Source: an uncultured Pelagibacteraceae bacterium
GTDB lineage: Bacteria; Pseudomonadota; Alphaproteobacteria; Pelagibacterales; Pelagibacteraceae
Direction: 5' to 3'
DNA: 64,000 nt
NCBI GenBank assembly: GCA_902527215.1
Contig: CABZOF010000001.1
Span: 499,498-563,497, forward strand
A program made the translations under genes and the position numbers. This document shows positions 1-64,000 of the stretch, in pieces; positions within the stretch are counted from its first letter, which is position 1, and the number at the start of each line of letters is the position of its first letter. Below the pieces are notes generated by a model, which saw only the letters and a program-made list of their open reading frames with translations, did no database searches and was not told where the DNA came from.

Positions 1-1
1 T

Positions 2-1033
2 ATTGACAGCACTCATATTCCAAGCTTTAGAAACTATATATCTATTACAAAAATAGATACGAAAAATAAAATTTTTAAAAAATTGGAAAGTATAGATCAA
101 GAAAATCTAAACTACGAAAATAAAATATTAATATTTAATGCTTTAAGCAAAGGATATTTTGATTTAAATAATATAGACCTTGCATTTCATTATTTAGAAA
201 AATCAAATTTGGTCAAAAAAGAAAAATCAGTATTCTCTATACACCAACAGGAAATAGAGTTTAATAAAATTAAATTTCTGTTTTCTAATATTGACAATAC
301 AAAAATAGAATTTACCAATAAGTTAAAAAGTCAACCGATTTTTATTGTTGGAATGCCAAGGTCTGGTACTTCACTTATTGAACAAATTTTATCTTCACAC
401 TCAAATATATATGGAGCAGGTGAACTTAATTTTTTACAAAAGGCAATTGAAAAATTAAATATTTATAACTCATATAATAGTAAAAATTTTACTGAGTTAA
501 GGTATTTTTACTATGAACAATTAAGAAAGATTTCTCAAAACTATATGATAATTGATAAATTGCCCATAAATTTTAAATGGATAGGATTTATAGCTAAGTC
601 TTTTCCCGAGGCAAAAATAATTCATATTGAGAGAAATCCAATGGCAGTTTGTTGGTCTAATTACAAAACCCTTTTTGTAGACAAAGGTATGGATTTTAAT
701 TTATCACAAGTAGATGTAGCAAAATATTACAAGTTATATTTAGATTTAATGACTTTTTGGAAAAGCAAATTTGGTGAAAATATTCTAAATATTAATTACG
801 AAAATTTTGTTCAAGACTTTGAAAGAAGTACAAAAACAGTACTAAATTATTTAGGTCTAAAATGGGAGAAGCAAATGAAATATTATGCAAAGACAGAAAG
901 AGTAGTAACTACAGCATCATATCATCAAGTTAGAGAAAAAATTAAAAAAAATACTTCTGATGAGTGGAAAAAATATGACCATTACCTTAAAAAAATGCAA
1001 GAAACTCTTGTCAGTCTGAAAATCAAATTTTAA
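2..1033 (+). CDS. TPR-type sulfotransferase family protein, 5' end truncated by window start
   Basis: The frame is open from base 2 with no stop before 83; the ORF track starts at an internal TTG. P-loop-like PAPS-binding motif FIVGMPRSGTSLIEQIL and downstream IHIERNPMAVCWSNY. Confidence 0.85.
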   Translation: MDSTHIPSFRNYISITKIDTKNKIFKKLESIDQENLNYENKILIFNALSKGYFDLNNIDLAFHYLEKSNLVKKEKSVFSIHQQEIEFNKIKFLFSNIDNTKIEFTNKLKSQPIFIVGMPRSGTSLIEQILSSHSNIYGAGELNFLQKAIEKLNIYNSYNSKNFTELRYFYYEQLRKISQNYMIIDKLPINFKWIGFIAKSFPEAKIIHIERNPMAVCWSNYKTLFVDKGMDFNLSQVDVAKYYKLYLDLMTFWKSKFGENILNINYENFVQDFERSTKTVLNYLGLKWEKQMKYYAKTERVVTTASYHQVREKIKKNTSDEWKKYDHYLKKMQETLVSLKIKF

Positions 1034-1110
1034 TTTTTAAAGCAATTTAAAATTATAACTTATTTATGTGTTGATAAATTTTTAAAACCCACTAATTTTA
1101 TATCTTATAC

Positions 1111-1156
1111 AACAAGCGGGCATAGCTCAGTGGTAGAGCGTCTCGTTGCCAACGAG
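1111..1156 (+). repeat. Partial copy of tRNA-Gly (5' flank, acceptor, D arm and anticodon arm), perfect 46-bp match to 2758-2803
   Basis: aacaagcgggcatagctcagtggtagagcgtctcgttgccaacgag occurs at both places; after 1156 the T arm is lost or degenerate (gtagtccttggttttttatcc). Confidence 0.9.
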
Positions 1157-1209
1157 GTAGTCCTTGGTTTTTTATCCTTGCTAATCTTAGTCTTTCTCAA
1201 CGTCTAGTT

Positions 1210-1232
1210 AATCTCGACACACTCACGACACA
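1210..1232 (+). repeat. 23-bp direct repeat, left copy
   Basis: aatctcgacacactcacgacaca, identical to 2665-2687; contains CGACAC iterations at 1215, 1226 and 1236. Confidence 0.9.
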
Positions 1233-1349
1233 CTTCGACACAGAAAAGAAAAACTATGGTGAGTGGAATAAAATATAATTGTAATTAAACTGTTACAAAT
1301 TTTTCATCTTGTTTTGATATCTTTCCATAAAAACAAAAAGGAATATATA

Positions 1350-2600
1350 ATGATAAAATTTATCTTAGCAGGCCTTCTGGCCTCAACCGCATTTGTTAGC
1401 ACAGTAAATGCAGACTTTAAAGAAATTGGGAAATTTGGAACACCAGCAAATAACCCTAGTGCAGAAGAAACATCAGCAGAAATAATTGCGGCAACAGCAG
1501 ATGGCATGAAACTGGTATATAGCGATAGCCCTGCAAACGCATTAGGCATGATTGATATTACTGATCCAGCAAATCCGAAACCATTAGGCCACATGAATTT
1601 AGGTGGTGAACCAACTAGTGTTGCAATCAAAAATGGACAAGCATTTGTAGGTATTAATACTTCTCCAAACTATGTAGAGCCAAGTGGTCACTTATTAGTT
1701 GTTGATCTTGCCTCAGGAAAAGAAGTTACAAAAGTAGAACTAGGTGGACAGCCAGACTCGGTTGCAGTTAGTCCAGATGGAACTTTTGTGGCAGTAGCTA
1801 TTGAAAATGAACGTAACGAAGATATCAACGATGAAAAAATTCCACAACTTCCAGGGGGTTTTGTGGCAATTATTAATTTAGCAGATAACAGTGTTACTAA
1901 AGCGGACTTAGTTGGTTTTTCAACTATTGCTCCTAACGATCCAGAGCCTGAGTTTGTTGATATCAATAATTTAGGTGAAATAGTTGTTACTATGCAAGAG
2001 AATAACTGGATGGCGGTTATTGATCGAAGTGGAAAAGTAATTTCAGAGTTTGATGCAGGACTAGTAACATTAGTAGGTATTGATAACAAAAAAGATGGTG
2101 AACTAAAGATGGTTGATACCATTGAGAATGTTCGTAGAGAACCAGACGCAGTTAAGTGGATTGACGATGATCATTTTGCAACTGCAAATGAAGGTGACTA
2201 TAAACATGAAGCACCAGGTCAAGCGAAACGTGGTGGTAGTCGTGGATGGACAATCTTCAATAAAAATGGTTCGGTGGTATACGAGTCAGGTTCGTCATAT
2301 GAAAGAGCACTCGCTTCAGCAGGTTACTGGCCAGAAAAACGTGCAGAGAAAAAAGGTGTAGAACCAGAGTCAGTTGAAGTAGCAATATATGGTGATACAC
2401 GTTATATCTTTGTTGGTGCTGAAAGAGCAAATGCTATCGGCGTTTATAAAGCAAACGATTTGAAAAACCCAGAATTAGTTGCTATTTTACCAACGGGTAT
2501 TGGACCAGAAGGTTTGGTTGCTATTCCACAACGGAACTTATTTATAAGTGCTAATGAAGTTGACAAAGAAAAATCAGTTACAATTTATAGCTTAGATTAA
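1350..2600 (+). CDS. Secreted beta-propeller protein, choice-of-anchor I / PhoX-esterase-like
   Basis: ATG at 1350 preceded by an aaaagga Shine-Dalgarno-like stretch and followed by a signal peptide (MIKFILAGLLASTAFVSTVNA); repeats such as VVDLASGKEVTKVELGGQPDSVAVSPDG. The track start at 1314 is probably too early. Confidence 0.75.
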   Translation: MIKFILAGLLASTAFVSTVNADFKEIGKFGTPANNPSAEETSAEIIAATADGMKLVYSDSPANALGMIDITDPANPKPLGHMNLGGEPTSVAIKNGQAFVGINTSPNYVEPSGHLLVVDLASGKEVTKVELGGQPDSVAVSPDGTFVAVAIENERNEDINDEKIPQLPGGFVAIINLADNSVTKADLVGFSTIAPNDPEPEFVDINNLGEIVVTMQENNWMAVIDRSGKVISEFDAGLVTLVGIDNKKDGELKMVDTIENVRREPDAVKWIDDDHFATANEGDYKHEAPGQAKRGGSRGWTIFNKNGSVVYESGSSYERALASAGYWPEKRAEKKGVEPESVEVAIYGDTRYIFVGAERANAIGVYKANDLKNPELVAILPTGIGPEGLVAIPQRNLFISANEVDKEKSVTIYSLD

Positions 2601-2617
2601 TAACTAAATTAAGCCTG

Positions 2618-2635
2618 TGGGGGCGTTAGCCCCCA
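2618..2635 (+). terminator. Hairpin TGGGGGC-GTTA-GCCCCCA downstream of the propeller gene
   Basis: Perfect 7-bp inverted repeat with 4-nt loop, 18 bp after the stop codon; no clear U-tract, so terminator function is uncertain. Confidence 0.5.
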
Positions 2636-2664
2636 ACATAAACTTTCATGTAAAGTTTTAAAAA

Positions 2665-2687
2665 AATCTCGACACACTCACGACACA
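2665..2687 (+). repeat. 23-bp direct repeat, right copy
   Basis: aatctcgacacactcacgacaca, identical to 1210-1232. Confidence 0.9.
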
Positions 2688-2720
2688 GTTGGTGATAAAT
2701 TTTACTAATTTAACTAATAC

Positions 2721-2749
2721 TTGCATTTCTAAAAACCGCTATCTATAAT
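2721..2749 (+). promoter_or_regulatory. Sigma70-like promoter for tRNA-Gly
   Basis: TTGCAT (2721-2726), 17-bp spacer, TATAAT (2744-2749), 13 bp before the tRNA 5' end. Confidence 0.7.
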
Positions 2750-2762
2750 GATTTTTTAACAA

Positions 2763-2837
2763 GCGGGCATAGCTCAGTGGTAGAGCGTCTCGTTGCCAAC
2801 GAGAAGGTCGTGGGTTCGAGTCCCATTGCCCGCTCCA
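2763..2837 (+). tRNA. tRNA-Gly (anticodon GCC), encoded CCA
   Basis: GCGGGCA acceptor pairs with TGCCCGC; anticodon arm CTCGT-TGCCAAC-GAG, GGTTCGAGTCC T loop, terminal TCCA. Confidence 0.95.
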
Positions 2838-2843
2838 AAAATT

Positions 2844-3689
2844 ATGATTATTTGGATCGCCTCTTATCCTAAAAGTGGAAACACATATTTAAGATCTTTC
2901 ATTTCTTCATATTATTTTTCAAAAAAAGGAAAATTTGATTTTGACTTGCTTTTGAATATTCTTCAATTTCCATCAATAAAATTTTCAAAAAAAAAAATTT
3001 ATTCAGAGCTAGAAGCAAGTCAAAGCTGGATTTATAATCAGCAACAGTTTTTTTCTGGTGAAAAAATACATTTTGTAAAAACACATAGTAGCCTTGATGA
3101 ATATAAAGGAAATAGTTTTACTACAGAAAATTTATCACTAGGCGGAATTTATATAGTAAGAGATCCTAGAAATTTAATAACATCTATGACACATCATTAC
3201 TCTCTTAATTATGATCAAGCATATTTTAAGATGTTAAATGAAAATCAAACTATTCTGGAAAAATCTACAGATGGTGATTATAGTAATTTTACATTTTTGG
3301 GATCATGGTCGAGTCATTATAAGTCTTGGAAAAATACAAATAATTTTAAAATTTTATTTATAAAGTATGAGGATTTAGAGAATAATAAACTTGATACCTT
3401 TAAAAAAATAGTAAATTTTATAAATACTTTAAAAAAAGATAAGCAATTAATTAATGAAAAAAAACTTATTAATTCAATTAATTCTACTAATTTTACTAAT
3501 CTAAAAAATAAAGAGGAAAATGAAGGTTTTGAAGAAAGTGTATTTACTAAATCTGGAGAAAGAAAGCGCTTTTTTAATTTAGGATTTAATAATAGATGGC
3601 AAAAAATTTTACCAAAAAATATTCTAAGCAAACTAAATAATACTTTGCAAAATGAATTAAATGAATTAGGCTATAAGTTTAATGAATGA
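2844..3689 (+). CDS. Sulfotransferase domain protein
   Basis: MIIWIASYPKSGNTYLRSF and GGIYIVRDPRNLITSM motifs. The track start (2793) lies inside the tRNA; the true start is probably ATG 2844. Confidence 0.85.
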   Translation: MIIWIASYPKSGNTYLRSFISSYYFSKKGKFDFDLLLNILQFPSIKFSKKKIYSELEASQSWIYNQQQFFSGEKIHFVKTHSSLDEYKGNSFTTENLSLGGIYIVRDPRNLITSMTHHYSLNYDQAYFKMLNENQTILEKSTDGDYSNFTFLGSWSSHYKSWKNTNNFKILFIKYEDLENNKLDTFKKIVNFINTLKKDKQLINEKKLINSINSTNFTNLKNKEENEGFEESVFTKSGERKRFFNLGFNNRWQKILPKNILSKLNNTLQNELNELGYKFNE

Positions 3690-4020
3690 TCTAGCAGACA
3701 AAAAGTGTATTCCGTGTGAAGGAGGAATTCCCAGCTTCAATTTAGAGGAAATTCACAAGTACCTAAAAAAAGTTGATGGATGGGATGTGGAGTCGGTAGA
3801 TCAAAAGGATTTTTATATCATTAAAAATTTTAAATTTGACAATTTTTTAGAAAGTCAATCATTTGTCAATAAAGTTGGAGAAATTGCAGAACAAGAAGGT
3901 CATCACCCAGATATATGGTTTGGTTGGGGATACGCAAAAATAAAAATACAAACACATGCTATTAACGGATTACACGAGAGTGATTTTGTGCTTGCTGCAA
4001 AAATTGACAGAATAGGCTAA
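3682..4020 (+). CDS. 4a-hydroxytetrahydrobiopterin dehydratase (pterin-4a-carbinolamine dehydratase)
   Basis: EGHHPDIWFGWGYAKIKIQTHAINGLHESDFVLAAKID family signature. Confidence 0.9.
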   Translation: MNDLADKKCIPCEGGIPSFNLEEIHKYLKKVDGWDVESVDQKDFYIIKNFKFDNFLESQSFVNKVGEIAEQEGHHPDIWFGWGYAKIKIQTHAINGLHESDFVLAAKIDRIG

Positions 4021-4023
4021 CTA

Positions 4024-5568
4024 TTAATGTTTGAAGTGCCTAGTTTTTGAAAAAACTAGAATAACACCTAATTTATCTGCAAATTTAATAATTTCTTTAT
4101 CTCGTATAGAGCCGGATGGTTGGATAATTGCACTTACTCCATTTTGTACCAAGATTTCTATTCCATCTACGAAAGGAAAAAAAGCGTCTGATGCTCCTAT
4201 GATTATGTCTTCATCATTAATCTTCTGAAATTTTTTCATTTTATCTATTGCTATTTTGCAACTATCTAATCTACTTGATTGACCTGATCCAATTCCAATA
4301 GTTGAACTATTCTTTGTTAAAACGATTGCATTAGATTTTACATTTCTACATACATTGAATGCGAAAAGTAGATCATCGAAAATCTTTTTTGTTGGCTTTA
4401 TTTTAGATACAACTTTAAAATTATCTTTACTAAAAATCTTGTTATCTGCATTTTGCAGTAATAAAGAGTCAAAGTTACTTATTATATTGCTTAAAATATC
4501 CACTTTTAATTTTGATGCATCAATCAATCTCAAATTTTTTTTTTTTTTTAAAATTTTAATTGATTCTTTGTCAAAACCGAGTCCAATGATTACTTCTAAA
4601 AATGTCTTACCTAATTCTAAGGCTATTTTTTTATTCACTTTAAAATTACATGAAACAATCCCCCCGAATGCACTTATTGGATCACATGCTATAGCTTCTC
4701 TATAACTTTCTATTTTACTCTTATTTACTGACACACCACAAGGGTTAGCATGCTTGACAATAACTGTACCAGTATTTTTTGGGAGTGATTGTGATATATT
4801 TAATGCTGCGTAAATATCATTATAATTATTATAGCTTAATTTTTTTCCACTCAATTGTAATATACCAAAATTATTATATTTACTATAAATTGCTGATTGT
4901 TGATGAGGGTTTTCACCATATCGTAATACTTCGATTAAATTTCCATGAATAGTTTTCTTTTGAGGAAAATGAACATTATTTTTTATATTCAAATATTCTG
5001 AAATAACAGAGTCATAGTATGCTGTTAAATTAAAAGCTTCTTGTGATAGTTTTTTTCTGAACTCTAAACTCGTAGCACCTTTATTTTTTTCTAAATCCAA
5101 AATGAATTCTCTGTATTGACTTGGAGCTGTTAGAACAGTTGTATGTTTATAATTTTTAGCTGCTGCCCTAACAAGAGCTGGACCTCCAATATCTATGTTT
5201 TCAACAAGTTTATTGTGGTTTTTTGTAGTTTTTAATGTTTTTTCAAATGGATAAAAATTAACAATAACTAAATCTATTTCTTTATAATTATTCTTTTTAA
5301 GTTCTTTTTTATGCTTCTTGCTTTCTCTTTTGCTTAAGATTCCTGCATACAACTTTGGATGAAGTGTTTTAACTCTACCATCTAAAATTTCGTCAGTACT
5401 TGTATATTCTGATATTTCTTTACATTTGTAGCCCAATTTTTTAATTTCTTTAGATGTACCTCCCGAACTTATAATATTAACTCTATATTTTTTTAGTGTT
5501 TTTAAAATTAATTTAATTTCTGATTTGTCTGATAGAGATATTATTGCTTTTTGAATTTTATTACTCAT
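4024..5568 (-). CDS. purH: Bifunctional AICAR formyltransferase / IMP cyclohydrolase
   Basis: ISLSDKSEI..SSGGTSKEI..DGRVKTLHPKLYAGIL; NPHQQSAIY; VKHANPCGV; SDAFFPF. Confidence 0.95.
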   Translation of the reverse strand: MSNKIQKAIISLSDKSEIKLILKTLKKYRVNIISSGGTSKEIKKLGYKCKEISEYTSTDEILDGRVKTLHPKLYAGILSKRESKKHKKELKKNNYKEIDLVIVNFYPFEKTLKTTKNHNKLVENIDIGGPALVRAAAKNYKHTTVLTAPSQYREFILDLEKNKGATSLEFRKKLSQEAFNLTAYYDSVISEYLNIKNNVHFPQKKTIHGNLIEVLRYGENPHQQSAIYSKYNNFGILQLSGKKLSYNNYNDIYAALNISQSLPKNTGTVIVKHANPCGVSVNKSKIESYREAIACDPISAFGGIVSCNFKVNKKIALELGKTFLEVIIGLGFDKESIKILKKKKNLRLIDASKLKVDILSNIISNFDSLLLQNADNKIFSKDNFKVVSKIKPTKKIFDDLLFAFNVCRNVKSNAIVLTKNSSTIGIGSGQSSRLDSCKIAIDKMKKFQKINDEDIIIGASDAFFPFVDGIEILVQNGVSAIIQPSGSIRDKEIIKFADKLGVILVFSKTRHFKH

Positions 5569-7193
5569 ATCCTACTAATTTGCCACTCAATTAATTGTTC
5601 GTTATTTTGAGTAATACCTGAGATAAAAATATTCTGATTCTCAATATAACTATTTTTATTACCAAAATATAGCCCAGTTTCAACCCCTATCAATCCATCA
5701 TTTGAAAAGAATCTCCACCCAGAATTATCTAGTTCAATTAACACAGATTTATTATCTTGAAGTTTTGTTACTTTAATATTTGGTAACAGATGAAACCTTA
5801 TTTCAAAGTTTGTAACCTTAAAATTCTTTTTTTTAATAAGTTTGTCTTTTCCAAAAAGAATACTTTTATCATTGTCAAATTCCAAATTCCTTTGATGAAT
5901 TACTCCATATCTTGATAAATATCCATCATGTGAACATTTAATACTCCAGTAATCTTTTTCATATGTTACTTCATTATCAAACGTTTTAAATCCTTTGCTC
6001 ACTATACTAGGACCTTTACTATTTTTTTTGAAATTACAAGTTGAAGAGTTATCTAAAATTAATGTCGAATGCGTTGCAGTTGATTTTGAAATCGAATTTA
6101 GTTGATGGTTATAATTTTGAAAATAGCCAGAGTTTGTAATTAGTTTTTTTCCCTTAAAAAAAAATTCAAATGATAATGGTCCACTTTGATAATTTTCAGA
6201 GTAATTTTTTACAGGATTAATTCCTGTATCCATAGCAAGAATTACATTTTTATTTTTTAATATTGTATAGCCAGATATATTAAATTTATCACTCTTAAAC
6301 TTGTACCTAAAGAGAGATAGATATTTATCAAAGTCTTTATTGTTTGAATTATTATTTCCGTTAAATAATAAACTTTGCTTTAATGACCCCCAAATAAAAT
6401 CATAAGATTTGCCTAGATAATGAATTATTTCATTTAAGTATTCTGGAATATCATTTAAAGAATCTTTTAAAAGTTCTCTGATTAAGATGAAATATTTTAA
6501 ATAAAAAACCATCTGCCTTATATTTCTTGATTTTGGAAAGTAGTTGCTATCAAAAGAAGTATTAATAATTTTTTTAAGTAAATCTAATCCATATTCTAAA
6601 AATCTATTGTTTTTGTAGGCTATTCCTGCGATAGTTATCGCTGTACACCCGATCATTTTGTCGTTTAATTCAGAGGATCTATCAATTTCATTCATTAAAT
6701 GATTTACTTGCTTACTGATTATTTCGTTAAAACTATTTTTATAGTTATTCCCAGATTTATTATAGGTTATTTTAGAATTAGATATCCAAGCTATTACCCT
6801 TTTAGAAAGAATATCTGTTTCCCAACTTTTTGTTTCATAGTTTTGGTTCTTTTTAATCCAATTTTCAATAATTGACTGCGTAACCTCGTTAGAAGATTTA
6901 AGATCTATTGAAAACAACCAATAAAAACTATGAAGTTTTTTAAAATCATTATATTTTAAACCTTTATTTTCCCATATTGATTGAACATTAAAATCTTCAA
7001 TCTTTTTTTTTTGTTTTTCATATTTTATTAATGAACTAAGTATATTAAGACTTGGTTGATAAACTAAAACATTTTCATCAACTTTTGAAATTTTTCTATT
7101 ATAAATAGATGAGTTTAAATAAACTTTTCGTATTTGGTTTTTAAAAATAAAATAAAATTCATTAATATAATTAAAAGAACTTTTTAAAAACAT
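5565..7193 (-). CDS. Heparinase II/III family protein
   Basis: C-terminal heparinase-like region (SGPLSFEFFFKGKKLITNSGYF, STATHSTLILDNSSTCNF). Confidence 0.75.
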   Translation of the reverse strand: MFLKSSFNYINEFYFIFKNQIRKVYLNSSIYNRKISKVDENVLVYQPSLNILSSLIKYEKQKKKIEDFNVQSIWENKGLKYNDFKKLHSFYWLFSIDLKSSNEVTQSIIENWIKKNQNYETKSWETDILSKRVIAWISNSKITYNKSGNNYKNSFNEIISKQVNHLMNEIDRSSELNDKMIGCTAITIAGIAYKNNRFLEYGLDLLKKIINTSFDSNYFPKSRNIRQMVFYLKYFILIRELLKDSLNDIPEYLNEIIHYLGKSYDFIWGSLKQSLLFNGNNNSNNKDFDKYLSLFRYKFKSDKFNISGYTILKNKNVILAMDTGINPVKNYSENYQSGPLSFEFFFKGKKLITNSGYFQNYNHQLNSISKSTATHSTLILDNSSTCNFKKNSKGPSIVSKGFKTFDNEVTYEKDYWSIKCSHDGYLSRYGVIHQRNLEFDNDKSILFGKDKLIKKKNFKVTNFEIRFHLLPNIKVTKLQDNKSVLIELDNSGWRFFSNDGLIGVETGLYFGNKNSYIENQNIFISGITQNNEQLIEWQISRI

Positions 7194-7194
7194 T

Positions 7195-7854
7195 TTACAT
7201 TGATTTTAGTTTTTCAATATTAGTTTTGATATTCCCACCGTTCTCTTTAAAAACTGTGGTTCCAGATACTAAAATATCAGCTCCAGCTTCTAAAACTATT
7301 TTTGAATTACTAAAATTAATTCCTCCATCAACTTCAATATCAAAGTGATATTGACTTTTATCCTTTATTTTTTTCAATTCTTTTATTTTATCTAATACTT
7401 CAGGCATAAATTTTTGCCCACCAAAACCAGGGTTTACACTCATAACAAGAATTAAATCAATGTTGTCAATTTCATCAATTAAAGTTTTTATTTCAGTTTT
7501 TGGATTTAAAGATACACCAACTTTTTTGCCAAATTTTTTTATTAAACTTATAGATTCTCCCAAGTTTTCAGTAGCTTCAGGGTGAATAGTTATTATATCT
7601 GCACCAGCATTTGCATAATTTTCAATATATTTGTGTACTGGAGAAATCATTAAGTGTACATCAAATGGAAGCTTGGTATATTTTCTTAGGTTTTTTATTA
7701 CTGGAGGTCCTATTGTTAAATTTGGAACAAAGTGACCATCCATTACATCGACGTGAATTAAGTCGGCCCCACCTTGTTCTAGCTTCTTAATTTCATTGCC
7801 AAGCTGGCTGAAGTCTGCAGATAATATAGAAGGAGAAATTTGAATTTTTTTCAT
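7195..7854 (-). CDS. rpe: Ribulose-phosphate 3-epimerase
   Basis: ISPSILSADFSQLG, HVDVMDGHFVPNLTIGP, VMSVNPGFGGQKF, EVDGGI. Confidence 0.96.
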   Translation of the reverse strand: MKKIQISPSILSADFSQLGNEIKKLEQGGADLIHVDVMDGHFVPNLTIGPPVIKNLRKYTKLPFDVHLMISPVHKYIENYANAGADIITIHPEATENLGESISLIKKFGKKVGVSLNPKTEIKTLIDEIDNIDLILVMSVNPGFGGQKFMPEVLDKIKELKKIKDKSQYHFDIEVDGGINFSNSKIVLEAGADILVSGTTVFKENGGNIKTNIEKLKSM

Positions 7855-7879
7855 TTGATACTAAAAATATTAGTATCAA
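7855..7879 (-). promoter_or_regulatory. Hairpin directly abutting the rpe start codon
   Basis: Perfect 10-bp inverted repeat TTGATACTAA-N5-TTAGTATCAA, immediately next to the rpe ATG (complement of 7852-7854). Confidence 0.5.
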
Positions 7880-7897
7880 TTTTTTCTTCTATTTGAA

Positions 7898-8248
7898 TTA
7901 GTTTTTACTAAATATTCTATATATTTCTCGAGCAATTTCACTTTCAAGAGGGAATGAAAGCATACCCATAACTGAATAACCAAGTAAATAAGGCATTAAA
8001 TAGAAACGGCCCATATAAAAGAACCATGCTACGTAAAGTGGTACTAAAGGTCCTATAATAAAGCTTGGGGTAATTGGTTTAAATATTTTAATAAGTGGGT
8101 TAGTTAATTTAACAAATACTTTCATAAAGAAAAATTGTGAATCTTCTTTCTGAAATATATTCATCGCAACTCTTCCAATTAGAGTCCACATTATAACTCC
8201 AAGGACATAATCAATTATATAAACTAAGGGATGAAAGTTTGCTGACAT
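7898..8248 (-). CDS. Small membrane protein, possibly YggT-like
   Basis: 116 aa with several hydrophobic segments; clean ORF followed by rpe. Confidence 0.55.
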   Translation of the reverse strand: MSANFHPLVYIIDYVLGVIMWTLIGRVAMNIFQKEDSQFFFMKVFVKLTNPLIKIFKPITPSFIIGPLVPLYVAWFFYMGRFYLMPYLLGYSVMGMLSFPLESEIAREIYRIFSKN

Positions 8249-8261
8249 TTTTGATCTTATC

Positions 8262-8284
8262 TAGGGGCGAAAATTTCGCCCCTA
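8262..8284. terminator. GC-rich perfect hairpin between symporter gene and small membrane protein gene
   Basis: taggggcgaaaatttcgccccta inverted repeat; U-tract weak in both directions. Confidence 0.5.
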
Positions 8285-8300
8285 AAATAATATATTTTAA

Positions 8301-10115
8301 TTAATGTTGTTTTCCAAGTATGGTTTTACCACTTGGTACACGCACATCATCAACCATTTTCTGAGTAGCTGCGTCTGGTGCTGCAGTTATTAAACTGACA
8401 ACAATCATAGAAACTAAACTTACAGCTGCTCCAACTATTCCAAAAGTAAGTTGAGTTATGCCTAAGAACCCAGATCCACCACTTCGTACCCAAATTAGGT
8501 ATGCAGTTCCTGAGATCAGTCCTAATAGCATTCCTGCAACAGCTCCTGGTGCGTTAGCTCTCTTCCACCATACACCAAGTACAAGTGGGAAGAATAGTCC
8601 AGACATCGCAAAGTCAAAAGCCCAAATGACCGAACCTAGAATACCTTGTATCTCTAGTGCAGCAATTGTAGCTCCTGCAAAACCAATCAATACAAGTAAT
8701 ACCCTTGCAACAATTAATCTTTTTGCAGTTTCAGCTTTTGGATTAATGATTTTATAGTAAACATCATGTGATAACGCATTTGAAATAGCTAAAACTAATC
8801 CATCTGCAGTTGACATGGCAGCAGCCATACCTCCAGCAGCAACTAGTCCAGATATTACATAAGGTAATCCAGCAATCTCAGGTGTTGCTAATACAACAGC
8901 ACTACCTTTCATGAAGAACTCATTAAGTTCAAGAGTTCCATTGCCGTTAAAGTCACTTACAAACATCAACTTCGCTTGGTTCCAGTTTTGATACCAGTCA
9001 AGAGCTTGAACTTCAGTTATTGATTTACCAATAATTCCAGTAGCCAAGTTAGGATCCATCAATGAAATTTTTGATAGAGTAGCTAACATTGGAGCAGAAG
9101 AATAAAGTAGGAATATAAAGAATAATGACCAACCTACTGATCTTCTAGCTGTTCTTACACTTGGAGTAGTAAAGTATCTCATCATAACGTGAGGTAATGA
9201 TGCTGTTCCTGCCATCATACAAACTGCTAATGATATAAATGCCCAAGGTGTTGCATTAACCGATGAGTGTGCTTTTGTAATTGCAGATAACCCTTTTGGA
9301 ACTGTAGCTAAATCTGCAGCTGAGTTTTTAACAAATCCAAATTGACCTTCAAGTTCTGCAATTCTTGCTACTTCGTCGGCTAACATGAAGTGTGGGAAGA
9401 AACCTGCACCAATATTGTTACTTATCCAGAATACTGGAAGCAAATAAGCAATAATCAGTACAATGTATTGAGCAACTTGTGTCCAAGTTACTGCTCTCAT
9501 TCCACCAAGCATTGAGCACATTAGAATACTAGCTAGTCCAACGTAAACTGCAATTTCAAATGGAATATCTAAAGCAACAGAAGCAATAGTTCCTGTAGCG
9601 TTAATTTGAGCAGTCACGTAAGTGAATGATGCAACAGTTAAGACTACAACTGCACTAAATCTTGCTAAGTTACCACCGTACCGAGTTCCTATAAAATCTG
9701 GAACAGTATAACATCCAAATTTTCTAAGATATGGTGCTAATAAAGAAGCAACTAGTACATATCCACCAGTCCATCCAACAAGCAGTGCCATATAACCATA
9801 GCCTTTAAAGTAAATACCACCTGCCATGGCTACAAATGATGCACCAGACATCCAGTCTGCTGCAGTTGCCATTCCATTAAATACAGTAGGCACTTGCCTT
9901 CCAGCTACGTAATAAGCATCTGTTTGAAGTGTTCTAGATAACCAACCAATTAAAGCATAAATCAAAACTGTAAATGATACAAAAAAGATACCAATCATTT
10001 TTGCTGTCATTCCAGCTTGTTCAGCTATTGCCATTATGATGATAAATACTAGAAAACCTCCAGTATATATCCCATAGACTTTAGGTAAGTTATCTATAAA
10101 TTTACCTTTTATCAT
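8301..10115 (-). CDS. Sodium:solute symporter (VC_2705/ActP-like subfamily)
   Basis: ATAADWMSGASFVAMAG, GGMAAAMSTADGLVLAISNALSHDVYYK; co-directional with a DUF4212 partner gene. Confidence 0.88.
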   Translation of the reverse strand: MIKGKFIDNLPKVYGIYTGGFLVFIIIMAIAEQAGMTAKMIGIFFVSFTVLIYALIGWLSRTLQTDAYYVAGRQVPTVFNGMATAADWMSGASFVAMAGGIYFKGYGYMALLVGWTGGYVLVASLLAPYLRKFGCYTVPDFIGTRYGGNLARFSAVVVLTVASFTYVTAQINATGTIASVALDIPFEIAVYVGLASILMCSMLGGMRAVTWTQVAQYIVLIIAYLLPVFWISNNIGAGFFPHFMLADEVARIAELEGQFGFVKNSAADLATVPKGLSAITKAHSSVNATPWAFISLAVCMMAGTASLPHVMMRYFTTPSVRTARRSVGWSLFFIFLLYSSAPMLATLSKISLMDPNLATGIIGKSITEVQALDWYQNWNQAKLMFVSDFNGNGTLELNEFFMKGSAVVLATPEIAGLPYVISGLVAAGGMAAAMSTADGLVLAISNALSHDVYYKIINPKAETAKRLIVARVLLVLIGFAGATIAALEIQGILGSVIWAFDFAMSGLFFPLVLGVWWKRANAPGAVAGMLLGLISGTAYLIWVRSGGSGFLGITQLTFGIVGAAVSLVSMIVVSLITAAPDAATQKMVDDVRVPSGKTILGKQH

Positions 10116-10378
10116 TGATCACCCTCTCTTTCAGTAAATCCGAATTCATCATCTATTTTCTCTTGTCGACCGGCAAACCAAAAAATTAGAATGACGAAGA
10201 TTGCAAGCGATCCCTGACATGTAAACCAATACGTTAAAGGATATCCAAATGGTCTAATGCTTGACTCTTGCATCTCGGCTCCGAAAAGAAAGATGCCAAT
10301 TGAGAAAACAAACCAAATTGCTAATGTGATAAAGAGCAAATTCCTGGTTTTTTCCCAGTGTTGTTCTTGTTTTGACAT
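10112..10378 (-). CDS. DUF4212 small subunit/partner of the symporter
   Basis: WEKTRNLLFITLAIWFVFSIGIFLF...FGYPLTYWFTCQGSLAIFVILIFWFA; 4-bp overlap with the symporter gene. Confidence 0.85.
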   Translation of the reverse strand: MSKQEQHWEKTRNLLFITLAIWFVFSIGIFLFGAEMQESSIRPFGYPLTYWFTCQGSLAIFVILIFWFAGRQEKIDDEFGFTEREGDQ

Positions 10379-10498
10379 TTTTTCTCTCTCCTATAGGTTA
10401 AAGAAAGAACCATACCGATAATCAAATTTATTTAAACCCCTAAAAACGCTCGATATTGTGTCATTTTTACATTATATATCAACATATTAAGTAGATAA

Positions 10499-11125
10499 AT
10501 GGCCCTTAAATACAGATTCAACTTAAAAGATATAAAACTTGAAGATTTCAAAGTTTATTTAGTTGCAATGTTCAAAAGCATTTTGCCAAAGAAAAAAATA
10601 AAAAATGTTGACGATTTAAAAGAATTTATTCAGCAAAAATCAGCATGGGTATCACAAGTTACTTTATATAATTATTTAAAAACAAGAATGGGCACTAAAT
10701 GGGTCCTCCATTTTGATGATGAAAAGTTTTTAAAATCAATTAACACTGCCAAATGGAACATATATGCAATTTCACTTCAAGATTTATCTTTTTATACTAT
10801 TTCATATCTAAATGTTTTTTATAGTTTCCGAGAAACTAATAAAGCTTTCGAAATTTATAATAATATTTTGGACAAAGAATTAGAGAATGGCATGCCTAAG
10901 GAAATTGTTGATGAAGCGAGGGCTAGTTTTCAGAAAAGATTAGATCAAATTAAATGGGATGACTATTATAAGTCTTGGCCATTCAATGAAAGTGCTCTTG
11001 CATTATATAATTGGGCCCCAGTAGCTACTGAACTAAAATCTATAGATAGAAAGATAGTCCTTAATTCTATGATTTTGAAATGGGATAATATTAAGGAGGA
11101 GTTTTCTAAACTAATAAAGATCTAG
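10499..11125 (+). CDS. Conserved hypothetical protein
   Basis: 208-aa ORF filling an intergenic space, convergent 4-bp overlap with acs. Confidence 0.6.
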
Positions 11126-13107
11126 ATATTTTTTCTATTATCTACCAAACTTTCAACAACCGAAGGGTCAGCCAAAGTAGTTGTATCTCCTAATTGACCA
11201 TGTTCATTGGCAGCAATTTTTCTTAGAATTCTTCTCATAATTTTGCCTGATCTTGTTTTTGGTAGTCCTGGAGCAAATTGAATTAGGTCCGGAGTTGCTA
11301 TTGGACCAATTTGTTTCCTAACCCAAAGTTTTAAATCTCTCTCTAAATCAAGAGTACTTTTCTCTCCAGCATTTAAAGTTACATAACAGTACAACCCGTT
11401 TCCTTTTATATCATGTGGGTAACCAACCACTGCTGCTTCAGCCACTTTTGGATGAGCTACAAACGCACTTTCAATTTCAGCAGTACCTAAATTATGGCCA
11501 GAAACAATAATTACATCATCTACTCTTCCTGTAATCCAATAATAACCGTCTTTATCTCTTCTACAACCATCACCCGTAAAATATTTTCCGTCAAATTGTG
11601 AAAAATAAGTGTCTATAAATCTTTGATGGTCACCATACACACTTCTCATTTGTCCAGGCCATGATTGTGAAATACAAAGTCTACCTTGTGCTTCTCCTTT
11701 TAAAACCTTGCCATCTTTATCTAGGATTTCTGGTTTAATTCCATAAAATGGTTTTGTCGCAGAACCAGGTTTTAAATCAATCGCTCCAGTTTGAGGACTG
11801 ATCAAAATTCCACCAGTTTCTGTTTGCCACCAAGTATCAACGATCGGGCATCTACTATCACCAACAGTTTTGTAATACCATTCCCAAGCTTCAGGGTTAA
11901 TTGGTTCACCAACAGTGCCTAAAAGTTTTAAAGTTTTTCTTGATGTTTTTTTTACAGGTTTATCACCTTCTCTCATTAAAGCTCTGATTGCTGTTGGAGC
12001 TGTATAAAAAATATTAACTTTATATTTATCAACTATTTGCCACCACCTAGATGTATCAGGATAAGTAGGTATTCCTTCAAACATAATTGTAGTTGCACCG
12101 TTAGCAAGCGGACCATAAATAATATAACTGTGTCCTGTAACCCAACCTATATCAGCTGTGCACCAGTAAATATCTTTAGGTTTATAATTAAAAATATATT
12201 GGTGAGTCATTGATGCATAAACCATGTATCCACCGGTTGTATGTAGTACACCTTTTGGTTTCCCAGTTGAGCCAGATGTGTAAAGAATGAATAATGGATC
12301 TTCAGCATTCATTTCTTCAGGCTCACATTTTGCTGAAACTTTACTTGTCATTTTGTGATACCAAACATCACGATCATTGTACCAATCAATTTTTTTTGTA
12401 CTTGTTCTCTTTACAACGATACATTTCTTTACGTTGGGACAGCTTTGCAAAGCTTCATCTGTAATAGATTTTAAAGGGATTGTTTTGCCTCCTCTTACAC
12501 CCTCATCCGCAGTTATAACATAATCAGATTCGCAATCATTAATTCTACCTGAAATACTATCTGGTGAAAAACCTCCAAATATTATGGAGTGAACTGCACC
12601 TATTCTAGCACATGCAAGCATTGTGTAGGCAAGCTCTGGTATCATGGTAAGATAAATTGTTACTCTATCACCTTTTTGAACTCCTAGATTTTTTAATCCA
12701 TTTGCTGCTTTTGAAACCTCTTTATGAAGTTCTTTATATGTAATTTTTTTTTGAACTTTTGGATCGTCTCCTACCCATATAATTGCAGTCTTATTAGCAT
12801 TTTTTTTAAGATGCCTATCAATGCAATTCGCTGAGGCATTTAAAGTACCATCATAGAACCATTTGATATGGACATCATCTTTACTATACTTAACGTCTTT
12901 AATTTTTTTATAAGGCTTAATCCAATTAATTCTTTTTCCTTCTTTTTTCCAAAATCCATCGTTGTCTTTAATCGACTCGTTATATTTCTTTATATATTGA
13001 GATTTATTAACAGTAGCTTTACTTATCCATTCCTTCTTAGTTTTATAAATTGTCTCTTTAGGTTTTTTAGATATTATTTTTTTTTTAGTTTTTTTTTTCT
13101 TAGGCAT
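11122..13107 (-). CDS. acs: Acetyl-CoA synthetase
   Basis: [65 protein letters not shown]; Lys-rich N-terminal extension. Confidence 0.95.
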
Positions 13108-13117
13108 GAATTTTTTT

Positions 13118-13534
13118 TTAATTAATTCTACCCATCTTCAAAATTATTTTCCAGCTTTTAGTATCAATAGGCATAACAGATAGTCTACTTTGTCTAATAA
13201 GAGATAAGTTCTCTAAAGCCTTAGTTTTTTTGATGTTTTCAAGTGTTACAGGATTTTGGAGTTTACTTTTAAATCTAACTTTAACTGCAACAAACCTTTT
13301 TTTTTTATCAGTCAGATCGATGAATGCTGTTTTAATAACTTCGACAATACCAACTATTTCTTTTCCAATATTAGAATGATAAAAAAAACAAAGATCTCCT
13401 TTTTCCATTTTTTTTAAGTTATTTGCTGCTTGGTAATTTCTTACACCATCCCAGTCAGCTCCTTTTTCTCCAGCTTTGATTTGTTGATCAATTGACCATA
13501 CATCTGGCTCTGATTTCATTAACCAATATTGCAT
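13118..13534 (-). CDS. EVE domain-containing protein
   Basis: [17 protein letters not shown]...[31 protein letters not shown]. Confidence 0.9.
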
Positions 13535-13651
13535 TTAATTTTTTTTCTTTTTCTTTTCTTTTTTAAGTTTTCTTTTTTCCTTTAAAGAAAGTTTAGCTTG
13601 TTTCATTACGCTAGCATCCTTAAATGATTTACCACTATATCTTTTCGACAT
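13535..13651 (-). CDS. Small very basic protein (38 aa), missing from the ORF track
   Basis: Translates to MSKRYSGKSFKDASVMKQAKLSLKEKRKLKKEKKKKKN; its ATG (13651) directly abuts the tsaD stop (13652) and its stop (13535) directly abuts the EVE gene ATG (13534). Confidence 0.65.
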   Translation of the reverse strand: MSKRYSGKSFKDASVMKQAKLSLKEKRKLKKEKKKKKN

Positions 13652-14725
13652 TTATAATCTAACTCCCGCTCCTTTTAAAAACTTTGCTTTTTCGTCAAGT
13701 GGTAGTCTTGGACTTGCAGGAAGATCTAAATTATCAAATTTTTTGATTTTATACTTTTCAAGACCAACTAGTGCAATCATAGCTGCATTATCCCCACATA
13801 ATTTTGGTTCAGGGAAAATTGGTCTAAAATCATTCTTCTTACAAACTTTTATTAATTTTTTTCTGATACCCTTGTTGGCAGCAACACCTCCAGCGATTAC
13901 AAAAGTTTTATTTTTCTTTTTGTTTGTCTTTTTGAACTCATCAAATGCTATTTGTGTTTTTACTTCTAAAATTTCTTCAATTGTTTTTTGAAAAGACGCT
14001 GCAAGATCATACTTTTCTTGTTTAGATTTTATAGTACTTGATATCCTTAAAATCGCGGTTTTAAGACCTGCAAATGATAAATTACATCCCCCTTTATTAA
14101 TAATTGGTTTAGGAAGTTTAAATTTATTTGCACTTCCCAGCTTTGCAAAACTTTCTAACTTTGGTCCTCCTGGAAATTCAATACCTAAAAGCTTTGCAGT
14201 TTTGTCAAATGCTTCTCCTAAAGCATCATCAATTGTTGTTCCTAATCTTTTATATTTTCCAAGTCCATTCACACTAAGATATTGCGTATGTCCTCCCGAA
14301 ATTAATAATAATAAATATGGGAAATCTAAGCTTGTATTGAGTTTTGGACTTAACGCATGCCCTTCCAGATGGTTTACGCCAATAAAAGGTATATTTAGGC
14401 TTGCAGATAATGCTTTGCCAAAATTTAAACCAACAGTAAGGCAAACAATTAAGCCCGGGCCAGATGTTGAAGCAATTGCAGAAACATCTTTTAAATTCAC
14501 ACCACTTTCATTAATTGCTTTTTTCGCAATTAAATCAATTTTTTCAACATGAGATCGTGCTGCAAGCTCAGGAACTACACCTCCAAATTCTTTGTGAATA
14601 TTAAATTGACTTGAAACTACGTTAGATAATATTTTTATCTTACCGTTTTTATCTTCTTCTATGATTGATACTGCAGTTTCATCGCAACTTGTCTCAATTC
14701 CAAGGATTATTTTTTTTTCATTCAT
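13652..14725 (-). CDS. tsaD: tRNA N6-adenosine threonylcarbamoyltransferase
   Basis: ILGIETSCDETAVSI, GVNHLEGHALSP, LLLISGGHTQYL, VIAGGVAANKGIR. Confidence 0.96.
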   Translation of the reverse strand: MNEKKIILGIETSCDETAVSIIEEDKNGKIKILSNVVSSQFNIHKEFGGVVPELAARSHVEKIDLIAKKAINESGVNLKDVSAIASTSGPGLIVCLTVGLNFGKALSASLNIPFIGVNHLEGHALSPKLNTSLDFPYLLLLISGGHTQYLSVNGLGKYKRLGTTIDDALGEAFDKTAKLLGIEFPGGPKLESFAKLGSANKFKLPKPIINKGGCNLSFAGLKTAILRISSTIKSKQEKYDLAASFQKTIEEILEVKTQIAFDEFKKTNKKKNKTFVIAGGVAANKGIRKKLIKVCKKNDFRPIFPEPKLCGDNAAMIALVGLEKYKIKKFDNLDLPASPRLPLDEKAKFLKGAGVRL

Positions 14726-14779
14726 AAATATTTATAATTAATACAATTAAACTATAAGAATGTAATAAAAATAAGAATT

Positions 14780-15691
14780 ATGAAAAGGGATAAATTTATT
14801 ATTGGAACTCGAGGAAGTCAGTTAGCTCAAATTTATACCGAAAAAGTGATAAACGATCTTAAAAAAATTTCATCTACATACATAGAAACAAACAAAATAG
14901 TCACAACTGGAGATGAAAACCAAAAGGATAGGTTATCAAACATTGGAGGAAAAGGATTATTTTCAAAAAAAATTGAAATAGAATTAATCAATCATAATAT
15001 TGATATAGCTGTTCATGCTTTAAAAGATATGCCATCAATTGAAACAGAGGGGCTAATAACAAATTTTTATTTAAAAAGAAATTCACCCAATGAAATATTT
15101 ATTAGCAACGATAATATAAATTTTAAAGACCTTAAACCTAATTCAATAATAGGCACTTCTTCTTACAGAAGAGAATACCAACTAAAAAGTATTAGATCAG
15201 ATCTAAATTATAAATTAATAAGAGGTAATGTGGATACTAGGATAAAGAAATTAGAGAATGGAGATTACGATGCAATTCTACTTTCTAAAGCTGGCATTGA
15301 AGCTTTAGGTTTGACAAATAAAATTACACATGAATTTAATACCGAAGAATTAATACCATGTGCTGGACAAGGTATAATTGCTATACAATGTAGAGAAAAC
15401 GATCAAGAAATAATAAATATCCTAGAAAAAATTAATGATGATCAGTCGAGAATAATTGCAAATGCTGAAAGAAAAATCTTAAAAATACTCGAGGGTGATT
15501 GTGATACAGCAATAGGTGTGTATGCAAAGATCGATAAAGATATTGTAAATATAAAAGCAGAACTCTTTTCAGTAGATGGCAAACAAAGATTTTTTGTTGA
15601 AGAAAGTGAAAATAAAAAAATGGTTAAAGATTTAAGTATTAAGATTGGAGAAAAATTAAAATCAGAGTCAAAGGGATCTTATAAAAGGTAA
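14780..15691 (+). CDS. hemC: Hydroxymethylbilane synthase
   Basis: IGTRGSQLAQ, VHALKDMP, GTSSYRREYQL, RGNVDTRIKKL, PCAGQGIIAIQCR. Confidence 0.95.
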   Translation: MKRDKFIIGTRGSQLAQIYTEKVINDLKKISSTYIETNKIVTTGDENQKDRLSNIGGKGLFSKKIEIELINHNIDIAVHALKDMPSIETEGLITNFYLKRNSPNEIFISNDNINFKDLKPNSIIGTSSYRREYQLKSIRSDLNYKLIRGNVDTRIKKLENGDYDAILLSKAGIEALGLTNKITHEFNTEELIPCAGQGIIAIQCRENDQEIINILEKINDDQSRIIANAERKILKILEGDCDTAIGVYAKIDKDIVNIKAELFSVDGKQRFFVEESENKKMVKDLSIKIGEKLKSESKGSYKR

Positions 15692-15692
15692 A

Positions 15693-16391
15693 ATGCATAT
15701 CTTATTAACAAGACCATTAGAAGACAGTAAAGAATTAATATTAAAATTTAGTTCTTTAGGACATAAAGTTTCTCATCTACCTGTAATAAAAGTTAAACCA
15801 ATTAAATATGATGAACCTGACTATAACCAATTTAAGGGAATAATATTTACAAGTTCAAATGCGATTAAGAATTTAGATTTAAATAAAGTTGATAAAAAAA
15901 TTGAATGTTATTGTGTTGGCTCTGCAACAGAAAAAGTTGCAAAGTCAAACGGTTTTCAAAATATTATCTCTGCGGAAGGAAACGTAAATAATTTAAAAGA
16001 ATTAATATTACAAAACTTTGACTCAAAGAATGGATCGCTTCTTTACGTAAGTAGTGAGATAGTTTCGGGTAGGTTAGATAAAGATCTAATTTCTGAAGGT
16101 TATTCTTTAAAGAGATTGATTAACTATACAGTTTCATCAACTCAAGAAATTAAAGAGGAATTTAGAGAACAATTAAAAGCCTCAATTCCTGATATAATTT
16201 ATGTCTACTCAGAAAATAGCGCTAAGAGTTTATTAAATTTACTTAAAAAATATGATCTTTTAGACAATTGGATGGAAACCAACTTGATGTGTATGGGTGA
16301 AAAAGCATCAGCAATTTTAAATGAGATTAAGTGGAAAAAAATTTTTCTATTTAACTCTGGTGAAGAAGAGTTTTTACTATATAAAATTTAG
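15693..16391 (+). CDS. hemD: Uroporphyrinogen-III synthase
   Basis: ILLTRPLEDSKELILKFSSLGHKVSHLPVI; position directly after hemC. Confidence 0.85.
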   Translation: MHILLTRPLEDSKELILKFSSLGHKVSHLPVIKVKPIKYDEPDYNQFKGIIFTSSNAIKNLDLNKVDKKIECYCVGSATEKVAKSNGFQNIISAEGNVNNLKELILQNFDSKNGSLLYVSSEIVSGRLDKDLISEGYSLKRLINYTVSSTQEIKEEFREQLKASIPDIIYVYSENSAKSLLNLLKKYDLLDNWMETNLMCMGEKASAILNEIKWKKIFLFNSGEEEFLLYKI

Positions 16392-16393
16392 CC

Positions 16394-17479
16394 ATGGGTG
16401 TTTTTGAGAATTTTTCTGGACTTTTTTTGTCTGTATGGAAAAAGGGAATTTTAGGTGTAAACTTTGTTGAGATCTTAATAGGTCTTGGAATATTCTTTAT
16501 ATTCTTAGTTTTTAGAGGGTTAATTAGCAAATTAATCATTAAAAAATTAGAACTTATTACTAAAAGAACAACAAATAAACTTGATGATACTTTCGTTAAG
16601 GCAATGGAGGGACCAGCTAGATTTCTTCCAATTGTTCTTGGAGTATTTTTTGCAAGTTACTACATGTCTTTTGCAGAAGATACGAGGTTATTCTTAGACA
16701 ACGTAAATAGAACGTTAATTACAATTTTACTTTTTTGGATTATTCACCAAATTATTGAACCAATTTCCTACATACTAAGTGGATTTGATAAGATTTTAAC
16801 TAGAGAATTAATTGGCTGGATTATCAAATCATTAAAAATTTTAATTTTAATCTTAGGTGCTGCAGCTGTTTTAGAATTATGGGGAATAAAAATTGGTCCA
16901 ATTATTGCAGGACTTGGTTTATTCGGTGTTGCAGTTGCTTTAGGAGCACAAGATTTATTCAAAAATTTAATATCAGGAATTTTAGTACTTGTTGAAAAAA
17001 GATTTAAAATGGGTGATTGGATTGAAGTTGAAGGAATAATCGAGGGTGTAGTTGAAAAAATAGGTTTTAGATCAACTGTTATAAGAAAATTTGACAAGTC
17101 TTTAGCAATTATTCCAAATTTCCAGTTTGCAGAGAATGCTGTAATTAATAAAAGTCAAATTACAAATTGGAGAATTAGTTGGACGATAACACTTCAGTAT
17201 GACTCTACCGTTGAACAATTAAAAACAATACGAAATGAGATAGAAGACTTTATAAATAGTTCAGAAGATTATGATATTAAAGTTGGTGTTTCTGTTAGGG
17301 TTGATAAATTTGCTGACAGCTCAATAGATATGTATGTAAGATGTTACACAAAAACAAATAGTTGGAGCGAGATGTTGTTGGTTAAAGAAAGGCTGGCTAT
17401 TAAAATTAAAGAAATTGTTGAGGGTAACAAAGCATCTTTTGCTTTCCCAAGCACTTCAGTATATGTAGAAAAGAAATGA
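16394..17479 (+). CDS. MscS-family mechanosensitive ion channel
   Basis: AALGAQDLFKNLISGILVLVEKRFKMGDWIEVEGIIEGVVEKIGFRSTVIR-type MscS core. Confidence 0.9.
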   Translation: MGVFENFSGLFLSVWKKGILGVNFVEILIGLGIFFIFLVFRGLISKLIIKKLELITKRTTNKLDDTFVKAMEGPARFLPIVLGVFFASYYMSFAEDTRLFLDNVNRTLITILLFWIIHQIIEPISYILSGFDKILTRELIGWIIKSLKILILILGAAAVLELWGIKIGPIIAGLGLFGVAVALGAQDLFKNLISGILVLVEKRFKMGDWIEVEGIIEGVVEKIGFRSTVIRKFDKSLAIIPNFQFAENAVINKSQITNWRISWTITLQYDSTVEQLKTIRNEIEDFINSSEDYDIKVGVSVRVDKFADSSIDMYVRCYTKTNSWSEMLLVKERLAIKIKEIVEGNKASFAFPSTSVYVEKK

Positions 17480-17766
17480 TAGCTATTTTTTACTTAGCTT
17501 TACAATTATTAAAATTGTATTCTTATGTAGTAATCGCTAACGTTGTTATAAGTTGGTTAATAGCTTTTAATGTCTTAAATACTTCAAATAGATTTGTTTA
17601 TTCAATATTAGAGTTTACTTATAAGCTCACTGATCCAATACTTAATAAAATAAGGGGTTTTTTGCCAAGTCTTGGTGCTTTTGATATATCACCAATCATT
17701 CTTCTTTTGTTGATCTGGTTTGTAGAAATGTGTATGAAACTCTACATAGCACCACTTATTTTTTAA
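17476..17766 (+). CDS. YggT family protein
   Basis: YVVIANVVISWLIAF...YKLTDPILNKIRGFLPSLGAFDISPIILLL. Confidence 0.88.
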   Translation: MIAIFYLALQLLKLYSYVVIANVVISWLIAFNVLNTSNRFVYSILEFTYKLTDPILNKIRGFLPSLGAFDISPIILLLLIWFVEMCMKLYIAPLIF

Positions 17767-17771
17767 TAATC

Positions 17772-18620
17772 ATGATTTTAATAGACGGAAAAAAACAATC
17801 GGCTGAACTTAGAGAAGAATTAAAAACAGAAGTAGATGGCCTGAGAGAAAAATACAACAAAGTTCCTGGTCTTACAGTGATATTAATTGGAGATTTGGCT
17901 CCAAGTCAGATTTATGTAAGAAATAAAGAAAAATCAGCAACGCAAGTTGGTTTAAAATCTGAAGTTATAAAATACCCAGATACTGTAGATGAAAAAACAG
18001 TCTTAGATAAAATTGAAGAACTTAATAAAGATGAAACTGTTTCAGGGATTTTGGTTCAATTGCCACTCCCAAAACATATTAGCAAGCAACACGTTATAGA
18101 AACTATTTCACCACATAAAGATGTTGATGGTTTACATCCTATGAATGTTGGTAACCTTTCATCTGGATATCAAGGTTCAATTCCTTGTACACCTCTTGGG
18201 TGTTACTATTTATTAAAAAAAATAGAACCTAACTTAACAGGGAAAAAAGCTGTAATGATTGGGCGGTCAAACTTGAATGGTAAAGCGATGGCACAGCTAT
18301 TACTTCAAGAAGATTGTACAGTTACAATTACTCACTCAAAAACCAAAGACCTTCAGCATGAATGTTTAGAGGCAGATGTTATTGTGGCTGCGGTTGGGAT
18401 ACCTGAACTTATAAAAGGTAATTGGGTGAAAAAAGATGCAATTGTTATTGATGTTGGAATAAACAAAACAGAAAATGGTCTGGTAGGCGATGTTGATTTT
18501 GAAGAGGTTTCAAAAGTTGCAAAAGCTTTAACTCCAGTCCCAGGAGGAGTTGGACCAATGACAATTGCTTGTTTGTTAAAAAATACAATTGAGTGTTTCA
18601 AAAGAACCTTAAACAACTAA
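17772..18620 (+). CDS. folD: Bifunctional methylenetetrahydrofolate dehydrogenase/cyclohydrolase
   Basis: YVRNKEKSATQVG, GILVQLPLPKHI, KDVDGLHPMNVG, PCTPLGCYYLL, IGRSNLNGKAMAQLL, PGGVGPMTIACLL. Start trimmed from 17730 to 17772 (MILIDGKK). Confidence 0.95.
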   Translation: MILIDGKKQSAELREELKTEVDGLREKYNKVPGLTVILIGDLAPSQIYVRNKEKSATQVGLKSEVIKYPDTVDEKTVLDKIEELNKDETVSGILVQLPLPKHISKQHVIETISPHKDVDGLHPMNVGNLSSGYQGSIPCTPLGCYYLLKKIEPNLTGKKAVMIGRSNLNGKAMAQLLLQEDCTVTITHSKTKDLQHECLEADVIVAAVGIPELIKGNWVKKDAIVIDVGINKTENGLVGDVDFEEVSKVAKALTPVPGGVGPMTIACLLKNTIECFKRTLNN

Positions 18621-18623
18621 AGA

Positions 18624-19685
18624 TTGTTGCCAAAGTTAACAATTTTAATTGTTATATTTTTTATCTATAATTCCTTTACATTAGCTATGGAAAAAATACC
18701 TTATCATCATTTACCAGACGGTAGTTTTAGAAATCCTGAAGGATCTCCAGAACGAAACTCAAATTTTAAGTGGTCATTTAAAATATTTAATAAGGAAAAG
18801 AAAAAACTTGATATGGCTATTCCCGAGGATCACGCTATTGAAAAACAAAAAGTACTTTCAGATTTAGAAAATCTGAAAAATGACGATTATGTTGGCTGGA
18901 TAGGACATGCAACCTTCTTAATTAAGCTTGGAAATACAACAATAATAACTGATCCAGTATTTTCAAAAAATGCAGGACCTTTAATTTTTGGTCCAAAAAG
19001 ATTTACCAAAACAGCCTTAAACTTAAATGAACTTCCAAAAACTGATTTATTTCTTCTAACACATAATCACTATGATCACCAAGATATGAGAACAATAAGA
19101 AAATTTCCTTTTAAAGATGCAAAGGTTCTACTTCCTTTAAGACTTGGAAAATATTTTACAAGAAACAAATATAAAGATGTGAACGAAATGGATTGGTATG
19201 ATAAAATTAAGGTTAATGAGGATTTAAAAGTAATATTAGTTCCTGCAGTGCATTGGTCAAAAAGAAGTTTGACAGATACTAACAAAACATTGTGGGGAAA
19301 TTTTTTAATCGAATATAAAAATAAAAAAATACTTTTTGCATGTGATACTGGTGTAGGAAATATTTATAAAGAATTAGGTGAAAAATATGGGCCTATTGAT
19401 TTAACTTTTATTAATATTGGTGCTTATAATTTTTATCCATTATCTCCAAATAAAGATAAATCTTCTTATCATACTAATCCCGAAGAGGCTCTTAGCATCG
19501 CCAGAGATCTAAAAAGCAAAAAAGTATTAGGAATGCATTGGGGAACTTTCGTTTTATCTTTAGAGCCAATAATGGAACCACCGGTTAGATTTAAAGATAA
19601 TGCAGAAAAATATGGTTTTAAAAAAGAAGATGCAATTATTTTTAAAATTGGTGAATTTCAGTCTTTAAAAAGTTTAGGAATTTAA
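18624..19685 (+). CDS. MBL-fold metallohydrolase (UlaG/NAPE-PLD-like)
   Basis: WIGHATFLIKLGNTTIITDPVFSK, LLTHNHYDHQD, PAVHWSKRS, GMHWGTF; likely TTG start. Confidence 0.85.
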   Translation: MLPKLTILIVIFFIYNSFTLAMEKIPYHHLPDGSFRNPEGSPERNSNFKWSFKIFNKEKKKLDMAIPEDHAIEKQKVLSDLENLKNDDYVGWIGHATFLIKLGNTTIITDPVFSKNAGPLIFGPKRFTKTALNLNELPKTDLFLLTHNHYDHQDMRTIRKFPFKDAKVLLPLRLGKYFTRNKYKDVNEMDWYDKIKVNEDLKVILVPAVHWSKRSLTDTNKTLWGNFLIEYKNKKILFACDTGVGNIYKELGEKYGPIDLTFINIGAYNFYPLSPNKDKSSYHTNPEEALSIARDLKSKKVLGMHWGTFVLSLEPIMEPPVRFKDNAEKYGFKKEDAIIFKIGEFQSLKSLGI

Positions 19686-19929
19686 CAACAGCCGCAAGTT
19701 TTTTTGGCTTGCTTTTTTCTTCTTTTAATAACTCTGTTTCAGCTTTTGCTATTTCTAACTCTTTTGCACTTTCTTCAAGTGTAATTTTTTCTTGTAAAAG
19801 TTTATTTTCAAAATATGCATAAAGAGATTTAAACCCTAGCTTAGATGCTTTTTTTTCTTCGTAATTTTTTCTACCTTTTAAATTATCAATTATTTCTAAT
19901 ATTTGTGGGTTTTGTATATCATTTTTATC
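19642..19929 (-). pseudogene. Possible frameshifted small coiled-coil gene, no ATG in the open frame
   Basis: Stop-free minus-strand frame reads ...NPQILEIIDNLKGRKNYEEKKASKLGFKSLYAYFENKLLQEKITLEESAKELEIAKAETELLKEEKSKPKK; single-base changes at each end would give an ATG start and a KKTCGCC-stop end. Confidence 0.4.
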
Positions 19930-19961
19930 TCATAAATTAAAAAAATTTCAATTACAATTTA

Positions 19962-21101
19962 TTAAAGGTTTTCAACTATTTTAGGAATATATTTTTTAAA
20001 GTTAAAAAAACCTTTGTTACAAAACTTCCATGAATTTTGATCTAATTTTCTATAAAGAAACTGAATATTTTTTAGTGAGTTTTGATTTATGTAATCTAAA
20101 TTTTCTCCAACAGTTGGATAAAGGCAGTAACAACTTTCTAAGTTTTTAGTTTCATTTATATCAATAATCTCACAATTAATTGATTTTTCCTCTAACCTTT
20201 TCTTTTGTTCCTCAATTAAACTAGCCTTAAAATTTACTACATTTTCACTAAGCTGAATATTTCTATTTTCATTTTTATTTTCAATAAGAAGAATTTTTTT
20301 GAATTTTTGAATTGCAAAGTCAGTGATTTCAAATGCTAAGTTATTTTCAAAAACTAGTAAGTTTTTCTCTTCAATATTTATCGGATTTTCAAAATTTTTA
20401 TGAAGAATAGTATAATTTTTATCACTTATTATTGGGGGTGCATTTTCATTAAGTTTTATATTTTCAAATCTATTATTTGTAAATTTTTTTATATTCCATT
20501 CACTTGCAAGATAATGTTTTCCTTGAGTTTGAATACCTGCAACCCAACGCCAACCTAAAGTATTTGATGCAGTATCACCATCATACAAGTGTTGCATAAA
20601 AAATTCCGCACCAAGTTGCCAAGGTAGGTCTAGTGTAAATATCCAAATGCTGGCAAACCACATTCTGGTATGATTATGTAAATAATTATAAGTCTTTAAT
20701 TCATTTATCCACTCATTAAAACATTCAATGTTAGTTTTACCTTCAATGGCATTTAAGTAACTTTTATTATCTTTAAACTCTTCTTTTATTCTTTTTAAAT
20801 CTAATAAATAATCATCCCATACTCCAGATCGTAGTTCCATCCATCCTTTCCAATAAGTTCTCCATAGAACTTCTTGAATAAATTTTTCATTTTTTGAAAA
20901 AGAAAATTTCTCCAGTGACTTACTAATCACCTCCTTTTCATTAATTACCCCGTGTGTTATGTATGGTGATAGGCAAGATGTATTAGATCTTTTATCAGGA
21001 CCAAAGTCAAAATTTCTTAGTTTTGAATAATCTTCTAAATTTTTCTCAATGAAGATATTGAGATTTTCAATAGCTGTTTGTCTTGTTGGTTTTAAATTCA
21101 T
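19962..21101 (-). CDS. Photolyase/cryptochrome-like FAD-binding domain protein
   Basis: RSNTSCLSPYITHGVI, FIQEVLWRTYWKGWMELR, HNHTRMWFASIWIFTLDLPWQLGAEFFMQHLYDGDTASNTLGWRWVAGIQTQGKHYLAS. Confidence 0.8.
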   Translation of the reverse strand: MNLKPTRQTAIENLNIFIEKNLEDYSKLRNFDFGPDKRSNTSCLSPYITHGVINEKEVISKSLEKFSFSKNEKFIQEVLWRTYWKGWMELRSGVWDDYLLDLKRIKEEFKDNKSYLNAIEGKTNIECFNEWINELKTYNYLHNHTRMWFASIWIFTLDLPWQLGAEFFMQHLYDGDTASNTLGWRWVAGIQTQGKHYLASEWNIKKFTNNRFENIKLNENAPPIISDKNYTILHKNFENPINIEEKNLLVFENNLAFEITDFAIQKFKKILLIENKNENRNIQLSENVVNFKASLIEEQKKRLEEKSINCEIIDINETKNLESCYCLYPTVGENLDYINQNSLKNIQFLYRKLDQNSWKFCNKGFFNFKKYIPKIVENL

Positions 21102-21201
21102 AATTTTTAATTTTATTTTTAATAATTTAAATTTGAAAAATGTAAAGAGCTCAAAAAAACTTAACTGGAGACCATTATTATTGGAAAATAATTTCTTTAT
21201 T

Positions 21202-22386
21202 TTACCTTAATTTTTTCTTATGAAAATTAATAAATCTTTCAACGTTTGATTTATTGAAAGTTTTATTTTCCTCGAAAGAGACTTTTTTCATTGAGTAAGC
21301 ATTACTGGAAGTTTGTCTCGATTGAATTGTAATATTTCCTTTATAAAGTTTTAGTTTAACAGATCCATTTACTTTATTTCTTTTTAGATCAACTATTTTT
21401 TGAAGTTTAAATCTTTCATTTGAATACCAATAACCATTATAAACAAGCTCTGCATACCTTGGCATAACCTCATCTTTTTTATGCATTGTATTTTTGTCCA
21501 GAGTAACAGATTCTATTGCTCTGTGTGCCACAAGCAATAATGTTCCTCCAGGAGTTTCATAAACTCCTCTAGACTTTATTCCAATAAATCTATTCTCGAC
21601 TAAATCCACTCTTCCTATTCCATTTCTTCCAGCTAATAGATTTAATTTATCCAAAACTTTTGCTGGAGATAATTTTTTTCCATTTAAACCAACAGGGTCA
21701 CCATTTTTGTAATTAATAGTAATAAAGCTTGGTTTATTTGGAGCCTTTTCAGGAGAAGTTGTCCTTTGAAAAATAAATTCAGGTGCAGAATTTTTAGGAT
21801 TTTCTAAAACTTTTCCCTCTGTTGAAGTATGAAATAAATTATCATCAACTGAGAAAGGTGGTGCACCTTTTTTATCTTTTGGAATTGATATTCCATGTTT
21901 TTTTGCATAATTGATTAGATCTGTTCTTGATTTTAATTTCCAAATTCTCCATGGCGCAATTATTTTAATTTTAGGACCAAAGTAATGATATCCTAGTTCA
22001 AATCTCACCTGGTCGTTTCCTTTTCCTGTTGACCCATGTGAGACAGCATAAGCATTAAATTTTTTAGCAACTCTAATTTGATCTTTTGCAATTAATGGTC
22101 TAGCAATCGATGTCCCTAATAAATAAACACCTTCATAAAGAGCATGACCTCTAATCATTGGATATACATAATCTTTAACAAAAATATTTTTTAAATCTTG
22201 GATTATTATTTTTTTTACACCTAGTTTTTTTGCATTCTTTATTATTTTTTTTCTGTCCATTTCCTGCCCAACATCAGCAGTGTAGGCTATAACTTCAGCA
22301 TCGTAATTTTCTTGAAGCCATTTAAGAATGATAGACGTATCCAAACCACCTGAATAGGCGAGTACAATCTTCTTTTGTCTTTTCAT
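21202..22386 (-). CDS. argG: Argininosuccinate synthase
   Basis: KIVLAYSGGLDTSIILKWL, SHGSTGKGNDQVRFE, NGIGRVDLVENRFIGIKSRGVYETPGGTLL. Confidence 0.96.
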   Translation of the reverse strand: MKRQKKIVLAYSGGLDTSIILKWLQENYDAEVIAYTADVGQEMDRKKIIKNAKKLGVKKIIIQDLKNIFVKDYVYPMIRGHALYEGVYLLGTSIARPLIAKDQIRVAKKFNAYAVSHGSTGKGNDQVRFELGYHYFGPKIKIIAPWRIWKLKSRTDLINYAKKHGISIPKDKKGAPPFSVDDNLFHTSTEGKVLENPKNSAPEFIFQRTTSPEKAPNKPSFITINYKNGDPVGLNGKKLSPAKVLDKLNLLAGRNGIGRVDLVENRFIGIKSRGVYETPGGTLLLVAHRAIESVTLDKNTMHKKDEVMPRYAELVYNGYWYSNERFKLQKIVDLKRNKVNGSVKLKLYKGNITIQSRQTSSNAYSMKKVSFEENKTFNKSNVERFINFHKKKLR

Positions 22387-22899
22387 TTAAGTGCAGCTTT
22401 TTTTTGCAGCGTTATAAGCTTTTGTAAAACCCATTAAAGAATAGTCATCAGTAGTTTGAGTACCACTTTGTTTATAAGCAGTTATCATTAGTCTAGATGC
22501 CTTTTTCATTCTTTTAATTATTTTTTGTTCTGTTTTTCCACTTGAAATCCAAGCAAATTTATTTTGTGGTAAATCAAATTCAAATTTAGATTTACCCGAT
22601 GTGGCTAAAATAGTATTTTGTGGATTAAAATCGTAACCAGATGTTATGCTCACTTCATCTGAAATCTTGTCTTCAGGTCTAAATGAAACAAATATTCTAG
22701 CCTCTCTATTACTTGCTTTAGGTGATTGTCTAACTGGAACCGAATAAGCAAAACAGATTTTTCCAGTTTCATTAAAAACTGCAACTGCATTCCAATCTTT
22801 AAATGTACCTAATTTTGTTAAATCCTCAGACTGAGCCAAGGTTATTGAAAATACAGATAATATTAGTGTTTTTACAAATATTCTTTTAATTATGGACAT
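22387..22899 (-). CDS. Invasion-associated locus B (IalB)-like exported protein
   Basis: Signal peptide plus FKDWNAVAVFNETGKICFAYSVPV...KMKKASRLMITAYKQSGTQTTDDYSLMGFTKAYNAAKKSC. Confidence 0.7.
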   Translation of the reverse strand: MSIIKRIFVKTLILSVFSITLAQSEDLTKLGTFKDWNAVAVFNETGKICFAYSVPVRQSPKASNREARIFVSFRPEDKISDEVSITSGYDFNPQNTILATSGKSKFEFDLPQNKFAWISSGKTEQKIIKRMKKASRLMITAYKQSGTQTTDDYSLMGFTKAYNAAKKSCT

Positions 22900-23924
22900 G
22901 GATTAGGATATTTTTTTTGAACATTGTTTATTTCTTTTATTACCTCACTATCAAGATTCACTTTTACACTTTCTAAGTTAGTTTTCAACTGCTCCATAGT
23001 AGTTGCTCCTATTATAACACTTGTCATAAAGTCTTGTACTTCACAGAATTTTATACACATTTGACTCATATTTAGATTAAACTTTTGACTAATCTTGTAA
23101 TATTCTTCAACAGCATTTTCCATATTAGGTTTTCTGTATCTTTTCCAAAAATCAAAATCTCTTTTCATTCTTGAACCTTCTGGAAATTGATTATTTCTAT
23201 ATTTTCCAGTCAAGTATCCGCTTGCAAGGGGTGAATAAGCTAAACAGCCAATTTTTTCTCTTATTGATACCTCTGCAACTCCAATTTCATATGTCCTATT
23301 TAATAAATTATAAGGATTTTGTATTGACATCATTCTAGGAAGATTTTTAATTTTTGAAATTTGAAGATATTTCATTACACCCCAAGGGGTTTCATTTGAT
23401 AAACCAATATATCTAATTTTGCCTTCCTCAATAAATTTTTTTAAATTTTCCAAAACATCTTCAAATTTATTCCAGTCATTTTCTTTGTGCTCGTACCCCA
23501 ATCTTCCAAAGTTATTAACGTTTCTTTCTGGCCAATGTAATTGATAAAGATCAATATAATCAGTTTTTAATCTTTTTAGACTTCCATGAAGAGCATCCTT
23601 TAAGTTTTTACCTGTAAAACTATTTTCTCCATTTCGAATATATTTTCTATCAGGCCCTCCAACTTTGGAAGCAAGTATTACTTCAGTTCTTCTTTTTGTC
23701 TTCTCAAACCAATTCCCAATTATTATCTCAGTATGACCAAATGTTTCTGCTTTTGGAGGTACAGAATAAAGTTCTGCAGTATCCCAAAAGTTTACGCCAT
23801 TATCTAAGGAGTAATCTATTTGTTCAAATGCTTCATTTTGGCTATTTTGTTCACCCCAAGTCATTGTTCCAAGACAAATTGTGCTCACATTCAGGTCTGT
23901 ATTTCCTAGTTTTTTATAATTCAT
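22890..23924 (-). CDS. Aldo/keto reductase, Tas-like
   Basis: LGNTDLNVSTICLGTMTWGEQN, NFWDTAELYSVPP, DYIDLYQLHWPER, IGLSNETPWGVM. Confidence 0.92.
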   Translation of the reverse strand: MNYKKLGNTDLNVSTICLGTMTWGEQNSQNEAFEQIDYSLDNGVNFWDTAELYSVPPKAETFGHTEIIIGNWFEKTKRRTEVILASKVGGPDRKYIRNGENSFTGKNLKDALHGSLKRLKTDYIDLYQLHWPERNVNNFGRLGYEHKENDWNKFEDVLENLKKFIEEGKIRYIGLSNETPWGVMKYLQISKIKNLPRMMSIQNPYNLLNRTYEIGVAEVSIREKIGCLAYSPLASGYLTGKYRNNQFPEGSRMKRDFDFWKRYRKPNMENAVEEYYKISQKFNLNMSQMCIKFCEVQDFMTSVIIGATTMEQLKTNLESVKVNLDSEVIKEINNVQKKYPNPCP

Positions 23925-23993
23925 AAATTTTTGCTGTATTTATTACATTTATTTTGGCGACTTGAAAATCTTAAAAAAAAATCTTATATAAAT

Positions 23994-24755
23994 ATGATGG
24001 AATTTAATAAAGATAATATTTTGAATAAAGGTACAACAGTTAAACAAACTGTTGTTATGGATGAAGGCTTAAGAGCCTACATGCTTAAAGTTTATAACTA
24101 TATGGCAACTGGTGTCTTGCTTACTGGAATAATAGCACTTTTATCATTTAAAATGTCAGTTGTAACAGATCCAAACGGAGCTATAGTTGGCTTAACAGAA
24201 TTTGGGAATGCAATTTATTTATCAGGTTTAAAATGGATTGTAATGTTAGCCCCATTAGGAATTGTGTTTTACATGAGTTTTGGAATTAATAAAATGAGTG
24301 CTTCAAAAGCTCAAACAACATTTTGGGTATTTGCTGCATTAATGGGATTATCTCTTTCATCAATATTACTTGTTTACACAGGTTTAAGTGTAACAAGAGT
24401 ATTCTTTATTTCTTCAGCAACATTTGGTGCAATGAGTATCTATGGTTACACAACAAAAAGAGATTTAACTAAGATGGGATCTTTTTTAATGATGGGTTTA
24501 ATAGGAATTATAATTGCATCAGTGGTAAATATATTCTTAAAATCATCAATGATGTATTTTGCAATATCAATAATTGGCGTTTTAGTATTTGTTGGCTTAA
24601 CGGCATACGATACACAAAAAATCAAAAACATGTATGCTGCCTCTGATAGTGGTGAGTTAATGGGTAAAAAAGCTGTTATGGGAGCACTAACTTTATATTT
24701 AGATTTTATAAATTTATTTATAATGCTTTTAAGATTATTTGGTCAAAGAAGATAA
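23994..24755 (+). CDS. Bax inhibitor-1 / YccA family membrane protein
   Basis: Multiple TM segments, YTGLSVTRVFFISSATFGAMSIYGYTTKRDLTKMG, GLTAYDTQKIKNMY. Start trimmed to MMEFNKDN. Confidence 0.92.
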   Translation: MMEFNKDNILNKGTTVKQTVVMDEGLRAYMLKVYNYMATGVLLTGIIALLSFKMSVVTDPNGAIVGLTEFGNAIYLSGLKWIVMLAPLGIVFYMSFGINKMSASKAQTTFWVFAALMGLSLSSILLVYTGLSVTRVFFISSATFGAMSIYGYTTKRDLTKMGSFLMMGLIGIIIASVVNIFLKSSMMYFAISIIGVLVFVGLTAYDTQKIKNMYAASDSGELMGKKAVMGALTLYLDFINLFIMLLRLFGQRR

Positions 24756-24758
24756 AAA

Positions 24759-25097
24759 CTAAATTTTTTTCCAATCAACTTTTTTCAAGAGTATCTTAAG
24801 ATCGTATGAATTTTTTAGTATCTTACCATTAGTATCTGTAATTAAATATTTAAGATTTTTGTTTGAAGGCTTAAAATTTTTACAAATTTTGTATATAGCT
24901 TTTTCAGCAGCATTTTTAAAAACGCTAAAACTTACCTGCTTTACCGAAATAGAAAGACCATAGTCTTTCCAATTGCCCGAGGAAACCATTTTTGCATAAA
25001 GATCTAAAATAATTTTTAGTTCAGTTCTCTCAAAAAAAAGTTTTTTATCTTCATCCTTATTCGTATTATTTACTACTAATTTTAAATTTCTATTCAT
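24759..25097 (-). CDS. DUF2794-like protein
   Basis: FFERTELKIILDLYAKMVSSGNWKDYGLSISVKQVSFSVFKNAAEKAIYKI. Confidence 0.75.
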   Translation of the reverse strand: MNRNLKLVVNNTNKDEDKKLFFERTELKIILDLYAKMVSSGNWKDYGLSISVKQVSFSVFKNAAEKAIYKICKNFKPSNKNLKYLITDTNGKILKNSYDLKILLKKVDWKKI

Positions 25098-25674
25098 TCA
25101 GTTTGTATTTGTTTATTAAACCTATTTGAAAAGCGGTAAAAATAAAGGTTATTGGCAACATTCCCCAAACTTTAAAGTTAACCCAAAATTCTTCTGATTG
25201 TGTTCTCCAAATTATTTCATTTAAAATCGCTAATCCAAAAAAGAAGTACGTCCATCTTTTATTTAAAATTTCCCATCCCTCATCACTTAATGGCATAGAT
25301 TTTCCAAGTAATTTTTTTAAAACTGGTTCATTTGTAAAATATTTGCCAAACATTAATGCAAGACCAAACAAAATATTTATTATTGTTGGCTTCATGTAAA
25401 TAAATATAGGATCATCAAAATAAATTGTTAAACCACCAAATAATGTAATCAATATACCGCTTATTAATGGTACTTTTGGAATTGTTTTTTCAACAATCCA
25501 CATAATTAAAACTGCTATTATTGTTGCAACTATAAGTGGAGGTATTGCAACAATTAAATTTTTATCATTATTATAATAAAAATAAAAAAATATTACCAAA
25601 GGCCCTAAATCAGTAACAAATTTTAAAACAGATTTATTCACTGCTACATAATAGCAGAATAATAAAACATTCAC
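25090..25674 (-). CDS. Intracellular septation protein A / YciB family
   Basis: DLGPLVIFFYFYY, PLISGILITLFGGLTIYFDDPIFIYMKPTIIN, NEIIWRTQSEEFWVNFKVWGMLPITFIF. Confidence 0.92.
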   Translation of the reverse strand: MNVLLFCYYVAVNKSVLKFVTDLGPLVIFFYFYYNNDKNLIVAIPPLIVATIIAVLIMWIVEKTIPKVPLISGILITLFGGLTIYFDDPIFIYMKPTIINILFGLALMFGKYFTNEPVLKKLLGKSMPLSDEGWEILNKRWTYFFFGLAILNEIIWRTQSEEFWVNFKVWGMLPITFIFTAFQIGLINKYKLNE

Positions 25675-25718
25675 ATTTTTTTTATTGATTTTTATTTTTA
25701 AATATCCATATTTATTGT

Positions 25719-26039
25719 GTGACTGTTCAAAAAGGAAAATTTTCTATTGGAGACGTTGTAAAACATAAGCACTTCGACTTTAGAGGTGTTATTTATGATG
25801 TTGATTTTGAATTTAATAATTCTGAAGAGTGGTACCAATCTATACCAAAAAACGTAAGACCTAGAAAAGATCAACCATTCTATCATTTGTTAGCTGAAAA
25901 TGACGAAATCACTTACGAGGCATACGTTTCTGAGCAAAATTTATTAGTGGATGACTCTGATGAACCAATAAAACACCCTCTAATCAACGAAATATTCTCA
26001 GGAAAAAAGGGCTCTGGTTACTTTAAGCCTTCTAATTAA
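25719..26039 (+). CDS. hspQ: Heat shock protein HspQ / hemimethylated DNA-binding family (GTG start)
   Basis: KFSIGDVVKHKHFDFRGVIYDVDFEF, RPRKDQPFYHLLAEN, YVSEQNLL. Confidence 0.9.
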   Translation: MTVQKGKFSIGDVVKHKHFDFRGVIYDVDFEFNNSEEWYQSIPKNVRPRKDQPFYHLLAENDEITYEAYVSEQNLLVDDSDEPIKHPLINEIFSGKKGSGYFKPSN

Positions 26040-26106
26040 GCTAATTTACATTATTTAAACACATTTCGTGCAAACCTTCGTCATAGATTATGTCTAAAAT
26101 AAATTA

Positions 26107-26171
26107 TATTTTGACCAAGGGCGCTATAATCCCCATTTATTTTATCTCCCTCTGCGTCCTTGGTCAGAATA
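26107..26171. other. 18-bp stem / 29-nt loop structure between hspQ and ccmC (possible ncRNA, 5' leader or paired operator)
   Basis: tattttgaccaagggcgc (26107-26124) pairs with gcgtccttggtcagaata (26154-26171), two G-U wobbles, no mismatches. Confidence 0.6.
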
Positions 26172-26222
26172 ACTCATCAGAAAAATTTTCATAAATTAAA
26201 TTTGTGTTATAGATAACAGGAA

Positions 26223-26930
26223 ATGCTCAACTATTTAAAACCAAACAATCTACTTAAAATTATCAATAAAACACAAAAATATGTATTTATTATTTTTTTA
26301 GTAATTATAAGCATTGGCCTTGTTGAGGCATTAGTACTTTCACCTGAAGACTATAAACAAAGCGATTCAGTGAGAATTATGTATGTACATGTCCCAGCAG
26401 CTTGGATTTCTCTTGGAATTTTTTCTTTAATTGCTGTTTTGTCATTTGGTATTTTAGTTTTTAAAAATAAGAATCTTTCTTTAATAACAAAAAGCTTAGC
26501 ACCATCTGGCTTTGTCTTTAATGTTATTGCTTTGGTTACAGGATCTATCTGGGGTAAACCTACTTGGGGAACTTGGTGGGCATGGGATGCAAGAATAACA
26601 TCAATGTTATTACTTGCTTTTTTCTATTTAATGTTTCTTCTAAGTTGGAGGGTAACTGACAACGAAGAAAAAGCCGTAAAGATTAGTTCGTACATAGCAA
26701 TAATAGGTTTAATAAATGTACCAATAATCAAATTTTCTGTTGAATGGTGGTCAACATTGCACCAACCTTCTTCAGTAAATATTTTTACAGAAACTTCTAT
26801 TCATGCTTCGATGTTGTTACCTTTAGGTATAATGACTGCGGCATTTGCACTTTTTTCACTTTTGATATTTTTGATGAAATATAATACAGAACTGATAAAA
26901 ATAAAAAATAAAGGATTAGATAGATTATGA
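26223..26930 (+). CDS. ccmC: Heme exporter permease CcmC
   Basis: VHVPAAWISLGIF, GSIWGKPTWGTWWAWDARITSMLLL, WWSTLHQPSSV. Confidence 0.95.
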   Translation: MLNYLKPNNLLKIINKTQKYVFIIFLVIISIGLVEALVLSPEDYKQSDSVRIMYVHVPAAWISLGIFSLIAVLSFGILVFKNKNLSLITKSLAPSGFVFNVIALVTGSIWGKPTWGTWWAWDARITSMLLLAFFYLMFLLSWRVTDNEEKAVKISSYIAIIGLINVPIIKFSVEWWSTLHQPSSVNIFTETSIHASMLLPLGIMTAAFALFSLLIFLMKYNTELIKIKNKGLDRL

Positions 26931-27160
26931 TTAACGAAGTTTTATACATGAATGGATATGGTCTCTATGTATGGTCTTCTTTTGTATTTACTCTTTCTTG
27001 TTTCTGTATTTTATATTCAGTAATCAAACTTCAACTTGTTAAAGAGCAAAAGAAATTTAGGGCTCGTCTTGAAAATTTAGACACTGATAAAATTGAAATA
27101 GCAAAAAAACAAGAGACATATAAAGAATTACTAGCTACTTCATCTGCGTCTAAAATTTAA
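26927..27160 (+). CDS. ccmD: Heme exporter protein CcmD
   Basis: [15 protein letters not shown] short single-TM protein between ccmC and ccmE. Confidence 0.8.
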
Positions 27161-27171
27161 TTTTTATTTTC

Positions 27172-27594
27172 ATGTATGGTAAAAAAGTTAAACTAAGGGC
27201 CATCTTTATATTATCTATATTCTTTTCATCGGTCTTAATTGTATTTTTAATTTTTAAATCACTTGAGGAAAACGTTGTTTATTTTAAATCACCTACAGAA
27301 ATAAAAAATTTAACAGAGTTAACATCAAAAAAAATAAGAGTTGGGGGCATGGTTAAAGAAAAATCAATTAATGTCAATCAGTCAGAAGTTAACTTTGTCA
27401 TCACTGACTTCAAAAATGAACTAATTGTAAATTATAGTGGTTCAGTTCCAAATTTATTTGAAGAAGGAAAAGGAGTTGTAGCTGAAGGTTATTTAAAAGA
27501 TCGTAATTTTTTAACTGCGGTTAAAATATTAGCAAAACATGATGAAAATTATATGCCACCCGAGGTGAAAGAGGCATTAAAAGAGAGTAATTAA
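27172..27594 (+). CDS. ccmE: Cytochrome c maturation heme chaperone CcmE
   Basis: [47 protein letters not shown]. Confidence 0.95.
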
Positions 27595-29465
27595 TGTTAA
27601 ATCAAATTGGAAATTATTCACTTTATATTGCATTAATCTCGTCTATTTTGATAATCATTCAGTCTCCAATATTATTAAGCCGAAATAATATAAATGTTAG
27701 TGGAAGAATTTTTTCACTAATTTCTATTCAATCATTAATGATTATAATAAGTTTCATTGCTCTTATAATAGCTTTTATAGTCTCAGATTTTAGTAATGAG
27801 ACAGTCTATAATAACTCTCATACTTCTAAACCCTTGTTCTATAAAATTTCAGGAACATGGGGAAACCATGAGGGAAGTTTACTTCTTTGGTTATTAGTAT
27901 TATCAATTTTTTTATTAATTTTTACAATTACTTCGAAAAATCTTTCAAACAAATATAGAATTTTAACTTTATTTTTTCAGGAAATAATAATTTTAGGATT
28001 TTTGTTATTTATTCTTTTTACTTCAAATCCCTTTATGAGCTTATTTCCAATTCCAAACGAGGGAACCGGTTTAAATCCAATACTTCAAGACCCTGCATTA
28101 GCAATTCACCCACCAATATTATACTTAGGATATGTTGGAGCATCTATTATTTTTTCTTCTTCACTTGCAGCCTTAATATCCGGTTCTGTAAATAAAACTT
28201 GGGCTAAGCATATAAAGAATTGGGTACTAGTTTCATGGATTTTTTTATCTATTGGAATTTTATTAGGATCTATTTGGGCTTATTATGAGTTAGGATGGGG
28301 AGGTTTTTGGTTTTGGGATCCAGTTGAAAATGTATCCCTTATGCCATGGTTTTGTTTAACAGCTTTATTTCATACTGTTTTAACTTTAGAAAAAAGAGAA
28401 ATGTTTCAGTCTTGGGCAGTAATTTTATCAATTACAACTTTTTCATTAAGCATGAGTGGAACATTTCTCGTTAGATCTGGTATTTTAAATTCAATACATA
28501 CTTTTGCAAATGATCCATCAAGAGGAGTTTTTATTCTTTGTTTTTTATTTATATTAATTACGTTGTCTATTTTTATTTATTTTTTTTATCAAAACAAAAT
28601 CAAAAACAATTTCTCAAAAACTTATATTGTTAGTAAAGAAGCAGCAGTTCTTATCAATAACTTATTCATGATGTTTTTTTTATCAGTAGTCTTAATTGGT
28701 ACAGTTTATCCAATATTTCTAGAAGTATTAAATAATGATAAAATTTCAGTTGGTCCCCCTTTTTATCATAAATTAATTGTACCTTTTATGATCCCTTTTT
28801 TAATTTTTATGGCAATTGGACCAAATCTTAATTGGATAAAAGATAAAATAAATAAAATTAATCTACAGCAACTTTTATTTTTTATTTTATCAATAATTAT
28901 TTCTTTTATTTTTTTAAAAAGAGTTGGAATTTCCTATTTACTTTCACTCCCACTATTTATAGCAAGCTTTTTTCTTTTCTTTATTACTATTAAAGATTTT
29001 TCAGTAAAAAAAACAAATTTATCACAAAAAATTTCTCATTTTGGTTTTAGTTTGTTTATTTTAAGTGTTTTAATTAATGGTGTTCTTGCTAAAGAATATT
29101 CATCTAATATGAAAGTTGGCGATGAAAGAAAATTTTTAAATAAAACAATCAAATTTGAAAGTCTAAAAATTAATGAAAATAAAAATTATCAATCTTTAGA
29201 AGCAAACTTTAAAATTACAGATAAAAATAATTCGATTAATTTAAAACCAGAAGTTAGAGTTTATGATCAGCCACAGACAATAACCAGTGAAGCTGATATT
29301 AAATCAACACTATATTCAGACAATTTTTTAGTGTTTAATATATTAAAAAATGATGGATTTTATAATGTTAGATATCAAATAAAACCATTTATGATATGGA
29401 TTTGGATATCAATAATATTAATTTCCTTTGGAGGGATATTAAGCATTGTAAAAAAAAATGGTTAA
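27594..29465 (+). CDS. ccmF: Heme lyase CcmF
   Basis: GTWGNHEGSLLLWLL, LQDPALAIHPPILYLGYVG, WAYYELGWGGFWFWDPVENVSLMPW. Confidence 0.95.
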   Translation: MLNQIGNYSLYIALISSILIIIQSPILLSRNNINVSGRIFSLISIQSLMIIISFIALIIAFIVSDFSNETVYNNSHTSKPLFYKISGTWGNHEGSLLLWLLVLSIFLLIFTITSKNLSNKYRILTLFFQEIIILGFLLFILFTSNPFMSLFPIPNEGTGLNPILQDPALAIHPPILYLGYVGASIIFSSSLAALISGSVNKTWAKHIKNWVLVSWIFLSIGILLGSIWAYYELGWGGFWFWDPVENVSLMPWFCLTALFHTVLTLEKREMFQSWAVILSITTFSLSMSGTFLVRSGILNSIHTFANDPSRGVFILCFLFILITLSIFIYFFYQNKIKNNFSKTYIVSKEAAVLINNLFMMFFLSVVLIGTVYPIFLEVLNNDKISVGPPFYHKLIVPFMIPFLIFMAIGPNLNWIKDKINKINLQQLLFFILSIIISFIFLKRVGISYLLSLPLFIASFFLFFITIKDFSVKKTNLSQKISHFGFSLFILSVLINGVLAKEYSSNMKVGDERKFLNKTIKFESLKINENKNYQSLEANFKITDKNNSINLKPEVRVYDQPQTITSEADIKSTLYSDNFLVFNILKNDGFYNVRYQIKPFMIWIWISIILISFGGILSIVKKNG

Positions 29466-29991
29466 AAATATTAAGCTAATCTCAGTAGTTTTTTTAGTTA
29501 TTTTAAGTTTTTTTATACTTCTTAAAGGCTTGAATAAAACAAATAATTATTCCCCTAATTTAAACTCAAGTAAGATTGATTTTAACTTTAAGGCAAAGTT
29601 TCTTTACTCTGATGAAGAAACAACATTATATGAATTAATAAATGATAAAGATTTTTCAATAATTAATATTTGGGCTTCATGGTGTCTACCTTGTAGGGAT
29701 GAGCATTCTTTTCTATTAAACCTCAAATCATTGGATAAATTAAATATAATAGGAATTAATTATAAAGATAATGAGATTAATGCAAAAAAATTTATTAAAG
29801 AACTGGGTAACCCTTATTCTAAAATTGTAGTTGACCCTTCTGGAGTTAATTCAATTGAGCTTGGAGCATATGGTGTACCCGAAACAATTCTTATAAATAA
29901 CAATTCTAAAACTATTTTAAAAAAATATATAGGTCCACTAGATGATGAGAAATTTGCTGAACTTAAATTGATAATTAAAAATGAAAATTAA
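29458..29991 (+). CDS. ccmG: Thiol:disulfide interchange protein DsbE/CcmG
   Basis: NIWASWCLPCRDEHSFLL, GINYKDN, GAYGVPETILI. Confidence 0.92.
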   Translation: MVKNIKLISVVFLVILSFFILLKGLNKTNNYSPNLNSSKIDFNFKAKFLYSDEETTLYELINDKDFSIINIWASWCLPCRDEHSFLLNLKSLDKLNIIGINYKDNEINAKKFIKELGNPYSKIVVDPSGVNSIELGAYGVPETILINNNSKTILKKYIGPLDDEKFAELKLIIKNEN

Positions 29992-30343
29992 AATTTTGAT
30001 ATTTATAATAATTTGGTTAGTTAGCTTCTTTAATTTTTCTTATGCAGATAATTCTGAAAAGGTCGATCAAATTTCCAAAAATTTGAGATGTCTAATTTGT
30101 CAAGGACAATCAGTTTACGATTCCCAATCTGATTTTGCTTTAAGTATGAAAATTTTAATTCAAAACAAAATCGATGAAGGTCAAAATGATGAACAGATCT
30201 ATGACTTTCTTAAGAGCAAATATGGAGAGTGGATAGTGTATGATCCAGAAATTAACAAAAATACAGTTTTGCTTTGGGTATTACCTTTGATTTTATTTGT
30301 TTTTGGCAGTATTCTAATTCTTAGAAAAGTATCTATAAAGTAG
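29981..30343 (+). CDS. ccmH: Cytochrome c maturation protein CcmH
   Basis: LRCLICQGQSVYDSQSDFA, YDFLKSKYGEWIVYDP. Confidence 0.94.
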   Translation: MKIKILIFIIIWLVSFFNFSYADNSEKVDQISKNLRCLICQGQSVYDSQSDFALSMKILIQNKIDEGQNDEQIYDFLKSKYGEWIVYDPEINKNTVLLWVLPLILFVFGSILILRKVSIK

Positions 30344-30356
30344 ATACAAATTTTTT

Positions 30357-30857
30357 ATGCAAACCATTTTAAAATTATTGTTAATTTATTTTTTGCTGGG
30401 TTTTAATTTAACAAACGCTGATGGACATAGTTCTAATGAAAATTGGAGTTTTTATACTGGAACGTTTGATTTTAGTGATGAGGGAAAAAAGTCTACTTTA
30501 TTTGGTATACAGCATATTAATACTGGAAAAGATAAAGAGAGTTTTTTAGGTATCCTTCAACCAGTAACAGGTCTAATGGTGACGGCAGATAACGCTGCAT
30601 ATATTTATACAGGTTTTCAAATTTACAATGAGGGTCCTTTGAAGTTTACTCCAAGTTTTACTCCTGGTCTATATTCTGAAGGTGATGGTAAGGACTTAGG
30701 TCATGTTATAGAATTTAAAACAGAAATACAAATTTCTTATGAATTTTCATCAAATAGTGAAATAGCAGTGTCCTATAATCATATATCTAATGCGAGCCTT
30801 GGAGATAAAAATCCTGGGGCAAATAGTTATATGTTTAATTATATAAAAAAATTTTAA
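30357..30857 (+). CDS. Acyloxyacyl hydrolase / lipid A deacylase PagL-like
   Basis: Signal peptide; PSFTPGLYSEGDGKDLGHVIEFKTEIQISYEF; active-site-like YNHISNASLGDKNPGANSY. Confidence 0.82.
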   Translation: MQTILKLLLIYFLLGFNLTNADGHSSNENWSFYTGTFDFSDEGKKSTLFGIQHINTGKDKESFLGILQPVTGLMVTADNAAYIYTGFQIYNEGPLKFTPSFTPGLYSEGDGKDLGHVIEFKTEIQISYEFSSNSEIAVSYNHISNASLGDKNPGANSYMFNYIKKF

Positions 30858-30866
30858 TTTAATAAT

Positions 30867-32021
30867 ATGAATTTAAAAAATTGTCACAATTACGGTGATT
30901 TTAGAAAATTGGCTAAAAAAAAATTACCTTCTCCAATTTTTCATTACATAGATGGTGCGGCAGATGATGAGATAACGTATGCTAGAAATACTAGCGCTTT
31001 TGACGATGTTGATTTAGTTCCAAATGTTTTAAGGGGAGTTGAAAATGTTGATCTCTCAACAACAATTTTTGGAAAAAAATTGGATTTACCATTTTATTTA
31101 TCACCTACAGCATTACAAAGACTTTTTCATTATGATGGAGAAAGAGCAGTTGGAAAAGCAGCTAAAAAATTTAATACTATGTTTGGTGTTTCAGCTTTGG
31201 CTACTGTTAGTGTAGAAGAAATTTCTTCTATGATTGACACACCTAAGATGTTCCAATTTTATTTTCATAAAGATAGAGGCCTTAACGACTCTTGTTTGGA
31301 GCGTGCGAAAGCAGCAAAATTTGATGTAATGGCTTTAACAGTAGATACTATTACGGGTGGAAACCGAGAGAGAGATTTAAGAACTGGTTTTACATCTCCA
31401 CCAAAACTAACTTTATCAAGTTTATTTAGTTTTGCTACTAAGCCAATGTGGGGAATAAACTATCTTACAAAAGGTAAATTTGAATTACCTCATCTTCAAG
31501 ATTTTGTTAAAGAAGGAACAAGCACTAACTCTTCGATTGGAAAGTATTTTTCTACCATGTTAGATCAATCTATGAATTGGAAAGATGCTGAAAATCTTTG
31601 TTCCAAATGGGGAGGTCATTTTGCACTTAAAGGCATTATGAGTGTTGAGGATGCTAAAAGAGCAGTAGATATTGGATGTACAGGTATAATGGTTTCTAAT
31701 CATGGAGGAAGACAACTCGACGGTTCTAGATCTCCATTTGATCAATTAGCAGAAATTGTTGATGCAGTTGGAGACAAACTTGATGTCATATGTGAAGGAG
31801 GAATACATAGAGGAACTCATATGCTTAAAGCATTATCTATGGGTGCCAAAGCTTGCTCAGGTGGTAGACTTTATCTTTATGCCTTAGCAGCAGCAGGTCA
31901 AGCAGGTGTAGAGAGAGCACTAAATCAATATAAAACTGAATTGCAACGTGATATGAAATTAATGGGTTGTACAAAAATTAGTGATCTAAATAGAGGTAAT
32001 TTAAGATTTAGAGGACAATGA
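30867..32021 (+). CDS. FMN-dependent alpha-hydroxy-acid oxidizing protein, copy 1
   Basis: FHYIDGAADDEIT, LTVDTITGGNRERDLRTGF, VSNHGGRQLDGSRSPFDQL. Confidence 0.9.
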   Translation: MNLKNCHNYGDFRKLAKKKLPSPIFHYIDGAADDEITYARNTSAFDDVDLVPNVLRGVENVDLSTTIFGKKLDLPFYLSPTALQRLFHYDGERAVGKAAKKFNTMFGVSALATVSVEEISSMIDTPKMFQFYFHKDRGLNDSCLERAKAAKFDVMALTVDTITGGNRERDLRTGFTSPPKLTLSSLFSFATKPMWGINYLTKGKFELPHLQDFVKEGTSTNSSIGKYFSTMLDQSMNWKDAENLCSKWGGHFALKGIMSVEDAKRAVDIGCTGIMVSNHGGRQLDGSRSPFDQLAEIVDAVGDKLDVICEGGIHRGTHMLKALSMGAKACSGGRLYLYALAAAGQAGVERALNQYKTELQRDMKLMGCTKISDLNRGNLRFRGQ

Positions 32022-33169
32022 GTTTAAAAAATTGCTATAACTTTGATGACTTTAGAAAGTTAGCAAAGAAAAAACTTCCAGCACCTATATTCCATTATAT
32101 AGATGGAGGAGCTGATGATGAAGTTACAATGAATAGAAACACTGATTCATTTAATGACTGTGATTTAATTCCAAATATCCTAAATAGTGTTGGTGAACCT
32201 GATTTAAAAACAGAGGTTTTTGGAACAAAGATGGATATGCCAATTTTTCTGTCTCCTACAGCTATGCAAAGTTTATATCACCCGGATGGAGATAAAGCAT
32301 CTGCTAGAGCTGCTGAAAAATTCGGAACGATTTATAGTATGTCTACCATGGCATCTTTTTCGATTGAAGAAATTTCAAATCTTTCAAGTGGGCCAAAAAT
32401 TTTCCAATTGTATATTCATAAGGATCAATCGATAACTAATGACTTAATTGATAGATGTAAGAGAGCAAACTTTAACGGAATGTGTATTACAGTTGATACA
32501 ATTGTTGCTGGAAATAGAGAAAGAGATCATAGAACAGGTTTTACCACACCACCTAAATTCACCTTAGATAGTCTGATGAGTTTTGCGATGAGACCTCAGT
32601 GGGTGTTTAATTATTTTACGAATAAGAAATTTGAGTTAGCTAATCTCAAGGACAAAGTTGAGAAAGGTACTAATATTGCTCAATCTGTTATGGGATATAT
32701 AAATGAACAATACGATCCTGCTATGAATTGGGAAGATGCAGAGTATTGTATAAAGAAATGGGACGGCCCAATTGCACTTAAAGGAGTTATGTCAGTTGAT
32801 GATGCTAAGAGAGCTATAGATATTGGATGTACTGCTGTAATGATATCAAATCATGGAGGAAGGCAGCTTGATGGGTCTAGATCTCCATTTGATCAAGTAA
32901 AAGCTATCAGAGATGCTGTTGGAGATAAATTAGAGGTAATTTTAGATGGTGGAGTTCGAAGGGGAACACATGTTCTTAAAGCGTTAGCCGCGGGTGCGAC
33001 AGCTTGTAGTTTTGGAAAAGCATTTTTGTTTAGTTTAGGAGCTGGCGGACAGCAAGGTGTCGAGAGATTATTACAAAATATGTATGATGAAATAAGAAGA
33101 AATATGATTTTGATGGGATGTAAAAGTATAAATGATCTAGACGAATCAAAAATTATATATCGAAGATAA
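32018..33169 (+). CDS. FMN-dependent alpha-hydroxy-acid oxidizing protein, copy 2
   Basis: FHYIDGGADDEVT, ITVDTIVAGNRERDHRTGF, ISNHGGRQLDGSRSPFDQV, LDGGVRRGTHVLKALA. Confidence 0.92.
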   Translation: MSLKNCYNFDDFRKLAKKKLPAPIFHYIDGGADDEVTMNRNTDSFNDCDLIPNILNSVGEPDLKTEVFGTKMDMPIFLSPTAMQSLYHPDGDKASARAAEKFGTIYSMSTMASFSIEEISNLSSGPKIFQLYIHKDQSITNDLIDRCKRANFNGMCITVDTIVAGNRERDHRTGFTTPPKFTLDSLMSFAMRPQWVFNYFTNKKFELANLKDKVEKGTNIAQSVMGYINEQYDPAMNWEDAEYCIKKWDGPIALKGVMSVDDAKRAIDIGCTAVMISNHGGRQLDGSRSPFDQVKAIRDAVGDKLEVILDGGVRRGTHVLKALAAGATACSFGKAFLFSLGAGGQQGVERLLQNMYDEIRRNMILMGCKSINDLDESKIIYRR

Positions 33170-33232
33170 AAAATTTTAATTAATAGACATAGTTAATCTT
33201 TTCAGTTAGTTTCCACGTTCAAAAATAATTTT

Positions 33233-34399
33233 ATGAGACTTGCTAAAAATTTAGAAAATTTAGGTACCGAATCCGCTTTTAGTGTATTGGCTGAAGCCAA
33301 AGCATTAGAGGCTAAAGGTCACCCAATGATACACTTAGGTTTGGGACAACCAGATTTTAAAACTCCTAAACATGTTGTTGAAGCCGCAAAAAAAGCTTTG
33401 GATGATGGTCATCATGGATATGTTATGTCAAATGGAATTCCAGAATGTAGACAAGCTGTAACTAGATGGATTAAAAAACGTTACAATGCTGACATAGATT
33501 TTGAGAGAATATTAATTATGCCAGGTGGAAAGCCTACAATGAGTTATGCAATTCAGTGTTATGGTGAACCTGGAGCAGAGATAATTCATCCAACACCTGC
33601 TTTCCCAATTTATGAGTCAATGATTAACTATACTGGTTCTACCCCAGTGCCATATGATTTAACTGAGGATAAAGATCTTAAATTTGATCCAGATAAAATA
33701 TTGTCACTTATAACTGATAAAACTAGATTATTAATTTTAATTAATCCAAATAACCCAACAGGAAGTTTTGTTGAAAAACCAGTCATAGATTATTTTGCCA
33801 AAGAATTAGAAAAACATCCACATGTTACAATCTTAAGTGATGAAATCTATAGTAGACAAATATTTGACTACAAAGAAATGCCATCGTTTTTTCATTATGA
33901 AAATTTAAGAGATAGATTAATTGTTTTAGAAGGTTGGAGTAAAGCATATTCAATGACTGGATGGAGATTAGGTTGGAGTTTTTGGCCAAACGAATTAGTT
34001 GAGCATGTGAATAAATTATTAATCAACAGTGTATCTTGTGTAAATGCTGCAGCACAATTTGCTGGTATAGCTGCTTTAGATGGTCCAGATGATTCAATTA
34101 AAGATATGTTAGATAAGTTTACTTTAAGGAGAAATTTAATTCATCAAGGTTTAAATGATTTACCAGGAATTGAATGTAGCCTCCCAGGTGGAGCTTTTTA
34201 CGCATTTCCAAATGTAAAAGGCACTGGAATGACAGGTGCGGAATTTTGTAAAAAAGCAATGCATGAGGCAGGGGTTGCAATAGTTCCAGGAACTGCTTTT
34301 GGTAAAACTTGCCAAGATTATGTGAGATTTAGTTTTGCCGCATCCAGAGATAACATACAACAGGCCTTAGAAAACATAGGCAAGATGCTTTCGAAATAG
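33233..34399 (+). CDS. Pyridoxal-phosphate aminotransferase, class I/II
   Basis: HLGLGQPDFKTPKHVVEAA, LINPNNPTGSF, SDEIYSRQIF, GWSKAYSMTGWRLGW. Confidence 0.92.
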   Translation: MRLAKNLENLGTESAFSVLAEAKALEAKGHPMIHLGLGQPDFKTPKHVVEAAKKALDDGHHGYVMSNGIPECRQAVTRWIKKRYNADIDFERILIMPGGKPTMSYAIQCYGEPGAEIIHPTPAFPIYESMINYTGSTPVPYDLTEDKDLKFDPDKILSLITDKTRLLILINPNNPTGSFVEKPVIDYFAKELEKHPHVTILSDEIYSRQIFDYKEMPSFFHYENLRDRLIVLEGWSKAYSMTGWRLGWSFWPNELVEHVNKLLINSVSCVNAAAQFAGIAALDGPDDSIKDMLDKFTLRRNLIHQGLNDLPGIECSLPGGAFYAFPNVKGTGMTGAEFCKKAMHEAGVAIVPGTAFGKTCQDYVRFSFAASRDNIQQALENIGKMLSK

Positions 34400-34436
34400 G
34401 CTGTATTTTTTAAAGAATTTTCTATAATATTTAATT

Positions 34437-35810
34437 ATGAACGAAATAGCCCAAATAGAATTAAAAAAAATCTTTAATGGTAGATTTTCGACATCAGAGT
34501 CTACTCGCGCAAACTATGCTAGAGGTGAAGATACGTATGATCCAATCCTTTCAAAAGCTGTCGTATTTCCAGAGACAAATGAAGAAGTTTCTCAATTATT
34601 AAAGTTATGTAATGAGCATAAAATTCCAGTTGTTCCATTTGGTACAGGTACTTCTTTGGAAGGTCACGTTGTAGGAAATCAAAACGGTATTACTATTTCT
34701 CTTGAAAAAATGAACAAAGTTTTAAGCGTAAATGCTGAAGACTTTGATTGTAGAGTTCAAGCAAATGTTACAAGAAAACAATTAAATGAATATTTAAGAG
34801 AGGATGGAGTATTTTTTCCAATTGATCCAGGTGCCGATGCTGCTCTTGGTGGAATGGCAGCAACCTCAGCTTCAGGTACAATGGCTGTGAAATATGGAAC
34901 TATGAGAACTGTAATTTCAGGTCTCACAGTTGTCCTTCCCAATGGAGATATTATTAAAACAGGAGCTAGAACAAAAAAAACATCAGCAGGATACAATTTA
35001 ACAAATTTATTCATAGGATCAGAAGGGACTTTAGGTATCATTACAGAAGTTCAATTAAGATTGTCCCCTATACCTGAGAGTATTATGAGTGCAGTTTGTT
35101 ATTTTCCAGATTTAGACTCAGCAGTTAAAGCGTCTCAAGAAGTTATTCAGTATGGAGTTCCCATAGCAAGAATTGAAATGCTTAATAAAGATCAGATGGA
35201 AATTAGTATTAAATATTCAAAATTAGAAAACATAAAAGCATCACCGACACTATTTTTTGAATTCCATGGAAGTGAGGCATCAAACAATGAGAATATTGGT
35301 ATTGTGGAGGAAATTTCAAAAAGCAATGGTGGAAGTGATTTTCAATGGGCATCTTCTCCCGAAGAACAAAAAAAATTATGGAAAGCAAGACATGATGTGT
35401 ATTATTCAGTCAAAGCTTTAGGAAACGACATGAAAGTTTATTCAACCGATGTTTGTGTTCCAATTTCAAGACTAGTCGAGTGTATATCTTGGGCAGAAAA
35501 AGAAGTACAAAAGCTAGGTTTAACTGCTCCAATGGTAGGCCACGTTGGTGATGGAAATTTTCACTCTATTGTTCTTTATGACCCAGAAGATCATGAAAAA
35601 CAAAAAAAAATCCGACAATACAGTGATGATTTAATAAACAAAGCACTCGAACTTGAAGGAACCATTACTGGAGAACATGGTATTGGTCTACAAAAGAAAC
35701 ATTACTTACTTAGAGAACATCCAGACAATGTACCTGTTATGAAATCTATTAAAAGATCTTTAGACGTAAATAACATAATGAACCCTGGTAAAATTTTCGA
35801 TTTAAATTAA
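34437..35810 (+). CDS. FAD-linked D-2-hydroxyacid oxidase/dehydrogenase (GlcD / D-lactate dehydrogenase-like)
   Basis: PVVPFGTGTSLEGHVVGNQNGITISLEKMN, GGMAATSASGTMAVKYGTMR, GSEGTLGIITEVQLRL, GHVGDGNFH, GEHGIGLQKK. Confidence 0.92.
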   Translation: MNEIAQIELKKIFNGRFSTSESTRANYARGEDTYDPILSKAVVFPETNEEVSQLLKLCNEHKIPVVPFGTGTSLEGHVVGNQNGITISLEKMNKVLSVNAEDFDCRVQANVTRKQLNEYLREDGVFFPIDPGADAALGGMAATSASGTMAVKYGTMRTVISGLTVVLPNGDIIKTGARTKKTSAGYNLTNLFIGSEGTLGIITEVQLRLSPIPESIMSAVCYFPDLDSAVKASQEVIQYGVPIARIEMLNKDQMEISIKYSKLENIKASPTLFFEFHGSEASNNENIGIVEEISKSNGGSDFQWASSPEEQKKLWKARHDVYYSVKALGNDMKVYSTDVCVPISRLVECISWAEKEVQKLGLTAPMVGHVGDGNFHSIVLYDPEDHEKQKKIRQYSDDLINKALELEGTITGEHGIGLQKKHYLLREHPDNVPVMKSIKRSLDVNNIMNPGKIFDLN

Positions 35811-35820
35811 TCCTACATCA

Positions 35821-36774
35821 ATGAAAAAAATTTTGGTCACAAGAAGATTAATTAGATCTTGTGAGGATAAGGCTAAAGAAATTTTTGATGCAAATTTAAA
35901 TTTAAACGATGAACTTTATTCTCAAAAAAAACTTATTGAGATGAGCGAGGGTTGTGACGGAATATTATCAGCTCTTACTGATAAGTTAGATGCTGAAACA
36001 ATAAATCAATTACCCGATACTGTAAAAATATTATCAAATTTTGCAGTTGGTTTTGGAAATATTGATTTGGATGCAGCAAGAAACAGAGGAATTGCAGTGA
36101 CTAATACTCCAGATGTTTTGACAGATGCAACAGCTGAAATTGGGGTTCTTTTAATATTGGGTGCTTGCAGGAGAGCCTCTGAGGGAATTGAAAGAGCAAG
36201 AGAAGGAGGTTGGGTTTGGTCAGCAGATTTATTAATAGGAAAACAATTAACTGGAACTAGACTAGGAATTTTAGGAATGGGAAGAATTGGACAAAAGATT
36301 GCAAAAGTCGCTAAATCTTTAGGTATGGTTATTCATTATCATAATAGATCAAAGCTAAGTGAAGATAAAGAGCAAGGTGCAGTTTATCATGACAACCTTA
36401 AAGATTTGTTATCAGTTTCAGATGTATTATCTGTTTGCTGTCCAGCATCAAAAGAGACGATTAACATGATAAACAAAGATACAATCGAATATTTACCAAA
36501 AGGAGCAATTGTAACTAATGTTGCAAGGGGTGATATAATAGAGGATGAAGCGATGGTTGATGCTCTTGATAGAAGAAAAGTTTATGCAGTTGGATTAGAT
36601 GTCTACAAAAATGAGCCAAATTTAAACAAAGGTTATTATAGGCATAAAAGCGCGTTTATTCTTCCACATTTAGGTAGTGCAACCAAGGAAACTAGAACAG
36701 CAATGGCTGATTTAGCAATAGATAACCTTGATGAATTTTTTAAGACAGGAAATTGCAAAAATAAAGTCAATTAA
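35821..36774 (+). CDS. D-2-hydroxyacid dehydrogenase (glyoxylate/hydroxypyruvate reductase-like)
   Basis: LSNFAVGFGNIDLDAARNRGIAVTNTPDVLTDATAEIG, LGILGMGRIGQKIA, VARGDIIEDEAMVDAL, PHLGSATKETR. Confidence 0.92.
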   Translation: MKKILVTRRLIRSCEDKAKEIFDANLNLNDELYSQKKLIEMSEGCDGILSALTDKLDAETINQLPDTVKILSNFAVGFGNIDLDAARNRGIAVTNTPDVLTDATAEIGVLLILGACRRASEGIERAREGGWVWSADLLIGKQLTGTRLGILGMGRIGQKIAKVAKSLGMVIHYHNRSKLSEDKEQGAVYHDNLKDLLSVSDVLSVCCPASKETINMINKDTIEYLPKGAIVTNVARGDIIEDEAMVDALDRRKVYAVGLDVYKNEPNLNKGYYRHKSAFILPHLGSATKETRTAMADLAIDNLDEFFKTGNCKNKVN

Positions 36775-36878
36775 CAATCTCAAGTTGTATTTAACCTATT
36801 TGTCCTAATTTTTAAAATGACTCTAAGTTACATTTATGTTTAATTATCATTAGTTAATTAACTAAAGAGGAGAAATAA

Positions 36879-38012
36879 ATGATTAAAGACAAAAAACTAA
36901 TGAGGGTAAAAAAAACGCCTTCAAGACGTAAGTTCTTTAAAGCTGCTGCTGCAACAGGTGTTGCCGCTGTAGCTGCATCATCTTTGTCTGCTCCAGCTGT
37001 TGCCAAAGACAGAATTGAAGTTTCAATGGTAGCAACTTGGGGAAGAGATTTCCCAGGTCTAGGTACTGGTGCACAAAGATTTGCGCAAAGAATTGGTGAT
37101 GTAAGTGATGGAAGAATTCAAGTTACTTACTACGCTGCTAACGAAAGAGTTAAGGCATTTGACTCATTTGATGAAGTTGCATCAGGTAACTCTCAAATGT
37201 ATCATGCTGCAGACTATTACTGGGTGAAAAAAGATCCTGCTTGGGGTTACTTCACTGCAGTACCTTTCGGTTTCACTTACACAGAAATGAATGCTTGGAT
37301 CAGATTTGCTGGTGGTCAACAATTATGGGATGAATTAGCAGATAAATTTGGTCTTAAAAATTTCATGTGTGGTGATACAGGAGTTCAAATGGGTGGATGG
37401 TTTAACAAGAAAATCAGAAGTCCAAATGACTTTAAAGGTTTAAAAATGCGTATGCCTGGATTAGGTGGTCAAGTTATTGGTAAACTTGGAGGATCTCCAG
37501 TTTCACTTCCTGGTGGACAAATTTATGAAAACTTAGTGTCTGGTGCAATTGATGCAACAGAATGGGTTGGTCCATGGAATGATGAAGCAATGAAATTCCA
37601 AGAAGCAGCTAAATACTACTACTATCCTGGAATGCACGAACCTGGTTCAATGTTAGCTTGTGGATGTAATAAATCTTGGTTTACAAGTTTATCAAAATCA
37701 GATCAGTTGTTAATCGAAGCTTGTGCGTCTACTGAAAACGACGTTATGATGTCAGAGTACAATGCTAAAAACGGAGCAGCATTAGCTAGATTGATAAACG
37801 ACCATGGTGTTAAACTAGAGAAGTTTAGTGATAAAGTTTACGATGGTTTTGGAAAAGCAGCAGAGGAAGTTTTTGAGGAAACTAGAGCAAGTAGTGGTCT
37901 CGCTGAGAGAATCCACACAAGTTTCTTAAAAGCTAGAAAAGAAATTGGTGCTTGGACAAACCTATCAGACTCACCTTACATTCAGCAAAGAAACAGAGTG
38001 CTAGGAATGTAA
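36879..38012 (+). CDS. TRAP transporter substrate-binding protein (DctP family, 2-oxo/2-hydroxy-acid type suspected), Tat signal
   Basis: SRRKFFKAAAATGVAAVAASS twin-arginine signal; ATWGRDFPGLGTGAQRFAQRI; GLKMRMPGLGGQVIGKLGGSPVSLPGGQIYENLVSGAIDATEWVGPWND. Confidence 0.92.
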   Translation: MIKDKKLMRVKKTPSRRKFFKAAAATGVAAVAASSLSAPAVAKDRIEVSMVATWGRDFPGLGTGAQRFAQRIGDVSDGRIQVTYYAANERVKAFDSFDEVASGNSQMYHAADYYWVKKDPAWGYFTAVPFGFTYTEMNAWIRFAGGQQLWDELADKFGLKNFMCGDTGVQMGGWFNKKIRSPNDFKGLKMRMPGLGGQVIGKLGGSPVSLPGGQIYENLVSGAIDATEWVGPWNDEAMKFQEAAKYYYYPGMHEPGSMLACGCNKSWFTSLSKSDQLLIEACASTENDVMMSEYNAKNGAALARLINDHGVKLEKFSDKVYDGFGKAAEEVFEETRASSGLAERIHTSFLKARKEIGAWTNLSDSPYIQQRNRVLGM

Positions 38013-38031
38013 TTACGTCTTTTATGTAATT

Positions 38032-38061
38032 AAAAGGGCCCTTAATTGGGCCCTTTTTTTT
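38032..38061 (+). terminator. Rho-independent terminator/attenuator between TRAP binding protein and membrane subunits
   Basis: aaaagggccc-ttaatt-gggccctttt followed by a T-run: perfect 10-bp stem. Confidence 0.9.
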
Positions 38062-38101
38062 AGTTTCAATAAAAGAAAATTTTTAGTATTAAAAAAAAAC
38101 C

Positions 38102-39154
38102 ATGGACTCCGAAAGTAAGATTACAGCACGTTATTTAAGAATTTTAAGCTACTCTATGTTAGCTTTTACTTTAGCATTTTTAATAAATAATATTCTTACA
38201 GTATGGGTCGACTGGCCAGGAGTAAAAAAAATTTTTTCTCATTACGAATTATTTGGTTTTAAACAAAAAGCTCTTCAAGGATCAGAATTAAATTATGGTT
38301 ATTTGCAAATTGGAATTTATTTGATTTGTATTGCTGGAGTTATTTTATACGTTTTTAAAACATATTCTCAGACACTGGAACATGATTCAGAAATATTATC
38401 AAAATTTTCTGCATATTTAGTTAGATCATCTTTTTGGGCTGTATTTCTAGTTGGTGTTGCTGATTTCATAATTTCATTCATGGTTGTGGAAAGACTATGG
38501 GAAGCTATTTTCAGTCCTGAGGTCAAAGCTTTTATGGTTAAAGCCCCTGAAAGAATCACATTTATACATTTCCCAATTATTTTAGGATCTTTCATAATTG
38601 GTTATTTTACAAAATCAGTCGGATTTATTTGGCTTGCAGTTCTAGTAGTACTAAGTGAATTTGTAATAGTATTATCAAGATTTATATTTTCTTATGAGCA
38701 AGCTTTTCAGGGAGATCTTGTAAGATTTTGGTATGCAGCGCTATATCTATTTGCAAGTGCATATGCTCTAATTCATGAAGGTCACGTAAGAGTAGATGTC
38801 CTTTACTCTTCATTTAGTGAGAGAAAAAAAGCATGGACTAATTCGATAGGTTCAGCACTTCTTGGGGTTCCACTTTGTTTAATAGTTATTTTTTATGGTT
38901 TAAACGGTAAGGCAAGCATTATTAATGGACCAGTAGTTGCTTTTGAAGTAACTCAACAAGGTTCTAATGGACTGTATCTACTTTATTTAATGGCAGTTTA
39001 TTTAGCAGTTTTTGCAGTTACGATGTTATTACAATTCACAAGTTATTTTATGAGTAGTAGTCACAAACTCCTTCAAGACGAGGAAGAAATGAATATTTCG
39101 AATGTCAATAAAGAAAATGACGTAAGTATTGAAAATATAGAGAGCAGCAAATAA
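38102..39154 (+). CDS. TRAP transporter small permease (DctQ), extended N-terminus
   Basis: C-terminal DctQ-like section SEFVIVLSRFIFSYEQAFQGDLVRFWYAALYLFASAYALIHEGHVRVDVLYSSFSERKKAW. Confidence 0.85.
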   Translation: MDSESKITARYLRILSYSMLAFTLAFLINNILTVWVDWPGVKKIFSHYELFGFKQKALQGSELNYGYLQIGIYLICIAGVILYVFKTYSQTLEHDSEILSKFSAYLVRSSFWAVFLVGVADFIISFMVVERLWEAIFSPEVKAFMVKAPERITFIHFPIILGSFIIGYFTKSVGFIWLAVLVVLSEFVIVLSRFIFSYEQAFQGDLVRFWYAALYLFASAYALIHEGHVRVDVLYSSFSERKKAWTNSIGSALLGVPLCLIVIFYGLNGKASIINGPVVAFEVTQQGSNGLYLLYLMAVYLAVFAVTMLLQFTSYFMSSSHKLLQDEEEMNISNVNKENDVSIENIESSK

Positions 39155-41805
39155 TGGAATTATTTTTTTTAGCTATACTAGTTTTAATAATGATTGCAGC
39201 ACTAGCTTCAGGGTATCCAGTTGCCTTTGCTCTTCCTGGTTCAGCTATCATATCTATCGGTTTAGCCGCTTTTTTTGGTTATCTTTTTGCTGGGGATGTT
39301 GATGCTTATTTTGCTGTGGATGGTCCAACTGAATGGCTTGTTGCTGGTATCACAAATTTTAGAAGTAATTACTGGGACGTCGAGACCGATACTTTAATTG
39401 CAATTCCCTTATTTATTTTTATGGGAATTATGCTTCAAAAATCAAAAATTGCTGAGGATTTATTAATAACTATGGGTCAATTATTTGGTCCAATTCCAGG
39501 AGGTTTAGGTATTTCGGTAATATTTGTTGGTGCATTATTAGCTGCAACTACAGGTATTGTAGGAGCAACAGTCATTGCAATGGGATTAATTTCATTACCT
39601 ACAATGTTAAACAACAATTATGACAGAAAACTTGCAAGTGGAATTGTTTGCTCCTCTGGAACTCTAGGACAGATTATTCCTCCTTCGATTGTATTGATTA
39701 TCATAGCGGACCAATTAGCGAGCGCATCAGATGTTGCCAATAATATGAGGCAGAACGACTATAAAGCTTTAACAGGAGAATTTAACATGCCAGGCGAATT
39801 TAGAGTAGGTTCATCTAGTGCCGGTGACATGTTCCTTGGAGCACTTTTACCAGGATTAGTTCTTGTAGCTTTATATATGATCTATGTATTTTTCTATGCA
39901 AGAATAAAAAAAGGGGTTGCACCACCTGTTCCATTTAAAGGTAATTTTGATTTCAAATTTTGGATGAGAGTTATTGTTATAATTATTCCTCCACTTGCAT
40001 TAATTTTTGCTGTTTTAGGATCGATTCTTATGGGTATTGCAACTGTGAACCAAGCTGGTTCTATAGGAGCAATTGGAGCAACATTAATGGCGGGTTACCG
40101 TCTATTTCAAGGTAAGAAAAGTGCATTCTATCCACTTATAATGATAATTGGATCATTAATACCCATTACTTTTTTTGCATCAAATTATGAACTTAACATA
40201 AAAAATATAGAAGAAAGAGATTTAGGAGCAATTTATATAACTGGTATTTTTGTAATCACTTTGGTTTATGGAATAGCATGGAGTTTTTGGAGAACATATA
40301 AAACAGAAAATGTTCTTAAAGAAGTAGTAACTGAAACATGCGTTACAACTTCGATGGTATTTATTATTCTATTAGGTGCTGCCATGCTTACATCTGGATT
40401 TAGAGCATTTGGTGGTGAAGAATTAGTAAGAGACTTCCTTCAGGATTTACCTGGCGGCTTTTGGACTCAGTTTGTAGTTGTCATGATTGTAATATTCTTA
40501 CTTGGGTTCTTTTTAGATTTTATTGAAATCGCTGTTGTGGTTGTTCCAATAATTGCACCTATATTATTAGCTGAGACAGGTGCAAATGTCACAGCGGTCT
40601 GGTTAGGTGTTATGATTGGTGTTAATTTACAAACCTCCTTTTTAACTCCCCCTTTTGGTTTTGCCTTATTTTATTTAAAAGGTGTTGCTCCAAAAGTGGT
40701 ACAAACATTAGATATTTGGAAAGGTGTTGTTCCATTTATAATTTTACAACTCATTGGCTTAGCAATTGTAGGTTCTTATCCAAGTCTTGTGAATTATCTT
40801 CCAAATAGAGTTTATCTGACTTCAAATGTTGCACCTCCTCCTATGAATCCAAAGCTTCAGTATTGTTTGCAAGAATATAAATTTGCAAAATATACAAACA
40901 ACGCAGATGAAATAAAGAATAGCATAGATGATTTTGATTCAATAATACTTGCAAATTTACCAGCCGATAAGTTAAGTTATTTCCAACGTCATGTTGATAA
41001 TTCAAATTATACATTTGAATTAGTTGATGATGTAAAAAGTGCCGAAGCTATTTACAATGATTATGCTGTTGACTATCGAGATTTGCATTTCAAAACAAGA
41101 AAAAAACAAAAGAAAATTTTTAAACTCAATAAAAAAATAGATAAATTTAAAGCTGAAATTAGAAATTTAGATGATGATGAAGTTTCTGAAAAAAATAAAA
41201 TTGAACAAAGAATTGAGAACATAAAACTTGAAATTGACGAAATAGCAAACTCAATTTCTAAAGATTGGAAATCTAAAAATGATGAATTTAACAAGATTAA
41301 TAAAGCAAAAAACTTAGCAGTAAAAAAATATCGTAAAACTGCAGACAATGCATACGATGATTTAATGTTGATAAAATTATTCATTTTAGATGCTGAAAAA
41401 TTTGAAGAATTAAATAAAGACATTCAAATTCTTAAATCTAAAATTGATAATAGAGGTTATTTAGATGCTATTGATCATATTGATAATATGTTTGATAAAG
41501 TAGGAGAGATATCTGGATCAGACGAATTTGCAGATAAATTAGACTATCTAATAACTATAATGGATGAAGATGAAAAAGATCCAGAACAAATTCAAAAAAT
41601 AGCTAGTGATACTTATGCACATTTTGATCAAGAAGTAAGTTGGAGAAATGAATTTGACAAAAAATATATGGATAGAATAAATAATCACTTAACTGTATTA
41701 AGTGAAACTATTGGATTGAGGTTACAACAAAAACTTACAAAAGAGCAAGCAATTTATGTTTCAAAATGTAATTCAGTACACAGAGATATTTCTCTCAATT
41801 TTTGA
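39154..41805 (+). CDS. TRAP transporter large permease (DctM) with long C-terminal charged extension
   Basis: IPLFIFMGIMLQKSKIAEDLL, GPIPGGLGISVIFVGALLAATTGIVGATV, SGTLGQIIPPSIVLIIIADQ, FLDFIEIAVVVVPIIAPIL; 883 aa. Confidence 0.9.
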   Translation: MELFFLAILVLIMIAALASGYPVAFALPGSAIISIGLAAFFGYLFAGDVDAYFAVDGPTEWLVAGITNFRSNYWDVETDTLIAIPLFIFMGIMLQKSKIAEDLLITMGQLFGPIPGGLGISVIFVGALLAATTGIVGATVIAMGLISLPTMLNNNYDRKLASGIVCSSGTLGQIIPPSIVLIIIADQLASASDVANNMRQNDYKALTGEFNMPGEFRVGSSSAGDMFLGALLPGLVLVALYMIYVFFYARIKKGVAPPVPFKGNFDFKFWMRVIVIIIPPLALIFAVLGSILMGIATVNQAGSIGAIGATLMAGYRLFQGKKSAFYPLIMIIGSLIPITFFASNYELNIKNIEERDLGAIYITGIFVITLVYGIAWSFWRTYKTENVLKEVVTETCVTTSMVFIILLGAAMLTSGFRAFGGEELVRDFLQDLPGGFWTQFVVVMIVIFLLGFFLDFIEIAVVVVPIIAPILLAETGANVTAVWLGVMIGVNLQTSFLTPPFGFALFYLKGVAPKVVQTLDIWKGVVPFIILQLIGLAIVGSYPSLVNYLPNRVYLTSNVAPPPMNPKLQYCLQEYKFAKYTNNADEIKNSIDDFDSIILANLPADKLSYFQRHVDNSNYTFELVDDVKSAEAIYNDYAVDYRDLHFKTRKKQKKIFKLNKKIDKFKAEIRNLDDDEVSEKNKIEQRIENIKLEIDEIANSISKDWKSKNDEFNKINKAKNLAVKKYRKTADNAYDDLMLIKLFILDAEKFEELNKDIQILKSKIDNRGYLDAIDHIDNMFDKVGEISGSDEFADKLDYLITIMDEDEKDPEQIQKIASDTYAHFDQEVSWRNEFDKKYMDRINNHLTVLSETIGLRLQQKLTKEQAIYVSKCNSVHRDISLNF

Positions 41806-42822
41806 TTAACTTGTAATCTGTTCAATTATATTTGTCCTTTGATATAAACTAAGTCTTTCTGCTTTGTCTTTTATTTTGTTATACTCAGTTTTTAATGTAA
41901 GGGTTTTTACATTAATTTTATTTCCAATTTCAATTATTGATCCAATAATTGGATCTATTTCTAAAGGACGTTTTGCATGTAAGTCTTGCGTTGTCGAGGG
42001 TTTGTGACCAATAATAGAGACAGCAGCTTTAATTCTTTGATCGATTGAGACGTTGAATTTTACACCTATTTTCTCTCCTACTAACTGACATTCTTCCATC
42101 AATTTTCTTACGGTGTTTAATAATTCTGGGTCATTACCAATTTCATCCAAAGTCTTATCATATAATGCGCTTACTATATTAAATGAGCAATTACCCCATA
42201 GCTTTATCCATATTTCATCTCTTAGATTACTTTTTTGTGGAGCTTTTAAGCCTCCTGCAATTAATAAGTCTGCAATAACTTTAAGTCTTTCTGATTTTGA
42301 CCCATCTGGTTCGCCTAATGTAAATCTTTCACCACCATTGTGTTTAATAACACCAGGTTCAGTAATTTCAGCTGCTGGATAAACCACACAACCAAGAGCT
42401 CTTGAAGGATTCAAAGAATTCCAAATTTTACCATCAGGGTCAACACTATCTATATGTTTCTCATCTAAGTTTGTCCCTGTATTTGCTTTATGAAAATACC
42501 ACCAAGGTAAACCATTCACAGCGGATATTATAGTTGTGTTTTTTCCAATTAAGCTTTGAAGAGAGTCTACTATATTAGAAATTGCATGAGCTTTTACTGA
42601 AATAAAAATATAATCTTGAATTCCAAGTTCTTTGGGATCATCTGTTGCTTTCAATTTAAAGTTTTCTGTTTTATCCTTTTTAATTAACGTTAAGCCATTC
42701 TCTTGTATAGCTCTTTTGTGCGGACCTCTGGCTATAAGTGATAAATCAATATTATTTTTACTCAAACATGCAGCTAAATATCCACCAATTGATCCTGCAC
42801 CAAATATACAAACTTTTATCAT
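41806..42822 (-). CDS. Ketopantoate reductase (2-dehydropantoate 2-reductase) family protein
   Basis: KVCIFGAGSIGGYLAACLSKNNIDLSLIARG, ISVKAHAI, LRDEIWIKLWGNCSFNIVSAL, KPSTTQDLHAKRPLEIDPI. Confidence 0.88.
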   Translation of the reverse strand: MIKVCIFGAGSIGGYLAACLSKNNIDLSLIARGPHKRAIQENGLTLIKKDKTENFKLKATDDPKELGIQDYIFISVKAHAISNIVDSLQSLIGKNTTIISAVNGLPWWYFHKANTGTNLDEKHIDSVDPDGKIWNSLNPSRALGCVVYPAAEITEPGVIKHNGGERFTLGEPDGSKSERLKVIADLLIAGGLKAPQKSNLRDEIWIKLWGNCSFNIVSALYDKTLDEIGNDPELLNTVRKLMEECQLVGEKIGVKFNVSIDQRIKAAVSIIGHKPSTTQDLHAKRPLEIDPIIGSIIEIGNKINVKTLTLKTEYNKIKDKAERLSLYQRTNIIEQITS

Positions 42823-44330
42823 TAATTATTTAAACCAAATTTTTTTGCTAAAACATTTCTTTGTAATTTTCCTGTTGCTCCTTTTGGAATTTCTTCAACA
42901 AAAAAAATTTTTTTTGGTATTTTAAACTTAGCAAGTTTTTCTTGAGCATACTTTAAAACATCATTTTCTGAACATGTCTCACCATTTTTTATTATAATTG
43001 CACTAGCGATATTTTCTCCAAGCATTTTATCTTCATAGCCAAAACAAACTGCTTGATCTATTAATGGATGGTCCATTAATACATTATCAACTTCTAATGG
43101 AGATATTTTTTCTCCACCTTTATTAATTATTTCTTTTAATCTTCCTGAAATCTTTAAATAACCCTCATTATCGAAATAACCTTGATCGCCGGTTCTAAAC
43201 CAACCATTGGTAAAACTTGTTTTGTTTGCTTCTTCATTATTATCGTATCCAAGAGTTACATTTTCACCTTTTATACACACTTCTCCTTCATCACCTTGAT
43301 TTAGCACTTCCCCATTTTCATTCATAATACATACTTCCGGACCTGCTGGAAGGCCTACAAATCCTGCTTTTTGTTGCTTGGGTGGCAATGGGTTAGAAGT
43401 CATTTGGTGAGTAGCTTCTGTCATACCGTATGCTTCAATCACTGGGCAACTAAAAACATCATTTAGATCTTTGAATACCACTGGCGGTAAAGATGCAGAT
43501 GATGATCTAATTAATCTCAGTTTTAGTAGCTTAGCAACTTCTAAACTTCTACGTGCTCTTAATAAAATCGCCTGATGCATTGTAGGCACCCCTGAGTACC
43601 AAGTTATTTTTTCTGATTTAGCCATATCTAAAAACTTGATAGCATTAAAACCATTTGATGCACATACAGATGCCCCAGCTTTCATTGATGAAGCTAAAAT
43701 AGCTATAAGACCATGTATATGAAAAAGTGGCATAATATTAAGACAATGGTCATTTTTAGAAAGATTTAAACTTTTAGAAATATTTTCTGCAGAAGAAAAA
43801 ATATTTTTATTTGTTAAAGGAACAATTTTTGGTCTTGATGTAGTACCAGAAGTGTGTAGCACTAATGCTTCATCATTTTCATCAGGTAAAGAATATTCAC
43901 TTTCTTTTTCATAAATATTAAATATTCCTGAAGGTCCATCCTTTTCTGGATTAATCTCACATAATTCTATTTTTAATTTTTTTGCTACATTGACAACTGG
44001 ATTTTCAGAATTTTTCTCAACCAAAACAATTTTTGGATTTAAATCTTTTAAATAAAATTCATACTCCTCAGATTTATATGATGGATTTAAAGGTGCAGCA
44101 GACATATAGCTTGAAATAGCTAAAAAACTTGAAGCCATATATGGCCCATTTGGTAAAACTATCGCTGCTCTATCTTTGTTTGATAATCCATTTCCAGCCA
44201 GCTGTTTAGAAATTTTATCTATAAATGATTTTAAATCTTTGTAATTTAGTTTTGTACTGATTTCAGAGGTTAGAGCGATATTTTCATCATTCACATTTTC
44301 AAAAATGTTTCTAACAATTCTTTTTGACAT
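42822..44330 (-). CDS. AMP-dependent acyl-CoA synthetase, oxalyl-CoA synthetase-like
   Basis: LVLHTSGTTSRPKIVPLTNKN, SSSASLPPVVFKDLNDVFSCPVIEAYGMTEATHQMTSNPLPP, NGWFRTGDQGYFDNEGYLKISGRLKEIINKGGEKISP. Confidence 0.82.
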   Translation of the reverse strand: MSKRIVRNIFENVNDENIALTSEISTKLNYKDLKSFIDKISKQLAGNGLSNKDRAAIVLPNGPYMASSFLAISSYMSAAPLNPSYKSEEYEFYLKDLNPKIVLVEKNSENPVVNVAKKLKIELCEINPEKDGPSGIFNIYEKESEYSLPDENDEALVLHTSGTTSRPKIVPLTNKNIFSSAENISKSLNLSKNDHCLNIMPLFHIHGLIAILASSMKAGASVCASNGFNAIKFLDMAKSEKITWYSGVPTMHQAILLRARRSLEVAKLLKLRLIRSSSASLPPVVFKDLNDVFSCPVIEAYGMTEATHQMTSNPLPPKQQKAGFVGLPAGPEVCIMNENGEVLNQGDEGEVCIKGENVTLGYDNNEEANKTSFTNGWFRTGDQGYFDNEGYLKISGRLKEIINKGGEKISPLEVDNVLMDHPLIDQAVCFGYEDKMLGENIASAIIIKNGETCSENDVLKYAQEKLAKFKIPKKIFFVEEIPKGATGKLQRNVLAKKFGLNN

Positions 44331-44333
44331 TAT

Positions 44334-45917
44334 TTAGTACCCTTTTGCGTAACCATCTTTTCTAGGATCAGATCCTCCTAAAAGATCCCCTTCTGCACGA
44401 TTTATTTTAATAGCTTGACCTCCACCATGAGTGCCATCAATATACTCAACATTATGACCGATTTCTTTCAATTCGTTAAAAATTTGATTATCAACTGATT
44501 TTTCAAGCTTATAAATATTGTTAAAATGAAAGGCTCTTGGAAAACTTAAAGCCTCTTGAGGACCCATGCCGTAATCAATCATATTATTTAAAACATGCAC
44601 CTGTCCTACTGGTTGATATTGCCCTCCCATAACTCCATAGCTCAAAGTTGTATTGTTATCTTTGTCAATGACCATACCTGGAATTATAGTGTGTAATGGT
44701 CTTTTTAAGCCCTCAATACAGTTTGGATGTCCATGCTCTACTCTGAAATTTGTACCCCTGTTATGTAAAAGTATTCCACTTTTATTTGTAGTGATACCTG
44801 ATCCAAATACGTAACATACTGAATTAATGATGGACACACTATTTAAGTCTTTATCTACAACTGTTAGATAAATAGTTTCTGGGTGAGCTGGAATATTTAA
44901 GTCACCAACATCACTGCATGAATTGAGCTTAATTTTATTAAAAATATCCTCAATATTTTTATTACTTAAAATTTCATCTAAATCAAAATTTACAAAATTT
45001 GGATCGCCTAAGCTTGTTTCTTTAACTTTATAAGCTTGTTTTGTAACTTCGGCTTCAAGATGAAATCTTTCAGTACTATTGAATTTATAGTTATGAATAT
45101 TTAGTTTTTCTAACAATTTCATCATAATCAAAACAGTTACGCCAGGTCCATTTGGAGGACATTGATGAATAAAATCACCCTTATAACTAGATTTTATTGT
45201 TTCTGATCTTATTGTGTTCTGTTTAGAAAAATCCTCAAAAGTATGCACACCCCCTAATTCACTTAAACTTTCAATTATATCTTTTGCAGTTTCACCTTCA
45301 TAAAATTCTTTACTTCCTTTTTTACTAATTGCCTCTAATGTTTTTCCTAATGGGATATTTTTCATTAATTCATTTTCTTGATAAGTACGACCTTCTTTCA
45401 AAAAAATTTTTTTAGAATTTTCATTTCCATTAATTTTATTTAAGCTATTATGCCAAGCATTTGACACTACTTTAGAAATCTTGTGACCATTTTTTGCAAT
45501 CTCAATTGCACCTGTAAATAATTGTTCAAAATCTAATTTTCCAAATTCTTTATGAATAGTTTCCCAAGCATGAACTGCACCAGGAATCGTTACTGAATGA
45601 GGACTTGTTAATCCAATTTTATCTATATTTTTTTCCTTGAAGAAATCATAACTTAATTTCTCTGGTGCTAACCCAGATCCATTAAAAGATACTGCATCCT
45701 TATTATTCATTTTGACAATTGCAAAACAGTCTCCACCAATACTTGTTGCATTAGGTTCAACCACAGATAAAACAATTGAAGCTGCTATAGAAGCATCTAC
45801 TGCATTTCCACCCATTTTTAGTATTTTTAAGGCCTCTTCGGTCGCTAATGGATGAGAAGTTGCAGCCATAGCATTTGATGAGCGTGCATCTTTATCTTTT
45901 GTTGATTGATTATTCAT
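44334..45917 (-). CDS. Gamma-glutamyltransferase family protein
   Basis: SHPLATEEALKILKMGGNAVDASIAASIVLSVVEPNATSIGGDCFAIV, PPNGPGVTVLIMMKLLE, PAHPETIYLTVVDKDLNSVSIINSV. Confidence 0.9.
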   Translation of the reverse strand: MNNQSTKDKDARSSNAMAATSHPLATEEALKILKMGGNAVDASIAASIVLSVVEPNATSIGGDCFAIVKMNNKDAVSFNGSGLAPEKLSYDFFKEKNIDKIGLTSPHSVTIPGAVHAWETIHKEFGKLDFEQLFTGAIEIAKNGHKISKVVSNAWHNSLNKINGNENSKKIFLKEGRTYQENELMKNIPLGKTLEAISKKGSKEFYEGETAKDIIESLSELGGVHTFEDFSKQNTIRSETIKSSYKGDFIHQCPPNGPGVTVLIMMKLLEKLNIHNYKFNSTERFHLEAEVTKQAYKVKETSLGDPNFVNFDLDEILSNKNIEDIFNKIKLNSCSDVGDLNIPAHPETIYLTVVDKDLNSVSIINSVCYVFGSGITTNKSGILLHNRGTNFRVEHGHPNCIEGLKRPLHTIIPGMVIDKDNNTTLSYGVMGGQYQPVGQVHVLNNMIDYGMGPQEALSFPRAFHFNNIYKLEKSVDNQIFNELKEIGHNVEYIDGTHGGGQAIKINRAEGDLLGGSDPRKDGYAKGY

Positions 45918-45946
45918 AGTACAGATTAAATCTCAAAAATTTATAA

Positions 45947-47158
45947 ATGATTACTAAAGTAAATAAAAGCATTATCATATTTTGTATTTTTGCCTTTGGT
46001 TTTTTATTATCAAATCTTGTTAGATCTATTACTGCAACATTAACACCAGTCCTGACATATGAATTCGATTTAACAGCAGGAAATTTAGGACTGTTAGCAG
46101 GAGGCTATTTTATTGGCTTTTCAATTATGCAAGTCCCAATAGGACTACTACTTGATAAATTTGGACCAAAAAAGGTTGTTGGGTATTTTTTAATAATTGC
46201 ATTGGTAGGAACCGTATCATTTGCATTAGCAAAAAGTTTTTCTGGGTTGCTTATTTCAAGAATATTTATTGGGATCGGAGTGAGTGCTTGTATGATGGGA
46301 CCTCTAACAGGATACAGAGTTTGGTTTGCTGAAAAATATCAACAGCGCGCTAATTCATGGATGTTAATGGTAGCAAATATAGGTTTTGTATCATCTACTT
46401 TACCTGTACAGATTTTATTACCATACATAGGATGGAGATGGATTTTCATTTTAATAGCTATACTTATTTTAATAAGTATTATTTTAATTTTCTTATTCAC
46501 TCCTAATTGGGAACAGAAAGAAAACTTCACTGTTGATGAAGAAAAAAAAGGTTTAGCACAAATTTGGAAGAATAAGTTTTTTATCAGTATGGTACCATTA
46601 GCATTTATTAATTATGGTGGTATACAGGCAATCCAAACGCTTTGGGCCGGTCCTTGGATGCTAAATATTACAGGTTATTCTCCATTTCAAAGTGCTACAG
46701 GCTTGTTTTGGATCAATGTAACTATGTTAGCATCATACTTTTTATGGGGATATATTCTCCCCAAACTCTCTGATTATGGAATAAGTAGTGTTAAACTAAT
46801 TAAATTTGGACTCCCAATAAGTTACTTTGTTTTTTTTCTAATAATCTTTTTTGGTCCTAAAGCTGGAGCTTTTTTATTTGCAATATACATTATGACTTCA
46901 ATTGTAATTTCTCTAACTCAACCAGCTATAGCTTTAAACTTTTCACAAAATTTAGCTGGCAAGTCACTTACTTCATATAATGTATTCATTCATTCAGGAA
47001 CATTCTTTATGCAATGGGGTATTGGATTATTTATAGACTTATTTAATTCTAAAGGATTTGATATTGTAAGTAGTTATAGAATTTCTTTTTCAATTTTTTT
47101 AATTCTTTGTATATTAAGTTATATTTTTTTCATTTATCTAAATAGAAATAATGATTAA
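45947..47158 (+). CDS. MFS transporter
   Basis: FDLTAGNLGLLAGGYFIGFSIMQVPIGLLLDKFGPKKV, about 12 hydrophobic segments. Confidence 0.92.
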   Translation: MITKVNKSIIIFCIFAFGFLLSNLVRSITATLTPVLTYEFDLTAGNLGLLAGGYFIGFSIMQVPIGLLLDKFGPKKVVGYFLIIALVGTVSFALAKSFSGLLISRIFIGIGVSACMMGPLTGYRVWFAEKYQQRANSWMLMVANIGFVSSTLPVQILLPYIGWRWIFILIAILILISIILIFLFTPNWEQKENFTVDEEKKGLAQIWKNKFFISMVPLAFINYGGIQAIQTLWAGPWMLNITGYSPFQSATGLFWINVTMLASYFLWGYILPKLSDYGISSVKLIKFGLPISYFVFFLIIFFGPKAGAFLFAIYIMTSIVISLTQPAIALNFSQNLAGKSLTSYNVFIHSGTFFMQWGIGLFIDLFNSKGFDIVSSYRISFSIFLILCILSYIFFIYLNRNND

Positions 47159-47960
47159 TAAAAAAATGACACTAAAAAACATATTATTATTAATATTAAT
47201 TATTTATATGTTTATTTGTGTTTTTATTTTTTTTTATCAAAGAAATCTTCTGTACCATCCAGGAGAAAATAATTATTTAGACGAAGGACCTTTGAATCAC
47301 AAAATAGAAAAGGTATTTATTAACTCTGAAAGTAGTTTGGTTGGATGGCACTTTCAAAAGAACGAAAATTATAAGACTATATTACTTTTTCATGGCAATG
47401 CTGGCAAACTTGATAATCGTATTTATAAGTTAAATGAATTCTCAAAAATGAATGTTAACTATTTGATATTCGCCTATAGGGGATTTAGTGGAAATGATGG
47501 AAAACCTTCAGAAATAGGCCTTTATGAAGATGCTTTGGCAGCAAAGAAATGGCTAAATTCCAAGAAAATTGAAGATAAAAATATAATCTTGTACGGGGAG
47601 TCGTTGGGTACAGCAATTGCATTAAATCTAGCACAAGATAATTCTTTTAGTGGTGTGATATTAGAGTCACCGTTCACATCTATGGAAACACTAGCAAAAA
47701 GTTATTATCCATATTTGCCAGTTAAATATTTGTTAAAAGATAAATACAATTCGATTAGCAAATTGAATAAAAATACATCTCCAATTCTGGTAATGCATGG
47801 TATGAAAGATAAAATTGTACCATTTAAAATGGGAAAAGAAATTTATGATAAATTTAATGGAAAAAAATCAAGTTTTTTTGTTGAAAATGATGATCATATG
47901 ATGGATTTTAACGAAAATCTCATAAACTCAATTGAGTTATTTATTACAGAATTAAATTAA
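47151..47960 (+). CDS. Alpha/beta hydrolase (BEM46-like)
   Basis: LLFHGNAGKLDNRIYKL, IFAYRGFSGNDGKPSE, LYGESLGTAIALNLA, GMKDKIVPFKMGKEIY. Confidence 0.9.
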   Translation: MINKKMTLKNILLLILIIYMFICVFIFFYQRNLLYHPGENNYLDEGPLNHKIEKVFINSESSLVGWHFQKNENYKTILLFHGNAGKLDNRIYKLNEFSKMNVNYLIFAYRGFSGNDGKPSEIGLYEDALAAKKWLNSKKIEDKNIILYGESLGTAIALNLAQDNSFSGVILESPFTSMETLAKSYYPYLPVKYLLKDKYNSISKLNKNTSPILVMHGMKDKIVPFKMGKEIYDKFNGKKSSFFVENDDHMMDFNENLINSIELFITELN

Positions 47961-48009
47961 GACACAATTCAAACAAATATTAAGCAACTTTATATTTTTA
48001 AAGCTATAT

Positions 48010-48570
48010 ATGGCAAGAATTTTATCTATATTAATTGTAATTTTTTTTTCAAATTTTTCTTACGCTGAAATTAGCAACGAAACTAGGAATAAATATTTTT
48101 ATGTTGGTAAAATGAAATCATATAATAGTCAATTTACATTATATTTCAAAACAAGAGACAAAGCCATTTTAGCTAGAGGAGAAGATGCAAACTATATTAA
48201 TGATTATCCACAAGATCTATATATTTATAATCATAATTCAAAAGAGGATTTCCCTTTACTAACATATGAATGGTTTCCTAAAAAAGTTAAAAAACTTGTA
48301 AAAAATTATACCTATCCAGTTTTTCCTGAGGACTTTGCATATTATTTAATGAGAGATAATAATACTTTAATTTTAGTAAGTGGTAAAAAAAATTTTCATC
48401 AAAATCTAGAATATAATATTCAGTCTAAAAAATTAAAAAATTTCGAGAATGACGGTAAACTAAATTTCATTATTTCAAGTTATGCAAAAGTTTGTGGATA
48501 TGAAACAAATAAGAATAATTTTGAATGTTCTATTGAAAAACCTTTAATTTCTAAAAATCTAATTAATTAA
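48010..48570 (+). CDS. Hypothetical exported protein
   Basis: 186 aa with N-terminal signal peptide (MARILSILIVIFFSNFSYA). Confidence 0.6.
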   Translation: MARILSILIVIFFSNFSYAEISNETRNKYFYVGKMKSYNSQFTLYFKTRDKAILARGEDANYINDYPQDLYIYNHNSKEDFPLLTYEWFPKKVKKLVKNYTYPVFPEDFAYYLMRDNNTLILVSGKKNFHQNLEYNIQSKKLKNFENDGKLNFIISSYAKVCGYETNKNNFECSIEKPLISKNLIN

Positions 48571-49480
48571 ATTGAGTAAATGCATCTGCAAATTGTTCAG
48601 CATTGAAAATTTGTAAATCGTCTTCTTTTTCTCCAAGTCCAAGGCCTAAAATTGGAACCTTATATTTTTTTGAAATTGCAATTAGTACTCCTCCTTTTGC
48701 TGTCCCATCAAGTTTTGTCATAATTAAACCGGTAATTTTTATGATTTTATCAAACTCTTCAAGTTGATTTATTATATTTTGCCCGGAGGTTGCATCTAGA
48801 ACTAAAACAACATCATGAGGTGCACTTTCATCTGTTTTTTTTATAACATTTGCAATTTTTTTGAATTCATCCATTAAATTTTTCTTATTTTGCAATCTGC
48901 CAGCGGTATCAATTAGTACCCGTTTAATATTGTTGTTTTTTGCATGTTCTATCGCTTTGTAAGCTACTGAAGCAGGGTCAGACCCTGGATTTGATTTGAT
49001 AATTGACGCTCCAATCTTATCAGACCAAGACTCTAATTGCTCTATTGCTGCTGCCCTAAAGGTATCACAAGCAGAAAATATTACTTCTGAGCCGTTATCT
49101 TTAAATATTTTACCAATTTTACCGATAGTGGTCGTCTTACCTACCCCATTTACACCAGAAATTAATGTTACGTTTAAATTTTCTTTATTTTCAAAAAAAT
49201 CTTTTCTTTCTAAGGGTACCATTAACTCTAAAATATATTCTTTTAAAATAGCATTTATTTCCTCAACCGCATTTTTCTTAGGATCAATTTTTTTCTGAGA
49301 GATAATATTTTTTATTTCAGCTGAAGCGTCAATGCCAACATCAGAACTAATCAAAAATTCCTCTATTTTGTTTAATGTTTCATCATCAATTTCTTTTTTT
49401 ACTATTATATCTCTAAGCCCTGAGGAAATATTATCAGCACTTTTTTTAAAACCTAATTTAAACTTTTCGAAAATACCCAT
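48563..49480 (-). CDS. ftsY: Signal recognition particle receptor FtsY
   Basis: LISGVNGVGKTTTIGKIGK, ACDTFRAAAIEQLESW, LIDTAGRLQNKKNLMDEF, MTKLDGTAKGGVLIAI. Confidence 0.96.
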   Translation of the reverse strand: MGIFEKFKLGFKKSADNISSGLRDIIVKKEIDDETLNKIEEFLISSDVGIDASAEIKNIISQKKIDPKKNAVEEINAILKEYILELMVPLERKDFFENKENLNVTLISGVNGVGKTTTIGKIGKIFKDNGSEVIFSACDTFRAAAIEQLESWSDKIGASIIKSNPGSDPASVAYKAIEHAKNNNIKRVLIDTAGRLQNKKNLMDEFKKIANVIKKTDESAPHDVVLVLDATSGQNIINQLEEFDKIIKITGLIMTKLDGTAKGGVLIAISKKYKVPILGLGLGEKEDDLQIFNAEQFADAFTQFN

Positions 49481-50304
49481 TAGATATTTATATCTATTTC
49501 TCTGATACTAGATACAGGTCCTTTCATATGAATTTGTTGACTTTCATCAATAGAAATTATTAATTTTCCTAAACTGAATTCAATTTCAGTTCTAGAATTT
49601 TCTAATTTTTCTAAATTTGCAGCCACTGCTGTTGCGCACGCAGCAGTTCCGCATGCTTTTGTTAAACCTGCACCTCTTTCCCAAACTTTAATTTTATAAT
49701 GATTTTCATTTAATTTTTGAGCAAGGGTGAAATTACATTTTTCCGGAAAAAATTCATGATTTTCGATCTCAGGTCCAATTTTTTCTAAATTGAAATTTTC
49801 TAAATCATTTACAAAAAAAATAGCATGAGGATTACCTACGTTAATAGCTATACCGCCACTCACTGCTTGGTTATTGTTATCTTCTATAATAATTCCTAAA
49901 TTTTTGGTATTTAGTTTTTTAGATAAAGGAATTTCATTCCAATTAGTTTTTGGTACACCGATTATTGTTTCAACTTGACCATCGTCAAGTAACTTTGAAT
50001 TCAACTGTTTTGATGCTACTTGAACGCTTATATTTTTTGTATTTTTTTCTTTTGATAATAAAAAGGCTACACATCTTGTACCGTTTCCACATGCGTCAGC
50101 TGCCGAACCATCAGAATTATAAAACTCTAGATCAGCATCAGCATTATCACTGTTGTTAATATAGACTAGTTGGTCACAACCAATAAAGTTTCGATCGCAA
50201 ATTTTAATAATTTGATCTTTGTTTAATTCCACATTATTTGACCTATTATCAATAATTACAAAATCATTTCCAAGACCATCCATTTTAAAAGCTTTAAATT
50301 CCAT
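49480..50304 (-). CDS. dapF: Diaminopimelate epimerase
   Basis: KMDGLGNDFVIIDNR, NSDGSAADACGNGTRCVA, VGNPHAIFFV, ERGAGLTKACGTAACAT. Confidence 0.96.
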   Translation of the reverse strand: MEFKAFKMDGLGNDFVIIDNRSNNVELNKDQIIKICDRNFIGCDQLVYINNSDNADADLEFYNSDGSAADACGNGTRCVAFLLSKEKNTKNISVQVASKQLNSKLLDDGQVETIIGVPKTNWNEIPLSKKLNTKNLGIIIEDNNNQAVSGGIAINVGNPHAIFFVNDLENFNLEKIGPEIENHEFFPEKCNFTLAQKLNENHYKIKVWERGAGLTKACGTAACATAVAANLEKLENSRTEIEFSLGKLIISIDESQQIHMKGPVSSIREIDINI

Positions 50305-50366
50305 ATACTTCAGTATTTAACTTATTTATTGACTTTTTGAACCTCTATTATAGTTTATCGCCGTTT

Positions 50367-50443
50367 CCGCAAAATACAGCAATTTGCGGTGTCTTTGGTA
50401 ACAAAGAGATCGACACCAGTCAGCGAGAGTTCGCCCACTGGTG
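50367..50443 (+). ncRNA. Structured 5' leader upstream of ffh with several overlapping hairpins
   Basis: CCGCAAA/TTTGCGG (50367-50373 with 50383-50389); GGTGTC/GACACC (50388-50393 with 50412-50417) capped by TTTG-GTAA-CAAA; CACCAGT/ACTGGTG (50414-50420 with 50437-50443) capped by GCGA-GAGT-TCGC. Confidence 0.65.
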
Positions 50444-50464
50444 CGATACTTGCTGGATGTGATT

Positions 50465-51823
50465 ATGTTTGAAAATTTAACAAATAAATTTGAAGAAATA
50501 TTTTCTTCTTTAAAAAAGGCGCCTTCGCTTGATGAAAAGCAAGTAGATGAGGGTTTAAGAGAGATTAGGCTTGCTCTTTTAGAAGCGGATGTATCTTTAG
50601 AAGTTGTAAAAGAATTTATAAATAGAGTGAAACCCAAAGCTCTTGGCCAAGAGATCATTAGGTCTACTTCACCAGGACAGATGGTAGTTAAAGTTGTTAA
50701 CGATGAGTTAATTTCTTTCTTAGGGGATAAAAATTCTGATATTGAATTAAATGCAGTACCTCCTGTTCCAGTGATGTTAGTTGGGTTACAGGGTTCTGGA
50801 AAAACTACAACTACAGCTAAGTTAGCAAGATTTTTAGAGGCTAACAAAAAGAAAAAAGTTATGATGGCTAGTCTAGACGTTTACAGACCTGCTGCACAAG
50901 AGCAACTAAGACTTTTGGGTGAGCAAAATAATATAATAACGCTTCCAGTCATCAAAGATCAACTTCCTGCAGATATTTGTAGAAGAGCGATTACTGCTGC
51001 TAATCTTAATGGAGCAGATGTAATTCTATTTGATACAGCCGGAAGAACTCAGATTGATTTACAAATGATGAGTGAGATTAAACAAATTGAAAGTATTATA
51101 AATCCTTCAGAAACAATTCTTGTCGCAGATTCTTTGACTGGCCAAGTAGCAGCTAATGTTGCTAAAGAATTTAAAAGTACTGTTAATCTGACAGGTATTA
51201 TTCTTACAAGATCAGATGGCGATGGAAGAGGTGGAGCAGCATTAAGTATGAAATATGTTGCAGATGTTCCAATTAAATTTTTAGGAGTTGGTGAAAAGAT
51301 AGAAAATTTTGAAGTTTTTCACCCAGACAGAATTGCCAATAGAATTTTAGGTATGGGAGATATTGTTTCCCTTGTTGAAAAGGCTGCAGAAGATCTAGAT
51401 GAAGAAAAATTAAAAAAAACAGAGGAAAAATTAAAAAAAGGTCAGTTCTCGTTAGAGGATTATCTTACTCAGCTAAGACAAATGAAAAAAATGGGTGGTA
51501 TTGAAGGTATAATGTCTTTTTTGCCTGGTGTTTCAAAAGTTAAATCTCAAATGGATCAAGCTGGAGTGGATGAAAAAATAATTACTCAAAACGAGGCGGT
51601 AATATTATCTATGACTAAAAAAGAGCGTGAAAACCCTAAGATTATAGATGGTTCTAGAAAAAAAAGAATTGCTAATGGCTCAGGAACAGACGTAGCCACT
51701 ATCAATAAATTGCTTAAGCAATTTAAGATGATGTCAGAAATGATGAAAAAAATGTCCAAAGGAAATACAAAAGGGATGATGGATAAAGGCATACCACCAG
51801 AACTTTTTAATCAATTAAAATAA
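50465..51823 (+). CDS. ffh: Signal recognition particle protein Ffh
   Basis: LVGLQGSGKTTTTAKLARFL, LDVYRPAAQEQLRLL, DTAGRTQIDLQMMSEI, LTRSDGDGRGGAALS. Start trimmed to MFENLTNKFEEIF. Confidence 0.97.
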   Translation: MFENLTNKFEEIFSSLKKAPSLDEKQVDEGLREIRLALLEADVSLEVVKEFINRVKPKALGQEIIRSTSPGQMVVKVVNDELISFLGDKNSDIELNAVPPVPVMLVGLQGSGKTTTTAKLARFLEANKKKKVMMASLDVYRPAAQEQLRLLGEQNNIITLPVIKDQLPADICRRAITAANLNGADVILFDTAGRTQIDLQMMSEIKQIESIINPSETILVADSLTGQVAANVAKEFKSTVNLTGIILTRSDGDGRGGAALSMKYVADVPIKFLGVGEKIENFEVFHPDRIANRILGMGDIVSLVEKAAEDLDEEKLKKTEEKLKKGQFSLEDYLTQLRQMKKMGGIEGIMSFLPGVSKVKSQMDQAGVDEKIITQNEAVILSMTKKERENPKIIDGSRKKRIANGSGTDVATINKLLKQFKMMSEMMKKMSKGNTKGMMDKGIPPELFNQLK

Positions 51824-51835
51824 ATAGGAGAACAA

Positions 51836-52318
51836 ATGTTAAAAATGCGTTTATCAATGGGAGGAACTAAGAAGAGACCAGTTTATAAGATAGTGGTTGC
51901 TGATAGTAGATTTCCAAGAGATGGAAGATTTATAGAAAAATTAGGTTTTTTTAATCCTCTAATTCCGAGAGAAAAAAAAGAAAGAATGGGATTAGATGTT
52001 GAGAGAGTTAAGTATTGGCTAGGTCAAGGGGCACAACCAACAACTAGAGTTGCAAGATTATTAGGAGAAAATGAGATTATGCCTATGCCAGCAAAAGGTA
52101 ATAATCCTCAAAAAGCAATTCCAAAAAAAGATAGAAAGAAAACTGATGAAGGTGGCGAAGCTAAAGCAGATGCTCCCAAAACAGAAGCTCCGAAGGAAGA
52201 AGCTAAAACAGAAGCTCCGAAGGAAGAAGTTAAAGCTGAAGCTCCGAAGGAAGAAGTTAAAGCACAAGCTCCGAAGGAAGAAGTTAAAGCAGAAGCTCCG
52301 AAGGAAGAAGCTAAATAG
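51836..52318 (+). CDS. rpsP: 30S ribosomal protein S16 with repetitive acidic/basic C-terminal tail
   Basis: [40 protein letters not shown], followed by (xEAPKEExK)n. Confidence 0.95.
52181..52315 (+). repeat. Five in-frame 27-bp tandem repeats encoding the S16 tail
   Basis: Five units of the form NNN-GAA/CAA-GCT-CCG-AAG-GAA-GAA-GTT/GCT-AAA, ending at the rpsP stop codon. Confidence 0.95.
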
Positions 52319-52322
52319 AATA

Positions 52323-53006
52323 ATGTTTTTGTCTAGAGTATTTACGTTGTATCCTGAATATTTTCCTGGTTATTTGAGTAAAGGCCTTTTTGGAAAGTCA
52401 AAAGGAAAAGAATGGGATTTAGAAACAGTAAACATAAGAGATTATGCTTTAGATAAACATAAAACTGTTGACGATACTCCTTATGGCGGAGGGAATGGAA
52501 TGATTATGAAAGCAGATGTTTTGGCAAATTCATTAGATGCAAATATCAAGGCTAAAGAAAAGACCCTTTATTTAAGTCCAAGAGGAAAAGTTTTTAATTC
52601 TAAACTTGCAAGAGAGTTTTCGAGTGAAAAAACAATCAATTTAATTTGTGGACACTTCGAAGGAGTAGATGAGAGAATACTAGAAAGTAGAGATATTGAA
52701 GAGATTAGCATTGGTGACTTTATATTGTCAGGGGGTGAGGTTGCTGCATTTGTTGTAACAGACTCTATTTTAAGATTTATTCCAGGAATTCTAGGTAATA
52801 TTAATTCCTCAAGAGATGAGAGTTTTGAGAATGGCCTTCTTGAATATCCACAATTCACAAAACCTCAAGTTTGGGAGGAAAAAAAGGTCCCAAATGTGCT
52901 AATTTCAGGTGATCACGCCAAAATTAAAGACTGGCGTTTATCCCAATCTGAGGCTATAACACGCGACCGAAGACCAGACTTGTGGCAAAAATATAAGAAA
53001 AATTAA
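52323..53006 (+). CDS. trmD: tRNA (guanine-N1-)-methyltransferase
   Basis: [65 protein letters not shown]. The track start at 52071 is a read-through of the rpsP tail in another frame. Confidence 0.96.
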
Positions 53007-53007
53007 A

Positions 53008-53550
53008 ATGAAAAATATTGAAGAAATAAACAGATCAAATTTAAACAAGATTATTTCTGAGAGAAAACATCCTGATTTTTTCCCTGGAGACATCGTTAAA
53101 GTTGGGGTTAGGATAACAGAGGGTAAAAGAGACAGAATTCAATATTTTGAAGGTGTATGTATCGCAAAAAAGAGTAGAGATATCAATTCATCTTTTACTG
53201 TTAGAAAAATTTCTTTTGGTGAGGGAGTAGAAAGAACTTTTGCATTATATAGCCCAATTGTTGATACAATAAAAGTTGTAAGATCAGGAAAAGTAAGAAG
53301 AGCAAAATTATACTATCTAAGAGATAGAACTGGTAAATCTGCTAGAATAGCTGAAAAAATTAAGAAGACGATTGGTATTGATTTAGAAACTAAAATTAAT
53401 GAGGTTACTGAGGAAAACGTAATGCCATCAACTGATCCTCAAACAGAAGCTCCTAAAGAAGAAGTTAAAGCAGAAGCTCCTAAAGAAGAAGTTAAAGCAG
53501 AGCCTGTAAAAACAGAAGAACCGAAAGAAAATCAAGAACAGAAAAAATAA
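53008..53550 (+). CDS. rplS: 50S ribosomal protein L19 with C-terminal EAPKEEVKA tail
   Basis: [73 protein letters not shown]. Confidence 0.96.
53443..53496 (+). repeat. Two 27-bp units encoding the L19 tail, same peptide motif as in S16
   Basis: ACA/GCA-GAA-GCT-CCT-AAA-GAA-GAA-GTT-AAA twice. Confidence 0.95.
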
Positions 53551-53561
53551 TTTTTTTCTAA

Positions 53562-54965
53562 ATGCCTTTTACAACTTACGATAAAATTTGGAACGATCAT
53601 CTAATTGATGAACAACCTGATGGTACATCACTTTTGTTTGTAGATAGACATTTGATTCATGAAGTTACAAGCCCTCAAGCATTTGAAGGCTTAAGAAATT
53701 CAAACAGAAAAGTAAGACACCCTAAACTAACTCTTGCTGTTGCAGATCATAACGTTCCAACAACTGACAGGTCAAAAGGTATCGCAGATGAAGACTCGAG
53801 AATTCAAGTTGAAACTTTGAACAAAAACTGTAAGGAATTTGGAGTAGAGATTTTTGGAATGGATGATAAAAGACAAGGCATTGTCCATATCATAGGGCCT
53901 GAACAAGGTTTTACACAGCCTGGAAATATTATTGTTTGTGGTGATAGTCATACTGCAACTCATGGAGCATTTGGAGCTTTAGCTTTTGGTATTGGAACTT
54001 CAGAAGTAGAACACGTTTTAGCAACACAAACTTTAGTTCAAAAAAAATCAAAAAACTTTAGAATTAGCGTAAATGGTTCATTACCCATTGGCGTAACATC
54101 AAAGGATGTCATCTTGCAGATAATTGGAAAAATAGGAACAGCTGGTGGTACTGGTTATGTGATTGAGTATGCCGGGAACCTTATATCTAATCTAAGTGTT
54201 GAACAAAGAATGACGATTTGTAACATGACGATTGAAGGTGGGGCAAGAGCAGGATTAATTCAACCAGATGAAAAGATTTTTCAATATTTAAAAGGTAAAC
54301 CAATGTCACCAAAAGGAGAAAACTGGGAAAAAGCTTTAGAATATTGGCATACATTAAAATCTGATAAGGATGCAAACTTTGATAAAGAATTAACGTTAGA
54401 TGGATCTCAAATTAAGCCAATGGTAACTTGGGGAACATCTCCTCAGGATGTGGTTGAAATAGACGGTAAAGTTCCCAATCCTGAGAGTGAAACTGACCCA
54501 GATAGAAAAAATTCAATTAACAGATCATTAAATTATATGGGATTAAAACCAAATACGAATATTCAAGATATTAAGATTGATAAAGTTTTTATAGGAAGCT
54601 GCACTAACGGGAGAATAGAAGATATAAGAGAGGCAGCTAAAATATTAAAAGATAAAAAAGTTGCATCACATGTACATGCAATGATTGTTCCAGGTTCTGG
54701 TTTAGTTAAGGAACAAGCAGAGCAAGAGGGTCTGGATAAAATATTTTTAGAATCAGGCTTTGAATGGAGAGAGCCAGGCTGTTCAATGTGTCTAGCAATG
54801 AATGCGGATAAGCTTAAACCTGAAGAAAGATGTGCATCTACCTCTAATAGAAATTTTGAGGGTAGGCAGGGAAGAGGTGGTAGAACACATTTAGTTAGTC
54901 CAGCAATGGCTGCAGCAGCTGCAATTTCTGGAAACTTAGATGATGTTAGAAAATACCAAAATTAA
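53562..54965 (+). CDS. leuC: 3-isopropylmalate dehydratase large subunit
   Basis: [69 protein letters not shown]. Confidence 0.97.
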
Positions 54966-55571
54966 ATGAATAAATTTATCTCAATAAAAAGTATTCCAGC
55001 TTATCTACCTATCGTCAATATAGATACAGACATGATAATTCCTAAACAGTTTTTAAAAACTATAAAAAGAACTGGACTAGGAAAAAATTTATTTTTTGAA
55101 ATGAGATATGATCAAAGTGGTAAAGAGATAGATGACTTTATTTTAAATAATAGTCCGTATAATAATTCTAAAATTTTAATTGCAGGAAAGAATTTTGGAT
55201 GTGGCTCTTCCAGAGAACATGCTCCTTGGGCTTTAATGGATTTTGGAATAACTTGTGTAATTAGTTCAAGTTATGCAGATATATTTTATAATAACTGTTT
55301 TAAGAATGGGATTCTCCCAATTACAATTTCAGAGGATCAAATCAAAGAAATTTCAGAGTACTCGAATAGAAAAGAGGAAATTTCTGTAAATTTGCCTGAG
55401 CAAACAATAAGTTTTGGTAATAAAGAAATAAAATTTCAAATAGATCAATTTAAGAAAAAATGTCTAATAGAGGGATTAGATGATATTGCGTTATCTCTAG
55501 AAAAATCTGAAAAAATAGTTTCATACGAAAATAAAATTAAAGAGGCAAAACCTTGGATATTTAATGATTAA
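54966..55571 (+). CDS. leuD: 3-isopropylmalate dehydratase small subunit
   Basis: [44 protein letters not shown]. Confidence 0.97.
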
Positions 55572-56670
55572 AATTAAAAAAAGAAAAATTTTATTATTAC
55601 CAGGAGATGGTATCGGACCAGAGGTAATTGCTGAGGTCAAAAAAATAATTGAATGGTTTAACTCAAATAAATCCTTGGATTTTGAAATTGACCAAGATTT
55701 GGTTGGTGGTGCTGCTTATGACAAACATGGAACCCCAATAACTGATGAAGCATTTTATAAGGCACAAGAAAGTGCTGCAGTAATACTAGGTGCTGTTGGT
55801 GGACCAAAATGGGATAATATCGATTTTTCAAAAAAACCAGAGAGAGCTCTATTAAAATTAAGAAAAGAATTAAAATTATTTGCAAATTTGAGACCTGCAA
55901 TTTGTTTTAAACAACTCGTTGATGCCTCAAGTTTAAAGCCTGAATTTGTTTCTAATTTAGATATTCTTTTTGTTAGGGAATTAACGGGTGGGATTTACTT
56001 TGGTGAACCTAGAGGGATAAAACCAATTGATAATGGTGAAAGAAAAGGAATTAATACTCATGTCTATACTACTAGTGAAATCGAGAGAGTAGCCCGTGTT
56101 GCATTTGATCTAGCCAGAAAAAGGAATAATAAAGTTACTTCCTGTGAAAAGTCGAATGTCATGGAGGCAGGTCAATTATGGAAAGAAGAAGTGCAAGCAA
56201 TTCATGAAAAAGAATATAGTGATGTAGAATTAAAACATATGCTAGCAGATAACTGTGCAATGCAGTTAGTTAGAAATCCTAAACAATTTGATGTGATAGT
56301 AACAGATAATCTTTTTGGCGACATGTTATCAGATGAAGCTGCAATGTTGACTGGTTCTCTAGGGCTCTTGCCATCTGCGTCCCTTGGAGCCAAAGATAAA
56401 AACGGTAATATGAGATCTTTATATGAGCCAGTTCATGGATCAGCACCCGATATAGCAGGTCAAGGTATTGCTAATCCAATAGCAACAATACTGAGTTTTG
56501 CAATGGCTTTAAGATATTCTTTAGATCTAGATAAAGAGGCAGATAGTTTAGAAAAAGCTGTTCAAGGTGTGCTTGATGAGGGTCTTAGAACTAAAGACAT
56601 TATTTCTAAGGGAATGAAAGAAGTATCAACATCAGTGATGGGAGATGCGATAATTTCAAAATTGCAATAA
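55564..56670 (+). CDS. leuB: 3-isopropylmalate dehydrogenase
   Basis: [77 protein letters not shown]. Confidence 0.97.
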
Positions 56671-56696
56671 TTAAACATTTATTCTAAAGTATACTT

Positions 56697-58460
56697 ATGC
56701 CAACTTACAACGCACCAGTAGATGATATGATGTTTCTCTTTGATAAATTGAGGAACAATAAAAAATATAATGAAATTGAAAAATATAAAGAAGTTAATAC
56801 AGAATTAGTTAAAGATATTTTAGAAGAAGCAGCAAAAATTACTCAAAACTTAATCTTACCTCTTGCAAAAAGTGGAGATGAAACTCCAGCTGTTTTAGAA
56901 AATGGCGTGGTTAGAACACCGCCAGGATATAAGGAAGCTTATCAAAAATTTATAGAAGATGGATGGATTTCCTTATCTTGTGATCCGAAATATGGTGGTC
57001 AAGGAATGCCTAAAACAGTAAGCACTTTCTTTGATGAGATGTTATCATCTGCAAGTTTATCTTTTAAACTTTACAGTGAATTGACTATAGGAGCATATAA
57101 CTGTTTGTTAAGGCATGCTGATGATGAAATAAAAAATACTTATTTACCTAAAATGGTTGAGGGTAAATGGAGCGGCACAATGTGTTTAACAGAACCAGTA
57201 TGCGGAACAGACTTAGGTCTTCTAAAAACTAAAGCAGTAGATCAAAATGATGGAACTTACAAAATTAGTGGTCAAAAAATTTTTATTACTTCAGGTGATC
57301 AAGATTTAACAGAAAATATTATTCATTTAGTATTAGCTCGATCAACAGACTCACCAGCAGGAACAAAAGGTATCAGTTTATTTTTAGTTCCAAAATTCGT
57401 TTTAAATAAAGATGGATCAGTTGGGCCAAGAAACGGAGTTTCAACAGGATCAATAGAAAACAAAATGGGCATTAAGGGATCTGCAACATGTGTATTAAAT
57501 TTTGATGATGCTGTTGGTTATATGATTGGACCAAAAAACAAAGGCCTTAACTCTATGTTCACAATGATGAATTTGGAGAGAATTATTGTTGGGATTCAAG
57601 GGTTAGGTATTTCTGAAATTGCATACCAAAATTCCCTTACTTACGCCAAAGAAAGAAAACAAGGTAAGGCATTTAATTCAAAATCAAATAATGGTGCAGA
57701 TTTTATTATTGATCACGTTGATATTAGACGGTCTCTTTTGAGTATGAAGTCTATGATAGAGGGACAAAGAGCCTTGAGTTTCTGGCTGTCTCAACAAATT
57801 GAAGTTAGCTTAAATCATTCTGATGAAAAAATAAAACAAGAAGCATCAGATCTTGTTTCATTAATGACTCCAGTTGTTAAATCGCTTTTTACCGATAATG
57901 CAATGGAAATAACAAGTGAAGCAATGCAAATACATGGAGGATACGGATTTACTAAAGATCAAGGTATTGAACAATTCTACAGAGACAATAGAATTACACC
58001 TATTTATGAGGGAACAAATTCAGTTCAGGCTGCTGACTTAGTCTTCAGAAAATTAATCAATAAAAATGGTGATATTATTGAAAACTATCTAAATTTGGTT
58101 AAAGACGAGATTAAAATTACTGACAAAAGAGCCGAGCCTTTTGTAAAACAACTTAACTATCATCTTGATATTTTGTCAAAATTTACTGATTGGATGAAGG
58201 AAAAAATAAAAATTTCTCCAGAAGATGCAAGTGGAGCATGTAACGATTATTTAAAAGTTCTTGGTTTAGTTGCAACCGGACATGCTTGGTTAAAAGTTCT
58301 AGAAGTTTCCTTCAAAGAATATGAGAGTAATAAAGATTTTTATGAGGACAAAATCCAAACTGCCAACTTTTTCTATAATAGAGTACTTCCTAGGATAGAA
58401 AGCAGTTATATTACTGCAACTACTGGAAGTAATTATATTATGAATTACAAATTCAATTAG
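56697..58460 (+). CDS. dmdC: 3-methylmercaptopropionyl-CoA dehydrogenase (acyl-CoA dehydrogenase family)
   Basis: Large ACAD form (587 aa), MCLTEPVCGTDLGLLKTKA, IHGGYGFTKDQGIEQFYRDNRITPIYEGTNSVQA; upstream of DmdB-like and DmdA genes. Confidence 0.85.
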   Translation: MPTYNAPVDDMMFLFDKLRNNKKYNEIEKYKEVNTELVKDILEEAAKITQNLILPLAKSGDETPAVLENGVVRTPPGYKEAYQKFIEDGWISLSCDPKYGGQGMPKTVSTFFDEMLSSASLSFKLYSELTIGAYNCLLRHADDEIKNTYLPKMVEGKWSGTMCLTEPVCGTDLGLLKTKAVDQNDGTYKISGQKIFITSGDQDLTENIIHLVLARSTDSPAGTKGISLFLVPKFVLNKDGSVGPRNGVSTGSIENKMGIKGSATCVLNFDDAVGYMIGPKNKGLNSMFTMMNLERIIVGIQGLGISEIAYQNSLTYAKERKQGKAFNSKSNNGADFIIDHVDIRRSLLSMKSMIEGQRALSFWLSQQIEVSLNHSDEKIKQEASDLVSLMTPVVKSLFTDNAMEITSEAMQIHGGYGFTKDQGIEQFYRDNRITPIYEGTNSVQAADLVFRKLINKNGDIIENYLNLVKDEIKITDKRAEPFVKQLNYHLDILSKFTDWMKEKIKISPEDASGACNDYLKVLGLVATGHAWLKVLEVSFKEYESNKDFYEDKIQTANFFYNRVLPRIESSYITATTGSNYIMNYKFN

Positions 58461-58461
58461 A

Positions 58462-60090
58462 ATGAACCCTTATGAAACAAATTTGGATAAAAACGAAGCC
58501 AATTATGTTCCATTAACCCCTTTATCATTTCTAGAAAGAGCAAAAGATATTTATCCAAACTACGAAGCAGTAGTTTATGAAAGTAGGAAATACACTTGGA
58601 GTGAAGTTTACAAAAGATGTATTAAGTTTGCTAGTGCATTAGATAAATTGGGAATTAAAACAGGTGATACGGTATCTGTCTTGGCTTTTAACACACCTGA
58701 AATATTTGAAGCGCATTATTCCATTCCTATGGTTGGAGCAGTTATAAATGCCATTAATACAAGACTAGACTCAAAAACAATTAGTTATATTTTAAATCAC
58801 AGTGAAGCGAAGGTGCTAATTGTAGATAGACAATTTCATGATGTAGTAAAAAAAGCTTTAGAAGAAGTTAATTCAAAAATTACTATAATTGATATAGATG
58901 ATAAAGATGCAGAGCTAACCAACTCAAAAAATATAGGATCTTTGGAATATGAGGAGTTTTTAAATTCTGGAGATGAAAATTTTAAATGGAAAATGCCAAA
59001 AGATGAGTGGCAAGCTATAGCATTAGGTTATACTTCTGGAACAACTGGTAATCCAAAAGGAGTTGTTTATCATCATAGAGGATCATATTTAATGGCAACA
59101 GGAAGTGCAGTTGCATGGAATATGCCTAATCAGTTAAATTTTTTATACACAGTACCAATGTTTCATTGTAATGGCTGGTGTTATCCTTGGACAATGTCAA
59201 TGATTCATGGTCGAGTAATTTGTCTGAGAAATATTGATGTAAAAAAGATATTTGAATTAATTGATAAATATGAAGTTACTCATTTTGGTGGAGCACCAAT
59301 AGTTTTAAACATGTTAGCTAATGCACCTGAGGATCAGCAAAAGGAATTAAAAAGGAAGGTATATGTATTAACAGCAGGTGCTCCTCCTCCTAGTATAATT
59401 TTTGAAAAAATGCAAAAGTTAGGCTTTGAAGTAATGCATGTATATGGTCTTACAGAAACCTATGGTCATATTTTGCAGTGTGCATGGAATCAAGAATGGG
59501 ATGAATTAGATCAAAATAACCAAAACGAAATAAGAGCAAGACAAGGCGTAAGGTATCCCAATACAGAAGGCGTCATTGTAATGGACCCTGAAACCATGAA
59601 GCCAGTTCCTCATGATGGAAAAACAATGGGTGAAATTATGATTAGAGGAAATGTGGTGATGAAGGGTTATTTTAAAGATAAAGAAGCGACAGAAAAATCA
59701 ATGGATGGAGGATGGTTTCATTCTGGCGACTTAGCTGTAACTCATCCAAGTGGTTACATAAAAATACAAGACCGATCAAAAGATATTATAATTTCAGGAG
59801 GAGAAAATATTTCATCTATCGAAATTGAAAATACGATTTCAAAACATCCTGCTGTATCACTGGCAGCTGTTGTAGCAAAACCAGATGAAAAATGGGGTGA
59901 AACACCTTGTGCTTTTGTTGAATTAATCGAAGGAAAATCAAGTTCAGAGGAAGAAATTATTAAATTTTGTCGAGAAACTCTTGCTGGATTTAAACTTCCT
60001 AAGAAGGTTGTTTTTACTCCGCTACCAAAGACATCCACTGGAAAGATTCAAAAGTTTGAACTGAGAAAACAAGCTAAGGAATTAAACTAA
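58462..60090 (+). CDS. dmdB: 3-methylmercaptopropionyl-CoA ligase-like
   Basis: LGYTSGTTGNPKGVVYHHRG, YTVPMFHCNGWCYPWTM, HVYGLTETYGH, KDIIISGGENISSIEIE; linked to dmdA and dmdC. Confidence 0.85.
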   Translation: MNPYETNLDKNEANYVPLTPLSFLERAKDIYPNYEAVVYESRKYTWSEVYKRCIKFASALDKLGIKTGDTVSVLAFNTPEIFEAHYSIPMVGAVINAINTRLDSKTISYILNHSEAKVLIVDRQFHDVVKKALEEVNSKITIIDIDDKDAELTNSKNIGSLEYEEFLNSGDENFKWKMPKDEWQAIALGYTSGTTGNPKGVVYHHRGSYLMATGSAVAWNMPNQLNFLYTVPMFHCNGWCYPWTMSMIHGRVICLRNIDVKKIFELIDKYEVTHFGGAPIVLNMLANAPEDQQKELKRKVYVLTAGAPPPSIIFEKMQKLGFEVMHVYGLTETYGHILQCAWNQEWDELDQNNQNEIRARQGVRYPNTEGVIVMDPETMKPVPHDGKTMGEIMIRGNVVMKGYFKDKEATEKSMDGGWFHSGDLAVTHPSGYIKIQDRSKDIIISGGENISSIEIENTISKHPAVSLAAVVAKPDEKWGETPCAFVELIEGKSSSEEEIIKFCRETLAGFKLPKKVVFTPLPKTSTGKIQKFELRKQAKELN

Positions 60091-60141
60091 TATAGTTTCT
60101 TTACAAAAATCAAATAAGATGGCAGTAATGCTCAAAAAAAA

Positions 60142-61251
60142 ATGAAAACTTTTTTAATAGCAAAATCAAGAAGGCTTAGAGGTACACCGTACACCTCTAG
60201 AATTGAAAAACAAGGTGTAACTGCTTATACTATATATAATCATATGTTGCTGCCAGCAGCATTTGGTTCTGTAGAAGATGCTTATCATCACTTGAAAGAG
60301 CATGTTCAGATTTGGGATGTTGCCGCTGAAAGACAAGTTGAAATTTCTGGAAAAGACTCAGCAAAATTGGTTCAATTGATGACTTGCAGAGATTTATCAA
60401 AATCCAAAGATGGAAGATGTTATTACTGCCCAATCATTGATGACAATGCAGGTTTAATTAATGATCCTGTAGTTCTAAGATTAAATGAAAATAGGTGGTG
60501 GATCTCTTTAGCTGACTCAGATGTAATTCTATATGCCAAAGGATTAGCGATTGGAAACAAATTTGATGTAAAAATTTCTGAACCTGATGTTGATATAATG
60601 GCAGTTCAAGGACCAAAATCATTTCAATTAATGGAAAAAGTTTTTGGAGAAAAAATAGTAAATTTAAAATTTTTTGGTTTTGATTATTTTGAATTTGGTG
60701 GCAATAAACACCTTATTGCAAAGTCTGGATGGTCTAAACAAGGTGGCTATGAAATTTATATGGAACACAACGAGTCAGGTTTAAAACTATACGATCATCT
60801 TTTTGAAATTGGAAAGGAATTCAATATTAGACCAGGTGGACCAAACCTTATCGAACGTATTGAGAGTGGTTTACTTTCCCATGGTAACGATATGGACAAT
60901 GGAGATAATCCATATGAGTGTGGTTTTGACAAGTATGTAAATATAGATAGTGATGTTGATTTCTTAGGTAAAGAAAAACTAAAAAAAATTAAAGCTGAAG
61001 GAATTAAAAAAAAACTTATGGGAGTAAAAATTGATGCCAAGGAAATAAGTGTTAATGGCTCAATGGATCTAGTAGATGAAGATAATAATGTAATTGGAGA
61101 ATTAAGATCTGGTTGTTACAATCCAACTTTTAAACAAGTCATTGGGATTGCAATGATTAACAAACCACACTTTGAGACTTCGAAATCCTTTAAAATCAAT
61201 ATAAATGGCTCTGATTTTCATGGAAAAGTTTGTGATTTACCTTTCATTTAG
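60142..61251 (+). CDS. dmdA: Dimethylsulfoniopropionate demethylase
   Basis: [96 protein letters not shown]; 369 aa; matches Pelagibacter DmdA as recalled. Confidence 0.94.
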
Positions 61252-61270
61252 TATAAAACTTTAAAATATC

Positions 61271-62281
61271 ATGAATATAGCAATAGTAGGAGCGACAGGA
61301 AACGTAGGTCGAAAATTAATAGAAGTTTTGGAAAAAAAAAACTTTCCAATAACAGAGGCGTACTTAGTTGCGTCTCCAAATAGTGAAGGAAAAAAAATTA
61401 ATTTTTTAGGAAAAGAGCATACTGTTAGTAATTTAGAACAATTTGATTTCTCAAAAGTAAAAATTGCTTTTTTTGCAGCTGGTTCTTCAATTGCTGAAAA
61501 ATGGGCACCGATCGCAGCAGAAAAAACAATTGTAATAGATAATTCAAAATTCTTTAGAAAAGATCCAGAAATTCCTTTAATTGTTCCAGAGGTAAATTCC
61601 AAAGAATTACCTAAATTTAAAAATAAGAATATTATAGCAAATGCCAATTGTTCAGTAATACCAATAGTTGTAGCTCTCAAACCATTACATGATTTGTATA
61701 ATGTAAAAAGAATAGTTGCATCAACTTATCAGTCTGTATCAGGAGCAGGCAAGCCAGGAATGGATGAACTTATATCCCAAACTAAAGAAGTCTTGGAAAA
61801 TAAAGATGTTGAGTCAAAAAATTTTACTAAGCAAATTGCTTTTAATGCTATACCACATATCGATAGTTTTCTTGAAAATGGAAGCACAAAAGAAGAGCAA
61901 AAAAATCATGATGAGGTAAAAAAAATTTTAGATAGTAAAATTAATATAACATCTACTTGTGTAAGAATCCCTGTTCTTGTTTCTCACTCCATAAGTGTGA
62001 ATGTTGAATTTAACAAAAAACATGACTTAGAAGAAATAAGAAATGTCTTATCATCATCACCAGGATGCAAGGTAGTTGATGAGCAAAAAGATGGAGGATA
62101 CATTACGCCTGTTGAAGCTGAAGACAAATTTGAAACATTCATATCAAGAATTCGTGAGGACTCTTCTCAACCAAATTCAATTAATTTGTGGGTTGTGTCT
62201 GATAACTTATTAAAAGGTGCTGCACTTAATGCAGTTGAAATTGCTGAGGCTTTAGTAGAAAAAGATTTTTATGGAAAATAA
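61271..62281 (+). CDS. asd: Aspartate-semialdehyde dehydrogenase
   Basis: IAIVGATGNVGRKLIEVLEKKNFP, NANCSVIPIVVALKPLHD, STYQSVSGAGKPGMDEL. Confidence 0.96.
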   Translation: MNIAIVGATGNVGRKLIEVLEKKNFPITEAYLVASPNSEGKKINFLGKEHTVSNLEQFDFSKVKIAFFAAGSSIAEKWAPIAAEKTIVIDNSKFFRKDPEIPLIVPEVNSKELPKFKNKNIIANANCSVIPIVVALKPLHDLYNVKRIVASTYQSVSGAGKPGMDELISQTKEVLENKDVESKNFTKQIAFNAIPHIDSFLENGSTKEEQKNHDEVKKILDSKINITSTCVRIPVLVSHSISVNVEFNKKHDLEEIRNVLSSSPGCKVVDEQKDGGYITPVEAEDKFETFISRIREDSSQPNSINLWVVSDNLLKGAALNAVEIAEALVEKDFYGK

Positions 62282-62654
62282 AAATCCAATATCGCCACAT
62301 ATACAAATTTATAATTGGCACATTTCCTCACTGGTTTCAATTTCACACAGAATAACTGGTATAATAAACTTTTTCACTATAACTTTAATAGGTATATGGA
62401 TAGCCTCTTTATTATTGGGTGAACAGAGTTATCAGAATATTAATTTGTTCTTATCATCTTTTTTAGGCAAATTTTTTTGTCTTGGAATTATTTGGTCTTT
62501 TTCATTTCAAATGCTTAGTGAAATAAGACATTTGTTTATGGATTTAGGTTATGGTTTTGAGCAAAAAACTACAAAAATAACAGGATTAATTGTGCTAATC
62601 GGATCATTTCCACTTACTGTAATAATCTTTATTATTGGAAGAGTTTTAATTTAA
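62271..62654 (+). CDS. sdhC: Succinate dehydrogenase cytochrome b556 subunit
   Basis: NPISPHIQIYNWHISSLVSISHRITGI; HLFMDLGYGFE. Confidence 0.93.
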   Translation: MENKNPISPHIQIYNWHISSLVSISHRITGIINFFTITLIGIWIASLLLGEQSYQNINLFLSSFLGKFFCLGIIWSFSFQMLSEIRHLFMDLGYGFEQKTTKITGLIVLIGSFPLTVIIFIIGRVLI

Positions 62655-62977
62655 TGGGATCAGTTACAAAAAAATGGTTGTTCTTAAAAGTAAGTTCAGC
62701 AATATTAGTGCCATTAATGCTATGGTTTGCGATTAATCTAGCTTCTATTTACGACAAAGGATTTGAACAGGTATTACTGTTTGTGTCTTCTCAACCTTCA
62801 AAGTTTTTGTTAAGTCTTTTTTTGATTTTTGCATATTTTTTCTCTGCACTAAGTATTAGTGAGGTTTTTGAGGACTATATCGAAGATCAAAAAATCAAAA
62901 ATGCCGCAAATAAATCTTTAAATATCTTTGCTATAGTATTTCCATTATTAATCATTATCTTAATATTTAGTTTATAG
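62654..62977 (+). CDS. sdhD: Succinate dehydrogenase hydrophobic membrane anchor subunit
   Basis: Three-TM small protein between sdhC and sdh[14 protein letters not shown]. Confidence 0.85.
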
Positions 62978-62979
62978 TT

Positions 62980-64000
62980 ATGAGTGCATACAAAATTATT
63001 GATCATGAATATGATGTTGTTGTTCTAGGTGCAGGTGGTTCTGGGCTAAGAGCAGCTGTAGGATTAAGTGAAGCGGGATTAAAAACTGCATGCGTCTCTA
63101 AAGTGTTCCCAACCAGAAGCCACACCTCCGCAGCACAAGGTGGTATTTCAGCAGCACTTGGAAATATGGGTGAAGATGATTGGAGATGGCATATGTACGA
63201 CACTGTTAAAGGTGCTGATTGGTTAGGAGACCAGGACTCTATAGAATATTTATGTAAGGAAGCGCCAGCTGCTGTTCTAGAATTAGAAAAGTATGGAGTT
63301 CCATTTAGCAGAACAGATGATGGCAAAATTTATCAAAGACCTTTTGGTGGCATGACAAAAAACTATGGAAATGAGACTGTGCAAAGAACTTGTGCAGCAG
63401 CAGATAGAACTGGACATGCAATACTTCACACATTGTATGGACAAGCTTTAAAACATAATACCGAATTTTTTATAGAATACTTCGCACTAGATTTAATAAT
63501 GAAAGATGGAGCATGCAAAGGTATAATTGCTTGGAACCTTAATGACGGAACAATTCACAGATTTAAGTCCCATACAACAATTATAGCAACAGGTGGTTAT
63601 GGGAAAGTGTATTACTCAGCTACTTCAGCTCATACGTGCACTGGAGATGGAAATGCTATGGCTTTAAGAGCTGGATTACCATTACAAGATATGGAATTTG
63701 TACAATTTCATCCAACAGGTATTTACGGTCATGGAACATTAATTTCAGAGGGTGTAAGAGGAGAAGGTGGTTATCTAGTAAATTCAAAAGGAGAAAGATT
63801 TATGGAGCGTTACGCTCCTAAAGCAAAAGATTTAGCATCTAGAGATGTCGTGAGTAGATCAATTGCAGTAGAAATTAACGAAGGCAGAGGTATAGGAAAA
63901 GAACAAGATCACGTTCATCTTCATATTGATCATTTGGACCCAAAAGTTATAGATGAGAGGCTTCCAGGAATATCAGAAGCATCTAAATTATTTGCAAACG
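62980..64000 (+). CDS. sdhA: Succinate dehydrogenase flavoprotein subunit, 3' end cut by window
   Basis: Absent from the ORF track because it is open at the window end: [85 protein letters not shown]. Confidence 0.96.

What the first reader, a model, noticed from the sequence alone, without database searches (positions are those of the whole stretch)
1111..2837. Cassette inserted between a truncated tRNA-Gly copy and an intact tRNA-Gly
A perfect 46-bp block (5' flank through anticodon arm) occurs at 1111-1156 and 2758-2803, bracketing one gene of visibly higher GC than its surroundings. Known tRNA-integrating elements usually leave the intact tRNA beside the native promoter and a 3'-half remnant at the far end; here the remnant is the promoter-proximal 5' half, and the intact downstream tRNA has its own TTGCAT-N17-TATAAT promoter. 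No recombinase is present. Either an unusual integration into the 5' half of the tRNA that brings a replacement promoter, or a tandem tRNA duplication whose first copy decayed (sequence after 1156 still faintly resembles a T arm).
Basis: partly seen in the sequence, partly recalled or inferred. Interest (0 to 1): 0.72.

Follow-up and report, generated by a model that had tools for sequence, protein, structure and literature searches.

The report
Hitchhiking gene cassette in SAR11 tRNA-Gly
A single gene, probably for scavenging phosphate, sits in a tRNA gene of an abundant ocean bacterium (SAR11) as one member of a moving pool of tiny cassettes that carry the DNA ends of phage-satellite-like elements but no recombinase of their own.

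Summary
Window 1116-2803 is an integrated mobile cassette: it supplied a new promoter and the 5' half of tRNA-Gly(GCC), the host kept its own 3' half, and the old 5' half was left behind.

Searching for them gave about 50 cassettes in Pelagibacteraceae with the same geometry and many different cargoes, in tRNA-Gly, tRNA-Thr (including a second one in this genome) and one protein gene.

Most genomes (184 of 197) have a single tRNA half, i.e. no detectable cassette. The window's cassette is 99.8-99.9% identical in eight other genomes whose nearby genes are only 70-86% identical, so it moved recently.

Integrase-bearing, satellite-like elements (6-8 kb) occupy the same tRNA half and have homologous ends. 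The cassettes therefore look like integrase-less passengers moved in trans. The integrase that reads CGACACA arms was not found, and excision was not shown.

The cargo resembles cyanophage "phoA" (55%). Class: new variant of a known kind.

The parts
1116..1156 (+).
1157..1214 (+). Element-borne left arm region, homologous to the left attP arm of integrase-bearing elements; source of the faint T-arm resemblance
   Evidence: 0 of 2000 shuffles reach the alignment score with L179, L210, L243 or L188
1215..1241 (+). Three left CGACAC repeats (1215, 1226, 1236), proposed arm-type integrase sites
1350..2600 (+). Cargo gene, 416 aa, choice-of-anchor-I beta-propeller, 55% identical to cyanophage S-SM1 phoA (annotated alkaline phosphatase)
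2670..2686 (+). Two right CGACAC repeats (2670, 2681), proposed arm-type sites
2721..2749 (+). Element-borne promoter-like TTGCAT-N17-TATAAT for the rebuilt tRNA
   Evidence: conserved at the right end of related cassettes; not flagged by the consensus scan
2763..2837 (+). Intact tRNA-Gly(GCC): about nt 1-41 supplied by the element, T arm and 3' end kept from the host (host-specific from nt 49 = 2811)

Best explanation
Window 1116-2803 is a non-autonomous integrative cassette. As a circle it would carry an attP site: right CGACAC arms, promoter, tRNA 5' half as core, left arm region, left CGACAC arms. A tyrosine integrase acting in trans recombines this attP with the 5' half of the host tRNA-Gly(GCC). 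The host's 5' half is left at the far end, and a working tRNA is rebuilt from the element's promoter and 5' half plus the host's 3' half. The integrase most likely comes from a phage-satellite-like element of the family found intact at the same tRNA half in other SAR11 genomes. Cassettes with the same type of ends carry many cargoes, also use tRNA-Thr (3' half) and one protein gene, and stack in arrays. Shown by sequence: anatomy, empty sites, cargo exchange, recent transfer between lineages, homology of the ends to integrase-bearing elements. Inferred: excision as a circle, action of an integrase in trans, and the carrier between cells.
For: Second repeat inside both ends. Same design at tRNA-Thr in the own genome. 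13 of 296 family genomes have the arm motif, 2 the reversed control; about 50 cassettes with constant geometry and different cargo. Left and right arm motifs match within elements, p = 0.00045 by re-pairing ten elements. Single-copy, cassette-free sites in 184 of 197 genomes; 25 of 30 inspected loci show no arms and no second half. Cassette 99.8-99.9% identical where nearby genes are 70-86% identical. Breakpoints inside the tRNA. Integrase-bearing elements with the same remnant/intact arrangement at the same tRNA half: L210 (6.07 kb) and L243 (8.36 kb). Satellites L179 and L188 with the same left-arm layout directly before int. No integrase in any cassette catalogued.
Against: No integrase with CGACACA arms was found; only 4 of 44 cassette carriers hold an integrase of this family, with other arms where inspected. 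No circle or attP junction of the cassette was seen in the viral contigs scanned. The same CGACACA arms occur beside unrelated cores (Gly, Thr, protein gene), so one integrase may not serve all.
Confidence: 0.75

Rival explanations
1. The cassettes once integrated with an integrase but now spread mainly by homologous recombination after DNA uptake, using the tRNA half or cassette ends as homology.
For: Hybrid ends exist: L211/L107 and L119 carry the window's cargo with a left arm of another type (CGGCCACA) and CGACACA on the right, as expected from recombination between cassettes.
Against: Near-identical cassettes sit between flanks that look unrelated, with only the tRNA shared. Paired arm motifs are kept at fixed positions, which homologous recombination would not require.
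Confidence: 0.15
2. The chromosomal Xer-like tyrosine recombinase, the only one in most SAR11 genomes, moves the cassettes.
For: It is nearly universal and the only tyrosine recombinase found in closed carriers G035 and G043.
Against: It lacks a recognised arm-binding domain in Pfam (only Phage_int_SAM_1), is not near such repeats, and the cassette ends match those of elements with their own different integrase.
Confidence: 0.06
3. Tandem duplication of the tRNA region, the first copy having decayed.
For: The left copy still scores 30.7 bits as a tRNA.
Against: Empty sites, different cargo at the same site, mobile identity pattern, left arm homologous to integrase-bearing elements.
Confidence: 0.01
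4. The identical cassettes in many genomes are an artefact of contamination or chimeric assembly of single-cell or metagenome data.
For: Most carriers are single-amplified genomes or MAGs.
Against: Carriers come from several record series, the copies differ by 2-4 bases and in arm details, lie inside contigs with different host flanks, and the single-contig genome G043 carries a cassette with other cargo at the same tRNA.
Confidence: 0.02

Closest known systems
tRNA-targeted gene cassettes of additive flexible genomic islands (Ca. Actinomarinales, PMC7771536; Methylophilaceae fGI-2, PMC10872708)
   Different: In those papers no paired arm repeats, no integrase-bearing relatives at the same site and no mover are described in the passages read; here the 5' half is used at tRNA-Gly and the promoter is replaced
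Phage satellites, e.g. PICMI (PMC10803314), and VEIMEs and tycheposons as cited there and in PMC11389934
   Same: The ends are homologous to those of integrase-bearing satellite-like elements; L179 has int, a replication-type ATPase and a small terminase subunit
   Different: The cassettes lack integrase, replication and packaging genes; transfer in virions is not shown
CALIN cassette arrays and MITEs (hitchers of integrons and transposons, PMC11389934)
   Same: No recombinase; ends that a helper's enzyme could recognise; arrays of cassettes
   Different: The ends look like phage-type attP with tRNA-half cores and arm repeats, not attC sites or transposon ends
Cyanophage phoA (S-SM1 SSM1_174) for the cargo
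   Same: 55% identity over 393 aa; both on mobile DNA; in the phage it lies beside pstS
   Different: Phosphatase activity of this protein is untested; the PhoX-like Psip1 of PMC11098088 is a different family, and membership in its 'atypical PhoA' group was not tested

Membership tests
Element integrated in a tRNA gene (Campbell-type) | Regenerated intact target at one end and displaced target fragment at the other | tested here: met
Element integrated in a tRNA gene (Campbell-type) | Empty sites in relatives | tested here: met
Element integrated in a tRNA gene (Campbell-type) | Encodes its own integrase | tested here: not met
   Only one ORF of size in the cassette, no recombinase
Phage satellite (PICI, PICMI, VEIME type) | Integrase plus replication gene | tested here: not met
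   Met by L179 and L210 but not by the window cassette
Phage satellite (PICI, PICMI, VEIME type) | Packaged in helper phage particles | not testable with these tools
   L179 and L188 come from a viral contig collection, which is only suggestive; no such contig was found for the cassette
Tycheposon | tRNA at the border and tyrosine recombinase within (as used in PMC10872708) | tested here: not met
   tRNA present, recombinase absent
Non-autonomous derivative (MITE-like relation to an autonomous element) | Ends homologous to those of an element that has the enzyme | tested here: met
   left arm only; the right end was not tested this way
Non-autonomous derivative (MITE-like relation to an autonomous element) | Mobilised in trans by that element's enzyme | not testable with these tools
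   Needs a recombination assay
Integron cassette or CALIN | attC recombination sites | tested here: inconclusive
   No dedicated attC search was run; the repeats seen are a tRNA half and CGACAC arms
Additive flexible-island cassette | Cassette bounded by a direct repeat of part of a tRNA gene | tested here: met

The most novel reading that the evidence does not exclude
SAR11 bacteria share a pool of recombinase-less, mostly one-to-few-gene cassettes whose ends mimic satellite attP sites. Integrases of passing satellites or phages insert and remove them at tRNA genes, giving a satellite-driven, integron-like cassette system in one of the ocean's most abundant bacterial groups.
Probability: 0.55. 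Interest if true: 0.85.

Novelty: new variant of a known kind. Interest (0 to 1): 0.75.

Why it matters
SAR11 genomes are streamlined and poor in known mobile elements (recall), so how they gain niche genes is an open question. Here a defined 1.6-kb unit with recognisable ends has moved recently between lineages. It carries a probable phosphate-scavenging gene; other units carry a phosphonate-type transporter or defence genes. A class of likely mover is in hand, so gene gain in SAR11 becomes testable with attP/attB assays and read-level searches for circles. The pattern of target half plus paired arm repeats is a handle for finding such cassettes elsewhere.

Tried and rejected
Tandem tRNA duplication with decay: rejected. 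A viral partner with the same arms: viral contig scans for the arm pattern gave contigs that looked unrelated or chance-like. Of the 92 genome-contig hits for the 17-mer, roughly 40 are in unrelated organisms and were set aside as chance. Searching viral contigs with the L183 integrase returned only itself. The whole cassette is absent from plasmid and phage records except for the cargo gene and tRNA stretches. Serine recombinase in the own genome: none. Consensus promoter scan: at shuffle level, uninformative. Papers of Williams 2002, Hackl 2023 and Eppley 2022 are not held, so statements on them rest on other papers or recall.

Full report
1. Observation. The 46-bp exact repeat (1111-1156, 2758-2803) is real and the only 46-mer repeat in the window. 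The right copy belongs to an intact tRNA-Gly(GCC) at 2763-2837; the left copy ends after the anticodon stem and does not fold as a tRNA. Only the 41 bp from 1116 on are the shared block proper. One gene lies between; its GC is high for the neighbourhood, but two other long ORFs in the window match it.

2. A second direct repeat, AATCTCGACACACTCACGACACA, lies inside both ends. It consists of CGACAC units at 10-11-bp period, three on the left and two on the right. This is the layout of arm-type sites of a tyrosine integrase (recall of phage biology). The own genome has the same design again on another contig: tRNA-Thr(TGT) with a displaced 3' half, CGACAC repeats inside both ends and two small genes.

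3. A family. CGACAC-N4/5-CGACAC occurs in 13 of 296 genomes of the family, against 2 with the reversed control pattern. A 17-mer form of it occurs in about 50 Pelagibacteraceae records. Cassettes sit at tRNA-Gly (5' half), tRNA-Thr (3' half) and at the 5' end of a 75-aa ORF without a Pfam match. The first repeat is 60 nt after the core in most Gly and Thr cassettes. At tRNA-Thr they form arrays. In 52 listed elements (two loci were entered twice under different ids: L107/L211 and L105/L246, judged from contig lengths) there are 68 cargo ORF clusters. Elements without CGACAC have other arm motifs at the same place (CGGCCACA, CGTCACA, GGGACGCA and others). Left and right motifs match within an element better than when re-paired: mean score 10.6 against 7.15 +/- 0.78, p = 0.00045, ten elements.

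4. Mobility. In 217 genomes of at least 85% completeness, 197 have the Gly half; 13 have two copies, the rest one (counted from the listing; decayed remnants such as L036 are not counted). In 25 of 30 inspected loci there are no arms and no second half within the 3 kb held. For tRNA-Thr, 54 of 175 genomes have two to four copies (counted by hand). The window's cassette differs by 2-4 bases over about 1610 nt from those in eight other genomes (L034/L124, which are one record, and L059, L070, L072, L087, L094, L121, L129), while the nearby PCD-like and purH-like genes (names by recall) are 70-86% identical and many 300-nt flanks look unrelated. Identity stops 0-5 nt before the tRNA on the left. 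On the right it runs through the tRNA or, in L034/L124, L089, L090 and L110, ends at nt 48 where the host's own T arm begins. So the element brings promoter and 5' half, and the host keeps the 3' half.

5. Integrase-bearing relatives. L210 (G456) holds a 6.07-kb element in the same tRNA-Gly with the same remnant/intact arrangement, an integrase directly after the left arms, and a 706-aa protein that by eye resembles the DUF5906 primase-like protein of L186. L243 (G406) is an 8.36-kb element with a related integrase and cargo of exported-looking proteins. L179 (5998 bp, 123-bp terminal repeat) and L188 (6170 bp, 99-bp terminal repeat) are viral-collection contigs with terminal repeats, as expected of circles or concatemers. 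L179 has int, an AAA_25 replication-type protein and a Terminase_2 small subunit, a satellite-like gene set. Their left arms align with that of the window cassette (0 of 2000 shuffles each). The integrases of L210, L243 and L188 are 61-67% identical with the tyrosine-recombinase motif residues kept (residues assigned by eye). In 399 Pelagibacter genomes, 18 carry this integrase family, at tRNA-Gly, other tRNAs and tmRNA. Only 4 of 44 cassette-carrying genomes do (these assemblies are incomplete), and none seen has CGACACA arms. Hence the model of mobilisation in trans, with the exact partner unknown.

6. Cargo. The window gene encodes a choice-of-anchor-I propeller, 55% identical over 393 aa to the cyanophage S-SM1 protein annotated alkaline phosphatase, which lies beside pstS. 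PMC11098088 treats the 'atypical PhoA' of marine cyanobacteria as a putative phosphatase; whether this protein belongs there was not tested. Other cargo: phosphonate-type binding protein with ABC transporter and methyltransferase (L071), a helicase-PLD protein matching Mokosh models with an Mrr-type nuclease (L061), Type IIG restriction-modification (L029), a Z1/helicase protein (L037), HNH and NucS-like nucleases (L136, L120), a trypsin-like protein (L067) and a sulfotransferase (L099).

7. Known or new. tRNA-fragment-flanked cassettes are known as additive flexible islands (PMC7771536, PMC10872708), and marine satellites are known (PMC10803314, PMC11389934). I found no description of these SAR11 cassettes in the held library, which lacks most subscription papers, so prior description cannot be excluded. 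What appears new: 5'-half integration with promoter replacement, paired arm repeats of several types, integrase-less cassettes and integrase-bearing satellite-like elements at the same site, and very recent transfer between lineages.

Noticed in passing
L038, L039, L060, L096, L103 (oriented; e.g. L039 about 8000-9450): The same propeller gene (97.7-97.8% identical) sits at another, non-tRNA place behind a 385-aa gene, followed by a CGACAC pair that continues like the left arm; possibly a relic with right and left arms fused and the core lost.
   Followed up: partly
L211/L107 and L119, left end: Hybrid left arm: two CGGCCACA repeats followed by a CGACACA repeat, on a cassette with the window's cargo; suggests recombination between cassettes of two arm types.
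   Followed up: partly
Thr cassettes, e.g. L035, L074, L097, L136: Many otherwise different cargo proteins begin with nearly the same signal-peptide-like leader MKKLLGIVVLGLLLSG.
   Followed up: no
L029 (G038) 4910-14584: Array of repeats at the protein-gene target with a Type II methyltransferase and a Type IIG restriction enzyme between two copies.
   Followed up: partly
L278 (G738) and L243 (G406): Two integrase-bearing elements in different tRNAs (Met-like and Gly) share closely similar cargo proteins (MKKNDFKIG.KYLILYSPRISRYMWFRD...), so cargo also moves between integrase-bearing elements.
   Followed up: no
SAR11 genomes, e.g. G000:C3:19305-19796: Most SAR11 genomes have a single Xer-like tyrosine recombinase of 305-319 aa that scores below the XerC and XerD equivalog cut-offs.
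   Followed up: partly
window 83-1033 and 2844-3689: Sulfotransferase genes flank the cassette on both sides, and sulfotransferases recur around or inside elements at this tRNA in other genomes (e.g. L033, L099, L245).
   Followed up: no
window 50399-50451: Rfam match to the ffh sRNA motif (RF01793, 58.7 bits).
   Followed up: no
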